This document shows positions 1-45,786 of a stretch of DNA of 45,786 nucleotides, piece by piece (within the stretch, counting starts at the first letter, position 1; every line of letters starts with the position of its first letter). Under the pieces are notes generated by a model. That model was not told the DNA's origin. It saw only the letters and a program-made list of their open reading frames with translations, and did no database searches. This stretch comes from an uncultured Roseburia sp. (GTDB lineage Bacteria > Bacillota > Clostridia > Lachnospirales > Lachnospiraceae): NCBI GenBank assembly GCA_934309475.1, contig CAKRDK010000019.1, positions 1 through 45,786 of the forward strand, given 5' to 3'. The position numbers were made by a program, and so were the translations under genes.

Positions 1-123
1 ATTGACAAGGAAAAATTGTGGATCAATCCAGACTGTGGTTTAAAGACAAGAGACATTCCAGAGACAGAGGAAAGCCTCAAAAATCTTGTGGCAGCCGCAA
101 GAGTAATCAGAAATGAAGGATAA
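1..123 (+). CDS. metE: MetE-family methionine synthase, C-terminal end (partial)
   Basis: The reading frame is open from base 1 and gives 40 residues before a TAA. It contains [11 protein letters not shown], the conserved C-terminal zinc-site segment of cobalamin-independent methionine synthase and its MetE-like paralogues. In that family the Cys of NPDCGLKT is a zinc ligand that activates homocysteine for methylation. The catalytic barrel lies left of the window, so full-length MetE cannot be told from a shorter MetE-C paralogue. The link to methionine fits the homocysteine operon at 33-37 kb, although the two are far apart. Confidence 0.8.
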
Positions 124-310
124 GGAATCAGATTTGATTGCACAATATGAATGAAAAAATAATCCACAGTTGAATCTGATTTAAATGTCAAAAGAGCCTC
201 GTTTTGAGAAGAATTGATGAATATGCATATCAGTGGTTATCTTACAGGAGATTACACGAAAGACAAAGTCACAGAAGAACTTGAAAATTTACGTTATTAG
301 TGTAATTTAA
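124..310 (+). other. Intergenic stretch with a short inverted repeat and a possible 27-codon ORF
   Basis: A 9-bp inverted repeat (AATCAGATT at 126-134, AATCTGATT at 173-181) follows the metE stop. A small open frame runs from ATG 217 to TAG 300 (27 codons, beginning MNMHISGYLTGDY). It has no convincing ribosome site and no recognised family. It could be the tail of a decayed gene. Nothing else is visible here. Confidence 0.3.
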
Positions 311-352
311 AAATATGCCGGCTATGGTTTTTACTATGGCAGGCATATTTTT
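311..352 (+). terminator. Rho-independent terminator
   Basis: AAATATGCC (311-319) pairs with GGCATATTT (342-350), and the right arm runs into a short T tract. The hairpin lies upstream of the MATE promoter and would end the metE transcript. Confidence 0.6.
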
Positions 353-418
353 ATGTTTCATGAAAATGAGTCATGGTGGAAAATTTGTTACGGAAACTAT
401 TTTATTTCACGCTTTTTT

Positions 419-427
419 TGCTATAAT
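419..427 (+). promoter_or_regulatory. Extended -10 promoter element for the MATE gene
   Basis: TGCTATAAT is an extended -10 box (TGn plus TATAAT at 422-427). No good -35 is visible, as is usual with extended -10 promoters. It lies inside the longest possible open frame, which supports translation starting later, at ATG 459. Confidence 0.5.
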
Positions 428-458
428 GAATATAGCTTGCTGGGAAATGGAGTTTTTT

Positions 459-1787
459 ATGGAAAAAGATTTAACAATCGGAGAGATAACACCGCAGCTT
501 ATCAGATTTACCGTACCGCTTGTACTGGGAAATCTCTTTCAGCTTACCTACAACGCCGTCGATAGTATTATTGTGGGACGGTACGTTGGAAAAGAGGCTT
601 TGGCGGCTGTCGGTATCTGTAATCCGATATCAACATTATTTATATTATTTTTAAATGGATTGTGTATGGGTGCCAGTATTCTGATGGGCAACCAGTTCGG
701 CGCGAAGGACTATGACTGCCTGCACCGCCAGATTAGCACCACGATGTTGTCCGGGATGGCATTTTCTCTGGTATTATCTGTGCTGTGCATCGCCTTTTCA
801 CATCCAATTCTGCTTGTTATGCAGGTGGATGCGTCCATTATGGGCATGACAATGAACTATCTGCGCATTATATTTGCGGGGCTTTTGTTCACGTTTATCT
901 ATAATTGTCTGGCGAGTACCCTGCGTGCGCTTGGAGACAGCCAGTCGCCGTTGTATTTTCTGATTACAAGTGCCGTTATCAATATTCTTGGTGATTTGTT
1001 TTTTGTACTGTTTCTAAATATGGGCAGTGAGGGCTGCGCCATCTCTACCGTGTTGAGTGAAGCGCTTTCGTGTCTGCTATGTATTATTTATATTCAGAAA
1101 AAAGTTCCTATTTTACAGCTTGGAAAAAAATGGCTTGTATTTGATAAGACACTGTTGAAAAAGACAATCTCATACGGCTGGGCATCTGCCACACAGCAGG
1201 CAACGGTACAGCTTGGCAAGCTGGGAATCCAGGCAATCGTCAATTCTATGGGCGTCGCCATTTCCGCAGCATTTGCCGTTGTAAACCGTATTGATGATTT
1301 TGCCTATACTCCGGAGCAGAATATCGGTCATGCCATGACGGCTCTTATGGCGCAAAGTAAAGGTGCCGGAAAGAAAAGCCGTCTGAAAGAGGCATTTCGC
1401 TGTGGTATGCGTATCGAGGTCGTATATGGTATCTTAATTTTTATTGTCTGTTTTGTGTTCGCGAATCCGCTGATGAATCTTTTTTCCAGTGATGCTGAGG
1501 TTTGCAGACATGGTGTGACTTACCTTCGCCTGATTTCCTTTATGTACCTGTTACCTGCCGCAACCAACGGAATTCAGGGGTATTTCAGGGGTATCGGCGA
1601 TTTAAAGATTACTTTAATCAGCAGCTTTGTCAACATGGGTGTGCGTGTTATTGCCGCTGCCATTCTTGTTTTTGCATGCTCGTTACAGATTGAAGCCCTG
1701 CCGTATTCCTACCTTGCCGGATGGATTGGCATGCTGATTGCAGAACTTCCATTACTGATAAGGAGTTATCGGAATTATGATAAATAA
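459..1787 (+). CDS. MATE family multidrug/metabolite efflux transporter
   Basis: This encodes a 442-aa polytopic membrane protein of the MATE (NorM/DinF-like) family, which exports organic cations or metabolites against a Na+ or H+ gradient. The N-terminus (TIGEITPQLIRFTVPLVLGN, then YNAVDSIIVGRYVG) is the classic first-helix signature. The length and two homologous six-helix halves fit the family. The frame is open back to 315, but the ATG at 459 has GGAG 6 nt upstream and sits after both a terminator and a -10 element, so it is chosen as the start. The gene is transcribed alone. Substrate cannot be predicted. Confidence 0.9.
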   Translation: MEKDLTIGEITPQLIRFTVPLVLGNLFQLTYNAVDSIIVGRYVGKEALAAVGICNPISTLFILFLNGLCMGASILMGNQFGAKDYDCLHRQISTTMLSGMAFSLVLSVLCIAFSHPILLVMQVDASIMGMTMNYLRIIFAGLLFTFIYNCLASTLRALGDSQSPLYFLITSAVINILGDLFFVLFLNMGSEGCAISTVLSEALSCLLCIIYIQKKVPILQLGKKWLVFDKTLLKKTISYGWASATQQATVQLGKLGIQAIVNSMGVAISAAFAVVNRIDDFAYTPEQNIGHAMTALMAQSKGAGKKSRLKEAFRCGMRIEVVYGILIFIVCFVFANPLMNLFSSDAEVCRHGVTYLRLISFMYLLPAATNGIQGYFRGIGDLKITLISSFVNMGVRVIAAAILVFACSLQIEALPYSYLAGWIGMLIAELPLLIRSYRNYDK

Positions 1788-2089
1788 AATTTTATATCAG
1801 GGTTTACTTATTTACCTGGTCAGTGAAAATTCGACAGCTCCGGGGGTGTTAGAAAAGAGCTGTTAAAAAATGACACTGAAAACAAGGGCAGGGAAGTAGA
1901 TAGATATTGGTATAAGCTGGTATTATAGATGCTGTGGCTGGAGTATGGTTATTAGGAGTATATGATTGAATTTACGAATGTCCATTGTGAGTAAAAAGGT
2001 GTTTAATGGTCTCGATTTCCTTTACCATTGAATTTTTCCTCAAAAGATATGGTACACTTGGTTCAATCAATTGAACGATCAACTCTTTT
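1788..2089. other. Gene-free stretch with an operator-like palindrome
   Basis: No intact gene was seen. The region ends in a perfect palindrome, GTTCAAT-CA-ATTGAAC (2061-2076), just upstream of the nitroreductase remnant. This placement is typical for TetR- or MarR-type operators, so it may be the leftover control region of that dead gene. The rest looks like decayed sequence. Confidence 0.35.
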
Positions 2090-2314
2090 ATGGCTCATTA
2101 TGGCAAGTTCCAAAATGTAAGGAATTATATTGCTATTGTGGGAACTAAAAATGACCAGGAAAAGGCAGTGATAAAGAGAGGACAGAAGCTTCTCATTATA
2201 ATCGCTTGGGGATATGGGGAGACACAGAGAGTCATGCATAAGATCAAGAGCATTTCAGAGCTTTCCCGTGCAGATGAGATTACAGAGAAAACTAATGGGA
2301 ATAGAAGAAGATGA
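2090..2314 (+). pseudogene. Nitroreductase family remnant (C-terminal part, internally deleted)
   Basis: The 74-residue frame holds two blocks typical of the C-terminal part of nitroreductases: YGKFQNVRNYIAIVG, and later IIAWGYGETQRVMHKIKS. In intact relatives these are separated by about 40 more residues (the EKCGYYGEKLVLLAQ.LGLNTCWV region), which is reduced here to a few residues. The N-terminal FMN-binding half is absent. Intact members are FMN-dependent NAD(P)H oxidoreductases of about 200-280 aa, so this is a degraded copy. Its stop codon overlaps the next gene's ATG. Confidence 0.6.
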
Positions 2315-2499
2315 AGAATAGAATCAAAGAATTACGAAAAAGTAAAAAGCTAAGGCAGGAAGATTTGGCGGAATTGCTTGGGGTTACAAGACAGACCATA
2401 ATCGCGATAGAGAATGATAAGTATGACCCCACTTTGGAACTGGCTATGAAAATTTCAGAATTCTTCTGCCTTAGTGTGAATGACATTTTTAGTTTATAA
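2311..2499 (+). CDS. Small Cro/CI-type (XRE) transcriptional regulator
   Basis: This is a 62-aa protein that is almost entirely one helix-turn-helix domain (residues 4-58: KELRKSKKLRQEDLAELLGVTRQTI, then DPTLELAMKISEFF and VNDIF). It belongs to the YozG-like single-domain XRE family. Such genes usually sit before a small membrane protein, as here, where the partner starts 31 nt downstream. The pair probably forms one transcription unit. The regulator's target, which may be its own operon, is not visible. Confidence 0.85.
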   Translation: MKNRIKELRKSKKLRQEDLAELLGVTRQTIIAIENDKYDPTLELAMKISEFFCLSVNDIFSL

Positions 2500-2530
2500 T
2501 ATTTGCTTTGGAGTTGGGGAGGTGTCAATT

Positions 2531-2809
2531 ATGTGGCTATTATGTATGGGACTAAGCGTTGTTTTAACGATTGTTGCATTTGTTCTGGTATTAAAAAAAC
2601 AAGATAAGGCGATATGGGCATCTGTGAGTTCGTTAGTGTTTGTGATAGTCTCATTATTATTTGAATATAAGATGGTTTTAGATTGGGTAAATAAAAGTGA
2701 TTGGGCAGCAATGCTCGATGTGATTCCAACTATGTTTGTGATGCTTTGCATATATGCTGTTGTAATTGTTTTTATAAATGTGTTAATCATTTTGAAATCC
2801 AAGAAGTAA
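2531..2809 (+). CDS. Small hydrophobic membrane protein paired with the HTH regulator
   Basis: This is a 92-aa protein with three predicted membrane helices (about residues 3-24, 31-50 and 65-89) and a basic C-terminus (LKSKK). The ATG at 2531 has GGGGAGGTG just upstream and is preferred over an upstream in-frame ATG at 2480 that would overlap the HTH gene. No family was recognised. The layout of a small HTH gene followed by a membrane protein is common in Firmicutes, but the partners' functions are mostly unknown. Confidence 0.7.
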   Translation: MWLLCMGLSVVLTIVAFVLVLKKQDKAIWASVSSLVFVIVSLLFEYKMVLDWVNKSDWAAMLDVIPTMFVMLCIYAVVIVFINVLIILKSKK

Positions 2810-3111
2810 AGACTGCTTTCAATTAAGCAAGACCTAGCTGTAAATCAGGCATTTGGCAGATTTGATGAATCAGATACTGGTCACAGAGTCAGTCAGATTC
2901 TAAATAGGAATGTTTGAGAATGGGAAATTGTACTACAATAAATTTATAGAGACTTTGCTGAAACCTGATACGGATGAAATGGGGGATGATTGCGTTTGAT
3001 GGGAATGAAAAAATGTCGTTTGTTACGATAAGTAACAGCTATGTTACGCTGGGAATATGGAATAAATAAGCTTATGGTAGTAGTCTGAGGAAAACGACAA
3101 GGAGACATGAT
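2810..3111. other. Gene-poor stretch with apparent coding debris
   Basis: No complete gene was seen. A short frame from ATG 2910 to a TGA at about 3000 reads MFENGKLYYNKFIETLLKPD and onward, which looks like a fragment of a former gene and was not identified. Together with the nitroreductase remnant, this makes 1.8-3.1 kb a decaying segment. Confidence 0.3.
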
Positions 3112-3765
3112 ATGACATTAGGAAAAAGAATAAAGCAGCTAAGAATGCAAAAGGCTATTTCTCAGGAAAAACTTGCAGAAGAGTTAAATGTTTCACGTTC
3201 TGCTATTGCAAAATGGGAGACAGATGGTGGTATTCCAGAGTTAAACAATTTATTACAGCTTGCGAAAGTCTTTGATGTCAGTTTAGATGAACTGGCCGGA
3301 GATATGCAAAAGCAGAAGAAAGAAAAGGAACCTGCTGGTGAGTTTCACTCTGATTTTGGAAATCAACACTACGACATTGAACTTGTGGGATGGAATGATG
3401 GGGTACGTGATGTAGCTATTGTAGGCGAGGATAAAGATTTTCTGTTTTATGGAAAGGCTGTCAGAGAAAACATAGTGTATGGAATTATTGGAAAAAGATA
3501 TATTACTTCAATTTTTCCCGCAAAAGGGAAAGAGGATGAGCAAATTCCTATTACAGAAGTTAACAGAGATTATTTCTGCAGTAAACCGGTAGCAGTCGAA
3601 TTGGCAAAGAAAGAAGGTCTGTTAAGAGGATTTTTGGATTTTAGAGACGATGATTATTGCGCTGTGGTGATTGAGCGGTTTGAAGAGTTGGTTCTTCGCT
3701 TACAATTTGGAAGAGAAATCAATATCAGTGAGATAACAAAGGTGGAAGAGTTATCGTCATATTAA
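3112..3765 (+). CDS. XRE family regulator with a C-terminal domain of unknown function
   Basis: This is a 217-aa protein. Residues 4-60 form a Cro/CI helix-turn-helix (LGKRIKQLRMQKAISQEKLA, then SRSAIAKWETDGGIPEL). After a charged linker (about 66-78), residues 80-217 form a soluble mixed alpha/beta region (FGNQHYDIELVGWNDGVRDVAIVGED) with no recognised family. The size suggests a ligand- or partner-sensing domain, but that is inference. GGAG lies 9 nt before the ATG. The gene appears to stand alone. Confidence 0.8.
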   Translation: MTLGKRIKQLRMQKAISQEKLAEELNVSRSAIAKWETDGGIPELNNLLQLAKVFDVSLDELAGDMQKQKKEKEPAGEFHSDFGNQHYDIELVGWNDGVRDVAIVGEDKDFLFYGKAVRENIVYGIIGKRYITSIFPAKGKEDEQIPITEVNRDYFCSKPVAVELAKKEGLLRGFLDFRDDDYCAVVIERFEELVLRLQFGREINISEITKVEELSSY

Positions 3766-3818
3766 TATTTTATGTTGCAGAAAAGTGCGATTTATCAGCT
3801 TGTAAAGTCAGCCATAGA

Positions 3819-3872
3819 TTGAGTTTCCGCAAAAAGAACATGCAGTTGTGGATAAAACTGCGGAAACTCAAG
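3819..3872. repeat. Dispersed hairpin repeat, copy 1, carrying a DnaA-box-like core
   Basis: A perfect 13-bp inverted repeat (TTGAGTTTCCGCA at 3819-3831, TGCGGAAACTCAA at 3859-3871) encloses a 27-nt loop. The loop contains TGTGGATAA (3847-3855), the complement of the DnaA box TTATCCACA. Bases 3833-3872 match 26669-26708 at 37 of 40 positions. Both copies end 11-15 nt before a sigma-A-like -35 box. The function is unknown; it could be a shared operator, a small mobile repeat or an RNA hairpin. Confidence 0.7.
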
Positions 3873-3882
3873 GGTATTCTTA

Positions 3883-3911
3883 TTGAAAAATTTTCTTTCC
3901 TGTTGTATAAT
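3883..3911 (+). promoter_or_regulatory. Sigma-A-type promoter of the COG2509 gene
   Basis: TTGAAA (3883-3888) and TATAAT (3906-3911) are separated by 17 bp. The promoter lies immediately downstream of the hairpin repeat and about 60 nt before the start codon. Confidence 0.8.
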
Positions 3912-3970
3912 AAAATGCTTGCAGAAATGAAGGTCAAGAAGTTTTTACAAGGAAGGATTGGTTATAGAAT

Positions 3971-5332
3971 ATGAAATATGATGTGATTATTATTGGTGCC
4001 GGACCTGGTGGAATTTTTTCTGCATATGAACTGGTACAGCGTAGTAAGGATTTAAAAATCGCTGTATTCGAATCCGGACATGCGTTAGAGAACCGTCATT
4101 GCCCGATTGATGGGGAAAAAATTAAAAGCTGCATTAACTGTAAGAGCTGTTCGATTATGAGTGGATTCGGCGGTGCAGGAGCCTTTTCAGATGGAAAATA
4201 TAACATCACCAACGCATTTGGTGGTACTTTATATGAATATGTCGGCAAAAAACAGGCTATCGACTTAATGAAATATGTCGATGACATCAACATGAAATTC
4301 GGTGGAGAGGGAACAAAGCTTTATTCTACCGCCGGAACAACATTTAAGAAGATTTGTTTACAGAATAAGTTGAATCTTTTGGATGCATCTGTCCGTCATC
4401 TCGGAACAGACATCAACTTTATCGTTCTTGAGAACATTTATGCGGAATTGAAAGATAAGGTAGACTTTTTCTTTGATACACCGGTAAAAACCGTTGAGGT
4501 TGTAGACGGTGGCTACCGTATTTACTGCGAGAATGAGACTTATGATTGTGAAAAATGTATCATTTCCGTTGGAAGAAGCGGAAGCAAATGGATGGAGACA
4601 ATCTGTAACGATTTGAATATCAATACAAAGTCAAACCGTGTTGATATCGGTGTCCGTGTAGAGCTCCCGGCTGTTATTTTCTCACATCTGACAGATGAGC
4701 TGTACGAGAGCAAGATTGTATATCGCACAGAGAAATTCGAGGATTCCGTGCGTACATTCTGCATGAACCCGCATGGCATCGTGGTAAACGAGAATACAAA
4801 TGGAATCGTGACGGTAAATGGTCACAGTTATGAAGGCGCAGATAAACAGACAGAGAACACCAACTTTGCGCTTTTGGTTTCAAAACACTTCTCTGAGCCG
4901 TTTAAAGATAGTAACGGTTACGGTGAAAGTATCGCAAGACTTTCGAATATGCTTGGCGGTGGCGTCATTGTACAGCGTTTTGGAGATCTTGTACGTGGTC
5001 GTCGAAGCAATGCAAAACGTATTGAGGAAGGTCTGGTAGAGCCAACTTTATCTGCCACACCGGGCGATTTGAGCCTGGTATTACCAAAGCGTATTTTAGA
5101 TGGTATCATCGAGATGATTTACGCATTAGATAAGATTGCACCTGGTACAGCCAACGACGATACACTGCTTTACGGGGTTGAAGTCAAATTCTACAACATG
5201 GAGGTAGAGTTAGACGAGCATCTTGAAAGCTGCCACAAAGGCTTATACATTATCGGAGATGGAAGCGGTGTGACACATTCGTTATCACATGCATCTGCAA
5301 GTGGTGTGTATGTTGCGAGACAGATTGTGTAA
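3971..5332 (+). CDS. FAD-dependent dehydrogenase, COG2509 type
   Basis: This is a 453-aa cytoplasmic flavoprotein. Residues 4-35 form the dinucleotide-binding fold (YDVIIIGAGPGGIFSAYEL, ending in the acidic FES). A second conserved block, about 49-70 (CPIDGEKIKSCINCKSC), carries closely spaced cysteines that might bind a metal or act in redox. The C-terminus (LYIIGDGSGVTHSLSHASASG) closes the FAD site as in GidA- and HI0933-like families. Members of COG2509 are predicted dehydrogenases with unproven substrates. The start has AAGGAAGG about 14 nt upstream. It is a single gene behind a strong promoter and followed by a terminator. Confidence 0.85.
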   Translation: MKYDVIIIGAGPGGIFSAYELVQRSKDLKIAVFESGHALENRHCPIDGEKIKSCINCKSCSIMSGFGGAGAFSDGKYNITNAFGGTLYEYVGKKQAIDLMKYVDDINMKFGGEGTKLYSTAGTTFKKICLQNKLNLLDASVRHLGTDINFIVLENIYAELKDKVDFFFDTPVKTVEVVDGGYRIYCENETYDCEKCIISVGRSGSKWMETICNDLNINTKSNRVDIGVRVELPAVIFSHLTDELYESKIVYRTEKFEDSVRTFCMNPHGIVVNENTNGIVTVNGHSYEGADKQTENTNFALLVSKHFSEPFKDSNGYGESIARLSNMLGGGVIVQRFGDLVRGRRSNAKRIEEGLVEPTLSATPGDLSLVLPKRILDGIIEMIYALDKIAPGTANDDTLLYGVEVKFYNMEVELDEHLESCHKGLYIIGDGSGVTHSLSHASASGVYVARQIV

Positions 5333-5402
5333 ATTATTGTTTGGGATAAACTTGTAGGTTTGTCGAAGATATGTTGCGCTGAATTTTATATTTAGAAATG
5401 GT

Positions 5403-5443
5403 AAAGGGAATGAACTGTTGTTTCGCAGCTCATTCCCTTTTTG
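5403..5443 (+). terminator. Rho-independent terminator
   Basis: AAAGGGAATGA (5403-5413) pairs perfectly with TCATTCCCTTT (5430-5440) and is followed by T residues. It separates the flavoprotein gene from the ABC transporter operon. Confidence 0.85.
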
Positions 5444-5511
5444 TATTACCCAAAAAAGTATGGTGAAGCGAACTACAGTTTAGTATAATAAAGGGAAGGA
5501 GGAGAAGGACA

Positions 5512-6210
5512 ATGATACTAAAAATTGAGAACTTAGCAGCGTGGTATGAAAAGGATAAAAATGTTTTAGACAGCGTTACGCTGCAAGTCGAAGCTGGAAG
5601 TATAGTCGGGGTGCTTGGTAAAAACGGACAGGGGAAGTCGACACTGCTAAATACGATTACAGGCATACATGAGAACTACAATGGTAATATTATAATAAAT
5701 GGAGAGTCTGCCATATCAACAACAAAGGTGAAACGTCTTAGATATTATGTGCAGGATATTCCGGTTTTGTTTGATGAATTGTCACCGATGTCTTATTTTA
5801 CGATGTTACATAATATATATAGAAAAGAGTTTCGGAAGGAACTGTGTGAAGCTTACGCAGAAAAGTTTGAGTTTACGCGTTTCTTAAATACAAGAATTGG
5901 CAATTTGTCATTAGGAAATCGTCAGAAAGTGGTCATTATAGGAGGACTTTTGATTAGAGCGCCGTTACTTGTGCTTGATGAGCCGTTATTGGGACTGGAT
6001 GTAACAGCAATTGAGCAGTTTTATGAGGAAATTCGTTTATATGCAGACCAGGAGCATGCGGTTATTTTTTCATCCCATATTATTGATACGCTTGAGCATG
6101 TGTGCACAAAAGTCATATTTTTGCATGATAAACGCATCGTACGTGAAATTGCTTTGGAAAAGGAAACAGATTTGCGGGAAGAGTTTAATAAGGTGATGGG
6201 GCATGTTTAA
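5512..6210 (+). CDS. ABC transporter ATP-binding protein (ABC-2 exporter type)
   Basis: This is a 232-aa nucleotide-binding subunit. The Walker A motif is GKNGQGKST (about residue 37), the signature motif is the variant LSLGNRQK, Walker B is LLVLDEPLLGLD and the H-loop is FSSHII. It energises the membrane protein encoded next, and the two genes overlap by 8 nt, so they form a coupled operon. AAGGAGGAG lies 7 nt before the ATG, and a TATAAT (5484-5489) with a weak -35 lies upstream. The likely substrate is a small peptide, drug or lipid, which the sequence does not show. Confidence 0.9.
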   Translation: MILKIENLAAWYEKDKNVLDSVTLQVEAGSIVGVLGKNGQGKSTLLNTITGIHENYNGNIIINGESAISTTKVKRLRYYVQDIPVLFDELSPMSYFTMLHNIYRKEFRKELCEAYAEKFEFTRFLNTRIGNLSLGNRQKVVIIGGLLIRAPLLVLDEPLLGLDVTAIEQFYEEIRLYADQEHAVIFSSHIIDTLEHVCTKVIFLHDKRIVREIALEKETDLREEFNKVMGHV

Positions 6211-7453
6211 GACAATTATTCAGTTGGTAAAAAATGAGGACAGGCAATTCAGAAATGCTGCTGAAATAGGAAAAACTGTTTTGCGATTTTTGCTTTTCCT
6301 GATTGGAATTGACGTATTTCTTTATGCAAATCAGATGACAATTCACGATGTAGTTTTAATTAGGGGGATGTATATTCTTGCTATATGTTATCTTTTTACA
6401 TTCTACTATTCAAAAATGCAGTTTGATAGGAAAAGTATTTTATTGTATGTGATACCATTTACACCGGGACAGATATTGTGTTTCTATAAAATGGTCGCTT
6501 TTTTAAAATGCTTTGTTCAGATGATGCTGCCGGTGTGTTTGGGAGTGTTTGTGGAGCAGCTTGTGACATCACAGGTGACGATGCAGACTGTTTTGCTATC
6601 GCTTGCAGAGATTAGCGCGTTATATGTGTTTGCATCCGCAGTAGTGCTGAGTGTAGTTGTCGCCCTTGTAGCAAAAAAATACATAATATTTTGGGGAAAT
6701 ATGCTGTTTGGCATTGCAGCAAGCGGATATCTGTTGCAATATGGTTTAAATGCAGTATTGGTATTCATAGGTATTGTGGGAGTTTTATGGAGTCTGTTTC
6801 TTTTTTTCAGATATAATAAGTATAGTTATAAAATATCTGCCATAAGGGTGACCAGTAATGGATTATTTCAGAGAGAAGTGCAAAGATTTGTGTCGGATAG
6901 GATTCTGTTGCTCAATCATGTGGGCATGTGTATCTTTTCTTTATTGTTTATTGTGAATCTTATCGTTACGAAAAATGAACTGTATTTTATCACTACAATA
7001 ATGTTGATGCTGCCTGTCATGTCAACCTCGACAGGAAGCCTGTATTCGATAGAAGGGAATCATATCAGATTAATAAAGGCTTTGCCAATAAATTTTTATA
7101 AAATGATAATGATAAAGTATCTGGTGGCTGTAATAGTTACAATCCCATTTTATGTGTTGAATTTAGGGATGCTAGTTTATTTTAACAGAGTAGACCTGTG
7201 GTATTGTATAAGTATCATTGTAATTGTTTTGTGTACGTTAGTATTTAAAATGATATATGACAGGAAGAACAGTTGTATTGAATTTACGAATACAAAACAG
7301 TTACTGGAGAATCCCAGAAAGTATAAGATGTGGGGCGGATGCTTCCTGTTCTTTTTGCTGGCATGCTTTTATCCAATGGTGAAAGCTTACGTTATATGTC
7401 CCATTGTAGTGCTGGTGACGCTTTTGATTGTCTGGAAGCAGCAAAAATCTTAA
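6203..7453 (+). CDS. ABC transporter permease, ABC-2-like
   Basis: This is a 416-aa integral membrane protein with roughly ten hydrophobic segments and no soluble domain. It starts inside the 3' end of the ATPase gene (8-nt overlap), which makes it the cognate permease. It has little recognisable motif content, as is common for this permease class. A bidirectional terminator follows. The specificity of the transporter is unknown. Confidence 0.8.
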   Translation: MFKTIIQLVKNEDRQFRNAAEIGKTVLRFLLFLIGIDVFLYANQMTIHDVVLIRGMYILAICYLFTFYYSKMQFDRKSILLYVIPFTPGQILCFYKMVAFLKCFVQMMLPVCLGVFVEQLVTSQVTMQTVLLSLAEISALYVFASAVVLSVVVALVAKKYIIFWGNMLFGIAASGYLLQYGLNAVLVFIGIVGVLWSLFLFFRYNKYSYKISAIRVTSNGLFQREVQRFVSDRILLLNHVGMCIFSLLFIVNLIVTKNELYFITTIMLMLPVMSTSTGSLYSIEGNHIRLIKALPINFYKMIMIKYLVAVIVTIPFYVLNLGMLVYFNRVDLWYCISIIVIVLCTLVFKMIYDRKNSCIEFTNTKQLLENPRKYKMWGGCFLFFLLACFYPMVKAYVICPIVVLVTLLIVWKQQKS

Positions 7454-7474
7454 CGGAAGTTGTCCTGCTAATTA

Positions 7475-7500
7475 AAAAATCGCCCTAATGGGCGATTTTT
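7475..7500. terminator. Bidirectional terminator between convergent operons
   Basis: AAAAATCGCCC (7475-7485) and GGGCGATTTTT (7490-7500) form an 11-bp stem with a TAAT loop. An A run on one side and a T run on the other let it serve both the ABC operon (+) and the queuosine operon (-). Confidence 0.9.
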
Positions 7501-7511
7501 AGTATGAATCG

Positions 7512-8216
7512 TTAATCGGCAGCATGATGCTTTTTATAGATTTTCCGTGCCAGATAGACAAACGGTGTATCCGCAAGACTTGTCACAATAAAAATGACAT
7601 AGCTTGAAATCGCAATGGAAATCAAAGTCGGGATACTGTACATTCCTAAGAATGCACCGAATGTGTATAACAACGTATTCAAAAGCTGGGAAAACAGCGT
7701 GGAGCCGTTGTTTCGCAGCCACAAAAAGCGGTCGCTGTCCCCGAATTTTTTCTTTGTGAAATCCCACCATTTGTGGTAGAGCCATACATCAAATAACTGT
7801 ACAATCACGTAAACGATAACGCTTGCCAGCATCAGCCGAGGTGTATTTGAGAAAATAGCGCGGATGCTCGGTGTTGCAAAATCGCTCTCGTTTGGTGTAT
7901 ACAGCATCCAGGACTGGCTGATTAAAATAAAGATAATGGAAGTTGCAATTCCTAAATATACGGCGCGCTGCGCTTTTTTCTTTCCGTAAAGTTCGCTCGC
8001 GATATCTGTTACAAGGAACGTAGACGCAAATAAAATATTTCCAAGTGTCATTTCCATTCCGAAGGCGGTTACCACCATCAGAACCTCAATATTTGCCGCA
8101 ATCGTAGCGATAATTGTCCATAAATATAATCCCTGTTCACCAAAGATTCGAAATGCAATGATTACAGCGGAATATGTGCATATCAATGCTAAAATTAAAA
8201 GTAACTCGTTTGGCAT
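7512..8216 (-). CDS. yhhQ: Queuosine precursor transporter, YhhQ/VUT family
   Basis: This is a 234-aa membrane protein with about six or seven helices and the conserved family block LVTDIASELYGKKKAQRAVYLG (about residues 69-90) and QLFDVWLYHKWW. E. coli YhhQ imports the queuosine precursors preQ0 and preQ1, and related proteins import queuine. The gene starts in a TAATG overlap with the upstream radical SAM gene, with GGAGGAG before it, so the two are translationally coupled. The preQ1-like leader upstream supports the queuosine role. Confidence 0.88.
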   Translation of the reverse strand: MPNELLLILALICTYSAVIIAFRIFGEQGLYLWTIIATIAANIEVLMVVTAFGMEMTLGNILFASTFLVTDIASELYGKKKAQRAVYLGIATSIIFILISQSWMLYTPNESDFATPSIRAIFSNTPRLMLASVIVYVIVQLFDVWLYHKWWDFTKKKFGDSDRFLWLRNNGSTLFSQLLNTLLYTFGAFLGMYSIPTLISIAISSYVIFIVTSLADTPFVYLARKIYKKHHAAD

Positions 8217-8941
8217 TATTTTTCTCCTCCTACACCAAAATCGGTATTTTCCATCAGAATATCAACCCGGTCATTGTCCGCGTAGCGTGGATAGACGTCC
8301 CGGCGGAATGTCTCGATGACACGTGGATCGGGCTTGATTTGCTTGGTGTTTGGCGTCATGATATTTACGCACACACGTTCAAAATAGGTAAGTCCTGTCT
8401 CAATATCGGCGGTCATGCTTTCCGCTGTCTGTCCCGGAATTCCCTGAAGCAGACAGACTTCGTCAAAATCGGCTGCAATCACGGCCGGATTTTCTTCCTC
8501 AATGCCTTTTACCAGATAACTTTCCCGGAAAAGAGCATCAAAGGTCTCGACACCGATTTTTACTTTGACGGTAACTCCGATTTTTTGAAAGCGCTCCCGA
8601 AGTGCCGGAATAGCACTCCGATGCATCCAATGACATTCAAAATGAAGTTCCGCAATCTTTTTATCGCGGCAGACTTCCTCAATCAGATGAAGCGTCTGCC
8701 CATCAAGATCAATGAAACTGCCGGAGTTAATCACCTCTAACTTGTGATAGATACCTGTAACCTGAAGTAACTGGCTGCGATTCAGGGCATAATTGGCTGC
8801 TTCGTCTTTTGACGAATCCAAATGATAATCGCAGAAGCGGCAGCGCCGCCAGACACAGCCGGAGCCACGAAGCATTACGATTTCCCGCGGATTTTTTTCA
8901 GTAATGACGGCGTAGCGGTTTGGGTCAAAATTTTCTGACAT
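8216..8941 (-). CDS. queL: Radical SAM protein, probable queuine lyase (QueL-like)
   Basis: This is a 241-aa protein. The cluster motif near the N-terminus, C29-x4-C34-x2-C37 (GSGCVWRRCRFCDYH), has one residue more than the usual CX3CX2C. Downstream blocks (INSGSFID, KIGVETFD, LLQGIPGQT) fit a radical SAM barrel. In Clostridioides difficile a radical SAM enzyme, QueL, converts queuine to preQ1 for salvage. The assignment here rests on the coupled yhhQ gene and the preQ1-type leader rather than on a diagnostic motif. The ATG at 8941 has GGAG upstream, and the longer frame to 9004 would run into the attenuator. A different YhhQ-linked radical SAM role remains possible. Confidence 0.7.
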   Translation of the reverse strand: MSENFDPNRYAVITEKNPREIVMLRGSGCVWRRCRFCDYHLDSSKDEAANYALNRSQLLQVTGIYHKLEVINSGSFIDLDGQTLHLIEEVCRDKKIAELHFECHWMHRSAIPALRERFQKIGVTVKVKIGVETFDALFRESYLVKGIEEENPAVIAADFDEVCLLQGIPGQTAESMTADIETGLTYFERVCVNIMTPNTKQIKPDPRVIETFRRDVYPRYADNDRVDILMENTDFGVGGEK

Positions 8942-9004
8942 AATAATCTCCGTTCTAAAGTATATATATTTTGCAAATCTGCGGTGTTTGGCACAAATTT
9001 GCAC

Positions 9005-9037
9005 AAAAAAAGACTACATTGTTATTGCCATGCAGTC
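9005..9037 (-). terminator. Attenuator terminator in the queuosine operon leader
   Basis: On the minus strand GACTGCAT (9037-9030) pairs with ATGTAGTC (9019-9012, one G-U pair) and runs into seven T residues (9011-9005). It lies between the riboswitch aptamer and the first gene, the expected position for ligand-controlled termination. Confidence 0.75.
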
Positions 9038-9078
9038 CTCATCCTATCAAAACAAAGTCATACCGGGTATGATTGTTT

Positions 9079-9118
9079 CCCTAGTTTTATTTAAAGACAG
9101 GATGGTCACGAACTGTCT
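9079..9118 (-). promoter_or_regulatory. Probable preQ1-I riboswitch aptamer
   Basis: On the minus strand a 6-bp stem AGACAG/CTGTCT (9118-9113 with 9100-9095) encloses a 12-nt loop beginning TTC and ending C (TTCGTGACCATC). An A-rich tail AAATAAAACTAGGG follows. Stem, 12-nt loop and AAAACTA tail match the layout of the preQ1-I aptamer of Bacillus subtilis queC. The pseudoknot pairing is not obvious by eye. A terminator and two queuosine-salvage genes lie downstream. The likely outcome is reduced expression when preQ1 is plentiful. Confidence 0.7.
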
Positions 9119-9153
9119 GTATAAAATTGTAATGGTCGTGTTGCAACTTTGCT

Positions 9154-9182
9154 ATTTTATCATGCGCCTTGTTGACATGCAA
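9154..9182 (-). promoter_or_regulatory. Promoter of the queuosine operon
   Basis: On the minus strand TTGCAT (9182-9177) and TAAAAT (9159-9154) are 17 bp apart. Transcription would begin near 9147 and include the whole aptamer. An alternative TTGCAA/TATACA pair (9146-9118) would start inside the aptamer stem and is less likely. Confidence 0.55.
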
Positions 9183-9300
9183 GCATTTTCTTTGGAAATA
9201 TAGAAGAAAAGGGAAGGAAACGGCGAACATGAGTGATTTTTTATACAAAAAATGTGTTATTTTATTATTAGTTAAAAGTGTTAAAAGAGGAGATATTCTT

Positions 9301-9465
9301 ATGGCAAATATTGAACGCATTTGGATGGAAAACTATAAAGATTTCATCGATTTGAAAGATTTCTGCAGCTTAGTGTCCGGCACAAATGAAAATGCTGAAG
9401 AAGAAATCGTACATCGTATGGATTCTTTATTAGCCGGTCATGTACTTACACTTAAGAGTGCATAA
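9301..9465 (+). CDS. Small acidic protein of unknown function
   Basis: This is a 54-aa soluble protein (MANIERIWMENYKDFIDLKD, then two acidic segments) with no recognised family. AAAAGAGGAG lies 8 nt before the ATG, and a strong terminator follows. These features support a real single gene. A longer version from ATG 9229, with a weaker ribosome site, is possible. Confidence 0.6.
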   Translation: MANIERIWMENYKDFIDLKDFCSLVSGTNENAEEEIVHRMDSLLAGHVLTLKSA

Positions 9466-9493
9466 GAAGTCACAATCGCAGAAATAATGGGAG

Positions 9494-9545
9494 AACACCT
9501 CACAGGAGACAGAAAGTAAAAAACTGTTTGCCGTGAGGTGTTTTT
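9494..9545 (+). terminator. Rho-independent terminator
   Basis: AACACCTCAC (9494-9503) pairs with GTGAGGTGTT (9533-9542) and is followed by T residues. Confidence 0.85.
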
Positions 9546-9564
9546 GTATTGAGAAATTTGCACG

Positions 9565-9593
9565 TTTCCAAGATGCAGACATTATTATATAAT
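9565..9593 (+). promoter_or_regulatory. Promoter of the ZIP transporter gene
   Basis: TTTCCA (9565-9570) and TATAAT (9588-9593) are 17 bp apart. A GTTAG half-site (9597-9601) follows, resembling one arm of the iron-operator palindrome found at feoA, but the second arm is poor. Confidence 0.55.
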
Positions 9594-9625
9594 GAAGTTA
9601 GTTTCAACAGACAGGAGGGATACTT

Positions 9626-10402
9626 ATGATAAGTGCAATTGGTTTGCTGATTCCTTTTCTGGGAACAACGCTTGGTGCCGCCTGCGTTTTCTTTGTGAAA
9701 AAGGATTTGAATATGTTACTGCAAAAGACGCTGCTGGGATTTGCATCCGGGGTTATGGTTGCAGCAAGTGTATGGTCGCTGCTGATTCCGTCGATGGAGA
9801 TTTGTGAAGATATGGGGAAACTTGCCTTCGTTCCGGCAAGTGTTGGATTTACATTAGGAATATTTTCATTGCTGTTGTTAGACCGCATTATCCCGCATTT
9901 GCATATGGATACTGAGAGGCCGGAGGGACTTCCGAGCCATTTAAAAAAAACAACAATGCTTGTCCTTGCCGTTACGCTTCATAACATCCCGGAAGGCATG
10001 GCGGTGGGTGTCACATTTGCAGGTTTCCTCTCCGGAAGCAGCAACATAACACTTGCGGGTGCGACCGCGCTTGCAGTTGGAATCGCGATTCAGAATTTTC
10101 CGGAAGGTGCAGTAATCTCACTTCCGCTGAAAAATGAATCAAAGAGCCGTTTTAAAGCCTTTCTCTACGGCGTGGCGTCTGGTGTCGTGGAGCCAATCGG
10201 CGCAGGAATCACGATATTGCTGACCGGTATTGTACTTCCACTGCTTCCATACTTATTAGCCTTTGCGGCGGGAGCAATGATCTATGTGGTGGTAGAAGAG
10301 CTGTTGCCGGAAGCATCTGCCGGGGAACACTCGAATCTTAGCACAATCGGATTTGCCGTAGGATTTCTACTGATGATGATTTTAGATGTTGCGCTTGGAT
10401 AG
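9626..10402 (+). CDS. ZIP family divalent metal transporter (ZupT/GufA-like)
   Basis: This is a 258-aa membrane protein with eight predicted helices. The two metal-site motifs of the family are clear: HNIPEGMAVG and, in the next helix, QNFPEGAVISLP. ZIP proteins bring Zn2+, Fe2+ or Mn2+ into the cytoplasm. GGAGGG lies about 7 nt before the ATG. The genes to the right are a DtxR-type metalloregulator and the Fe2+ uptake operon, so iron or manganese is a reasonable guess, but the sequence does not settle it. Confidence 0.9.
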   Translation: MISAIGLLIPFLGTTLGAACVFFVKKDLNMLLQKTLLGFASGVMVAASVWSLLIPSMEICEDMGKLAFVPASVGFTLGIFSLLLLDRIIPHLHMDTERPEGLPSHLKKTTMLVLAVTLHNIPEGMAVGVTFAGFLSGSSNITLAGATALAVGIAIQNFPEGAVISLPLKNESKSRFKAFLYGVASGVVEPIGAGITILLTGIVLPLLPYLLAFAAGAMIYVVVEELLPEASAGEHSNLSTIGFAVGFLLMMILDVALG

Positions 10403-10481
10403 AATACAATAAGTTTAATGCGTATTAAAAATATTAAATCGAACATGATTATAATAAGGATTATATTGACAAAACAGAACA

Positions 10482-10554
10482 AAAAAGAACAGCTAATGTA
10501 TAGACCGCCTATAATAGATAAGGGGAATGGCAGATACATTTTGCTGTTCTTTTT
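10482..10554. terminator. Long bipartite hairpin between convergent genes
   Basis: AAAAAGAACAGC (10482-10493) pairs perfectly with GCTGTTCTTTTT (10543-10554). Inside it AATGTAT (10495-10501) pairs with ATACATT (10534-10540), leaving a 32-nt terminal loop. A and T runs at the ends suit bidirectional termination between zip and the DtxR-type gene. The second stem and large loop are more elaborate than a plain terminator needs. Confidence 0.6.
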
Positions 10555-10577
10555 CAATGAAAATTGTCATTTGTTCC

Positions 10578-10943
10578 TTAAGCTTTATGCACATGCTTCT
10601 TAATAGCGTCAAAACTCTCTTTACTGATAACATGCTCCATCTTGCAGGCATCCTCAGATGCGATATCTTCCGGTACACCTAATTTTACAAGCCAGGAAGA
10701 GAGCAGTTCATGACGTTCGTAAATCATTTCAGCAATCTCTTTTCCAGAGTCGGTCAGATAGATAAATCCTGCATCTGTAACGGTAATATGTCCCTTCTCA
10801 CGAAGATTCTTCATTGCAATGCTGACACTTGATTTCTTAAAGCCAAGTTCTGCACATACATCAACAGAACGTACGACTGGCAATTTTTTGCTCAAAACTA
10901 AGATTGTCTCTAAATAATTTTCTGCAGATTCATTTACGCTCAT
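10578..10943 (-). CDS. DtxR/MntR family metal-dependent transcriptional regulator
   Basis: This is a 121-aa protein with an N-terminal winged helix (residues 5-65: SAENYLETILVLSKKL, CAELGFKKSSVSIAMKNLREKG) and a metal-binding dimerisation region (ERHELLSSWLVKLGVPEDIASEDACKMEH). The His, Glu and Cys/Met positions match primary metal ligands of MntR/IdeR. There is no SH3-like third domain, so it is MntR-sized. It is divergent from feoA and probably represses feo and flavodoxin when Fe2+ is replete. GAGGTG lies before the ATG. Confidence 0.88.
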   Translation of the reverse strand: MSVNESAENYLETILVLSKKLPVVRSVDVCAELGFKKSSVSIAMKNLREKGHITVTDAGFIYLTDSGKEIAEMIYERHELLSSWLVKLGVPEDIASEDACKMEHVISKESFDAIKKHVHKA

Positions 10944-11007
10944 TCTGTATTCACCTCGTTTTTCTTTTTCGAATAATTTTACGTCGGGGACGTATTAATT
11001 ACTTTCC

Positions 11008-11036
11008 ATTATAGCATAAAAAAAAGAATGATTCAA
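11008..11036 (-). promoter_or_regulatory. Promoter of the DtxR-type regulator
   Basis: On the minus strand TTGAAT (11036-11031) and TATAAT (11013-11008) have a 17-bp spacer. An inverted repeat AGAATG/CATTCT (11025-11043) overlaps the -35, and ACGTC/GACGT (10981-10993) lies in the leader. No feo-type operator was seen here. Confidence 0.7.
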
Positions 11037-11131
11037 ACATTCTATGCAAAAATTGTGTATAATGAAATTTTTTTTCATTGTCGCCTTTGGAATAAAATAG
11101 AAAAAAATAAGAAAAAACTATCACTCTGTTA

Positions 11132-11160
11132 TTGACATCTAAGAAAAGTTAGCATATACT
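11132..11160 (+). promoter_or_regulatory. feo operon promoter
   Basis: TTGACA (11132-11137) and TATACT (11155-11160) are separated by exactly 17 bp. The -10 box lies inside the operator palindrome, so a bound repressor would block RNA polymerase directly. Confidence 0.85.
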
Positions 11161-11166
11161 AACTTT
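11145..11166. promoter_or_regulatory. Iron-regulator operator at the feoA promoter
   Basis: This is a perfect palindrome, AAAGTTAG-N6-CTAACTTT, overlapping the -10 box. Its GTTAG/CTAAC arms resemble IdeR/DtxR operators. The same core with the same 6-bp spacing recurs at 11733-11748 and 16710-16727. Confidence 0.75.
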
Positions 11167-11236
11167 CGGAAGTGGTATGAAACACAATTACTTCCTATTT
11201 ACAAGTAAGTTTTTTGTAAGAAAGATGAGGTAGAGA

Positions 11237-11449
11237 ATGATGCCTTTAACAATGGTAAAAGAAGGAGAACCGAACGTGATTAAACGTGTCGGCGGAAAAG
11301 AAGAAGTAAAAAGATTTTTGGAGAATCTGGGCTTTGTTGTAGGCGGAACCGTCACAGTCGTATCCGAAATGGGTGGTAATGTGATTGTGAATGTGAAGGA
11401 TTCAAGGGTTGCCATCGGAAAAGATATGGCAAACAAAATCATGGTTTAG
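11237..11449 (+). CDS. feoA: FeoA family protein (first copy)
   Basis: This is a 70-aa cytoplasmic SH3-like protein. It contains IKRVGGKEEVKRFLENLGFVVG followed by a beta-rich half ending DSRVAIGKDMANKIMV, the usual FeoA fold. FeoA supports FeoB-mediated Fe2+ uptake, probably by binding FeoB. It is the first gene of a feoA-feoA-feoB operon, with a purine-rich ribosome site (GATGAGG) before the ATG. It differs clearly from the second copy, so the two probably have distinct roles. Confidence 0.9.
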   Translation: MMPLTMVKEGEPNVIKRVGGKEEVKRFLENLGFVVGGTVTVVSEMGGNVIVNVKDSRVAIGKDMANKIMV

Positions 11450-11494
11450 TTAGCAATATTATTTTTTATATAAAAGAAAGAAGGAGTAATTTTT

Positions 11495-11716
11495 ATGATG
11501 ACGTTGAAAGAAGTTGCCGTTGGCCAGACTGTCAAAGTCAAAAAGCTGACTGGCGAAGGTCCGGTAAAAAGAAGAATTATGGACATGGGTATTACAAAGG
11601 GAGTTGACATTTTCGTAAGAAAAGTTGCCCCGCTTGGTGATCCGATTGAAGTAACCGTAAGAGGTTATGAACTTTCACTGAGAAAAGCAGACGCCGAAAT
11701 GATTGAAGTAGAATAA
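11495..11716 (+). CDS. feoA: FeoA family protein (second copy)
   Basis: This is a 73-aa protein with the more canonical FeoA sequence: LTGEGPVKRRIMDMGITKGVDIFVRKVAPLGDPIEV and a closing LSLRKADAEMIEVE. AGAAGGAG precedes the ATG. It lies 45 nt after the first copy and about 100 nt before feoB. That gap contains a second operator-like palindrome and a hairpin. Confidence 0.93.
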   Translation: MMTLKEVAVGQTVKVKKLTGEGPVKRRIMDMGITKGVDIFVRKVAPLGDPIEVTVRGYELSLRKADAEMIEVE

Positions 11717-11732
11717 ATTTTTTTGGTTAATA

Positions 11733-11748
11733 GTTAGTTAACTCTAAC
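11733..11748. promoter_or_regulatory. Second GTTAG-N6-CTAAC site, upstream of feoB
   Basis: GTTAG (11733-11737) and CTAAC (11744-11748) have the same 6-bp spacing as at the feoA promoter. No good promoter is seen beside it, so it may be a secondary operator or roadblock site. Confidence 0.55.
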
Positions 11749-11767
11749 ATATGATAGAAAGAACAAA

Positions 11768-11799
11768 TTGACGATAGGTATTTCAAACCGTATCGTCAA
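11768..11799 (+). other. Hairpin in the feoA2-feoB gap
   Basis: TTGACGATA (11768-11776) pairs perfectly with TATCGTCAA (11791-11799). It is not followed by a T run, so it is not a terminator. It sits 20 nt before feoB and may set relative expression or mRNA stability. Confidence 0.6.
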
Positions 11800-11819
11800 A
11801 GAGAAAAGGAGTAAGGAAA

Positions 11820-13982
11820 ATGGCATTAAAAATTGCATTAGCAGGAAATCCTAACTGTGGTAAAACTACATTATTTAATGCGTTGACAGGTTCTAACCAG
11901 TTCGTTGGTAACTGGCCTGGTGTCACAGTTGAGAAAAAAGAAGGACGTTTGAAAGGAAATAAAGAGGTAACCATCATGGATTTACCGGGTATCTACTCTT
12001 TATCTCCATACACATTAGAGGAAGTCGTTGCAAGAAACTACCTGATTACAGAGAGACCGGACGCTATCTTGAATATCGTTGACGGTACCAACATCGAGAG
12101 AAACCTATATCTTTCCACCCAGTTAATGGAGCTTGGTATTCCGGTTGTTATGGCAGTTAACATGATGGATGTACTTGCAAAAACAGGCGACACCATCAAC
12201 ACAAAGAAATTAAGTGAGAAACTTGGCTGTGAAGTTGTTGAGATTTCCGCTTTAAAAGGAACCGGTATCAAGGAGGCCGCTGACAAGGCTGTTTCGGTTG
12301 CAATGTCCCAGAAGGCAACTCCACATGTACATGAGTTCGCACCGGAAGTAGAAGCTTCCATTCAGGCAGTTGCAGACAAACTTGGCTCAGGTGTTCCGGA
12401 AGAGCAGAAGAGATTCTTCGCAATCAAATTATTAGAAAAAGATGATAAAATTTCAACACAGTTAAAAACCGTACCGGATGTTACAAATGAGATTAAGACA
12501 TTAGAGGACGAGTTTGATGACGATACAGAAAGTATCATCACAAATGAAAGATACGTTTACATATCTTCCATTATTGGTGATTGCATCAGCAAAGCTGCTA
12601 AGAAAGAAAAATTAACAACTTCTGATAAGATTGATAAAATCGTAACAAACAGATGGCTTGCATTACCAATCTTTGCAGTTGTTATGTTTATTGTTTATTA
12701 TGTTTCTGTTACAACAGTTGGTTCTATTTTGACGGACTGGACGAACGATACATTGTTTGGGGAATGGATTGTTCCGGGTGCACAGAGCTTCTTTGAGAGT
12801 ATTGGCTGTGCAGACTGGCTGACAGGACTTATTGTTGACGGTGTTATCTCCGGTGTCGGTGCTGTTCTCGGTTTCGTTCCACAGATGTTAGTACTGTTCA
12901 TCTTCCTTGCTTTCTTAGAGAGCTGTGGATATATGGCACGTGTTGCTTTCATCATGGATCGTATTTTCCGTAAATTCGGACTTTCCGGAAAATCTTTCAT
13001 CCCGATGTTAATCGGTAGTGGATGTGGTGTTCCTGGTATTATGGCATCCAGAACAATTGAAAATGACCGTGATAGAAAAATGACAATCATGACAACAACA
13101 TTTGTTCCTTGTGGTGCAAAACTTCCAATCATCGCTATGATTGCAGGTGCATTCTTCGGAAACTCAGGATGGGTTTCAACAAGCTGTTACTTCGTTGGTA
13201 TCGCAGCAATCATTTGTTCCGGTATCATCTTAAAGAAAACAAAAATGTTCTCCGGTGAGCCAGCTCCATTCGTTATGGAACTTCCGGCATATCACTGGCC
13301 AACCGTATCTAACGTATTAAGAAGTATGTGGGAAAGAGGATGGTCCTTCATCAAAAAGGCAGGTACTATCATTCTTTTATCAACCATCGTATTATGGTTC
13401 TTAATGAGCTTTGGATGGGAAAGCGGCAGCTTCGGAATGGTGGAAGAATTAAACAATTCTATTCTTTCTTCTATCGGAAGTGCTATCGCTTGGATTTTTG
13501 CTCCTCTTGGATGGACACAGGCCGGCGAAGGCTGGAAGATGGCAGTTGCAGCCGTTACAGGTTTAATTGCAAAAGAGAATGTAGTTGCAACATTTGGTAT
13601 GTTGTATGGTTTTGGCGAAGTTGCAGAAGATGGTGCAGAAATCTGGGGCAATCTTGCAGCCGCAATGACACCAATCGCAGCTTACGGATTCTTAGTATTT
13701 AACTTATTATGTGCACCATGCTTCGCAGCTATGGGTGCTATCAAACGTGAAATGAACAACGCAAAATGGTTCTGGTTTGCAATTGGTTACCAGTGTGGAT
13801 TAGCTTACTTAGTATCTCTTTGCATCTACCAGATTGGTACATTAATTACAACAGGTGCATTCGGTGTTGGAACAGTAGTTGCATTTGTTATCATTATTGG
13901 ATTCCTCTACCTGTTATTCAGACCTTATAAAGAGAGCTCTTCCTTAAATTTTAATGGAAAAGCTGTTGCAGGCACAAAATAA
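11820..13982 (+). CDS. feoB: Ferrous iron transporter FeoB
   Basis: This is a 720-aa protein. The N-terminal G domain shows G1 GNPNCGKT (9-16), G3 DLPG (54-57), G4 NMMD (114-117) and G5 SALKGTG. A helical spacer follows (about 165-260), then the membrane part with the two Gate regions (about 390-450, including CGYMARVAFIMDR and GSGCGVPG; and the second about 560-680) characteristic of Fe2+ permeation. FeoB imports Fe2+ across the cytoplasmic membrane, the main ferrous route in anaerobes. The length is normal. AAAAGGAG precedes the ATG. Confidence 0.97.
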   Translation: MALKIALAGNPNCGKTTLFNALTGSNQFVGNWPGVTVEKKEGRLKGNKEVTIMDLPGIYSLSPYTLEEVVARNYLITERPDAILNIVDGTNIERNLYLSTQLMELGIPVVMAVNMMDVLAKTGDTINTKKLSEKLGCEVVEISALKGTGIKEAADKAVSVAMSQKATPHVHEFAPEVEASIQAVADKLGSGVPEEQKRFFAIKLLEKDDKISTQLKTVPDVTNEIKTLEDEFDDDTESIITNERYVYISSIIGDCISKAAKKEKLTTSDKIDKIVTNRWLALPIFAVVMFIVYYVSVTTVGSILTDWTNDTLFGEWIVPGAQSFFESIGCADWLTGLIVDGVISGVGAVLGFVPQMLVLFIFLAFLESCGYMARVAFIMDRIFRKFGLSGKSFIPMLIGSGCGVPGIMASRTIENDRDRKMTIMTTTFVPCGAKLPIIAMIAGAFFGNSGWVSTSCYFVGIAAIICSGIILKKTKMFSGEPAPFVMELPAYHWPTVSNVLRSMWERGWSFIKKAGTIILLSTIVLWFLMSFGWESGSFGMVEELNNSILSSIGSAIAWIFAPLGWTQAGEGWKMAVAAVTGLIAKENVVATFGMLYGFGEVAEDGAEIWGNLAAAMTPIAAYGFLVFNLLCAPCFAAMGAIKREMNNAKWFWFAIGYQCGLAYLVSLCIYQIGTLITTGAFGVGTVVAFVIIIGFLYLLFRPYKESSSLNFNGKAVAGTK

Positions 13983-14014
13983 GAGGCGGATTCTCATGGA
14001 AAGGAAGTAAGAAT

Positions 14015-14152
14015 ATGGGAACTTTCATTGTTGGAGCAGTGCTCCTTATCATTGTTGGACTAATCGTAAAAAGTATGGTACATGACAAGAAAAATGGAAA
14101 ATCAATACAGTGCGGAGGGGACTGCGGAAAATGTGGTGGATGCCATCATTAA
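14015..14152 (+). CDS. FeoB-associated Cys-rich membrane peptide
   Basis: This 45-aa peptide has one N-terminal membrane helix (residues 3-19) and a C-terminal cluster CGGDCGKCGGCHH (C33, C37, C40, C43, H44, H45). Small proteins of this type follow feoB in many Firmicutes (the FeoB-associated Cys-rich family) and may act like FeoC or bind iron or an Fe-S cluster. It starts 32 nt after feoB, with AAAGGAAG upstream. It would close the feo operon. Confidence 0.85.
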   Translation: MGTFIVGAVLLIIVGLIVKSMVHDKKNGKSIQCGGDCGKCGGCHH

Positions 14153-14222
14153 TCGCTGAACCGGACGTTTTGATGACGCATTCTTACATCTGAAGTTTCA
14201 AATTCGCAATAAATTGGAAAAA

Positions 14223-14255
14223 ATCTCTCAGTCAGCCGATTGAGAGGTTTTTTTT
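14223..14255 (+). terminator. feo operon terminator
   Basis: ATCTCTCA (14223-14230) pairs with TGAGAGGT (14241-14248), and the run continues into eight T residues. Confidence 0.9.
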
Positions 14256-14325
14256 ATAGCAAAAATTACCTATAAATGGTAAAATAGCTGTATTCGAAGA
14301 ATATGACAGATAGGTGGGTGGAGAC

Positions 14326-16608
14326 GTGAGATACCTTTACATTATAATTATGATTCTTTCCGCAATAATATTGCTTTATTGCGTTTATAAAACACATAAG
14401 GATGGCAAAATTCTCGCAAAAAAAGTAAGAAATCTTCTTTTTGCGGCAACATTTTCGATTCTTGCCAATATCGGACTTATTTTAGTGGTCACGGAACAGG
14501 CGGCCAATATTGCGTATGCTTTGTTCTTCATCAGTTTTGACTGGCTGATTTATAATCTGCTTTCATTTATTGTTGAGTATACGAATTATGGAAGGCAGAG
14601 TGGGCTTTATCGAAATATCGTGCGAATTGTATTGAGTGTGGACACGTTCTCATTTTTACTTCATTTGAAATTTCATCATGCATTTGGCTTAAACCGTTTT
14701 GAGTTTTCCAACGGAACGCCGTATTTTCATGTGACGAACCGGCTGGGTTACCAGATTCATCTTGTCATTTCCTACATTTTGTTATTTTACATTATAATCT
14801 TGCTGATTCATAAACTATATTTTTCACCGGAAATTTACCGCAAAAAGTATTATATCGTAGGTGCAATTCTTTTGGCGGTGGTTGTGACAAATGCAGCGTT
14901 TGTGTTTACGAACCAGCCATATGATGTTTCCATGCTTTTATTTGCGATTGGCGGATTATTGATTTATTATTATTCGCTTATCTATATACCAAACGAGCTG
15001 TTAGATAATACGCTGTCCATGGTTGTGCAGGGGATGAATAATGCGGTGATTCTTTTTGATGTGGATGAGAACTGCATTTATCATAACCAGAAGGCAGAGA
15101 CCTTTTTTCAGGTGGATACGATGCCGGAACAGGAGTGGAAATCGCTATTAAGAAAGTGGACGGGAAACCAGATGCTTTCCATGTGTAAAAATTTTTCGCA
15201 GGATTGTACGGAGATTATTAATGGGAAAAAGATGCATTTACGCATTTCTTTTCACCGCCTGACAGATCAGAGCAACAAGTTTCTTGGAAGTTTTTTGATT
15301 ATTGATAATAGAACTATGGATGTAGAAAAACTTCAGGACGAGCATTACCGTGCTACACACGACCGTCTTACAGGTCTGTACAACTGTGATTATTTCTATG
15401 AAAGAGCAGAAAAATGCCTGAAAGAGAATCCAAATGAGCGATTCCTGATGATTTGTTCGGATATTCATCATTTTAAACTAATTAATGATATTTTTGGCAT
15501 AGAACTTGGGGACAATCTTCTCTTAAAGATTGCAGAGGGAATCCGCAACAATACAAAATCAGGCGAGATTTTTGGACGTCTTGAGAAGGACCGGTTTGCA
15601 ATTTTAATCCGGAAAAAAGATTATAATGAACAGATGTTATTGAACGGACCGAGAGAATTTGCCCATATTGAGAGTGATTATGCATATCCGGTTTATATTC
15701 AGGTTGGAGTATACGAGATTGTCAACCATGATTTGCCGGTCAGCATCATGTGTGACCGTGCTCTGCTTGCAATCAGTTCTGCTAAGGATACAGACAAAAA
15801 AGTTTCCTACTATAATGACTCACTGCGGGGAAATATACTTTTTACACAGCAGTTAAATGAGGAAGCTGTGGATGCCATGAGAAACGGGCAGATTCAGATT
15901 TACCTTCAGCCACAGGTCGACATATCCGGTGAGCTGAGAGGTGCGGAGGCACTTGTCCGCTGGGAGCATCCGAAGCGTGGCTTGTTGCTGCCAAGTGAGT
16001 TTTTACCGGCATTTGAGAAAAACGGGCTGATTATTGCGTTAGACCAGTATGTGTGGGAGCTTGCCTGCAAGCAGCTGCGCCACTGGAAAGACCTCGGTCG
16101 TGAAGATTTATATCTATCCATCAATATTTCACCAAAAGATTTTTACTATTTAGATGTTGTCAAGTATTTGCAGGCTCTGGTACAGCATTATGACATCAAG
16201 GCTTCCAATCTGAAAATTGAGATTACGGAAGCGACCGTGATGGCAGAGTTAAATGGGGAAAAAGAACTGGTGGCGAACCTGCACCGCGGCGGTTTTACGG
16301 TTGAACTTGACAATTTTGGAAATGGATATTCTTCCTTAAATCTGCTAAAGAATACCGGAATTGATGTTTTGAAATTTAATATGGAATTCTTAAATGATGC
16401 AGACTCAAAGGAACGTGCCCGGACAATCGTAGAATCAATTCTTCATCTTGCAGATGAACTGCAGTTGATTTTTATTGCGGAAGGTGTGGAGACGGAGGAA
16501 CAGCTTCATATTTTAGAGGACATCGGCTGTGGCTCCTTCCAGGGTTACTATTTTTCGCGGCCGCTTCCAATTCCTGAATTTGAATCCACTTATCTGGGTA
16601 TTCTATAA
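14326..16608 (+). CDS. Membrane-bound GGDEF/EAL protein, probable c-di-GMP phosphodiesterase
   Basis: This is a protein of about 760 aa. Residues 1-225 hold about seven membrane helices (histidine-kinase-type 7TM sensor), 230-335 a PAS-like region, 340-500 a GGDEF domain and 510-755 an EAL domain. The GGDEF signature is replaced by LEKDRF, so cyclase activity is not expected. The EAL domain keeps AEALVRWEHP, NISPKDF, EITEA, the Lys of LKFN, AEGVET and FQGYYFSRP. However, the metal-binding DDFGTG loop reads DNFGNG, with the second Asp changed to Asn, so activity is probable but not certain. The GTG at 14326 is preceded by GGTGGAG; an upstream GTG at 14314 is possible. Confidence 0.85.
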   Translation: MRYLYIIIMILSAIILLYCVYKTHKDGKILAKKVRNLLFAATFSILANIGLILVVTEQAANIAYALFFISFDWLIYNLLSFIVEYTNYGRQSGLYRNIVRIVLSVDTFSFLLHLKFHHAFGLNRFEFSNGTPYFHVTNRLGYQIHLVISYILLFYIIILLIHKLYFSPEIYRKKYYIVGAILLAVVVTNAAFVFTNQPYDVSMLLFAIGGLLIYYYSLIYIPNELLDNTLSMVVQGMNNAVILFDVDENCIYHNQKAETFFQVDTMPEQEWKSLLRKWTGNQMLSMCKNFSQDCTEIINGKKMHLRISFHRLTDQSNKFLGSFLIIDNRTMDVEKLQDEHYRATHDRLTGLYNCDYFYERAEKCLKENPNERFLMICSDIHHFKLINDIFGIELGDNLLLKIAEGIRNNTKSGEIFGRLEKDRFAILIRKKDYNEQMLLNGPREFAHIESDYAYPVYIQVGVYEIVNHDLPVSIMCDRALLAISSAKDTDKKVSYYNDSLRGNILFTQQLNEEAVDAMRNGQIQIYLQPQVDISGELRGAEALVRWEHPKRGLLLPSEFLPAFEKNGLIIALDQYVWELACKQLRHWKDLGREDLYLSINISPKDFYYLDVVKYLQALVQHYDIKASNLKIEITEATVMAELNGEKELVANLHRGGFTVELDNFGNGYSSLNLLKNTGIDVLKFNMEFLNDADSKERARTIVESILHLADELQLIFIAEGVETEEQLHILEDIGCGSFQGYYFSRPLPIPEFESTYLGIL

Positions 16609-16625
16609 ATATCCTGTTATTTTGC

Positions 16626-16660
16626 AAAAAATTCTCAGCTTTCACAGTTGAGAATTTTTT
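16626..16660 (+). terminator. Rho-independent terminator
   Basis: AAAAAATTCTCA (16626-16637) pairs with TGAGAATTTTTT (16649-16660). Confidence 0.9.
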
Positions 16661-16673
16661 GCTAATAGGAGAG

Positions 16674-16702
16674 TTGACGTTCGCTTGAAAACATAATATA
16701 GT
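16674..16702 (+). promoter_or_regulatory. Flavodoxin promoter
   Basis: TTGACG (16674-16679) and TATAGT (16697-16702) are 17 bp apart, which places the transcript start near 16709, at the edge of the operator. Confidence 0.8.
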
Positions 16703-16709
16703 ATTAGAG

Positions 16710-16727
16710 GGTTAGTTGTGACTAACC
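16710..16727. promoter_or_regulatory. GTTAG-N6-CTAAC operator at the flavodoxin promoter
   Basis: GGTTAG (16710-16715) and CTAACC (16722-16727) are perfect arms with the same 6-bp spacing as the feoA operator, located at the predicted transcription start. This predicts iron-dependent repression of flavodoxin by the DtxR-type regulator. Confidence 0.7.
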
Positions 16728-16768
16728 AATTTAAAAGCCTTGATTACATGGGTTAGGAGGAAGAAAAA

Positions 16769-17200
16769 ATGAGTAAGATTCAGGTTGTATACTGGTCACA
16801 GTCTGGAAATACACAGGCTATGGCAGAAGCGGTTGGCAGAGGAATTGAAGCTGCCGGAAAAGAAGCAAATGTAGTAGATGTCAGCAGTGCATCTTTGGAT
16901 GAATTAAAGGGTGCAACCGTATTTGCTATGGGATGTCCTGCAATGGGTGCTGAAGTGTTGGAAGAGGGAGAAATGGAGCCTTTCGTTTGTGACGTAGAAG
17001 GTTTCGCAAGTGGCAAAACAATTGCCTTATTCGGTTCTTACGGATGGGGAGATGGACAGTGGATGCGTGACTGGGTTGACCGTATGAATGCAGCCGGCGC
17101 AACCGTCTTAAACGGAGAGGGTGTTATCTGTCAGGAAACTCCAGACGATGCAGCTCTTACAGAGTGTGAAAATCTTGGAAAGCAGTTAGCAGCTGTTTAA
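16769..17200 (+). CDS. Short-chain flavodoxin
   Basis: This is a 143-aa FMN-binding electron carrier. The phosphate loop is SQSGNTQ (residues 10-16), and the FMN-stacking loops contain MGCPAMGAEVLEEGEMEPF and GSYGWGDGQWMRDW. Clostridial flavodoxins replace ferredoxin when iron is scarce, which agrees with the iron-type operator at its promoter. TAGGAGG precedes the ATG. It is a single gene with its own promoter and terminator. Confidence 0.95.
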   Translation: MSKIQVVYWSQSGNTQAMAEAVGRGIEAAGKEANVVDVSSASLDELKGATVFAMGCPAMGAEVLEEGEMEPFVCDVEGFASGKTIALFGSYGWGDGQWMRDWVDRMNAAGATVLNGEGVICQETPDDAALTECENLGKQLAAV

Positions 17201-17267
17201 TATTTTGATAAATCAACCACAACAAAAACCACAACAAATCACAACTAGAAATGTATGTCATTTTCTT

Positions 17268-17299
17268 AAAAAGGGATTCCGGTAATGGAATCCTTTTTT
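17268..17299 (+). terminator. Rho-independent terminator
   Basis: AAAAAGGGATTCC pairs with GGAATCCTTTTTT (one bulged G), with a GGTAAT loop. Confidence 0.85.
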
Positions 17300-17304
17300 A
17301 TTAG

Positions 17305-17319
17305 ATGTAAACGCTTACT
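17305..17319 (+). promoter_or_regulatory. Catabolite-responsive-element-like site
   Basis: ATGTAAACGCTTACT fits the CcpA cre consensus WTGNAANCGNWNNCW at every position. It lies about 23 bp upstream of the -35 of the diguanylate cyclase gene. It could equally be a chance match. Confidence 0.4.
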
Positions 17320-17341
17320 TATAAGAAATCTCAAAGAAGAA

Positions 17342-17370
17342 TTGGAGAATAACGCAAAGAGTGGTATAAT
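17342..17370 (+). promoter_or_regulatory. Promoter of the diguanylate cyclase gene
   Basis: TTGGAG (17342-17347) and TATAAT (17365-17370) have a 17-bp spacer, and TGG immediately precedes TATAAT (extended -10). Confidence 0.75.
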
Positions 17371-17423
17371 AATTCTAATATAGCAGAAGCAATAGAAAGG
17401 CTGCATACGATTGGGGATAAGTT

Positions 17424-18800
17424 ATGGGCAAAGGATACGAATTAGAAAAAAGGGTTCTTGCAATGATATCAAAGCAATTTGAGGGCATCTATCAGATAAA
17501 CATGGATGATAAGAGTGCCACTTGTGTTTATGATGTCAAGAATGAATTAGGAGAAGAGAATGTACTGTCACTGGATGACTGGTTACACATGCTGCTTGAC
17601 GACTGCTATTTCGAGGATAGGGAAGAACTTGAAAAACTGCTGTCAGAAGATGCGCTTTCCCAGTGCATAAAGGGGAAAAGAGAGAGCAATGAGTTACACA
17701 GTCTGCGTAAAGACATACGTTTTAGGAACGGAGAAGGCTGTAAGTGGATTTGTATTACGCTTATGGCAGAGACAGAGTGTAATCAGATTACAATTACGTT
17801 TCGGGATGTCACACATCGTTATAAATATGACGAAATCATACAGCGAAAGAATGCAGAGTTGATACAGTTACTGCAGACGACAGAGCAATACAGGGATGCA
17901 CTTCTGACGGAGTCTGTTGTCTTGTATCAGGTTAATTTTACAAAGGATCGGATAGAGAGTGATTTGTTTCAGAAAAACACAACGGAAGATGGCGTGGTTA
18001 AAGTCTTAGATACAGTCGATATTGCGTCGCCGGGTTCCTATAATGAATATTGCAGACGCTGGCAAAGCCGTGTATCTGAAGATACAATCGAAGCATACAG
18101 GAAATATGCAAATTCTGCGTATATGGTGCAGGCGTTTCGTGAGGGACATACACTTTTAAATCAGGATTATCGTACCCTGGATTCCTTTGGCGTCGAGATG
18201 TGGATTAATAAGACAATTTACCTTGCCCAGGATAAGATGAACGGTGATATCGTCGGTATTGTAAGCCTTCGTGATGTCACAGACCGCTATCGTCAGGAGT
18301 ATCTGAGGGAATCTTTGGAAAAACAGGCATCTTTAGACCTCCTGACTGGTTTATATAACCATGTGACAGGGGAGATTCTGATTAAGAATAAAATAGATAC
18401 AGAAAAATATATGGATACAGCATTTGTTATTTTTGACATTGATTGTTTTAAAAACGTAAATGACACAAGAGGGCACTATTTTGGCGACTGTGTTTTGCAA
18501 AAGGTTGCACAAATACTGAAAAGCTGTATCAGGGAAGACCAGGATATTGCGGCGCGCTATGGTGGCGATGAGTTTGTGGTATTTGTGACGTACAGACAGG
18601 AAGAAGATATTTTTGAAATTGTAGACAGAATTTTCCGGAGCGTCTCCTGTGAATATGAAAGCTACGCAATCGGTGTCAGCATGGGAATCTGTCTGTCCGG
18701 TGGCAATCATTATAGTTATTATGAACTTTATAAAAAGGCGGACAAGGCTTTATACAGGGCAAAAGAAGAGGGAAAAGGGCGTTATATTTTTGCAGAATAA
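17424..18800 (+). CDS. PAS-GGDEF diguanylate cyclase
   Basis: This is a 458-aa soluble protein. Two PAS-like sensor regions (about 15-135 and 150-295, each ending in a RDVT.RY segment) and a short coiled coil precede a GGDEF domain (about 300-458). The active-site motif is intact (ARYGGDEFVVF), and the metal-binding FDIDCFKNVND is present. The inhibitory RxxD I-site is not conserved (EDQD at that position), so product inhibition may be weak. It makes c-di-GMP from two GTP. Together with the degenerate-GGDEF/EAL protein at 14.3 kb this gives an opposing pair. No membrane helix is seen. Confidence 0.93.
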   Translation: MGKGYELEKRVLAMISKQFEGIYQINMDDKSATCVYDVKNELGEENVLSLDDWLHMLLDDCYFEDREELEKLLSEDALSQCIKGKRESNELHSLRKDIRFRNGEGCKWICITLMAETECNQITITFRDVTHRYKYDEIIQRKNAELIQLLQTTEQYRDALLTESVVLYQVNFTKDRIESDLFQKNTTEDGVVKVLDTVDIASPGSYNEYCRRWQSRVSEDTIEAYRKYANSAYMVQAFREGHTLLNQDYRTLDSFGVEMWINKTIYLAQDKMNGDIVGIVSLRDVTDRYRQEYLRESLEKQASLDLLTGLYNHVTGEILIKNKIDTEKYMDTAFVIFDIDCFKNVNDTRGHYFGDCVLQKVAQILKSCIREDQDIAARYGGDEFVVFVTYRQEEDIFEIVDRIFRSVSCEYESYAIGVSMGICLSGGNHYSYYELYKKADKALYRAKEEGKGRYIFAE

Positions 18801-19004
18801 GGCAGAAAAATTGTGTCAAAGTATCGTTTTGTGTCTACGAGAAAGGCTACCGAAAAGGTGGAGATAGAGACCTTTGTCTGGAACTTACGCCGGAGAGTAT
18901 GACAGGAAAGCTCGTGAATGAGTCATAAAGAAAGATGAGCGAAGTAATGAGAACAAGTACGAAAAGAAACGCTTCGCTATCATATAGACGGGAAAGAGTA
19001 GAGT
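18801..19004 (+). other. Non-coding stretch with several inverted repeats upstream of lacI-type gene
   Basis: No gene was seen. The region contains paired arms AAAGGT/ACCTTT near 18855-18876, TATGAC/GTCATA (18898-18903, 18922-18927) and AGCGAAG/CTTCGCT (18938-18944, 18972-18978). No T-run terminator follows. A structured leader of the next gene is possible, but no known riboswitch class was recognised. Confidence 0.35.
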
Positions 19005-20075
19005 ATGGTTCGAATTAAAGATGTTGCGGATTACGTCGGTGTCAGCACGGCGACGGTTTCGAATGTTATCAATGGAAAAGACCAGCGCGTGTCGAAAGAG
19101 GTTCGTGAAAAAATAAAAAAGGCACTCGATGAGATGGGATATGTGCGCAACCGCACGGCGATGATGTTAGCGCAGACAACGTCTAACATGATAGGTGTTG
19201 TGATTCCGCACAAAGACGGTATGAAGATTGCATTAGAAGACCCGTATTACAGTGCTTTTCTGGGAAATCTTGAATACGAAATCCGCCAGCATGGCTGCTA
19301 TATGTATCTGATTGCCCAGCAGTCGGAAGAAGAAATCATTCACCAGGCAATCGCCTGGAATTTAGAGGGATTGATTGTCTGTAATATGCCGGCAGACGAG
19401 TTAAACAGTTTAAGTGAAAAATATTCCAGAGGAATCGTTTCCATTGATTCCTACATCGAAAACCAGTCCGATGTCATCAACATATCGACGGATGATTTCG
19501 GTGGCGGTTATCAGATGGGAAAATACCTGATTGCGCAGGGACACCGAAAAATCGCAATGTTAGCCGACAATGATGCAACGGTCGACCATCACCGCTGGAT
19601 GGGACTAAAACAGGTGATGGATGAAGCGGGAGTATCCATTTCTGAAACAGACCACTTCCTGTTTTCACCGAGTGAATCCGTGCGGGAATTACAGATGGAA
19701 CAATTTTTCCCGGACTTACAAAGCTATACAGCGCTGTTTGTCGCGTCCGATTTTTATGCCTTAGAGGTCAGTTCTTTTTTACAGAGCAAAGGAATTCGCA
19801 TTCCACAGGACATCTCGATTGCAGGATTCGATGACTTGCTCTATGCCAAGCTTGCAAGACCAAAGCTCACCACCATGAGCCAGAACATGGGAAAGAAAGC
19901 CAAGATGGCAGTAGAAGCACTTCTCTATCTGCAGGAAAAGCGAAAGTTCGAGCGGCAAAAGCAGAAACAAAATGCAGATTTAAAGCCAAATTCAAACGAA
20001 AATCCTGATGCAAGCAATCCATGGACGCTTCCCGTCAAACTGGTAGAGCGCGAGTCCGTCCGACGCATTGTATAA
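19005..20075 (+). CDS. LacI family transcriptional regulator
   Basis: This is a 356-aa protein. Residues 3-50 form the LacI helix-turn-helix and hinge (IKDVADYVGVSTATVSNVING, then YVRNRTAMMLAQ). Residues 60-300 form the periplasmic-binding-like sugar-sensing domain (GVVIPHKD, VSIDSY, GYQMGKYLI, ISIAGFDD). The C-terminal 40 residues form a charged tail. It lies just upstream of an alpha-glucosidase gene and a 16-bp palindrome, so it probably controls that gene in response to an isomalto- or maltooligosaccharide. The ribosome site is weak. Confidence 0.92.
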   Translation: MVRIKDVADYVGVSTATVSNVINGKDQRVSKEVREKIKKALDEMGYVRNRTAMMLAQTTSNMIGVVIPHKDGMKIALEDPYYSAFLGNLEYEIRQHGCYMYLIAQQSEEEIIHQAIAWNLEGLIVCNMPADELNSLSEKYSRGIVSIDSYIENQSDVINISTDDFGGGYQMGKYLIAQGHRKIAMLADNDATVDHHRWMGLKQVMDEAGVSISETDHFLFSPSESVRELQMEQFFPDLQSYTALFVASDFYALEVSSFLQSKGIRIPQDISIAGFDDLLYAKLARPKLTTMSQNMGKKAKMAVEALLYLQEKRKFERQKQKQNADLKPNSNENPDASNPWTLPVKLVERESVRRIV

Positions 20076-20113
20076 TTTCAATAAAAAAATACCAAGGTTT
20101 TGGTCACATTCAT

Positions 20114-20129
20114 GGTTATGCGCATAACC
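20114..20129. promoter_or_regulatory. LacI-type operator upstream of the alpha-glucosidase
   Basis: GGTTATGCGCATAACC is a perfect 16-bp palindrome with a central CG step, typical of LacI-family operators. It abuts a TTGACT -35 (20131-20136), which has a TGC-extended but weak -10 near 20155-20160. A second smaller repeat, ACCAA-N4-TTGGT, lies at 20091-20104. Confidence 0.75.
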
Positions 20130-20190
20130 TTTGACTTTTCCTACATTCTTGTGCTACTGTTTTCTTAGAAAAGAAAGCGAGGTATTTAGC

Positions 20191-21870
20191 ATGAAAAAGA
20201 CATGGTGGAAAGAATCCGTCGTATATCAGATTTATCCTAGAAGCTTCATGGATTCCAACGGAGATGGAATCGGCGACATCAATGGTATCACAGAAAAATT
20301 AGATTATTTAAAAGAATTGGGGATTGATGTCATCTGGCTTTCGCCGGTGTACCAGTCACCGAATGACGATAACGGATATGACATTAGCGATTATCAGGCA
20401 ATCATGACAGAGTTTGGAACGATGGAAGATTTTGACCGCATGCTTGCGAGAGCGCATGAGCTTGGTATCAAAATCATGATGGACCTTGTTGTCAACCACA
20501 CATCCGATGAACACGCATGGTTTATCGAGAGCCGTAAGAGTGTGGACAATCCATACCGTGATTTTTACATCTGGAGAAAGGGAAAAGAGAATGGAAAAGA
20601 GCCAAATAACTGGGGCTCCATTTTCAGCGGTTCTGCCTGGAAATACGATCCACAGACTGATATGTATTTCTTACATCTGTTCTCTCAAAAGCAGCCGGAT
20701 TTAAACTGGGATAATCCAGTGGTGCGTGAGCACGTGTTTGACATGATGAACTGGTGGTGTGAAAAGGGAATCGATGGATTCCGTATGGACGTCATCAGCC
20801 TGATTTCCAAAAAGCCGGGACTTCCGGACGGAAAAGCCGGAGAAAATGGCTACGGAGACAGTGATTGTGCAAACGGCCCTCACGTGCATGAATATTTGCA
20901 GGAAATGAATCAGAAAGTGCTTTCCAAGTATGACCTGATTACCGTTGGGGAAGCCGCAGGTGTTACGCTAGAGGAAGCAAAAAAATACGCAAACGCCGAT
21001 GGCAGCGAGCTTAACATGGTATTCCAGTTTGAGCATACCGGTGGCGGAAGCAGCCAGCATTCCCGTTTTGGAAAATGGGACGAGCATAAAATGCCACTTG
21101 TGGAGTGGAAATCCATTCTTTCCAAATGGCAGACCGGTCTTGAGAATAAGGCATGGAACAGCTTATTCCTTTCCAATCATGACCAGCCTCGTTCTGTTTC
21201 TAAATATGGCAACGACAGCGACGCATACCGTGAGATTTCCGCAAAGATGCTGGCAACTTGTCTTCATATGATGCAGGGAACACCTTACGTCTACCAGGGA
21301 GAAGAACTTGGTATGTGCAACGCTTATTTTGAAAAATTAGAAGATTACCGTGATATTGAAAGTATCAATGCTTACAATGATCTGACAAAGAACTGCGGTG
21401 TTTCCCATGCGGAGATGATGGGATATTTAAAAAATGTCAGCCGTGACAATGCCAGAACTCCAATGCAGTGGGATGACAGCAAAAATGCAGGATTTACGAC
21501 AGGAACACCATGGATTCAGGTAAATGCCAACTATCCAAAGGTAAATGCAAAAGAGCAGTTAAGCAACCCGGATTCCGTATTCCATTACTATCAGAAGCTG
21601 ATTAAGCTCCGCCACGAAAATGAGATTATCGTGTACGGCGATTATGAACTGTTAGAGCCGGAAAACGAAGAACTTTTCATCTATACCAGAACCTTAGGAA
21701 ATGAGCAGCTCATGGTGCTCTGTAATTTCACAGAGAATGATGTGAATGTTCCGGAACAGGTTTTGACAAAGATACCGGAAGAAGCTGATTTGCTCATTGC
21801 AAATTATGCGAAGAAGGAAAGAAGCTTGTTACGTCCGTATGAAGCAAAAGTTTATCGTTATCATATCTAG
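20191..21870 (+). CDS. GH13 alpha-glucosidase, oligo-1,6-glucosidase type
   Basis: This is a 559-aa cytoplasmic glycoside hydrolase of subfamily GH13_31. The catalytic residues are the nucleophile D200 (GFRMDV), acid/base E254 (TVGEAAG) and D331 (SNHDQPR). Region I DLVVNHTSDEH and the QPDLNWDNPVV segment are standard. The residue after the nucleophile is Val, which in this subfamily goes with alpha-1,6 specificity (isomaltose, isomaltooligosaccharides, panose), whereas Ala goes with alpha-1,4. The start is ATG 20191 behind AAAGCGAGG; the frame extends upstream only through the promoter. It is probably regulated by the LacI protein encoded just upstream. Confidence 0.92.
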   Translation: MKKTWWKESVVYQIYPRSFMDSNGDGIGDINGITEKLDYLKELGIDVIWLSPVYQSPNDDNGYDISDYQAIMTEFGTMEDFDRMLARAHELGIKIMMDLVVNHTSDEHAWFIESRKSVDNPYRDFYIWRKGKENGKEPNNWGSIFSGSAWKYDPQTDMYFLHLFSQKQPDLNWDNPVVREHVFDMMNWWCEKGIDGFRMDVISLISKKPGLPDGKAGENGYGDSDCANGPHVHEYLQEMNQKVLSKYDLITVGEAAGVTLEEAKKYANADGSELNMVFQFEHTGGGSSQHSRFGKWDEHKMPLVEWKSILSKWQTGLENKAWNSLFLSNHDQPRSVSKYGNDSDAYREISAKMLATCLHMMQGTPYVYQGEELGMCNAYFEKLEDYRDIESINAYNDLTKNCGVSHAEMMGYLKNVSRDNARTPMQWDDSKNAGFTTGTPWIQVNANYPKVNAKEQLSNPDSVFHYYQKLIKLRHENEIIVYGDYELLEPENEELFIYTRTLGNEQLMVLCNFTENDVNVPEQVLTKIPEEADLLIANYAKKERSLLRPYEAKVYRYHI

Positions 21871-21887
21871 GAAAATATAGCAGACGG

Positions 21888-21930
21888 AAAAGGACCCTTT
21901 GTGCAAAAGATAGCACAGATGGTCTTTTTT
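21888..21930 (+). terminator. Rho-independent terminator
   Basis: AAAAGGACC pairs with GGTCTTTT, with an inner TGTGC/GCACA stem, followed by T residues. Confidence 0.8.
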
Positions 21931-21998
21931 CGATTCATGAAAAAGTACAGAATAAATTGAAAAACAAGTTATTTTTTCCTGTAATGAAGAGGAATAAA

Positions 21999-22124
21999 AT
22001 GGATAAAAATGGAAAAACATTTCTGGTAACCTATATGGCAGTAAGAGATGGGGAAGGCAATTATATTGGAACCACGGAACTGGTTCAGGATATGGAATTT
22101 GCGAAGGAATATTTTACAAAATAA
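21999..22124 (+). pseudogene. PAS-domain fragment (C-terminal strand pair only)
   Basis: A 41-residue frame includes FLVTYMAVRDGEGNYIGTTELVQDMEFAKEYF. This matches the final beta-strands of PAS domains as found at the end of DUF438/PAS proteins (Y.A.RD..G.Y.GT.E..QD). The rest of such a protein is absent upstream. GAAGAGGAAT precedes the ATG, so it might still be translated, but it is most simply a remnant. Confidence 0.5.
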
Positions 22125-22220
22125 GAGAAGTCCTCATTTTGAAACACCTCTTGCAAAATAACGCAAATGGTGAGAAAATAAATCTATTGACGAAAGATTT
22201 CGATTAGAGGAGAGTAAGGT

Positions 22221-22637
22221 GTGCGTAGCAGATATAAGAAATTCATTTGTTTTTTCCTGATGATTATTACCTTTGTTTCAGGAATCTGTTTTGAAAATGC
22301 CAAAGCAGATGTTATATTTGTGTACGCACAGGATACTTCTCTTGCAGAATCAGGGGCTTATCTTGCCTCAGAAAGCCTTCTTGCACCGGATGCGCAGATG
22401 TGTACATCCGAGATGCTTGAGGGAAACAGTGCACTTGGATTTATCCAGGCGGAAGGCCGAATCTTTAAGGAAAAGCAGGACATGAGACTGACATATTATT
22501 TTTTGTGCCAGAATCAGTGTCTGCCTGGGAATTCCAATCTATTTAGGGGAAAGTCTGGTATTTTTATTTCTTTTGAATCCCAGATGACGCTAGTCGCAAG
22601 TTATATCCATGAATCCGATGGGAAAAAACGACTCTAA
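22221..22637 (+). CDS. Secreted protein of unknown function
   Basis: This is a 138-aa protein with a typical Sec signal peptide (RSRYKK, then a hydrophobic stretch to about residue 25, cleavage probably after AKA near 29). The mature part has no recognised domain; it contains three cysteines, two in CQNQC. GTG start with AGAGGAG upstream. A weak hairpin follows, and the Na/Pi symporter gene begins 73 nt later, so co-transcription is possible. Confidence 0.6.
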   Translation: MRSRYKKFICFFLMIITFVSGICFENAKADVIFVYAQDTSLAESGAYLASESLLAPDAQMCTSEMLEGNSALGFIQAEGRIFKEKQDMRLTYYFLCQNQCLPGNSNLFRGKSGIFISFESQMTLVASYIHESDGKKRL

Positions 22638-22644
22638 AGCTTTA

Positions 22645-22673
22645 TTATGCCTAAATATGGTTAGGCTTATTTT
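22645..22673 (+). terminator. Weak hairpin terminator
   Basis: GCCTAA (22649-22654) pairs with TTAGGC (22661-22666) and is followed by TTATTTTG. The stem is short, so read-through into the next gene is likely. Confidence 0.45.
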
Positions 22674-22710
22674 GTGTGCAAAAAAGAATTAGAGTTGAGA
22701 GGAATGAAAC

Positions 22711-24354
22711 ATGAATTTTACATATGCAATGGGATTGCTGGGCGGACTGGCATTATTCCTGTATGGTATGCAGATGATGAGTACCGGTCTGGAGGCATCC
22801 GCCGGAAACAAGATGAAACTTATTTTGGAAAAGCTGACGGCAAACCGTTTCGTAGGAGTGCTGGTAGGTGCGCTGATTACCGCAATTATTCAGTCATCTT
22901 CCGCGACAACGGTCATGGTGGTTGGTTTTGTAAATTCCGGCATGATGACGTTGAATCAGGCAATCTGGATTATCATGGGCGCGAATATTGGGACAACCAT
23001 AACTGGACAGTTGATTGCGCTTAACATTGGAGAGTTTGCGCCTTTGATTGCCTTTTTGGGAGTAGCCGCATTCGTTTTTTCCAAAAATGAAAAAGTAAAG
23101 TATGTGGGAGAGATTTTAGCAGGCCTTGGCATCCTTTTTATCGGAATGGATATGATGGGAACGGCAATGGAGCCGCTTGCAGACTCCGAAAAGTTTGTCA
23201 GTATTTTAACAAAGTTTGAAAATCCACTTTTGGGAATTCTCGCCGGAACGGTGTTTACTGCCCTGATTCAGTCTTCCTCTGCATCAGTAGGTATCCTGCA
23301 AACCCTTGCTGGAAGTGGTGTAATCGGTTTGAAAAGTGCGGCGTTCGTTCTTTTCGGACAAAATATTGGTACATGTATTACGGCATTGCTGGCATCAATC
23401 GGTACGAACAGAAATGCCAAGCGGACCACCATCATTCACATTATGTTTAATGTGTTTGGTACGATAGTTTTCACGATTCTCTGTCTTGCAACGCCGATTA
23501 TTCCGATGGTGGAAGGATGGACACCGACCAATGCGCCGGCGCAGATTGCCAACCTACATACGATGTTTAATATTGTGACTACGATTCTTCTGTTACCGTT
23601 TGGAACATGGTTAGGAAAGATTGCCACGTTTATTTTAAAAGACCCGAAGGGCGAAGAGGAAAAAGAGGGCATGCATGTGCAGTTCCTTCTGGATGTGAAG
23701 CGCATTAATTCTGAGAAATACGGAATATCGGTTGTCTGCATGGAAGGAATAAAAAAAGAACTTACCCGTATGATGAAGATGGCGGAAAGCAACGTGCGTG
23801 AAGCCTTTGAGGCGGTAACGTTGAAGGATAAAAAGAAATACGAACTTGTAGAGCAGAGAGAAGAATACGTGGATTTTTTGAACAAAGAGATATCCAAATA
23901 TATTACGTCCATTCTTCCTTTTGAGACAACAAAGGCGGGAAGTCAGATGTTTAACTCCATGTTTACGATTACAAGCAATATCGAGCGTATCAGTGACCAC
24001 TCCGTCAATATCGCCGGATATTCGAATATTATTGCGGAGAAGGAGATTGCATTTTCAGGACATGCGTATGGAGAATTAGAGCAGATGCAGCAAATGTGTG
24101 CGAAACTCCTCGACGGACTGTTAGAAAAGCCGGCAGATTATGTTTCCTGGCATGAAAAAATTGCCTGCATGGAGCAAAAAATCGATGATATGACGTTGCA
24201 GTATCGGGATAATATGTACGAGAGAATCCATGTCGGAGAATGTTCCGACGACGGAAGCATTCTTTTTTCTGAGATGCTGACGGATTTTGAGCGTATCGGG
24301 GATCACGCATTAAACATTGCAAACGAGATGTTAAAAATGGCTATGGCAAAATAA
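22711..24354 (+). CDS. Na/Pi-cotransporter family protein with C-terminal PhoU-like domain
   Basis: This is a 547-aa protein. Residues 1-310 form the SLC34-like membrane part with the two inverted QSSSA repeats (IIQSSSATTVMVVG near residue 60 and LIQSSSASVGIL near 190). Residues 330-547 form a helical PhoU-like cytoplasmic domain (ITSNIERISDHSVNIAGY, DFERIGDHALNIANE). The family imports phosphate with Na+, and the PhoU part probably gates it. GAGAGGAATG lies before the ATG. Length and architecture are complete. Confidence 0.93.
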   Translation: MNFTYAMGLLGGLALFLYGMQMMSTGLEASAGNKMKLILEKLTANRFVGVLVGALITAIIQSSSATTVMVVGFVNSGMMTLNQAIWIIMGANIGTTITGQLIALNIGEFAPLIAFLGVAAFVFSKNEKVKYVGEILAGLGILFIGMDMMGTAMEPLADSEKFVSILTKFENPLLGILAGTVFTALIQSSSASVGILQTLAGSGVIGLKSAAFVLFGQNIGTCITALLASIGTNRNAKRTTIIHIMFNVFGTIVFTILCLATPIIPMVEGWTPTNAPAQIANLHTMFNIVTTILLLPFGTWLGKIATFILKDPKGEEEKEGMHVQFLLDVKRINSEKYGISVVCMEGIKKELTRMMKMAESNVREAFEAVTLKDKKKYELVEQREEYVDFLNKEISKYITSILPFETTKAGSQMFNSMFTITSNIERISDHSVNIAGYSNIIAEKEIAFSGHAYGELEQMQQMCAKLLDGLLEKPADYVSWHEKIACMEQKIDDMTLQYRDNMYERIHVGECSDDGSILFSEMLTDFERIGDHALNIANEMLKMAMAK

Positions 24355-24390
24355 GGCTGCGATTCCTGAAATTTAAGGTGAGGTGTTCCA

Positions 24391-24420
24391 TTGATTCTAA
24401 GGGGAACTTTTTGGTATAAT
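24391..24420 (+). promoter_or_regulatory. Promoter of the metallohydrolase gene
   Basis: TTGATT (24391-24396) and TATAAT (24415-24420) have an 18-bp spacer, with TGG directly before TATAAT (extended -10). A weak GTTCC/GGAAC hairpin with T residues overlaps it and could end the upstream transcript. Confidence 0.7.
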
Positions 24421-24452
24421 AGGGAAACAAAATAGATAAAGTGGGTAAGAAA

Positions 24453-25832
24453 ATGTATGATTGGGATAAAAAAGAGGAGATTTACCAAAATAGAGAACAA
24501 CGGGAATTCCCCTCAGATTATGGGACACATCACTATGTGGTAAGAAAACTATTTAGAAATTCTTTACGGTCAAATTTATATGTCAGTATCAATACAATAA
24601 GAAATGATATAATCAGTCTTGAAGGTATTGATAAGCCTGTTTTAGTAGCGAAATTGAATATATTAACATATGACATGATAGAATACGACAGAAACTATTT
24701 TTTCTCTGAAAATCGGGAAAATAGCGATTACAGACCGTATTTTTATAATTTTAATATATATATGGATAGCAGGTCGAACAGGCACAACTTTGCAAGATTG
24801 AGGGAGATGGGAGATAAATGGTATAAGGCGCATTTTGTGGATAAGCGTTTTTTCCCATCAGAGCAGGATGACAATGTTTATCCGGGAGAAATTGAACAGA
24901 GTGCAAGCCCGATAGCAATTCGTAAAAATTGTATCTGTATCGAGGATACGGAACCTGAATCTGAGGTATTAAATAAGATAGATCGTACATACAAATTTGT
25001 ATATGCAAATTCGGATAAAGAAGTGATTGATCATATAAACATGGAATTTTCGAATGTAGAATTTGATAAGGCAAAAGTTTTTCGAGTAGGAAATGCGAAT
25101 CTGATTCATATCTGCGGAATGCAGGGAAATCAAGAATTTAATATTATGTATGATATAGGGATGACTAGAAATGGTACAACAAAGTATCAGGGAGCGATTA
25201 GAAAGTTAAAAAAAATAATTCCGAACGCTGTTATTCTGTCACATTGGGATGATGACCATATCATAGGAAGTGCATATGCAGGAGATGAATTGTTTAACTG
25301 TACATGGTATGCACCGCAGATTGATAAGCCCAATGCAGTTGGCGCAACCAGATTAGCGATGTTCCTTTTTTTACGTGGGAAGCTGGTTGTTGCAGAAAGA
25401 AAAGATGCAGCAAGAGAGTTAACGACGGTGAGAAATGGTTCTTCTAAGATTTCGTTCTATTTAGGGACGAATAAGGCCCTGGATGGAATTACAAAAGAAA
25501 ATTGCGGTGGAATCGTAATTGAAATCCAAAATGATAAAAAAGAGAGTCTTTTCTGTGGAGATGTGCCTTACAAAGCAATAAAGGATGTGGTGTGGGATAA
25601 GAGGACGGAAGGATACAATAATTTGGTCGTTCCGCATCATGGTGCAGAAATGAGTTTTCATTCTATTAAGGGAAATAGAACGAAAAGCGTAGCTGTTATA
25701 TGTGCAGTCAATAATGAGGCTGAGAATAGACCAAGCCATAGTCATAAGGAAATACTGAAAACAAACGGATATAGGGTAAAAATAACGGAAAAGAGCTGCA
25801 ACAAGTCTTATGTCGAATTAAATTTAAGCTGA
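24453..25832 (+). CDS. ComEC-like metallo-beta-lactamase-fold hydrolase with unknown N-terminal region
   Basis: This is a protein of about 459 aa. Residues 1-195 are rich in Tyr, Asn and Arg and match no family I recognise. Residues 205-459 form a metallo-beta-lactamase fold of the ComEC/Rec2 type (COG2333). The evidence is the metal motif HWDDDH (HxDxDH as in ComEC), ESLFCGDVPY with the bridging Asp, and VVPHHGAE. There are no membrane segments, so it is not a DNA channel. A soluble nuclease or phosphodiesterase is plausible. The gene is more A+T-rich than its neighbours. The start is uncertain: ATG 24453, or GTG 24441, which would leave a very short leader. The next gene starts 59 nt later. 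Confidence 0.7.
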   Translation: MYDWDKKEEIYQNREQREFPSDYGTHHYVVRKLFRNSLRSNLYVSINTIRNDIISLEGIDKPVLVAKLNILTYDMIEYDRNYFFSENRENSDYRPYFYNFNIYMDSRSNRHNFARLREMGDKWYKAHFVDKRFFPSEQDDNVYPGEIEQSASPIAIRKNCICIEDTEPESEVLNKIDRTYKFVYANSDKEVIDHINMEFSNVEFDKAKVFRVGNANLIHICGMQGNQEFNIMYDIGMTRNGTTKYQGAIRKLKKIIPNAVILSHWDDDHIIGSAYAGDELFNCTWYAPQIDKPNAVGATRLAMFLFLRGKLVVAERKDAARELTTVRNGSSKISFYLGTNKALDGITKENCGGIVIEIQNDKKESLFCGDVPYKAIKDVVWDKRTEGYNNLVVPHHGAEMSFHSIKGNRTKSVAVICAVNNEAENRPSHSHKEILKTNGYRVKITEKSCNKSYVELNLS

Positions 25833-25891
25833 GTCTAAGGAAAAAGAGTCGATATGTGACTGTCAGCCGGATATTGGAGAGGATGGAACGA

Positions 25892-26302
25892 ATGGAAAAG
25901 AAGATTATGCGGGATCCACTGTTTCTTGCGCAGAAATCAGTGGATGCAACAGAGGAAGATAAACAGGTTGTGACAGATTTACTGGATACGCTTAAGGCTA
26001 ATTTAGAGCATTGTGTCGGGATGGCAGCCAATATGATTGGTGTGAAAAAGAATATAATTGTAGTTGCGGCAGGTCCGTTTCAATTTGCAATGATTAATCC
26101 GGTTATCACCAAAAAGAAGGATGCCTACGAAACAGAAGAGGGATGTCTGTCATTAAGCGGCGTGAGACCATGCACACGCTATCAGGAAATCGAAGTGGAT
26201 TATCTTGACCAGAATTTTAAGCCGCAGCATGGGAAATATACCGGATTTACGGCGCAGATTATCCAGCATGAAATTGACCACTGTAATGGGATTGTGATTT
26301 AA
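25892..26302 (+). CDS. def: Peptide deformylase, atypical clostridial type
   Basis: This is a 136-aa protein. The three deformylase motifs are present as GMAANMIGV (motif 1, with Met where most enzymes have the Gln of GxGxAAxQ), EEGCLSLSG (EGCLS) and QHEIDHCNG (HExDH). The Cys and two His ligands and the catalytic Glu are intact. The enzyme removes the formyl group from nascent protein N-termini. The missing Gln and short length match a divergent form common in Clostridia, so activity is likely but altered. The ATG at 25892 has GGAGAGG 9 nt upstream; the frame is open 12 codons further. Confidence 0.88.
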   Translation: MEKKIMRDPLFLAQKSVDATEEDKQVVTDLLDTLKANLEHCVGMAANMIGVKKNIIVVAAGPFQFAMINPVITKKKDAYETEEGCLSLSGVRPCTRYQEIEVDYLDQNFKPQHGKYTGFTAQIIQHEIDHCNGIVI

Positions 26303-26350
26303 AACAAAGAAGTTTAGGTGGAAAAGATATAAGCAGGAGATTTTATTAAA

Positions 26351-26566
26351 ATGAAACCCAAATCACCAAAAAGTATAGAGTTATATCATATTTTAATAAA
26401 AAGAGGGTATCCAGAGGAGTTTTGTGACCAAATTACCAGAAATCTGAATACAGATTGGACGGCACAGCGAATGATAGGATATTTGTCTCACTACAGGAAG
26501 CTCCCGCCAGAGGAGATTGTGGATGAAATGTTAGCGATATTAAGCGATAGAAATAGCATTATGTAG
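26351..26566 (+). CDS. Conserved small protein, C-terminus probably cut by a nonsense codon
   Basis: This is a 71-aa soluble helical protein (SIELYHILIKRGYPEEFCDQI, NTDWTAQRMIGYLSHY, DEMLAILSDR) resembling a conserved, uncharacterised family in Lachnospiraceae. The frame ends at TAG 26564-26566. The same frame then continues for 20 sense codons (KHQLEETNARWNDYLNREKN) to a second TAG at 26627-26629, and that extension looks like natural protein. A single CAG-to-TAG change would explain it. The function of the family is not known to me. Confidence 0.65.
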   Translation: MKPKSPKSIELYHILIKRGYPEEFCDQITRNLNTDWTAQRMIGYLSHYRKLPPEEIVDEMLAILSDRNSIM

Positions 26567-26668
26567 AAGCATCAGCTTGAGGAAACGAATGCAAGATGGA
26601 ATGATTATTTAAACAGAGAGAAAAACTAGAACATGATTTTACAGAAACGTTCTTGAAAGTTATATGTG

Positions 26669-26708
26669 AAAGAATATGCAGTTGTGGATAAAAGTACGGA
26701 AACTCAAG
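26669..26708. repeat. Dispersed hairpin repeat, copy 2
   Basis: It matches 3833-3872 at 37 of 40 positions, including the DnaA-box-like TGTGGATAA (26683-26691) and the CGGAAACTCAAG arm. The left hairpin arm present in copy 1 is degenerate here. As in copy 1 it lies just upstream of a promoter, here that of the DUF362 gene. Confidence 0.7.
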
Positions 26709-26722
26709 AGTCATCCATTTCG

Positions 26723-26751
26723 TTGTTTTCTATCAATTTTTGCGTTATAAT
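26723..26751 (+). promoter_or_regulatory. Promoter of the DUF362 gene
   Basis: TTGTTT (26723-26728) and TATAAT (26746-26751) are 17 bp apart and begin 15 nt after the repeat. Confidence 0.7.
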
Positions 26752-26786
26752 AATTACTGATAACGTAAAAAGCAAGGAGGGCTAAC

Positions 26787-27650
26787 ATGAAATCAACTGT
26801 ATTTTTTTCAAGAGAAATTTCACCGGAAAAAGTAGCTGAAATGTATAAACTTGTTGGAAAAGAATTGCCTGGAAAAGTAGCCGTAAAGCTTCATTCAGGT
26901 GAAGAAGGGAACCAGAATTTCCTGAAACCGGAATTTTGGAAACCAATGATTGAAGCAGTAAACGGCACAGTGGTAGAGTGTAATACTGCGTACGAAGGTG
27001 CACGTAACACAACCGAAAAACATAGGGAACTCATGAAGAAACATGGGTGGAATAAATATTTTGACATAGATTTATTGGATGCGGAAGGTCCGGATATGGA
27101 GCTTGCCATTCCGAATGGAAAAAGAATTAAAGTAGATTATGTGGGAAAAGATCTTGCAAAATATGACTCCATGCTTGTTTTATCCCATTTTAAAGGACAT
27201 CCTATGGGCGGTTTTGGCGGAGCATTGAAGCAGCTTTCCATCGGTGTCGCATCTTCTGCTGGAAAAGCTTATATTCATGGTGCCGGTGACCCGAAAGAAA
27301 TCTGGACAGCGGATCACGATTCTTTCTTGGAGTCCATGGCTGACGCCGCATCCGCCGTTGTTGATTATTTCAAGGGAAATATGGTATTTATCAATGTCAT
27401 GAAAAATATGTCCGTTGACTGTGACTGTTGTGCTGTCGCAGAAGATCCATGTATGAAAGATATCGGTATCCTGGTATCGCTTGATCCGATTGCGATAGAC
27501 CAGGCATGTCTTGACCTTGTGTACCAGTCCGATGACCCGGGTCGTGATCATTTAGTAGAACGAATCGAAAGCCGAAATGGTGTTCATACGGTGGAAGCTG
27601 CCGCAGAACTTGGTTTTGGTTCCAGAGAATATGAATTGTTAGAAATCTAA
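26787..27650 (+). CDS. DUF362 family protein
   Basis: This is a 287-aa cytoplasmic protein. The family signature SHFKGHPMGGFGGALKQLSIGVASSAGK (about residues 132-159) is clear. Near the C-terminus, DCDCCAVAEDPCMKDIG supplies four clustered cysteines, and SLDPIAIDQACLDLV closes the domain. DUF362 proteins often carry Fe-S ferredoxin domains; this one has none beyond the Cys cluster. The biochemical role is unknown. AAGGAGGG lies before the ATG. It is a single gene, sharing the upstream repeat with the COG2509 flavoprotein. Confidence 0.88.
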   Translation: MKSTVFFSREISPEKVAEMYKLVGKELPGKVAVKLHSGEEGNQNFLKPEFWKPMIEAVNGTVVECNTAYEGARNTTEKHRELMKKHGWNKYFDIDLLDAEGPDMELAIPNGKRIKVDYVGKDLAKYDSMLVLSHFKGHPMGGFGGALKQLSIGVASSAGKAYIHGAGDPKEIWTADHDSFLESMADAASAVVDYFKGNMVFINVMKNMSVDCDCCAVAEDPCMKDIGILVSLDPIAIDQACLDLVYQSDDPGRDHLVERIESRNGVHTVEAAAELGFGSREYELLEI

Positions 27651-27677
27651 AGGTATTCTATTTCATAAATGCAATAA

Positions 27678-27723
27678 ATAAGCACAGCTTATGCGCTAAA
27701 TGCGTGCCATAATCTGTGCTTAT
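27678..27723. terminator. Bidirectional terminator
   Basis: ATAAGCACAG (27678-27687) pairs perfectly with CTGTGCTTAT (27714-27723) between convergent genes, with A/T-rich flanks. Confidence 0.75.
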
Positions 27724-27726
27724 ATT

Positions 27727-27807
27727 TTATTCGCTAAAGTCTTGTTTAACGAAGTCTTGACTACAGGCGTAGTCGGTGCCGTATCCCGAATAGTTAGAGC
27801 TGTACAT
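27727..27807 (-). CDS. Possible 26-aa Tyr/Ser-rich small ORF downstream of the ABC-F gene
   Basis: The frame (MYSSNYSGYGTDYACSQDF and on) begins 4 nt after the ABC-F stop and ends just before the terminator. GGAG lies about 17 nt before its ATG, inside the ABC-F coding end. The composition is unusual for random sequence, but no family is known. It may be a chance frame. Confidence 0.25.
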   Translation of the reverse strand: MYSSNYSGYGTDYACSQDFVKQDFSE

Positions 27808-27811
27808 TAGA

Positions 27812-29605
27812 TTACATTTTCTCCACAATTTTCCCCAACTCACCACAATATTTCTCCGCATCCTCATACTTTCCAGCCTGTAAGGCAAAGGCGATACGGT
27901 TCTCGATATCTTTTTTCTTCTGTTCCAATTCCAGATAATCCTTATCAAAATGGTCGGCGTAAACGAATTTTCGGAATTTACGGATACTCATTTTACGCAG
28001 TTTTTTATCCTCGACAAACAGGACATAGTCCATGCAGTTGGCGATAGTGTAAAAATCATGGGAAACCATTAAAACCGTTCCGTCATATTTGGCAAGTGCC
28101 TGTTCTAAGGCAAGCTGTGAATAGGTGTCTAAATGGCTGGTAGGCTCATCCAGTAAAAGAAAATCGGCATTCCTTCTTGCAATTTGGGCAAGCTGCAATA
28201 AATTCTTTTCACCGCCGGAGAGATTTTCGACCCGGTTATAACATAATTCTTCTTCAAAACCGTAGGTTTTGAAATAGTTGAGGAGGTCGCTTTCTTTTTC
28301 AAAACCGGTGTCTTCGAAATTTTTCAAGACAGTTTCCTTTTCATCAAACACTTCGCCGTGCATCTGGGAAAGATAGGCGGTCTCAATGCCCGGTGCAAGC
28401 TTGATTGCCGGATTGGTATTTCGATAAATATCTCGCAAAAGTGTTGTTTTTCCGGTACCGTTTGGACCGACAATCGCCACTTTTTCACCAGCGTGAAGGG
28501 AAAAAGACACCGTATCGAGAATTTCCCGGTCAAAAGAGATACTGTAATCTTCCACTGTCAAAATTGTGCGCTCATCCTGCTCTTCCACTTCTGCAGCCAT
28601 GGTGTGAGTTTCTTTCGGATTCGCAGGAGATGCGGTGTTTCCGGTATGAAGTGCAATCGCCGGTTGTTTGATGTCTACAAATGGAGACTTCGTTTTTCGC
28701 GCTTCTAAACGTTCTAACATTGAAACCCTGGCTTTTAAGCTTCGCCCTCTTGTTGCGCCGTCAAACATAGTTGCTTCGTTCCGCAAACGTTCCACGATTT
28801 TACGGTTACGCTCGATTTCTTCCATATCCGCTGACGCAAGCCTCTGCTGTTCGATTTTCATCTGAAGGAGGGCAAAATTATATTCGATATAATTGCCGTC
28901 AAATTCCTGTAACTCTGCGTTTTCGAGATGAAGAATTTTATGAAAACAGTGATTTAACAGATAGCGGTTATGTGTGATAACCAGCAAGGTTCCCTTGTGG
29001 GAATTGATGAGATCTTTCAAGGCATTCAAATGTTCAAAATCTAAAAACACATCCGGTTCGTCCATAATGATAAACTTCGGATGAACCATCATTTCACGGA
29101 TTACCTGTATGAGTTTGAACTCCCCGCCGCTTAAGTTTGTCAGAAGACAATTCTCATAATCCTTTAAGTTAGCGAGTTTTAACTGCTTGCGGATGTTGCT
29201 TTCATAAAAATCCCCGTCAATGGCCTGAAATTCATCCATGACATTCTGATAGCGCTCCATAAGCTCATCTAACTCTTCTGTGGCTGCCATTGCATCGCAA
29301 ATTTCATTGATTTTATTTTGGAGACGCACAAATTCCTCACTCAAATATTCAAAAACAGTAAGTTCTCTTTTCTCATCTAAGGAATAGAATTGGCTGACAT
29401 AACCGATTCTTCCTGGCACGTCAATCGTAAGCTTCCCCTCATACAAATACTCGTCTGGATGTAAGAGGATGTCAATCAGCGTGCTTTTTCCGGTACCGTT
29501 TGTGCCGATAAATGCACAGTGTGTGTCATCTTCTAACGTAAATGATATTTTATGGTATAAATCCTTCTGTGGGAAGGAATAAGATAGCTTTTCTGCCTTA
29601 ATCAT
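27812..29605 (-). CDS. ABC-F family ATPase (ribosome-acting)
   Basis: This is a 597-aa soluble protein with two ABC domains and no membrane segment. Domain 1: GTNGTGKST (34-42), LSGGE, IIMDEPDVFLD. Domain 2: GPNGTGKTT, LSGGE, LLLDEPTSHLD. The inter-domain linker (about 245-310, ending ATRGRSLKARVSMLERLE) is the P-site tRNA-interaction motif that reaches into the ribosome. A short charged C-terminal helix pair follows. ABC-F proteins rescue or regulate ribosomes, and some confer antibiotic resistance. No attenuator or drug-inducible leader was seen, so a housekeeping or resistance role cannot be decided. Confidence 0.9.
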   Translation of the reverse strand: MIKAEKLSYSFPQKDLYHKISFTLEDDTHCAFIGTNGTGKSTLIDILLHPDEYLYEGKLTIDVPGRIGYVSQFYSLDEKRELTVFEYLSEEFVRLQNKINEICDAMAATEELDELMERYQNVMDEFQAIDGDFYESNIRKQLKLANLKDYENCLLTNLSGGEFKLIQVIREMMVHPKFIIMDEPDVFLDFEHLNALKDLINSHKGTLLVITHNRYLLNHCFHKILHLENAELQEFDGNYIEYNFALLQMKIEQQRLASADMEEIERNRKIVERLRNEATMFDGATRGRSLKARVSMLERLEARKTKSPFVDIKQPAIALHTGNTASPANPKETHTMAAEVEEQDERTILTVEDYSISFDREILDTVSFSLHAGEKVAIVGPNGTGKTTLLRDIYRNTNPAIKLAPGIETAYLSQMHGEVFDEKETVLKNFEDTGFEKESDLLNYFKTYGFEEELCYNRVENLSGGEKNLLQLAQIARRNADFLLLDEPTSHLDTYSQLALEQALAKYDGTVLMVSHDFYTIANCMDYVLFVEDKKLRKMSIRKFRKFVYADHFDKDYLELEQKKKDIENRIAFALQAGKYEDAEKYCGELGKIVEKM

Positions 29606-29637
29606 AAATTCTCTCTTTCCTGCTAATATATATTATT

Positions 29638-30690
29638 TTACTTGAAAACAGAGTCATACAATGTGACCTGATCGTAGATACACTGCCAGCTGCTGGAAGA
29701 ACCTGCGGTAACGCAGATATAGCCGTGACCGTCGGAGGATTCACCGTAACTTGCAGCACAGCTGCCGGCTTGTACGACATATCCTGTTTTTCCACATACA
29801 ACAGCACCAATTGTCTCCTTATCTTCGATACGGCGTAAAAACCAGTTAGAGATGACGATTCCTTCCGGATGCTGCTCCGTTGCAGAGGTGGTATAGCAAT
29901 GGGAAGATAATACTTCCTTACAGAAATCGTTGTCCATTGCTGCTTCTAAAATCATTGCCATGTCGTAGACAGTACAGTATAAATTTTCATCGTAAATGCC
30001 AACGCAGTTTGTAAAATGTGCGGAATCGGAAAGACCGAGTTCGTCTATTTTTTCATTCATCATCTCGACAAAGGCTTCCTGGGAGCCTGCCACATAAGTT
30101 GCAAGGCCGACTGCAGCATCTCCTCCGGATGGAAGAATCGTTCCATAGAAAAGATCACGGACGGTTACCGTCTCACCATCTAAAAATCCGGCGGTGCTAC
30201 AGTCATTGACGTATGCGTAATCTGTCACATCGAGTGTGAAGGTGAAGGTATCATCTAAGTCCTTGACGTGTTCAGCGGCGACGAGAACGGTTAAAACCTT
30301 TGTCATGGATGCCGGATTAATGCGTTCGTTTGCGCCCTTCTGGGAAACGATATTTCCGTTGTCAAGGTCAATGAGTACGGCATGTTCGCTTACAACTTCA
30401 TCACCTACATTTGTAGTATCTGTGGTCTCCTGCGCCGAGAAAACCTTTGGCGCTCCTGTATTCTGTGCAACGGCTGCTTCTTCCGTATTTTCCGTAGCTG
30501 AGATGCCTTCTGCTACGGATTCTGTACCGTTTAAACCTGTGTCTGCGCTATCTTTCGAATGATGGCTCGAAACAACCTTTGTAAGGATTCCGATTACAAG
30601 TAAAAGACAGAAGAATCCTGTCAGCGATAATATCGCCTTCCGAATCTGCCGTTGCTTTCTTCTTTTTCGCATAGTTGACTGTCTGCTCAT
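29638..30690 (-). CDS. D-alanyl-D-alanine carboxypeptidase (peptidase S11), membrane-anchored
   Basis: This is a 350-aa protein. A very basic N-terminus (residues 3-18) precedes one membrane helix (about 19-41), followed by a low-complexity Thr/Glu/Ala linker to about residue 95 and then the penicillin-binding catalytic domain. The active-site motifs are SMTK (in NPASMTKVLT), SGG in place of the usual SxN (LPSGGDAAVG) and KTG (CGKTGY). It trims the terminal D-Ala of peptidoglycan stem peptides outside the membrane. The SxN change is seen in some S11 members and may alter kinetics. AATAGGAG precedes the ATG. Confidence 0.88.
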   Translation of the reverse strand: MSRQSTMRKRRKQRQIRKAILSLTGFFCLLLVIGILTKVVSSHHSKDSADTGLNGTESVAEGISATENTEEAAVAQNTGAPKVFSAQETTDTTNVGDEVVSEHAVLIDLDNGNIVSQKGANERINPASMTKVLTVLVAAEHVKDLDDTFTFTLDVTDYAYVNDCSTAGFLDGETVTVRDLFYGTILPSGGDAAVGLATYVAGSQEAFVEMMNEKIDELGLSDSAHFTNCVGIYDENLYCTVYDMAMILEAAMDNDFCKEVLSSHCYTTSATEQHPEGIVISNWFLRRIEDKETIGAVVCGKTGYVVQAGSCAASYGESSDGHGYICVTAGSSSSWQCIYDQVTLYDSVFK

Positions 30691-30797
30691 TTCTATCTAT
30701 CTCCTATTACATTGATATTATCAAAACTCACTGGTTATTTTTACAAAAATTCTTTTCTATTTTAGCACAATGTGGCGGTGGTTACTATCCCAAAGTG

Positions 30798-30844
30798 AAA
30801 AAAAAAGAGCCCTTTCTTCTTATTATTAGAAGAAAGAGCCCTTC
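30798..30844 (-). terminator. Long terminator downstream of hppA
   Basis: On the minus strand GGGCTCTTTCTTCT pairs with AGAAGAAAGGGCTC (two G-U pairs in the outer part) around a short A/T loop and ends in nine T residues. Confidence 0.9.
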
Positions 30845-30882
30845 TTTTTCGTAAACCCTAAAATATATCAATGAATTTGTTT

Positions 30883-32856
30883 TTAGAGTAAACCGCCAAT
30901 GCTTAAGAATAATGGTGCGAATACTAAAGAAACAACAGTCATTAATTTGATTAAGATGTTGATGGATGGACCAGATGTATCCTTAAATGGATCACCTACC
31001 GTATCACCGACAACAGCTGCTTTGTGAGGTTCGCTGCCTTTTCCGCCGTGTTCTCCAGATTCGATGTATTTCTTGGCGTTATCCCATGCACCACCTGCAT
31101 TTGCCATGAAGATAGCGAGCATAACACCAGTTACAAGAGCACCGGCAAGAAGTCCGCCTAATGCTTCTGCTCCTAAAAGAACACCGACAAGGATTGGAGC
31201 CACGATTGCGATAATACCCGGAAGTAACATCTGTTTTAATGCTGCGCTTGTAGAGATACCAACGCATGATTTGTAATCCGGTTTGCTTGTTCCCTCCAAG
31301 ATTCCTTTGTCTGCGCGGAACTGGCGACGTACTTCTTCAATCATCTTATAAGCTGCCTTGGAAACAGATTCCATTGTAATGGCAGAGAATAAGAATGGTA
31401 ACATAGCTCCGATAAATAATCCGATGATTACAGTTGGCTGAAGAATGGAAATATTCTTGAGCTGTACTGCTTCGGAATAAGATACGAATAAGGATAATGC
31501 TGTCAATGCTGCAGAACCGATTGCAAAACCTTTTCCGACAGCGGCTGTTGTGTTACCAACGGAATCTAAGGTATCTGTGATGTCACGAACGCTTTCGTCT
31601 AAGCCGGACATTTCTGCGATACCACCTGCGTTATCTGCGATTGGACCGTAAGCGTCAACGGCAACGGTACTTCCTGTTGTGGCAAGCATACCAACTGCAG
31701 CAAGTGCGATACCATAGATGCCTGCGAATGCATAAGCTGCAAAAATACCAACTGCGATTAAGAGAATCGGAATTGTACAGGAGTGCATACCAACTGCTAA
31801 ACCACTGATAATGTTTGTTGCAGCACCAGTCTCAGACTGATCTGCGATTTTATGTACATGACGATATTTGTCAGATGTATACCATTCTGTTACAGAACCG
31901 ATTAATGTTCCGACGATAAGACCTACGATGATAGCACCACATGGTTTGTAGGAACCAAGAATCACATTACTTAAAACAATAGAAGATACGATTGTAATTA
32001 CGTTTGCAATGTTTGTTCCAAGTTTTAATGCTTTATGAGGATCTGCTCCTTCTTTTCCGCGTACACAGAATACACCGAGAATAGAAGAAACGATACCGAT
32101 AGCGGCAAGAACGAGTGGATATAATGCTCCAGCCATTCCATCATATGCAAGAATACCTAATGTGATTGCGGATACGATAGAACCAACATAAGATTCAAAT
32201 AAGTCAGCTCCCATACCGGCTACGTCACCAACGTTATCACCAACGTTATCAGCGATAACGGCCGGGTTACGAGGATCATCTTCCGGGATACCGGCTTCTA
32301 CTTTACCAACAAGGTCAGCTCCAACGTCAGCAGCTTTTGTATAAATACCGCCACCAACACGTGCAAACAATGCGATGGAGGAAGCTCCCAGTGAAAATCC
32401 GAATAAGATGTCTGCATTGCCTGTTACAAAGTAAATCATGCTGACACCGAAAAGTCCAAGACCTACTACACAAAGACCCATAACTGCACCACCGCGGTAA
32501 GCGATTGGAAGTGCTTTTGTCATGCCGCCTTCTTTTGCAGCGTTTGCTGTACGCACGTTTGCGCGGGTTGCAACCTGCATACCACAGTAACCGGCGATTG
32601 TAGAGAAAACTGCGCCGATAACAAAGCATACTGCTGTTGCCCAGCTGATGCCAAATCCGATTGCTGCAAATAATACAACAATAAAGATAACAAGAATCTT
32701 GTATTCAGACATTAAGAATGCCTGAGCACCTTCGTGGATTGCTGCCGCAATCTCTTTCATTCTGTCTGTTCCTTCGTCCTGTTTCTTTACCCATACTGCA
32801 AGACCAGCAGCAACAAGTAAAGCAAGGACTCCGATTGCAGGAATTAAATAGTTCAT
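30883..32856 (-). CDS. hppA: Membrane-bound ion-pumping pyrophosphatase
   Basis: This is a 657-aa, roughly 16-helix protein that hydrolyses PPi and pumps Na+ and/or H+ out of the cytoplasm. Substrate motifs are intact: [21 protein letters not shown] then [11 protein letters not shown], and near the C-terminus [15 protein letters not shown]. The segment [10 protein letters not shown] carries Ala where K+-independent enzymes have Lys, which predicts the K+-dependent class. Na+ versus H+ cannot be called with certainty. The start is ATG 32856 behind GAAAGGGA. A strong promoter and cre-like site lie upstream, and a long terminator follows. Confidence 0.95.
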
Positions 32857-32923
32857 AATTTCTGTCCCTTTCTTCTGTAAACTCATAAAATATTCATTGT
32901 TATTTTTTTAACAACAATGTTAG

Positions 32924-32952
32924 AGTATAAAGAAAGAAGTTTGAAATGTCAA
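32924..32952 (-). promoter_or_regulatory. hppA promoter
   Basis: On the minus strand TTGACA (32952-32947) and TATACT (32929-32924) are separated by 17 bp, close to consensus. A CATTGTT/AACAATG hairpin lies in the leader. Confidence 0.88.
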
Positions 32953-32965
32953 TATGAAAAATAAA

Positions 32966-32980
32966 TGTATGCGCTTACAT
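32966..32980 (-). promoter_or_regulatory. cre-like site upstream of hppA
   Basis: On the minus strand ATGTAAGCGCATACA fits WTGNAANCGNWNNCW fully and is close to palindromic. It lies 13 bp upstream of the -35, a position where CcpA usually activates. It is a prediction only. Confidence 0.5.
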
Positions 32981-33016
32981 TTTGGTGGAATTTACATTTT
33001 TTGCCCTTTTGCGTGG

Positions 33017-33043
33017 AAAAAGAGAGCAGTCTGCACTGCTCTC
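33017..33043 (-). terminator. Terminator of the sulfur operon
   Basis: GAGAGCAG (33022-33029) and CTGCTCTC (33036-33043) form a perfect stem. The T run on the minus strand (33021-33017) follows the hcyD stop. Confidence 0.85.
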
Positions 33044-33050
33044 ATTCTGT

Positions 33051-33464
33051 CTATACATATGCAATCTCATGTATCGTGACCTGTTTTTCCTTATCGATGC
33101 CAAATGCCCTTAATATCGGCTGTTCCTCGTCCTGCAAGGATAAAATCAGGTACTCTGCGTTTGGGTCGTAGGCAAGGCGCTTATCTTCCTCCGATGGTCT
33201 TGAGGGGGATTCTGGATGGGAATGGAAATTCCCGATTAACGTCAGCCCGTTTGCTCTTGCGTCTTTGACAGCGGCTAACTGTTCCCGTGGATCCATGGAA
33301 AAATGCTCCCTGCTTGCGTCGATATTAGTTAAAAGGTATACTTTTTCGATGACTTTCTGATCACCGGCAATCGTTCCGGCAAGCAGCCCGCAGGACTCGT
33401 TTGGGAGTCCGTCCCTGCAGTGCTGTAGAATCGTTTCGTAGTGCTCTTTTTTCATTGTTAACAT
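33051..33464 (-). CDS. hcyD: JAMM/MPN metalloprotease that processes the sulfur carrier (HcyD-like)
   Basis: This is a 137-aa protein. The zinc motif is HSHPESPSRPSEED (HxHx7Sx2D) near residues 80-93, and the catalytic Glu is in NESCG near residue 23. Bacterial stand-alone JAMM proteases (Mec+, HcyD) cut after the Gly-Gly of ThiS-like carriers, either to expose the terminus or to release the amino acid built on it. It is the last of seven genes, 10 nt after hcyF. The order matches the protein-thiocarboxylate homocysteine pathway described in Wolinella succinogenes. Confidence 0.85.
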   Translation of the reverse strand: MLTMKKEHYETILQHCRDGLPNESCGLLAGTIAGDQKVIEKVYLLTNIDASREHFSMDPREQLAAVKDARANGLTLIGNFHSHPESPSRPSEEDKRLAYDPNAEYLILSLQDEEQPILRAFGIDKEKQVTIHEIAYV

Positions 33465-33474
33465 AGCATGCCCC

Positions 33475-34281
33475 CTAATGTTTTAAGTCACATTCTGCCT
33501 GTTCATAATCAATTAATTCCGTGATATGCGGGTGGTCGCTGCACACGGCGCAGTTGTGGTCGAGTGGCAGTTTTACCGTGCGGAACTGCATTTTTAATGC
33601 ATCATAGGTCAGGAGTCTTCCGGTTAAAAGTTCACCCTGGCCGGTAATATATTTGACGGCTTCCATTGCCTGAAGGCTTCCGATGACACCGCCCATTGCA
33701 CCGATGACACCAGCCTGCTTACAGGTTGGAACAGCATCTTTTGGTGGCGGATCTTTGAAAATACAGCGGTAGCATGGACCTTCCCCCGGAACGTAGGTCA
33801 TAAGCTGACCCTGGAAACGGATAATTCCCGCATGGGAAAATGGTTTTTTGGCCATAACACAGGCATCATTAATCAGGAATTTTGCCGGAAAATTGTCGGT
33901 TCCGTCAATGATAAAATCGTAATCTGCAATCAGCTCCATGATGTTTTGGGATGTCACAAATGTACGGTAAGTATTGACCGTAATATCCGGATTGATGGCT
34001 TTCATGGTCTCTGCGGCTGATTTTACCTTGGCTTTTCCGATATCTGCTGTAGTATGGATAATCTGGCGCTGTAAGTTGGATAAATCCACTTCGTCGGCAT
34101 CGACGATACCGATGGTTCCGACACCTGCGGCTGCAAGATACATTGCGGCAGGGGCACCGAGTCCGCCTGCACCGATAATCAGAACTTTTGCATTTAATAA
34201 TTTTTTCTGACCCTTCACACCGATTTCTTTTAAAATGATGTGGCGGGAATAACGCTCTAACTGTTCATTGGTAAATGCCAT
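33475..34281 (-). CDS. hcyF: ThiF/MoeB-like E1 enzyme activating the sulfur carrier (HcyF-like)
   Basis: This is a 268-aa protein. It has a Rossmann ATP site GAGGLGAPAA (about 37-46), DADEVDLSNLQRQ, an Arg/Lys-rich adenylation loop, and two zinc CxxC pairs (CYRC and CAVC). The conserved Cys of PTCKQAGV lies between the pairs. It adenylates the C-terminal Gly of the carrier so that sulfide can form the thiocarboxylate. It starts in a TAATG overlap with hcyS, so the two are translationally coupled. ThiF for thiamine or MoeB is less likely, because no thiamine or molybdopterin genes are nearby. Confidence 0.85.
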   Translation of the reverse strand: MAFTNEQLERYSRHIILKEIGVKGQKKLLNAKVLIIGAGGLGAPAAMYLAAAGVGTIGIVDADEVDLSNLQRQIIHTTADIGKAKVKSAAETMKAINPDITVNTYRTFVTSQNIMELIADYDFIIDGTDNFPAKFLINDACVMAKKPFSHAGIIRFQGQLMTYVPGEGPCYRCIFKDPPPKDAVPTCKQAGVIGAMGGVIGSLQAMEAVKYITGQGELLTGRLLTYDALKMQFRTVKLPLDHNCAVCSDHPHITELIDYEQAECDLKH

Positions 34282-34490
34282 TAAAACGCACCTCCTCCCA
34301 TGAAATACAGGAATTCTACTTCATCACCTTCTTTTAAGATGGTTGCCGGGAAATTGTCTCTCTCCACAAACTCATCGTTGATGGTAACTGTTACATAGTC
34401 CGGATTATCAACGTTTTCTTTCTCGATTAAAGCCGGAAGTGTTAAACCTTCTTCATATTCCTTTTTTTTGCCTGCTACTATGATTGTCAT
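34281..34490 (-). CDS. hcyS: ThiS/MoaD-like sulfur carrier with an extended C-terminus (HcyS-like)
   Basis: This is a 69-aa beta-grasp protein (MTIIVAGKKKEYEEGLTLPALIEK, then EGDEVEFLYFMGGGAF). Classical ThiS and MoaD end exactly at Gly-Gly. Here two further residues (AF) follow GGG, so a protease must cut before activation, which explains the JAMM gene in the same operon. The thiocarboxylate form would donate sulfur to O-acetylhomoserine via MetY. It lies 25 nt after the thioredoxin gene. Confidence 0.85.
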   Translation of the reverse strand: MTIIVAGKKKEYEEGLTLPALIEKENVDNPDYVTVTINDEFVERDNFPATILKEGDEVEFLYFMGGGAF

Positions 34491-34515
34491 ATCCTTCTCT
34501 CTCTTTCTTTTTAAT

Positions 34516-34830
34516 TTAGTTGTTTGTAAGCGCTTTCATAAGTACATCCTTTGCCACGACACCGGTCAGACGGGCTGTTTCAGCACCGCCTTGAAAGACC
34601 AGAAAAGTAGGCACGGACAGTACACTGTATGTTTCTGCGAGGGATTCCTCATAATTTACATTAACTTTGTAAATTTTTGCAGTTTCTTCCGTTTCATCTT
34701 CGATATCTCCGACGACACCGGACATCATTTTACATGGGACGCAGGTGTCGGAGTAAAAGTCCACTAATACCGGCACGTCTGCTTTTAAAACAAGTTCGTC
34801 AAAATCCTGCGCTGTAATTCTTGCTGCCAT
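34516..34830 (-). CDS. Thioredoxin-like protein with a CVPC active site
   Basis: This is a 104-aa single-domain thioredoxin fold. The active site DTCVPCK has Val where canonical thioredoxins have Gly, and the cis-Pro is in SVPTF. It is placed between tusA and hcyS in the sulfur operon. A likely role is to reduce a persulfide or the sulfur-relay partners, or to supply electrons to sulfite/sulfide steps; this is inferred from context. AGGAGGGT precedes the ATG. Confidence 0.88.
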   Translation of the reverse strand: MAARITAQDFDELVLKADVPVLVDFYSDTCVPCKMMSGVVGDIEDETEETAKIYKVNVNYEESLAETYSVLSVPTFLVFQGGAETARLTGVVAKDVLMKALTNN

Positions 34831-34840
34831 ATGACCCTCC

Positions 34841-35086
34841 TTATTCTTCTACTTTCCGGACAATCAGCGTATAAGTTTCATCGCCGTTATCTTCTAATTT
34901 TAAAATCTGGTGTCCTTCCTCTTTGATACTGCGGGGCACATTCTGTACCGGTTCCCCGTTATTCATGCGGATTGCCAAAATCTGACCATCCTCTAATTCC
35001 TCCAACGCAACTTTTGCTTTCACAAATGTCACAGGGCAAACTACATCTGTAATATCTACTTTGTCATCAATTGTAAAATCAGCCAT
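34841..35086 (-). CDS. TusA/SirA-like sulfurtransferase
   Basis: This is an 81-aa protein. The N-terminal motif DVVCPVTFVKAKVALEEL is that of TusA, with the sulfur-carrying Cys at residue 17; the second Pro of CPxP is Thr. TusA-like proteins carry persulfide sulfur between enzymes. The gene overlaps the sulfite reductase gene by 8 nt, so the two are coupled. It may collect sulfide or persulfide from the reductase and hand it to HcyF/HcyS. Confidence 0.87.
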   Translation of the reverse strand: MADFTIDDKVDITDVVCPVTFVKAKVALEELEDGQILAIRMNNGEPVQNVPRSIKEEGHQILKLEDNGDETYTLIVRKVEE

Positions 35087-35942
35087 GATATGCCTCCTTT
35101 ATTTTTTCATAAAATACGTCTTTTCCGACGCGGTCAATGGTAAACTGGAAACGCTCTCCTGCTTTTGCATGTTCCTCAAAGAAGTCGATTGCGGCATCTG
35201 TCACACGATAGAGCTGTTCTTCTGATGTAATCAGAGGCAGTGGCGATTCTCCTTTGTGTATGGTATTTCCGAAAAGTCCGCCAAACGAAACGATATAAGC
35301 GGATTCGGTATTCCATGCATCGGTTGGACATGATTTTGCACAGCGTCCGCAGAAGTTACATAAATCTTCGTTGATGTTCACTTTTCCATCTGTGATAGAG
35401 ATGGCATTGGTGCGGCACGCTTTTTCACAGACGCCACAGCCAATACATTTATCTTCTACCCAGGAAATATTTAACGCACCTTTGATGCCAACGTCATTTT
35501 CCTCGGCTTTTAAACAGTTGTTCTGACATCCGGTTACACCGAACTTAAATTTGTGCGGCAGTTCTCGTCCGAAATAGCGCTGGTCGAGTTCGACGGCTAT
35601 CTTGTAGCTGTCGATATTTCCACTTGGACAAATCTGATTTCCCTGACAGGCTGTGACCGTTCTGACTCTCGGACCGCAGACACCCGGTTTGCAGTCGCCT
35701 TTCGCGAGTTCTTCTTTTACCTCATCAATATCAGCTAATTTGATAAATGGGATTTCTACGCCCTGTCGAGACGTCAGATGTACATGTCCGTCTCCGTATT
35801 TTTCAGCTACTTCTGCAATTTTTGCAAGATTTTTCGCCGTCAGTGTTCCACCCACAACCTGTAGACGAAGCGAGAAATTATCCTTCTGCTTTTGTCTCAT
35901 GAATCCACCTTTTTTCAAGGTGCTGTAATCTATTTTTGCCAT
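35079..35942 (-). CDS. Ferredoxin-type siroheme sulfite reductase, short form
   Basis: This is a 287-aa protein. The siroheme-[4Fe-4S] ligands are TACQGNQIC (C-x5-C) and GCQNNC (C-x3-C). Two ordinary [4Fe-4S] motifs follow (CIGCGVCEKAC and CNFCGRCAKSC). This compact single-subunit layout is typical of anaerobe sulfite reductase-like proteins that reduce sulfite to sulfide with ferredoxin electrons. It supplies sulfide for the HcyS route. ATG 35942 with AAAAGGAATGG upstream is preferred over the frame start at 35966. A nitrite or other siroheme substrate is possible but less consistent with the operon. Confidence 0.87.
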   Translation of the reverse strand: MAKIDYSTLKKGGFMRQKQKDNFSLRLQVVGGTLTAKNLAKIAEVAEKYGDGHVHLTSRQGVEIPFIKLADIDEVKEELAKGDCKPGVCGPRVRTVTACQGNQICPSGNIDSYKIAVELDQRYFGRELPHKFKFGVTGCQNNCLKAEENDVGIKGALNISWVEDKCIGCGVCEKACRTNAISITDGKVNINEDLCNFCGRCAKSCPTDAWNTESAYIVSFGGLFGNTIHKGESPLPLITSEEQLYRVTDAAIDFFEEHAKAGERFQFTIDRVGKDVFYEKIKEAYHG

Positions 35943-35978
35943 TTTCTTACCATTCCTTTTCCACATTTTTTGTACTTA

Positions 35979-37229
35979 TTATGATTCAGATGCTTCTGCC
36001 TGCAAAAATGCCTGGCGAAAATCTTCTTTTAAGTCTTCAATATCTTCAATTCCCACACTAACACGGATTAAATCATCATAGACCCCGGATAGGCGGCGCT
36101 CCTCTTCGCTGAGGTGTGCTGCGATTGTCGATGCGACATGAATTACAAGTGTCTTTGTATCACCGATATTAGATAAAATATACGGTACTTTCAGTGCATT
36201 GATAATGTGATATGCTTTTTCTTTACTTCCCGCGCGGAATGTTAAAATCGCACCATATTTTCCGGATAACTGCTTCGCAGCGAGTTCATGATATGGGCTA
36301 TCTTTTAATCCCGGATACTGTACGGTAACTTCCTTATTTAAACCGGACAAAAATTCTGCCAGAGCAAGTGCATTTTCACACTGCCGTTCCATTCGGAGTC
36401 CAAGTGTTTCCAAGCCAATCTGATTTAAAAAAGCATTCTGCGGAGATAAACAGGCTCCGAAGTTACGGAAAAGACCGTTTCTCAGCTTCACCACATATGC
36501 CATTGTTCCGTATTTCGCGTAAGGCTTTAAGCCTGGATATTTTTCAAAATCCCATTTGACATTTTTGCCGAGTACGAGAACGCCACTGATGGCATCACTG
36601 CTTCCGTTGATATATTTAGAAGAAGAATGTACGACGACGTCAGCGCCTAATTTCAACGGCTGTACCAGATAAGGCGTTGCCACGGTGTTATCAATGATGA
36701 GTGGCAGGTTATGCCGATGTGCCACTTCTGCGACGCCGGCGATATCTGTCACATCAAGTTTCGGATTGCCGATGGTCTCTGCAAAAACAACTTTTGTCTG
36801 TGCGGTAATCAGCGCTTCGTAGGCTTCCGGTGTATTCTCGGCCACGTAGCTGGTTGTAATTCCATAAGCTTCCAATTCCGTGAAAAGTTCTACCGTTCCA
36901 CCATACAGGCCTGCGGCTGCCACGATGTGATCTCCTGCCTGCAAAATATTCAAAAGTGCATTTGTCAGAGCCGCCATTCCGGAGGCACAGGCAACGCTTG
37001 CGATGCCGCCCTCTAACTGGGTCATTCTTTTCTCAAATGCTTCAATGGTTGGATTATTAATTCTCGTGTAGGAAAATCCCATGGCTTTGTTTGCAAAAAT
37101 CCGTTCTAAAGTCTCTGCATCCTCATGACAAAACGCACTGGATTGATAAATCGGAACCATGGTAGCTCCATGTGGATATTGATCCACCCCTGCATGTAAA
37201 AGTGCTGTGTTAAAACCATACTTTGCCAT
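35979..37229 (-). CDS. metY: O-acetylhomoserine sulfhydrylase-type PLP enzyme (MetY)
   Basis: This is a 416-aa PLP enzyme of the Cys/Met metabolism family. The PLP lysine is in HSSSKYINGSSDAISG (about 206-221). YTRINNPTIEAFEKR, ASGMAALTNALL and the cofactor-binding Asp of LIIDNTVATPYL are typical. It replaces the acetyl group of O-acetylhomoserine with sulfur. With hcyS, hcyF and hcyD downstream, the sulfur donor is likely the carrier thiocarboxylate. It is the first gene of the operon, behind its own promoter. Confidence 0.9.
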   Translation of the reverse strand: MAKYGFNTALLHAGVDQYPHGATMVPIYQSSAFCHEDAETLERIFANKAMGFSYTRINNPTIEAFEKRMTQLEGGIASVACASGMAALTNALLNILQAGDHIVAAAGLYGGTVELFTELEAYGITTSYVAENTPEAYEALITAQTKVVFAETIGNPKLDVTDIAGVAEVAHRHNLPLIIDNTVATPYLVQPLKLGADVVVHSSSKYINGSSDAISGVLVLGKNVKWDFEKYPGLKPYAKYGTMAYVVKLRNGLFRNFGACLSPQNAFLNQIGLETLGLRMERQCENALALAEFLSGLNKEVTVQYPGLKDSPYHELAAKQLSGKYGAILTFRAGSKEKAYHIINALKVPYILSNIGDTKTLVIHVASTIAAHLSEEERRLSGVYDDLIRVSVGIEDIEDLKEDFRQAFLQAEASES

Positions 37230-37262
37230 CTCATTTCCCTTCCCTTTCCAAAATCTGGATTT

Positions 37263-37291
37263 ATCATACTTCTATAAACATACTTTGTCAA
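37263..37291 (-). promoter_or_regulatory. metY operon promoter
   Basis: On the minus strand TTGACA (37291-37286) and TATGAT (37268-37263) have a 17-bp spacer. The initiation region is flanked by operator-like repeats. Confidence 0.85.
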
Positions 37292-37303
37292 TGGGTTAGT
37301 ATG
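37279..37303. promoter_or_regulatory. Operator-like inverted repeat over the metY -35
   Basis: CATACT (37279-37284) and AGTATG (37298-37303) flank the -35 box, and another AGTATG-type half-site lies nearby at the -10 (minus strand). The adjacent Rrf2 regulator is the natural candidate to bind here, in the manner of CymR on cysteine/methionine genes. Confidence 0.45.
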
Positions 37304-37408
37304 TATATATTTCCTTTTACTGGCTATAGGGAAAACCTATAAAGCGGAAAGGCAAGGGCAGTTTACAGTTTTTTTGCTGACAAATGGCACAAAATCAGGT
37401 TTGTAACA

Positions 37409-37464
37409 TAAAAAAATCCCCTTAAATAGACAAGGTAAATAACCAAAATCTACTTAAGGGGAAT
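37409..37464 (-). terminator. Terminator downstream of the Rrf2 gene
   Basis: On the minus strand ATTCCCCTTAAGTAGA pairs with TCTATTTAAGGGGAT (one mismatch), followed by seven T residues. It separates the regulator from metY. Confidence 0.85.
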
Positions 37465-37492
37465 CTATCATTGTGTATTACGGTCTGCGTAA

Positions 37493-37924
37493 TTAAATGA
37501 CATAGTTATCCGCACCGGAGTCGTCTCCCATGAGGTCTGCTACGGTAATGTTTTCAAAATAATCATCGATTAATTTCTCTAAGCCCTCCCACATCTGGAG
37601 TGTCTTGCAGGAGTCAGCACGTTCACAGGTGTTCGGCTTTTTCTCTAAGCAGGCAACCGGTGCAAAAGAACCTTCCGTTACCTTTAAAATACTTCCGATG
37701 GTATATTCTTCCGGACGGCGGACTAATTTATAACCGCCGCCTTTTCCACGTAAGGAATGTACAAAATCGTTTTTACTTAAAACAGACACGATGGATTCGA
37801 GGTACTTCTCAGAAATCTCCTGTCTGTTTGCAATATCCATAAGGGGAATGTATTCTCCGGTATTATGTTCAGCCAAATCAATTATGACGCGAATGGCATA
37901 ACGTCCCTTTGTTGAAATCTTCAT
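37493..37924 (-). CDS. Rrf2 family transcriptional regulator (CymR/IscR-like)
   Basis: This is a 143-aa protein. Residues 1-80 form the winged-helix domain (MKISTKGRYAIRVIIDLAEH, QEISEKYLESIVSVLSKNDFVHSLRGKGGGYKL). The C-terminal part holds three cysteines (C93, C99 and C106) in the region where IscR-type proteins bind an Fe-S cluster; CymR lacks a cluster. Being next to the sulfite/homocysteine operon suggests control of sulfur assimilation. Whether it senses Fe-S, O-acetylserine or another signal is unclear. AAAGGA lies before the ATG. Confidence 0.88.
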   Translation of the reverse strand: MKISTKGRYAIRVIIDLAEHNTGEYIPLMDIANRQEISEKYLESIVSVLSKNDFVHSLRGKGGGYKLVRRPEEYTIGSILKVTEGSFAPVACLEKKPNTCERADSCKTLQMWEGLEKLIDDYFENITVADLMGDDSGADNYVI

Positions 37925-37956
37925 GCTTCTATATCCTTTCTCTACATGATAAACCT

Positions 37957-37986
37957 ATTATACCACAAGGTTATTAGATATTTCAA
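37957..37986 (-). promoter_or_regulatory. Promoter of the Rrf2 gene with an internal inverted repeat
   Basis: On the minus strand TTGAAA (37986-37981) and TATAAT (37962-37957) have an 18-bp spacer and a TGG extension. AACCT-N11-AGGTT spans the -10 region, consistent with autoregulation. Confidence 0.75.
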
Positions 37987-37996
37987 GTAGGACACC

Positions 37997-38761
37997 CTAT
38001 GCCTCGCTTCCGGCAGCTAAATCTTTCACGACTTCGCCTGCGATAATCAATCCTGCTACAGATGGAACAAAAGCAACGCTTCCCGGGATATCACGCCGTT
38101 CTGTACATTTGTGCTTTGCCCCCGGTGGACAGATGCAGTTGGTTCTGCAGCTGATTGCCATGTCGTCGATTGGACGAGTTGGCTTTTCTTCGGAATATAC
38201 GACTTTTAATTTCTTCACACCACGTTTTTTCAACTCACGACGCATTACTTTTGCAAGCGGACAGACTTTTGTCTTGTAGATGTCAGCCACCTGGAACTGG
38301 CTTGCATCCAGCTTATTTCCGGCGCCCATGCTGCTGATAATCGGCACGCCCTTTTCCTGTGCCTTCATGACAAGGGCGATTTTGGCGGTCACGGTGTCAA
38401 CGGCATCTACAATATAATCGTATTCCTCAAATGGAAATTCATCTGCATTTTCCGGAAGGAAAAAACACTTGTGAATCTCTACTTTTGCATCCGGATTAAT
38501 CTCTAAAATGCGTTCTTTCATGACGTCAGTCTTATATTGTCCGACGGTCTTTCTTGTTGCAATAATCTGACGGTTCAGGTTTGTCAGGCATACTTTATCA
38601 TCATCGACTAAGTCAAAAGAACCGACGCCGCTTCGTACCAATGCCTCACAGACATAGCCGCCTACGCCGCCGATTCCAAAAACAGCAACTTTTGCCTTGC
38701 TTAGGCGTTCCATTGCCTCTTTTCCCAATAATAATTCTGTTCTCGAAAACTGATTTAACAT
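37997..38761 (-). CDS. tcdA: tRNA threonylcarbamoyladenosine dehydratase
   Basis: This is a 254-aa E1-like protein. It contains GIGGVGGYVCEALVRSGVG (about 29-47), VDDDKVCLTNLNRQI, and SMGAGNKLD with VADIYKTKVCPLAK. These are TcdA/CsdL features that set it apart from ThiF. The enzyme uses ATP to convert t6A37 to cyclic t6A in tRNAs decoding ANN codons. TAAGGAG precedes the ATG. It has its own promoter and is a separate unit from the sulfur operon despite the shared fold. Confidence 0.92.
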   Translation of the reverse strand: MLNQFSRTELLLGKEAMERLSKAKVAVFGIGGVGGYVCEALVRSGVGSFDLVDDDKVCLTNLNRQIIATRKTVGQYKTDVMKERILEINPDAKVEIHKCFFLPENADEFPFEEYDYIVDAVDTVTAKIALVMKAQEKGVPIISSMGAGNKLDASQFQVADIYKTKVCPLAKVMRRELKKRGVKKLKVVYSEEKPTRPIDDMAISCRTNCICPPGAKHKCTERRDIPGSVAFVPSVAGLIIAGEVVKDLAAGSEA

Positions 38762-38805
38762 ATAAAAGGACTCCTTATTAACTACATATCTTTCCGATAG
38801 GTATT

Positions 38806-38834
38806 ATGTTATAATCCAATTTTCGTTTTGTCAA
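38806..38834 (-). promoter_or_regulatory. tcdA promoter
   Basis: On the minus strand TTGACA (38834-38829) and TAACAT (38811-38806) are 17 bp apart. Confidence 0.75.
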
Positions 38835-38852
38835 TACTATAAAAGAAAGCTT

Positions 38853-39611
38853 TTAGTTCTTTGTGAGTTCTTTTACAAAAGCTTTATAATCCTGCATGCT
38901 GGTGCAGTTTGGGGCGTAGTCCGGCAACAGTTTTTTTGCTTCCTGCGCTTCTTTTGTCTTGACACATTCCCGGATGGCAGTCTCGAAAACCTTTGTTCCC
39001 ATGTCGTTTGCTAGTTCACGCAGCTCCTCTAATACTTTCTTTTCCAGCTTCGAGCGTCCGGAAAATTTGACCAGAAGAAGCCCCGCGATTTTCAGGGAAG
39101 AATTCTGTCTGCGCTGCACAGCCTTGATGGTATCGTAAAGCTGTTTTAAGCCCTGCATCGAATAGGCATCCGCCGTTACCGGGATGATAACTTCATCCGC
39201 AGCAATCAGGCAGTTATACAAAATTACATTTAAGGAAGGCGCCGTATCAATTACGATATAATCATACCCCTCCACTTCTTCAATGGCATCTTTTAACCGG
39301 TAGAGCCCCTCCACGTCACCATCTAACATCTTTTCTGCCTTGCTGAGCAATGGGTCGGATGCCACAATATCACCGTTTGGCAGATGCTGCACGGCCTCAT
39401 CAAGCGGAAGCATCTGCGCGTCCACCATGACATCGTAAAGTGTTGCCTGATCTTCCACTGCCGCCTGATAGGTGCAGGTGCTGTTTCCCTGTGGGTCAGC
39501 ATCTATCAGTAAAGTCTTTCCTTTTTTTCCTAAAATACCTGCCAGTGTGGTGGCGGTTGTTGTCTTTCCGATGCCACCTTTCTGATTCGCTACTACATAT
39601 GTAATTGTCAT
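38853..39611 (-). CDS. ParA family ATPase
   Basis: This is a 252-aa deviant Walker A ATPase. It shows NQKGGIGKTTTATTLAG (residues 9-25), DADPQGNST, and IDTAPSLNVILYN (Walker A'/B). It is Soj/ParA-like. No parB follows; instead a DUF6465 gene precedes it in the same direction (gap 22 nt). It may serve chromosome or cargo positioning rather than plasmid partition, and no plasmid replication genes are seen. ATG 39611 behind AAGGGATGG is preferred to the frame start at 39623. Confidence 0.88.
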   Translation of the reverse strand: MTITYVVANQKGGIGKTTTATTLAGILGKKGKTLLIDADPQGNSTCTYQAAVEDQATLYDVMVDAQMLPLDEAVQHLPNGDIVASDPLLSKAEKMLDGDVEGLYRLKDAIEEVEGYDYIVIDTAPSLNVILYNCLIAADEVIIPVTADAYSMQGLKQLYDTIKAVQRRQNSSLKIAGLLLVKFSGRSKLEKKVLEELRELANDMGTKVFETAIRECVKTKEAQEAKKLLPDYAPNCTSMQDYKAFVKELTKN

Positions 39612-39633
39612 TGCAAAAACCATCCCTTCTTAT

Positions 39634-39888
39634 TTAAAAAGCAATCTGTCCCTGTATTTCTTTATTGACTACATAGAATACCGCGGACTCTTCCGGTTTA
39701 ATGTAGATACTCACTTCTTCAATTTCTTCGTCTTTCACACCTTTGCTGATGATATCCCTGCGGATAAGATTTAAAAGGTTCTGCTCTTCACGTTCTCTGC
39801 CCTGATACTGAATCACAATATTTTTCTTTGCAGCCGCAAATCCGCCTACTGCCTGTTGCGCCCGTTCTACACTGCTTTTCAATGCCAT
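39634..39888 (-). CDS. DUF6465 family protein
   Basis: This is an 84-aa protein. Its N-terminal third resembles a short Ala-rich linker (QQAVGGFAAAKKN), and the C-terminal part (IVIQYQGREREEQNLLNLIRRDI, IYIKPEESAVFYVVN) matches the uncharacterised DUF6465 domain of Clostridia. It has an excellent ribosome site (AGGAGGCGGG) and a minus-strand TTGGTA-N17-TAAAAT promoter. It is co-transcribed with the ParA-type ATPase, so it may be its partner or cargo adaptor; that is inference. Confidence 0.75.
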   Translation of the reverse strand: MALKSSVERAQQAVGGFAAAKKNIVIQYQGREREEQNLLNLIRRDIISKGVKDEEIEEVSIYIKPEESAVFYVVNKEIQGQIAF

Positions 39889-40104
39889 TATTCCCGCCTC
39901 CTGTAAAAAATAAAATCTCTGTTATCAATGTATTATTTTATCACATTAACGTGGAAATACCAAGGTTGATTTTTTTTCAGAAGGAACTTTGGGAGTGATT
40001 GCTATATTTTTGTCGGCGGAGTACAATGTTCTTATTATCTTGGAACTGTCATGTACCAAAATGAATTGAAAATTTGTATATAAAAAGAAAGGTATGGGGA
40101 TTTT

Positions 40105-41000
40105 ATGTATCAGGCAAAAGAAACACGATATGACCGTATGAAATACCAGCGTTGTGGCAACAGCGGTTTAATGCTGCCGGAGGTTTCATTAGGATTTTGG
40201 CATAATTTTGGGGATACCGGTGTCTATGAAAATATGCGCCAGATGGTTTTTACGGCATTTGACAATGGAATCACGCACTTTGACCTGGCAAATAACTATG
40301 GACCGGAATGTGGAAAGGTCCTTACGGCAACTGGGGCAGCCGGAAGTATCTGCTGGCAAGCTTAGACCAGAGTTTAAACCGTCTCGGCTTAGATTATGTC
40401 GATATCTTCTATCATCATCGCATGGACCCAAATACACCATTAGATGAGACGATGGGTGCGCTTGACCAGGCTGTAAAAAGCGGAAAAGCCCTGTATGCGG
40501 GAATTTCAAACTATGATGGTGAAACCATGAAGCGTGCTGCCGCTATCTTAAAAGAGCTGCATTGCCCGTTTGTCATTAACCAGAACCGCTACTCTATTTT
40601 TGACCGTACCATCGAGCAAAATGGTTTAAAGCAGGCTGCGGTGGAAGAGAAAAAAGGAATTATTGCGTTCAGTCCTTTGGCGCAGGGCATGTTGACAGAC
40701 CGTTACCTGCACGGTATTCCAAAAGACAGCCGCATCAGCACAGACGGACGTTTCCTGAAAAAAGGCCAGTTGACGGATGCAAAGCTCCAGCAAATTCAGG
40801 CGTTAAACGAGATTGCAGCGCAGCGTGGCGAGAGCCTTGCACAGATGGCATTGAAATGGGTTTTAAAAGATGACGTGGTGACGAGTGTACTGATTGGTGC
40901 ATCGAAGCCGGAACAGATTCTAGATAACATCAAAGTGATTGAGAGTGCAGGATTTTCCGAGGAAGAGCTTCGGAAGATTGATGAGATTGCAGGGATATAA
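40105..41000 (+). pseudogene. Aldo/keto reductase (YghZ/Gpr-like) inactivated by internal deletion and frameshift
   Basis: The first part (from ATG 40105: MKYQRCGNSGLMLPEVSLGFWHNFGD, HFDLANNYGP) and the second part (from about 40308: MWKGPYGNWGSRKYLLASLDQSL to IDEIAGI) are the two pieces of one AKR enzyme in different frames. Compared with E. coli YghZ, about 33 residues between NNYGP and MW.GPYG are missing. That segment holds the catalytic Lys of STKAGYD. The Asp, Tyr and His of the AKR tetrad remain. The junction is near 40300-40310. Neither half could be active alone. The rest of the second frame is undamaged, so the loss looks recent. Confidence 0.9.
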
Positions 41001-41936
41001 TTATAAATCCAGTCTCATCTGCCCATCCACCCAGCTCTCCTGCTTTGCTTCATGAATCACGTCACCCGGCAAGTGAGTTCCAAGTAAAAAAGGAGACGTC
41101 GGGTCATGCTTTTTCCGGTTTTCTTGCACCAGCCCGGCATTGGCGTTTGCGTAGCAGTATTTGCAGAGATGTCCGCAGGTATCGTATGCGCCGATATCGA
41201 CACCGAGCAGGCAGGCACATTGCCCGTTTCGCTGATTTATCTTTCTTTTTGGCACATCTAAGTGCGCATGGAGTGCCGTTTCAAAAGTGTTTACGGTCAT
41301 GCAGCCGGAACAGTCTGCGCCAAACTCAGCCAGCTCATCCCCTTCTGCGCAGGGGCGGATGGTCATTCCGTAAGTGGCGGCAATCTCTACAAATGCTTTT
41401 CCGATTGCGAGTCTGTCGTTTTTTGAAACGGCTCTCGCAGTCGGAAAATTGCGTTGCACCTTTTTGTAGATATCAAGGAAGCTGATGACACAGGTTTTGG
41501 TGTAGCCGGAAAGATTTTTTGCCATTTTTTCAAATGTGGCGATGTGCCATGCAACGGAGTGGTTCGCATCGATGAAAATCGGGTCATATCGCCATCCCAC
41601 ACTGTCCACGCCGACAAGGTTGGACAGCTTTTTGAAATCCTCCATCACAATTTCTTTGGCGGGAACATGAGGTTCCACATCCCGTCCATAAGGGGTGATG
41701 GTGACGAACCAGTACTGACCGTATGGTCTTAAAATATCCATGTGTGCAAGCATCGGCGCCGGATTTTTCGTACAAAATGCGATAAGGTCGACAAAATCAG
41801 GCGACAAACTGTATTTTGTCACCTGACTCTGATTATAGGGATTGCGCACGAGCACATAACCCTCTTTGATTCTGTTTACAAGCCATTCCGAATAAAATGC
41901 CGGAATATCGGTTCTCATTCCTGTCTGTATAATCAT
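41001..41936 (-). CDS. DUF1848 family protein with a C-terminal CX3CX2C motif
   Basis: This is a 311-aa protein. MIIQTGMRTDIPAFYSEWL and PYGQYWFVTITPYG are DUF1848 hallmarks. Cysteines cluster late in the chain: CSGC (209-212), CAC (240-242) and C254-GHL-C258-KY-C261, followed by YANAN. The last is a CX3CX2C arrangement like that of radical SAM enzymes but at the C-terminal end. An Fe-S cluster is likely; the chemistry is unknown. The gene starts 29 nt after the sirtuin stop, so it is probably the last gene of that operon. Confidence 0.85.
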   Translation of the reverse strand: MIIQTGMRTDIPAFYSEWLVNRIKEGYVLVRNPYNQSQVTKYSLSPDFVDLIAFCTKNPAPMLAHMDILRPYGQYWFVTITPYGRDVEPHVPAKEIVMEDFKKLSNLVGVDSVGWRYDPIFIDANHSVAWHIATFEKMAKNLSGYTKTCVISFLDIYKKVQRNFPTARAVSKNDRLAIGKAFVEIAATYGMTIRPCAEGDELAEFGADCSGCMTVNTFETALHAHLDVPKRKINQRNGQCACLLGVDIGAYDTCGHLCKYCYANANAGLVQENRKKHDPTSPFLLGTHLPGDVIHEAKQESWVDGQMRLDL

Positions 41937-41965
41937 AACGTTCTCCGCTCTTAGACGTAATTTTT

Positions 41966-42892
41966 TCAGATTCTGCTTTGAATATCGGAAAGCACTTCCG
42001 CGATATCGGCATTCATGCCAATGCCTTTGTCAGCAATGTCGTCCGGAACATACGCCTGTCCTTTGTTAATGCAGACATAAAAAGCATGCTGCCAGTTGTT
42101 TGCGTACTGCCAGAAGTTGTATTTTATGATACCGGGGGTGTTATAGCCGACCCCTAATTCCAGAAAAACAATCTTTTTTTGCATGTGCTGCTCCATAAAG
42201 CGTTCATAACGGTTTGCCGCTGAATGCCAGCCAGCATCTTCCACAAACGTATTGTCAGCACGAAGATTCATACTCATGGGTCTGCCGCATTTTTGGCATT
42301 TTGGGACAAGTTCTGTCGGAACAGACATCAAAATTTCGGTATTTTTCGGTTTTACCAATTTTCCGTTTTCAATCTGAAAACCCTGACTTTGCACCATTTT
42401 TTTGACGATAGCTTCATTGTCATAGGTTACAGCATGACAAGGCTTACTGCACTGAAACAGCCCATAATCGCCCTGTGTATAAAATAAACGTTCTTTTGCA
42501 AAACCGGCTTTCTGAAAGCAGTGATCCACGTTGGTTGTCAGAACAAAATAATCTTTTTCTTTTACCAAATCAAAAAGATTCTCGTAAAGTTGCTTCGGGG
42601 CATCCATATAGCGGTTTACATAAATATACCTGCTCCAATACGCCCAATGTTCTTCTAACGTTTTATAAGGATAAAATCCACCGGAATACATCTCTTCAAA
42701 GCCATATTTTTCCGCAAAATCAGAAAAATACTGCTCGAACCGCTCTCCGCTGTAAGTAAAACCTGCAGCGGTAGATAGTCCTGCGCCTGCACCAAGAACG
42801 ATGGCATCGGCGTCTTTTATTTTTTCGATTACGACTGCTACTTTATCGGAGCAGCCGTCGATAGATTTGTTCATCTTCATCTTTGAAAACAT
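41966..42892 (-). CDS. SirTM-type sirtuin, probable protein ADP-ribosyltransferase
   Basis: This is a 308-aa protein. It has the sirtuin NAD site GAGAGLS (34-40), TTNVDH (119-124) and a zinc quartet C148, C152, C199, C202. The catalytic His of deacylase sirtuins (HG) is replaced by Gln (YTQGDYG, Q140). That replacement and linkage to a macrodomain gene are the marks of class M sirtuins, which ADP-ribosylate proteins instead of deacylating them (described for Staphylococcus and Streptococcus). The start lies 50 nt inside the macrodomain gene with AAAGGTG upstream, so translation is coupled. No lipoyl-carrier target gene is nearby. Confidence 0.88.
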   Translation of the reverse strand: MFSKMKMNKSIDGCSDKVAVVIEKIKDADAIVLGAGAGLSTAAGFTYSGERFEQYFSDFAEKYGFEEMYSGGFYPYKTLEEHWAYWSRYIYVNRYMDAPKQLYENLFDLVKEKDYFVLTTNVDHCFQKAGFAKERLFYTQGDYGLFQCSKPCHAVTYDNEAIVKKMVQSQGFQIENGKLVKPKNTEILMSVPTELVPKCQKCGRPMSMNLRADNTFVEDAGWHSAANRYERFMEQHMQKKIVFLELGVGYNTPGIIKYNFWQYANNWQHAFYVCINKGQAYVPDDIADKGIGMNADIAEVLSDIQSRI

Positions 42893-43625
42893 TGAATATC
42901 ACCTTTATCTTCGAATGAAATTGTTGTTTATATGCTTTAACGGTCTGTACGGCGATTTCTGCGGCTCTTTCGTTCGGGAACATGAAAACGCCCGTTGAAA
43001 TACAGCAAAATGCTATACTTTGCACCTGATGCTCCTCCGCAATTTTCAGGCAGGATTCGTAACAGGATTTTAGTAAATTTTCGTGTGCTGCGGTTAGTTT
43101 TCCACTTACAATTGGTCCGACCGTATGAATCACATAATCGCAGGGCAGATTAAATGCCGGGGTGATTTTTGCCTGTCCGGTCGACTCTTCATGCCCTTGT
43201 TTTTGCATCATGGCAGCACAGAAATTCCGAAGCTGGATGCCGGCATAAGTATGAATACAGTTGTCAATACAATTATGACAAGGTTGGTAACATCCCGTCA
43301 TGCCGCTGTTTGCCGCATTTACGATAGCGCCAGCCTGAATCCTTGTAATATCGCCCTTCCAGAGAAAAAAATCCGGCTGGAGTTCCTCCATATCGTCTAA
43401 GGTGACTATGCCTTTTTCGGCATTAATCTGCTGTAAATATTCGTTTTGAATCTGCAAAAAATCATCATCCATAGCCGAAGCCATGCGAACATTCATCAGG
43501 GAACGCAGTAGATTTCTCTGCTCCTGTGTGCTTGAAGGAAGTGAAATATCTGCATACCGCAGCTGTTCCTGTTTTAATTTTTCGATTAAAAAAATACGTC
43601 TTTCACTTTGATTCATCGTTCTCAC
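42843..43625 (-). CDS. Zinc-type macrodomain, ADP-ribosyl hydrolase
   Basis: This is a protein of about 260 aa. A helical N-terminal part (1-85) precedes the macrodomain (GDIT 91-94, IVNAANSGM 101-109, HTVGP, STGVFMFPNERAAE). The segment GCYQPCHNCIDNCIHTYAG (111-129) carries the Cys/His set of zinc-containing macrodomains that remove ADP-ribose added by SirTM. It would reverse the reaction of the next gene's product. The GTG at 43625 overlaps the stop of the preceding gene (GTGA), with AGAGG upstream; ATG 43616 is the alternative start. Confidence 0.9.
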   Translation of the reverse strand: MRTMNQSERRIFLIEKLKQEQLRYADISLPSSTQEQRNLLRSLMNVRMASAMDDDFLQIQNEYLQQINAEKGIVTLDDMEELQPDFFLWKGDITRIQAGAIVNAANSGMTGCYQPCHNCIDNCIHTYAGIQLRNFCAAMMQKQGHEESTGQAKITPAFNLPCDYVIHTVGPIVSGKLTAAHENLLKSCYESCLKIAEEHQVQSIAFCCISTGVFMFPNERAAEIAVQTVKAYKQQFHSKIKVIFNVFKDEDEQIYRRLLR

Positions 43626-44236
43626 ACCGACCTCTTGATTGCTTTCACCGGGCAGTGTTCATAACAGTTTCCACAATGCAGGCAGTGTTCCTGTTCGATA
43701 CGGAAGGGCTCACCTTTTTCAATACATTGCTGCGGGCATTTTGTCTGGCAGACACCGCATCCGATACAGGATTCTGTTATGAAGTAGCCTTTTTCTTTTA
43801 TTTTAACATCTCCGAGGCGGTATGTCTCCCGAAAAATGGGATGGACGCCAAGATTGAAGTATTCCATCTGCGCCTCGTCAATGCAAAAAATGATGCCGAT
43901 ATCCCTGGTGTCGCCGGGATACACGTTGGCAAGATATGGCTGTTCTTCAAAAATTTTGTCTGTCCATTTTTTCTGCTCGTCCTCCGCTACGGCGTATGCT
44001 TTTCCGGAAAGACGAATCATTTCCTTATATTTCGTGTAGGCAAGTATCTGCACTCTGCCGTCTTCTAGCAGTTCCTGGCAGAAATTTTTTCCTCTTGCGG
44101 TAAAAAAATAGAGCGCATCCGATTCGTAGTGAATCGCACTGATATTTCGAATCTGTGGTGCACCGTCACGGTCTACCGTTGCAAAGGCAAGAACACCTAC
44201 GAGTTCCATTTTTTTCAAACATAACGCTAAATCCAT
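43622..44236 (-). CDS. Pyridoxamine-phosphate-oxidase-fold flavoprotein fused to a 2x[4Fe-4S] ferredoxin
   Basis: This is a 204-aa protein. Residues 1-140 form a split-barrel flavin-binding fold (VGVLAFATVDRDGAPQIRNISAIHYE, LYFFTARGKNF). Residues 150-200 hold two ferredoxin motifs, C157-x2-C160-x2-C163-x3-C167 and C185-x2-C188-x2-C191-x3-C195. It probably moves electrons between ferredoxin-level donors and a flavin substrate. It is translationally linked (GTGA) to the macrodomain gene, so it is either the target of the ADP-ribosylation module or a working partner. AGGAGG precedes the ATG. Confidence 0.88.
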   Translation of the reverse strand: MDLALCLKKMELVGVLAFATVDRDGAPQIRNISAIHYESDALYFFTARGKNFCQELLEDGRVQILAYTKYKEMIRLSGKAYAVAEDEQKKWTDKIFEEQPYLANVYPGDTRDIGIIFCIDEAQMEYFNLGVHPIFRETYRLGDVKIKEKGYFITESCIGCGVCQTKCPQQCIEKGEPFRIEQEHCLHCGNCYEHCPVKAIKRSV

Positions 44237-44296
44237 GCTGCAACCTCCTATTGTAATTAAAAATCTAAGGTATTACTTTTGCCGGAAAGATTTATT

Positions 44297-44398
44297 CTAC
44301 GATTTTAATTCTGCCCGGCTTTCTCGGCTTGCTCTGCAAATCTGTTCTTTCGTATATTTTCGAATGGAATGTCTTGCTTTGATGATATCCATTAACAT
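44297..44398 (-). pseudogene. Nitroreductase N-terminal remnant
   Basis: The frame (MLMDIIKARHSIRKYTKEQI, then non-homologous residues to a stop at 44297) begins with the typical nitroreductase start, in which the RHSIRKY segment binds FMN phosphate. After about 20 residues homology ends. A good ribosome site (GGGGAGGTG) remains, and the ATG overlaps the end of the maturase gene. The rest of the gene appears to have been deleted. The intact ancestor was evidently part of this operon. Confidence 0.65.
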
Positions 44399-45456
44399 GG
44401 TAGCACCTCCCCGGTTCTATCGTTTTTGGTCTTCCAGCACTGCGGGTCTGCTCCATAAAAGTCCCCGGCTGTGCCGTTTGCAACTGCCGGGCAGCCTCTG
44501 CACCAGGCTTTTAACTCGCATTTGCTGCATTTTACAAATTTATCGTAATCTCTATATTGCTCCATCTGGCAAATCCATACATCTGCCAGCCTGTCCTCGA
44601 ATACGTTTGCAACCTTACTGTCAGTTACTCTGCGGCATGCCATAATATCGCCGTTTGATGCAATTGTGATGTGGCAGTTTCCGCAGTTGCAGCCGCCGTA
44701 AATCATTCCGTCTTTCGCATTTTCCGGCAGGGAAAACTGCCCGGTCTCGTATTCGTAAAGCGTCCACAAATGGTCTTTTTTATTAAAATAGGTCTCGCAT
44801 CCTGCCGCTTCATATGCCTTGTATTTTGCGTCACAGATTTCTAATAAGTGCCGGTATTCCTGCGGGGTCATGCTCGTATCGACCTCGCCGCCGGTAGGCA
44901 CATAGCGGGAAAATGCAAACACCTTAACATTCGCTTTTACTACCGCGTCGATAATGTCTGGTATTTCATTCATATTTGTTTTCGATACGGTACTCATAAT
45001 GACACTTTTGATTCCTGCACGGTTCAGGCATCCGATTTTTTCAAGTGTCAGGTCAAAACTACCCGGTTTTCGAAACCAGTCATGTGTCTTTTGCATTCCA
45101 TCTAACGACATTTGATATTTCTCGCAGCCACATACTTTCAGCATCCGGCAGATTTCGTCGTTTAAATGGAAGGGATTTCCCATCAGGGTAAAGGGGATGT
45201 TTTTGCTTTTTAAAAGCACCATCAATTTCCAAAAGTCCGGATGAAGGATAGGATCTCCGCCGGTAATGTAAAAATATGGGATTCGGTTGTAAACCTTGCA
45301 AAAGTCTTCGCAGTTTACCACGACCTCCTGCATCTGTTTCCAGGTCATGCTTTTTAATTCCTTGCAGCCCTCCCCGGAAAAAATATAGCAATGTTTACAA
45401 CGCTGGTCACATTCATCTGTAATGTGCCACTGAAAAGAAAAATAATTCTGGCTCAT
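44392..45456 (-). CDS. Radical SAM/SPASM peptide maturase
   Basis: This is a 354-aa protein. The radical SAM cluster motif is C16-x3-C20-x2-C23 (DECDQRCKHCY). ITGGDPILHPDF and the TLMGNP strand follow. The C-terminal SPASM region (about 258-340) contains CNCGNC, NGDIMACRR, and CSKCELKAWCRGCP, enough for two auxiliary [4Fe-4S] clusters. Such enzymes form thioether or similar crosslinks in ribosomal peptides. The precursor gene lies 24 nt upstream. The ATG at 45456 has AAGGAGG about 9 nt before it. It is probably the CLI_3235/CcpM-type Cys-rich peptide maturase family, from memory and not checked. Confidence 0.88.
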   Translation of the reverse strand: MSQNYFSFQWHITDECDQRCKHCYIFSGEGCKELKSMTWKQMQEVVVNCEDFCKVYNRIPYFYITGGDPILHPDFWKLMVLLKSKNIPFTLMGNPFHLNDEICRMLKVCGCEKYQMSLDGMQKTHDWFRKPGSFDLTLEKIGCLNRAGIKSVIMSTVSKTNMNEIPDIIDAVVKANVKVFAFSRYVPTGGEVDTSMTPQEYRHLLEICDAKYKAYEAAGCETYFNKKDHLWTLYEYETGQFSLPENAKDGMIYGGCNCGNCHITIASNGDIMACRRVTDSKVANVFEDRLADVWICQMEQYRDYDKFVKCSKCELKAWCRGCPAVANGTAGDFYGADPQCWKTKNDRTGEVLPC

Positions 45457-45480
45457 CCTATCCAACCTCCTTCTAAACTC

Positions 45481-45675
45481 TTATTTGTCGCTAGCGCCGC
45501 AAGCAGTTCCACAAGCTGCCGGTTTCTGTTCAGGTTTGTCGCCAGCACCGCAGGCAGTTCCGCAAGCTGCCGGTTTCTGTTCAGGTTTGTCACCAGCGCC
45601 GCAAGCAGTTCCGCAAGCTGCACCTGCCTGATGTTCTTCCTTCTTGTTCCATCCAAAAATGTTTGATAATGCCAT
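45481..45675 (-). CDS. Cys-rich RiPP precursor with three core repeats
   Basis: This 64-aa peptide has a leader of about 19 residues (MALSNIFGWNKKEEHQAGA) and three units with the core ACGTACGA[G/S]DK. The first two are joined by PEQKPA linkers, giving a 17-residue period. Cysteines at 21/25, 38/42 and 55/59 form three identical C-x3-C pairs, the probable sites of crosslinking by the adjacent SPASM maturase. The start has a strong AGGAGG site. No exporter or protease gene lies inside the window. It resembles CLI_3235-type bacteriocin precursors, but the activity is unknown. Confidence 0.88.
   Translation of the reverse strand: MALSNIFGWNKKEEHQAGAACGTACGAGDKPEQKPAACGTACGAGDKPEQKPAACGTACGASDK
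45484..45618 (-). repeat. 51-bp tandem repeat encoding the precursor cores
   Basis: There are two full 51-bp units and a partial third, differing only at a few third-codon positions plus a Gly-to-Ser change in the last. Near-identity suggests recent duplication or gene conversion of the core. Confidence 0.85.
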
Positions 45676-45786
45676 CTTTGTTACCTCCTGTTTGAAATGA
45701 TTTTGGGCTTTCGCCTTGTTGCAAGTTTAGAATATCAGGTGTCTGCCGTGAAAAAAAGTACGCACTTTTTTATTACATAGTTACCT
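45676..45786 (-). promoter_or_regulatory. Upstream region of the RiPP operon with a terminator-like hairpin
   Basis: AAAAAAGT (45752-45759) and ACTTTTTT (45764-45771) form a hairpin that could end a gene to the right. Between it and the precursor start lies a short GGC-GAAA-GCC tetraloop stem. No clear -35/-10 pair was found. Confidence 0.45.

Follow-up and report, generated by a model that had tools for sequence, protein, structure and literature searches.

What does a class-M sirtuin (SirTM) modify at a locus in which the lipoylation genes of the known operons are not found? GcvH-L is the sole known SirTM target, and the targets of other SirTM/Zn-Macro systems are described as elusive in the cited sections of PMC11490716 (2024). 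In the window analyzed here, a 45,786-nucleotide stretch of DNA from an uncultured Roseburia sp., a first-pass annotation had placed four open reading frames at 41001..44236, and all four are present, were correctly read and lie on the minus strand. The cluster reaches beyond that annotation: farther upstream, likewise on the minus strand, come an ACGX maturase, its cysteine-rich peptide and the remnant of a nitroreductase gene.

45481..45675, minus strand: ACGX-repeat peptide, putative RiPP precursor, 64 amino acids (TIGR04341, 80.7 bits, cut-off 28)
44392..45465, minus strand: ACGX-system maturase of the radical SAM/SPASM type (TIGR04340, 583.7 bits, cut-off 400; PF04055, PF13186)
44295..44398, minus strand: nitroreductase gene remnant (tblastn against the L176 and L179 nitroreductases)
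43622..44236, minus strand: PNPOx-like flavin domain plus 2[4Fe-4S] ferredoxin domain, 204 amino acids (PF01243, PF00037)
42843..43625, minus strand: Zn-Macro, predicted ADP-ribosyl hydrolase (NF003163; 8rsi/5kiv/8rsl; CxxxxHxC, NAAN)
41966..42892, minus strand: SirTM, predicted NAD-dependent ADP-ribosyltransferase (5a3a, 214.6 bits)
41001..41936, minus strand: DUF1848 protein, predicted circularly permuted radical-SAM-like (PF08902), an occasional cluster member

The 50-nt overlap of the macrodomain and SirTM genes and the 29-nt gap between SirTM and DUF1848 are correct by coordinates. Of 80 related loci examined, 76 had a resolved SirTM reading frame, and 18 of these 76 show an overlap of this size (gap of -49). 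The 4-nt GTGA overlap at the macrodomain start holds with a GTG start at 43625 but is lost if the ATG at 43616 is used. Because the macrodomain matches of several relatives begin at codon 4, which is this ATG, the choice between the two starts is uncertain.

The closest solved structure to the window SirTM is 5a3a (2.1e-62, 214.6 bits). The glutamine reported to replace the catalytic histidine is indeed seen, in a QG motif (Q140-G141) that aligns with the QG of 5a3a and stands in place of HG in all 123 sequences; N121, Q140, R211, G249 and T252 are likewise invariant (123/123 SirTM sequences). The phosphate motif GVGx[NT]TP, as defined in the cited part of PMC4518038, is satisfied by GVGYNTP at residues 247-253, and by family and catalytic motifs we predict the protein to be an ADP-ribosyltransferase. 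The macrodomain matches the NF003163 profile with 358.9 bits (cut-off 272) and gave near full-length structure matches to 8rsi, 5kiv and 8rsl, aligning to all three from residue 3-4 and thus with its N-terminal extension. Its Cys/His-rich segment, also noticed earlier, is a Cx(4)HxC zinc loop (CYQPCHNC, residues 112-119) common to 89 of 92 sampled macrodomains, and the NAAN at residue 103 is present in 83 of the 92. A macrodomain lies within 6 kb of SirTM in 103 of the 126 SirTM rows of our neighborhood comparison and is adjacent, with the 50-nt overlap, in the window.

Lipoylation genes and the known operons

GcvH and LplA2 had been reported as lacking at this locus, and canonical queries gave no match to either in the window. 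Pfam scans of 27 window open reading frames, a subset of those in the window, returned no GcvH or LplA, and canonical queries gave no match in any of the SirTM loci compared; a divergent GcvH-L might escape these searches. PF21948 (LplA/LipB catalytic domain) occurred in one of the 23 genomes whose ACGX cluster is linked to a SirTM, against 13 of 14 controls, and full-length GcvH in one of the 23. The exception is a Coprococcus comes with GcvH and LplA in ordinary glycine-cleavage gene order, on a different contig from either of its two SirTM genes. The proposal that the module is not tied to lipoate is supported, since no LplA/LipB domain was seen in 22 of 23 linked-cluster genomes and no full-length GcvH in 22 of 23. 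Because the related genomes are mostly without lipoate machinery, the tag probably has another target than a lipoyl protein.

The SirTM/Zn-Macro enzyme pair itself is already known. As far as the cited extracts of PMC4518038 and PMC11490716 describe it, the extended operon of Staphylococcus aureus and Streptococcus pyogenes shares with the window the writer and eraser families, their adjacent genes, flavoprotein neighbors and a link to redox stress. In contrast to that operon, GcvH-L and LplA2 are not found at the window locus, an ACGX peptide and maturase are present, and 22 of the 23 related genomes are without lipoylation genes. A PNPOx-ferredoxin (PNPOx-Fd) protein sits beside the pair where those operons, in the same extracts, have OYE/LLM; neither is among the listed parts of the window cluster, the recurrent neighbor families being only partly annotated. 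The pair is also found as independent operons, with Lachnospiraceae among the SirTM carriers, and the minimal operon resembles the window in having the pair without lipoate genes (PMC4518038, cited part). Unlike the minimal operon as described there, the window-type pair has recurrent PNPOx-Fd, ACGX, nitroreductase and HxlR/Rrf2 partners. The maturase and repeat peptide are those of the ACGX system (NCBIfam TIGR04340/TIGR04341), with the difference that here they are linked to predicted reversible ADP-ribosylation. We found no paper that couples the enzyme pair to a PNPOx-ferredoxin protein and the ACGX system, and the literature search returned none on SirTM together with radical SAM.

Recurrent neighbors of SirTM

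The flavin/ferredoxin protein matches PNPOx_N (PF01243) with 40.1 bits (cut-off 28.1) and Fer4 in two stretches; no functional study of such proteins was found in the literature searched. Its gene, suggested earlier as the center of the module, is a genuine conserved partner of SirTM. In 100 genomes, 21 of 31 PNPOx-Fd genes are linked to a SirTM at a distance of at most 3 kb, as are nine of the ten closest homologues, and a homologue is present within 6 kb in 44 of the 126 SirTM rows and absent from 82. Its partners include SirTMs just 43-47% identical to that of the window, and with 47 of 122 SirTM loci it is the most frequent linked family after the macrodomain, barely above HxlR (46/122). 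No SirTM was seen near the remaining 10 of the 31; some of these are on short contigs. A pure SirTM/ACGX unit, with PNPOx-Fd tracking ACGX alone, was ruled out: a PNPOx-Fd homologue stands beside 26 of the 101 SirTM rows without ACGX maturase, so its link to SirTM is independent of ACGX, and just 7 of the 21 SirTM-linked copies have a maturase match (one more, L333, has a maturase fragment). Its occurrence without ACGX therefore returns weight to PNPOx-Fd as a partner.

The ACGX maturase and peptide are both above the curated NCBIfam cut-offs. The peptide has a MALSNIFGW leader followed by CGTACG repeats with D/K/P/E spacers, and many relatives of the maturase have similar peptides alongside; no paper on the ACGX product was found among the matches listed, judged by title. 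In 299 related genomes, SirTM lies within 3.2 kb of 23 of 39 ACGX-maturase loci, with 0.21 expected within 5 kb. For 4 of the 16 loci without a linked SirTM the sequence stops less than 2 kb past the maturase; the other 12 extend amply downstream, and no SirTM is close by. The genomes of 11 of these 12 have a SirTM match elsewhere (one weak, 3.4e-25), compared with 115 of 261 non-ACGX genomes (p 9e-4), and by genome SirTM co-occurs in 34 of 38 with ACGX versus 115 of 261 without (p = 5.6e-8, kinship ignored). Viewed from SirTM, the maturase is near 25 of 126 rows and absent from 101, and since the ACGX label switches 15 times on the SirTM tree, the association was often gained or lost; an independent-pairs comparison of ACGX versus PNPOx-Fd yielded too few pairs. 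At L185, SirTM and Zn-Macro are kept beside a maturase fragment, and no peptide was found. Peptide composition gave no clear separation of SirTM-linked (19) from unlinked (12) loci, with p 0.17 for the cysteine count and p 0.046, uncorrected, for paired CGxxCG. Around the 101 non-ACGX rows no other cysteine-rich small reading frame was convincing; among the 12 candidates were several fragments of ferredoxin proteins.

The nitroreductase remnant consists of about the first 22-26 codons joined to the last 12-14, the middle being absent; by tblastn it matches the L176 nitroreductase over residues 1-22 with 86% identity and that of L179 over residues 181-192 with 12/12 identities. The L176 cluster is close to the window in maturase (91% identity), PNPOx-Fd (86%) and Zn-Macro (72%), whereas the SirTM in the same position is merely 38% identical, as if the sirtuin had been exchanged in place and its slot kept. 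Besides HxlR, of which 45 of 47 genes are on the opposite strand, Rrf2 (24/122 loci) and nitroreductase (20/122) recur at SirTM, the family names being taken from one representative each, together with several unrelated redox proteins. Of the 101 rows without ACGX, 75 are also without PNPOx-Fd.

The DUF1848 protein (PF08902, 329 bits, cut-off 30.5) had been offered as a further redox partner. Across the SirTM neighborhoods compared, recurrent co-occurrence was found for flavin/ferredoxin, whereas DUF1848 accompanies SirTM in just 4 of 126 rows, three of them (L163, L178, L179) in the six-row clade of the window SirTM. We rejected it as a core partner, and as a general redox partner it is weak, a rare add-on. 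It resembles a radical-SAM protein with circular permutation: its CX3CX2C cysteines (C254, C258, C261) are invariant in 35/35 members but C-terminal, and Pfam Radical_SAM matches 12 of the 35 (best E 5.8e-4), at least six of them below the cut-off of 29.5 bits (13.9-20.5). The window protein had no Radical_SAM match, Foldseek gave no match in the PDB at E ≤0.001 and two in a viral library, neither named radical SAM, and no paper on DUF1848 was found in the literature search.

Candidate substrates

Comparative genomics supports a functional unit of SirTM/Zn-Macro with PNPOx-Fd and ACGX, and the gene neighborhoods support a lipoate-free module tied to the flavin-ferredoxin protein. Our preferred explanation, which we regard as evenly balanced between right and wrong, is that a lipoate-free writer/eraser pair works with the PNPOx-Fd flavoprotein, is built into an ACGX RiPP cluster and tags a redox carrier that the cluster produces. 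The sequences show the families and catalytic motifs of the proteins, the order of the genes, their recurring linkage across genomes and a lack of lipoylation genes in 22 of the 23 linked-cluster genomes; the activity, the substrate and the effect of the tag are inferred, as follows. SirTM would move ADP-ribose from NAD+ onto the carrier, the tag would switch the carrier off or shield it, and Zn-Macro would take the tag off; the carrier would most likely be the PNPOx-Fd protein and, next, the matured cysteine-rich ACGX peptide. The complete catalytic residues of both enzymes, the linkage of SirTM to ACGX (23/39) and to PNPOx-Fd (21/31), the slot kept at L176 while the sirtuin differs, the rarity of LplA/LipB and full-length GcvH (1/23 each) and the redox genes and regulators frequent around SirTM all favor this explanation. 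Neither partner is obligatory, however, PNPOx-Fd being absent from 82 and ACGX from 101 of the 126 rows; the ACGX association was often gained or lost, L185 keeps the pair beside a maturase fragment, 12 ACGX loci are unlinked, and shared stress regulation alone may account for the clustering.

It is quite conceivable, if short of probable, that the target of the pair lies elsewhere and that the cluster gathers co-regulated electrophile or oxidative-stress genes. The recurrence of HxlR, mostly on the opposite strand, of Rrf2 and of several unrelated redox proteins fits this, as do the 101 rows without ACGX, 75 of them without PNPOx-Fd too, but the tight spacing, the gene overlaps and the in-place exchange of SirTM suggested by L176 point to more than shared induction.

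That the PNPOx-Fd protein specifically is the substrate, as the first-pass annotation proposed, is possible but rather unlikely. Its rank after the macrodomain (47 versus 46 for HxlR, of 122), the linkage of 21 of 31 copies and of 9 of the 10 closest homologues, and its presence beside SirTMs 43-47% identical to the window's speak for it, against 10 of 31 copies with no SirTM nearby. Flavoprotein linkage does not in itself make a target: in the S. aureus and S. pyogenes operons flavoproteins (OYE, LLM) are linked too, but of the purified operon proteins tested in the cited part of PMC4518038 only GcvH-L was modified. Nor can gene order separate a target from a partner enzyme.

We consider it unlikely that the radical-SAM-matured ACGX peptide is the substrate in place of lipoyl-GcvH-L, with PNPOx-Fd as electron donor for either the maturase or the peptide. 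The close linkage of SirTM to 23 of 39 maturase loci (3.2 kb or less) and the SirTM matches elsewhere in 11 of 12 unlinked-locus genomes (versus 115/261, p 9e-4) favor it, and Zn-Macros are, per the cited sections of PMC11490716, the only known hydrolases cleaving cysteine-linked ADP-ribose. On the other hand, the maturase is missing from 101 of 126 SirTM rows, the SirTM-linked peptides (19) barely differ from the others (12), and the residue of S. pyogenes GcvH-L to which SirTM modification was mapped is an Asp rather than a Cys (same sections). A more elaborate version, doubtful as a whole, would make the matured peptide an encoded thiol carrier replacing lipoyl-GcvH-L, tagged by SirTM, perhaps on Cys, freed by Zn-Macro and exchanging electrons with PNPOx-Fd.

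A lipoylated GcvH-like target elsewhere in the window's genome, as in the known operons, is very improbable: the one genome of 23 with GcvH and LplA (Coprococcus comes) has them in ordinary glycine-cleavage order, in the other 22 neither an LplA/LipB domain nor a full-length GcvH was seen, and the Zn-Macro of a minimal operon failed to demodify S. pyogenes GcvH-L (PMC11490716, cited sections).

The locus and its relatives narrow the SirTM target question to a few proteins, in organisms mostly without lipoylation genes, and offer an initial clue to the function of both the ACGX peptide system and the PNPOx-ferredoxin proteins. If the thiol-carrier version were true, reversible ADP-ribosylation would control a RiPP, the ACGX product.

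The ACGX system and the SirTM gene cluster

The genes for a PNPOx-like flavin domain fused to a 2[4Fe-4S] ferredoxin domain (PNPOx-Fd), a zinc macrodomain (Zn-Macro, a predicted ADP-ribosyl hydrolase), a class-M sirtuin (SirTM, a predicted ADP-ribosyltransferase) and a DUF1848 protein are consecutive on the minus strand (44236-41001), as the first-pass annotation had observed. To this module must be joined the ACGX system, a putative RiPP system comprising a radical SAM/SPASM maturase (TIGR04340) and a Cys-rich repeat peptide (TIGR04341). The cluster is listed in transcription order, followed by the gene that converges on it.

45675-45481, minus, ACGX-repeat peptide
45465-44392, minus, radical SAM/SPASM maturase
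44398-44295, minus, nitroreductase remnant with an internal deletion
44236-43622, minus, PNPOx-2[4Fe-4S] protein
43625-42843, minus, Zn-Macro
42892-41966, minus, SirTM
41936-41001, minus, DUF1848
40105-41000, plus, aldo-keto reductase, divided between two frames (40105-40365 and 40308-41000)

The nitroreductase has lost its middle portion, and several relatives carry that gene between the maturase and PNPOx-Fd or the macrodomain. The split aldo-keto reductase gene is either a pseudogene or a sequencing error. As the window edge lies ~110 bases above the peptide gene, any upstream regulator may fall outside it; an opposite-strand HxlR gene sits just upstream of the maturase or peptide position in 15 of 24 gene-order rows. 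A sulfur-assimilation-like set on the minus strand (33051-37924) encodes JAB, ThiF, thioredoxin, TusA, an NIR_SIR/Fer4 protein, an Rrf2 regulator and, judged by sequence, a protein resembling O-acetylhomoserine sulfhydrylase.

The sirtuin scores below the Pfam SIR2 cut-off (20.1 versus 24 bits) and matches 5a3a (chain name, SIR2 family protein), which we take to be the S. pyogenes SirTM structure, at 2.1e-62. Residues Asn-121, Gln-140, Gly-141, Arg-211, Gly-249, Thr-252 and Asn-276 are invariant in 123/123 sequences (the window's own and 122 sampled ones). In the S. pyogenes SirTM, mutating Asn118, Gln137 or Arg192 is reported to reduce activity strongly (PMC4518038), and the window macrodomain carries the Cx4HxC zinc loop and NAAN given as features of Zn-Macros (PMC11490716). 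Zinc-site cysteines are gone in ~20 of the 123 SirTMs (C148 to Ser in 21, C202 to Asp in 20), so one group may have a small domain without zinc. The DUF1848 protein and its homologues look like circularly permuted radical SAM proteins with a second invariant four-Cys site; the CX3CX2C motif is C-terminal, and the barrel matches the latter portion of a radical SAM barrel.

Linkage among related genomes

Patterns and an overlap count were taken from the 80 nearest SirTM loci out of at least 580, a set skewed to close relatives; linkage counts come from other samples. Coprococcus comes (locus L003) has the same order as the window from maturase through DUF1848, and many others of the 80 have an ACGX maturase a few genes upstream. 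Among 299 genomes from the family of the L003 genome, the maturase (E ≤1e-60) occurs at 39 places in 38 genomes, and SirTM (E ≤1e-20) in 149 genomes. Flanking DNA was examined for every one of the 39 maturase places and for another 100 SirTM places, chosen by E-value order. SirTM lies within 3.2 kb of the maturase in 23 of the 39, on the same strand in 21, against a chance expectation of ~0.21 within 5 kb. By genome, SirTM is present in 34/38 with the maturase versus 115/261 without (odds ratio 10.8, p 5.6e-8, uncorrected for genome relatedness). Of the 16 places without a nearby SirTM, four have <2 kb of sequence on the downstream side of the maturase and 12 have at least 5 kb there; for 11 of these 12, SirTM occurs elsewhere in the genome (one match weak, 3.4e-25), and one such genome, G194, has a second, SirTM-linked ACGX locus. 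A single ACGX cluster, at L177, is bordered by two or more different SirTM genes, one of which is divergent from the peptide gene and has its own macrodomain.

Within 6 kb of SirTM in 126 rows (a maturase lies inside that distance in 25, somewhat over-represented because all such rows were taken, and is lacking from 101), a macrodomain is found in 103 and a PNPOx-Fd homologue (tblastn, ≥60 bits) in 44, namely 18/25 with and 26/101 without the maturase. DUF1848 is found in 4/126. Neighbor clusters in 122 SirTM loci, each named from one representative, are Zn-Macro (91), PNPOx family (47), HxlR (46), Rrf2 (24), radical SAM (22), nitroreductase (20) and NAD(P)H-binding (14); 39 of 58 PNPOx family members have two ferredoxin motifs. 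Of 100 genomes, 25 carry PNPOx-Fd (E ≤1e-20), at a total of 31 places once two pairs of fragments are merged. SirTM is within 3 kb at 21, the maturase at 8 and both at 7; no SirTM was seen in the DNA surrounding the other 10. Maturase fragments were also seen at two places (L321 and L333). Nine of the ten closest PNPOx-Fd homologues are SirTM-linked, and the tenth is on a 3.9 kb contig. By these counts, the flavin-ferredoxin gene is the more widespread partner, to which the ACGX system is often added.

History of the cluster

A quick tree of 123 SirTMs, in which 49 of the 120 inner branches are weak, was labeled for ACGX (25 rows). The label requires 15 changes, and at least 6 of these fall on well-supported branches; none of 500 label shuffles was as low (mean 23.1), so the label is clustered yet repeatedly gained or lost. 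The window SirTM falls in a six-member clade, all ACGX-labeled, of which one (L185) has SirTM and Zn-Macro beside only a maturase fragment. Deeply different SirTMs likewise occur in ACGX clusters, as at L176, where SirTM is 38% identical to that of the window and the other genes 72-91%. L184 has a similar mixture, but with in-frame stops in maturase and SirTM.

Lipoylation genes and candidate targets

The first-pass annotation had proposed an ADP-ribosylation switch not tied to lipoate, with the flavin protein as target. The proposal is supported in part. Linkage to a flavin-ferredoxin protein holds, as does the lipoate-free part: PF21948 is present in 1 of 23 genomes with a linked cluster (controls positive, 13/14), and PF01597 matches in 13 of 23, only one being full-length (E 2.4e-41). 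The remainder cover 37-67 of 122 positions (E 2.8e-5 or worse) and are probably biotin carriers. The exception with both is C. comes, where they lie on a contig distinct from either of its SirTM genes; we take the gene order there to be glyA-gcvT-gcvH-gcvP-lplA-lpd. Single absences could be assembly gaps, genome completeness not being given, but gaps are unlikely to explain all 22 of 23.

In the known operon, as described in PMC4518038 and PMC11490716, GcvH-L is lipoylated by LplA2 and then ADP-ribosylated by SirTM, with Zn-Macro reversing the modification, and the flavoproteins OYE and LLM are linked. Here, the neighbors of the same SirTM/Zn-Macro pair are a flavin-ferredoxin protein and, in many cases, a thiol-rich peptide. 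Breadth of linkage favors PNPOx-Fd as candidate target. The ACGX peptide stays a candidate because Zn-Macros cleave Cys-ADP-ribose (PMC11490716). A target elsewhere has about the same likelihood as each of these two. By analogy with the GcvH-L operon, the tag would govern a redox carrier.
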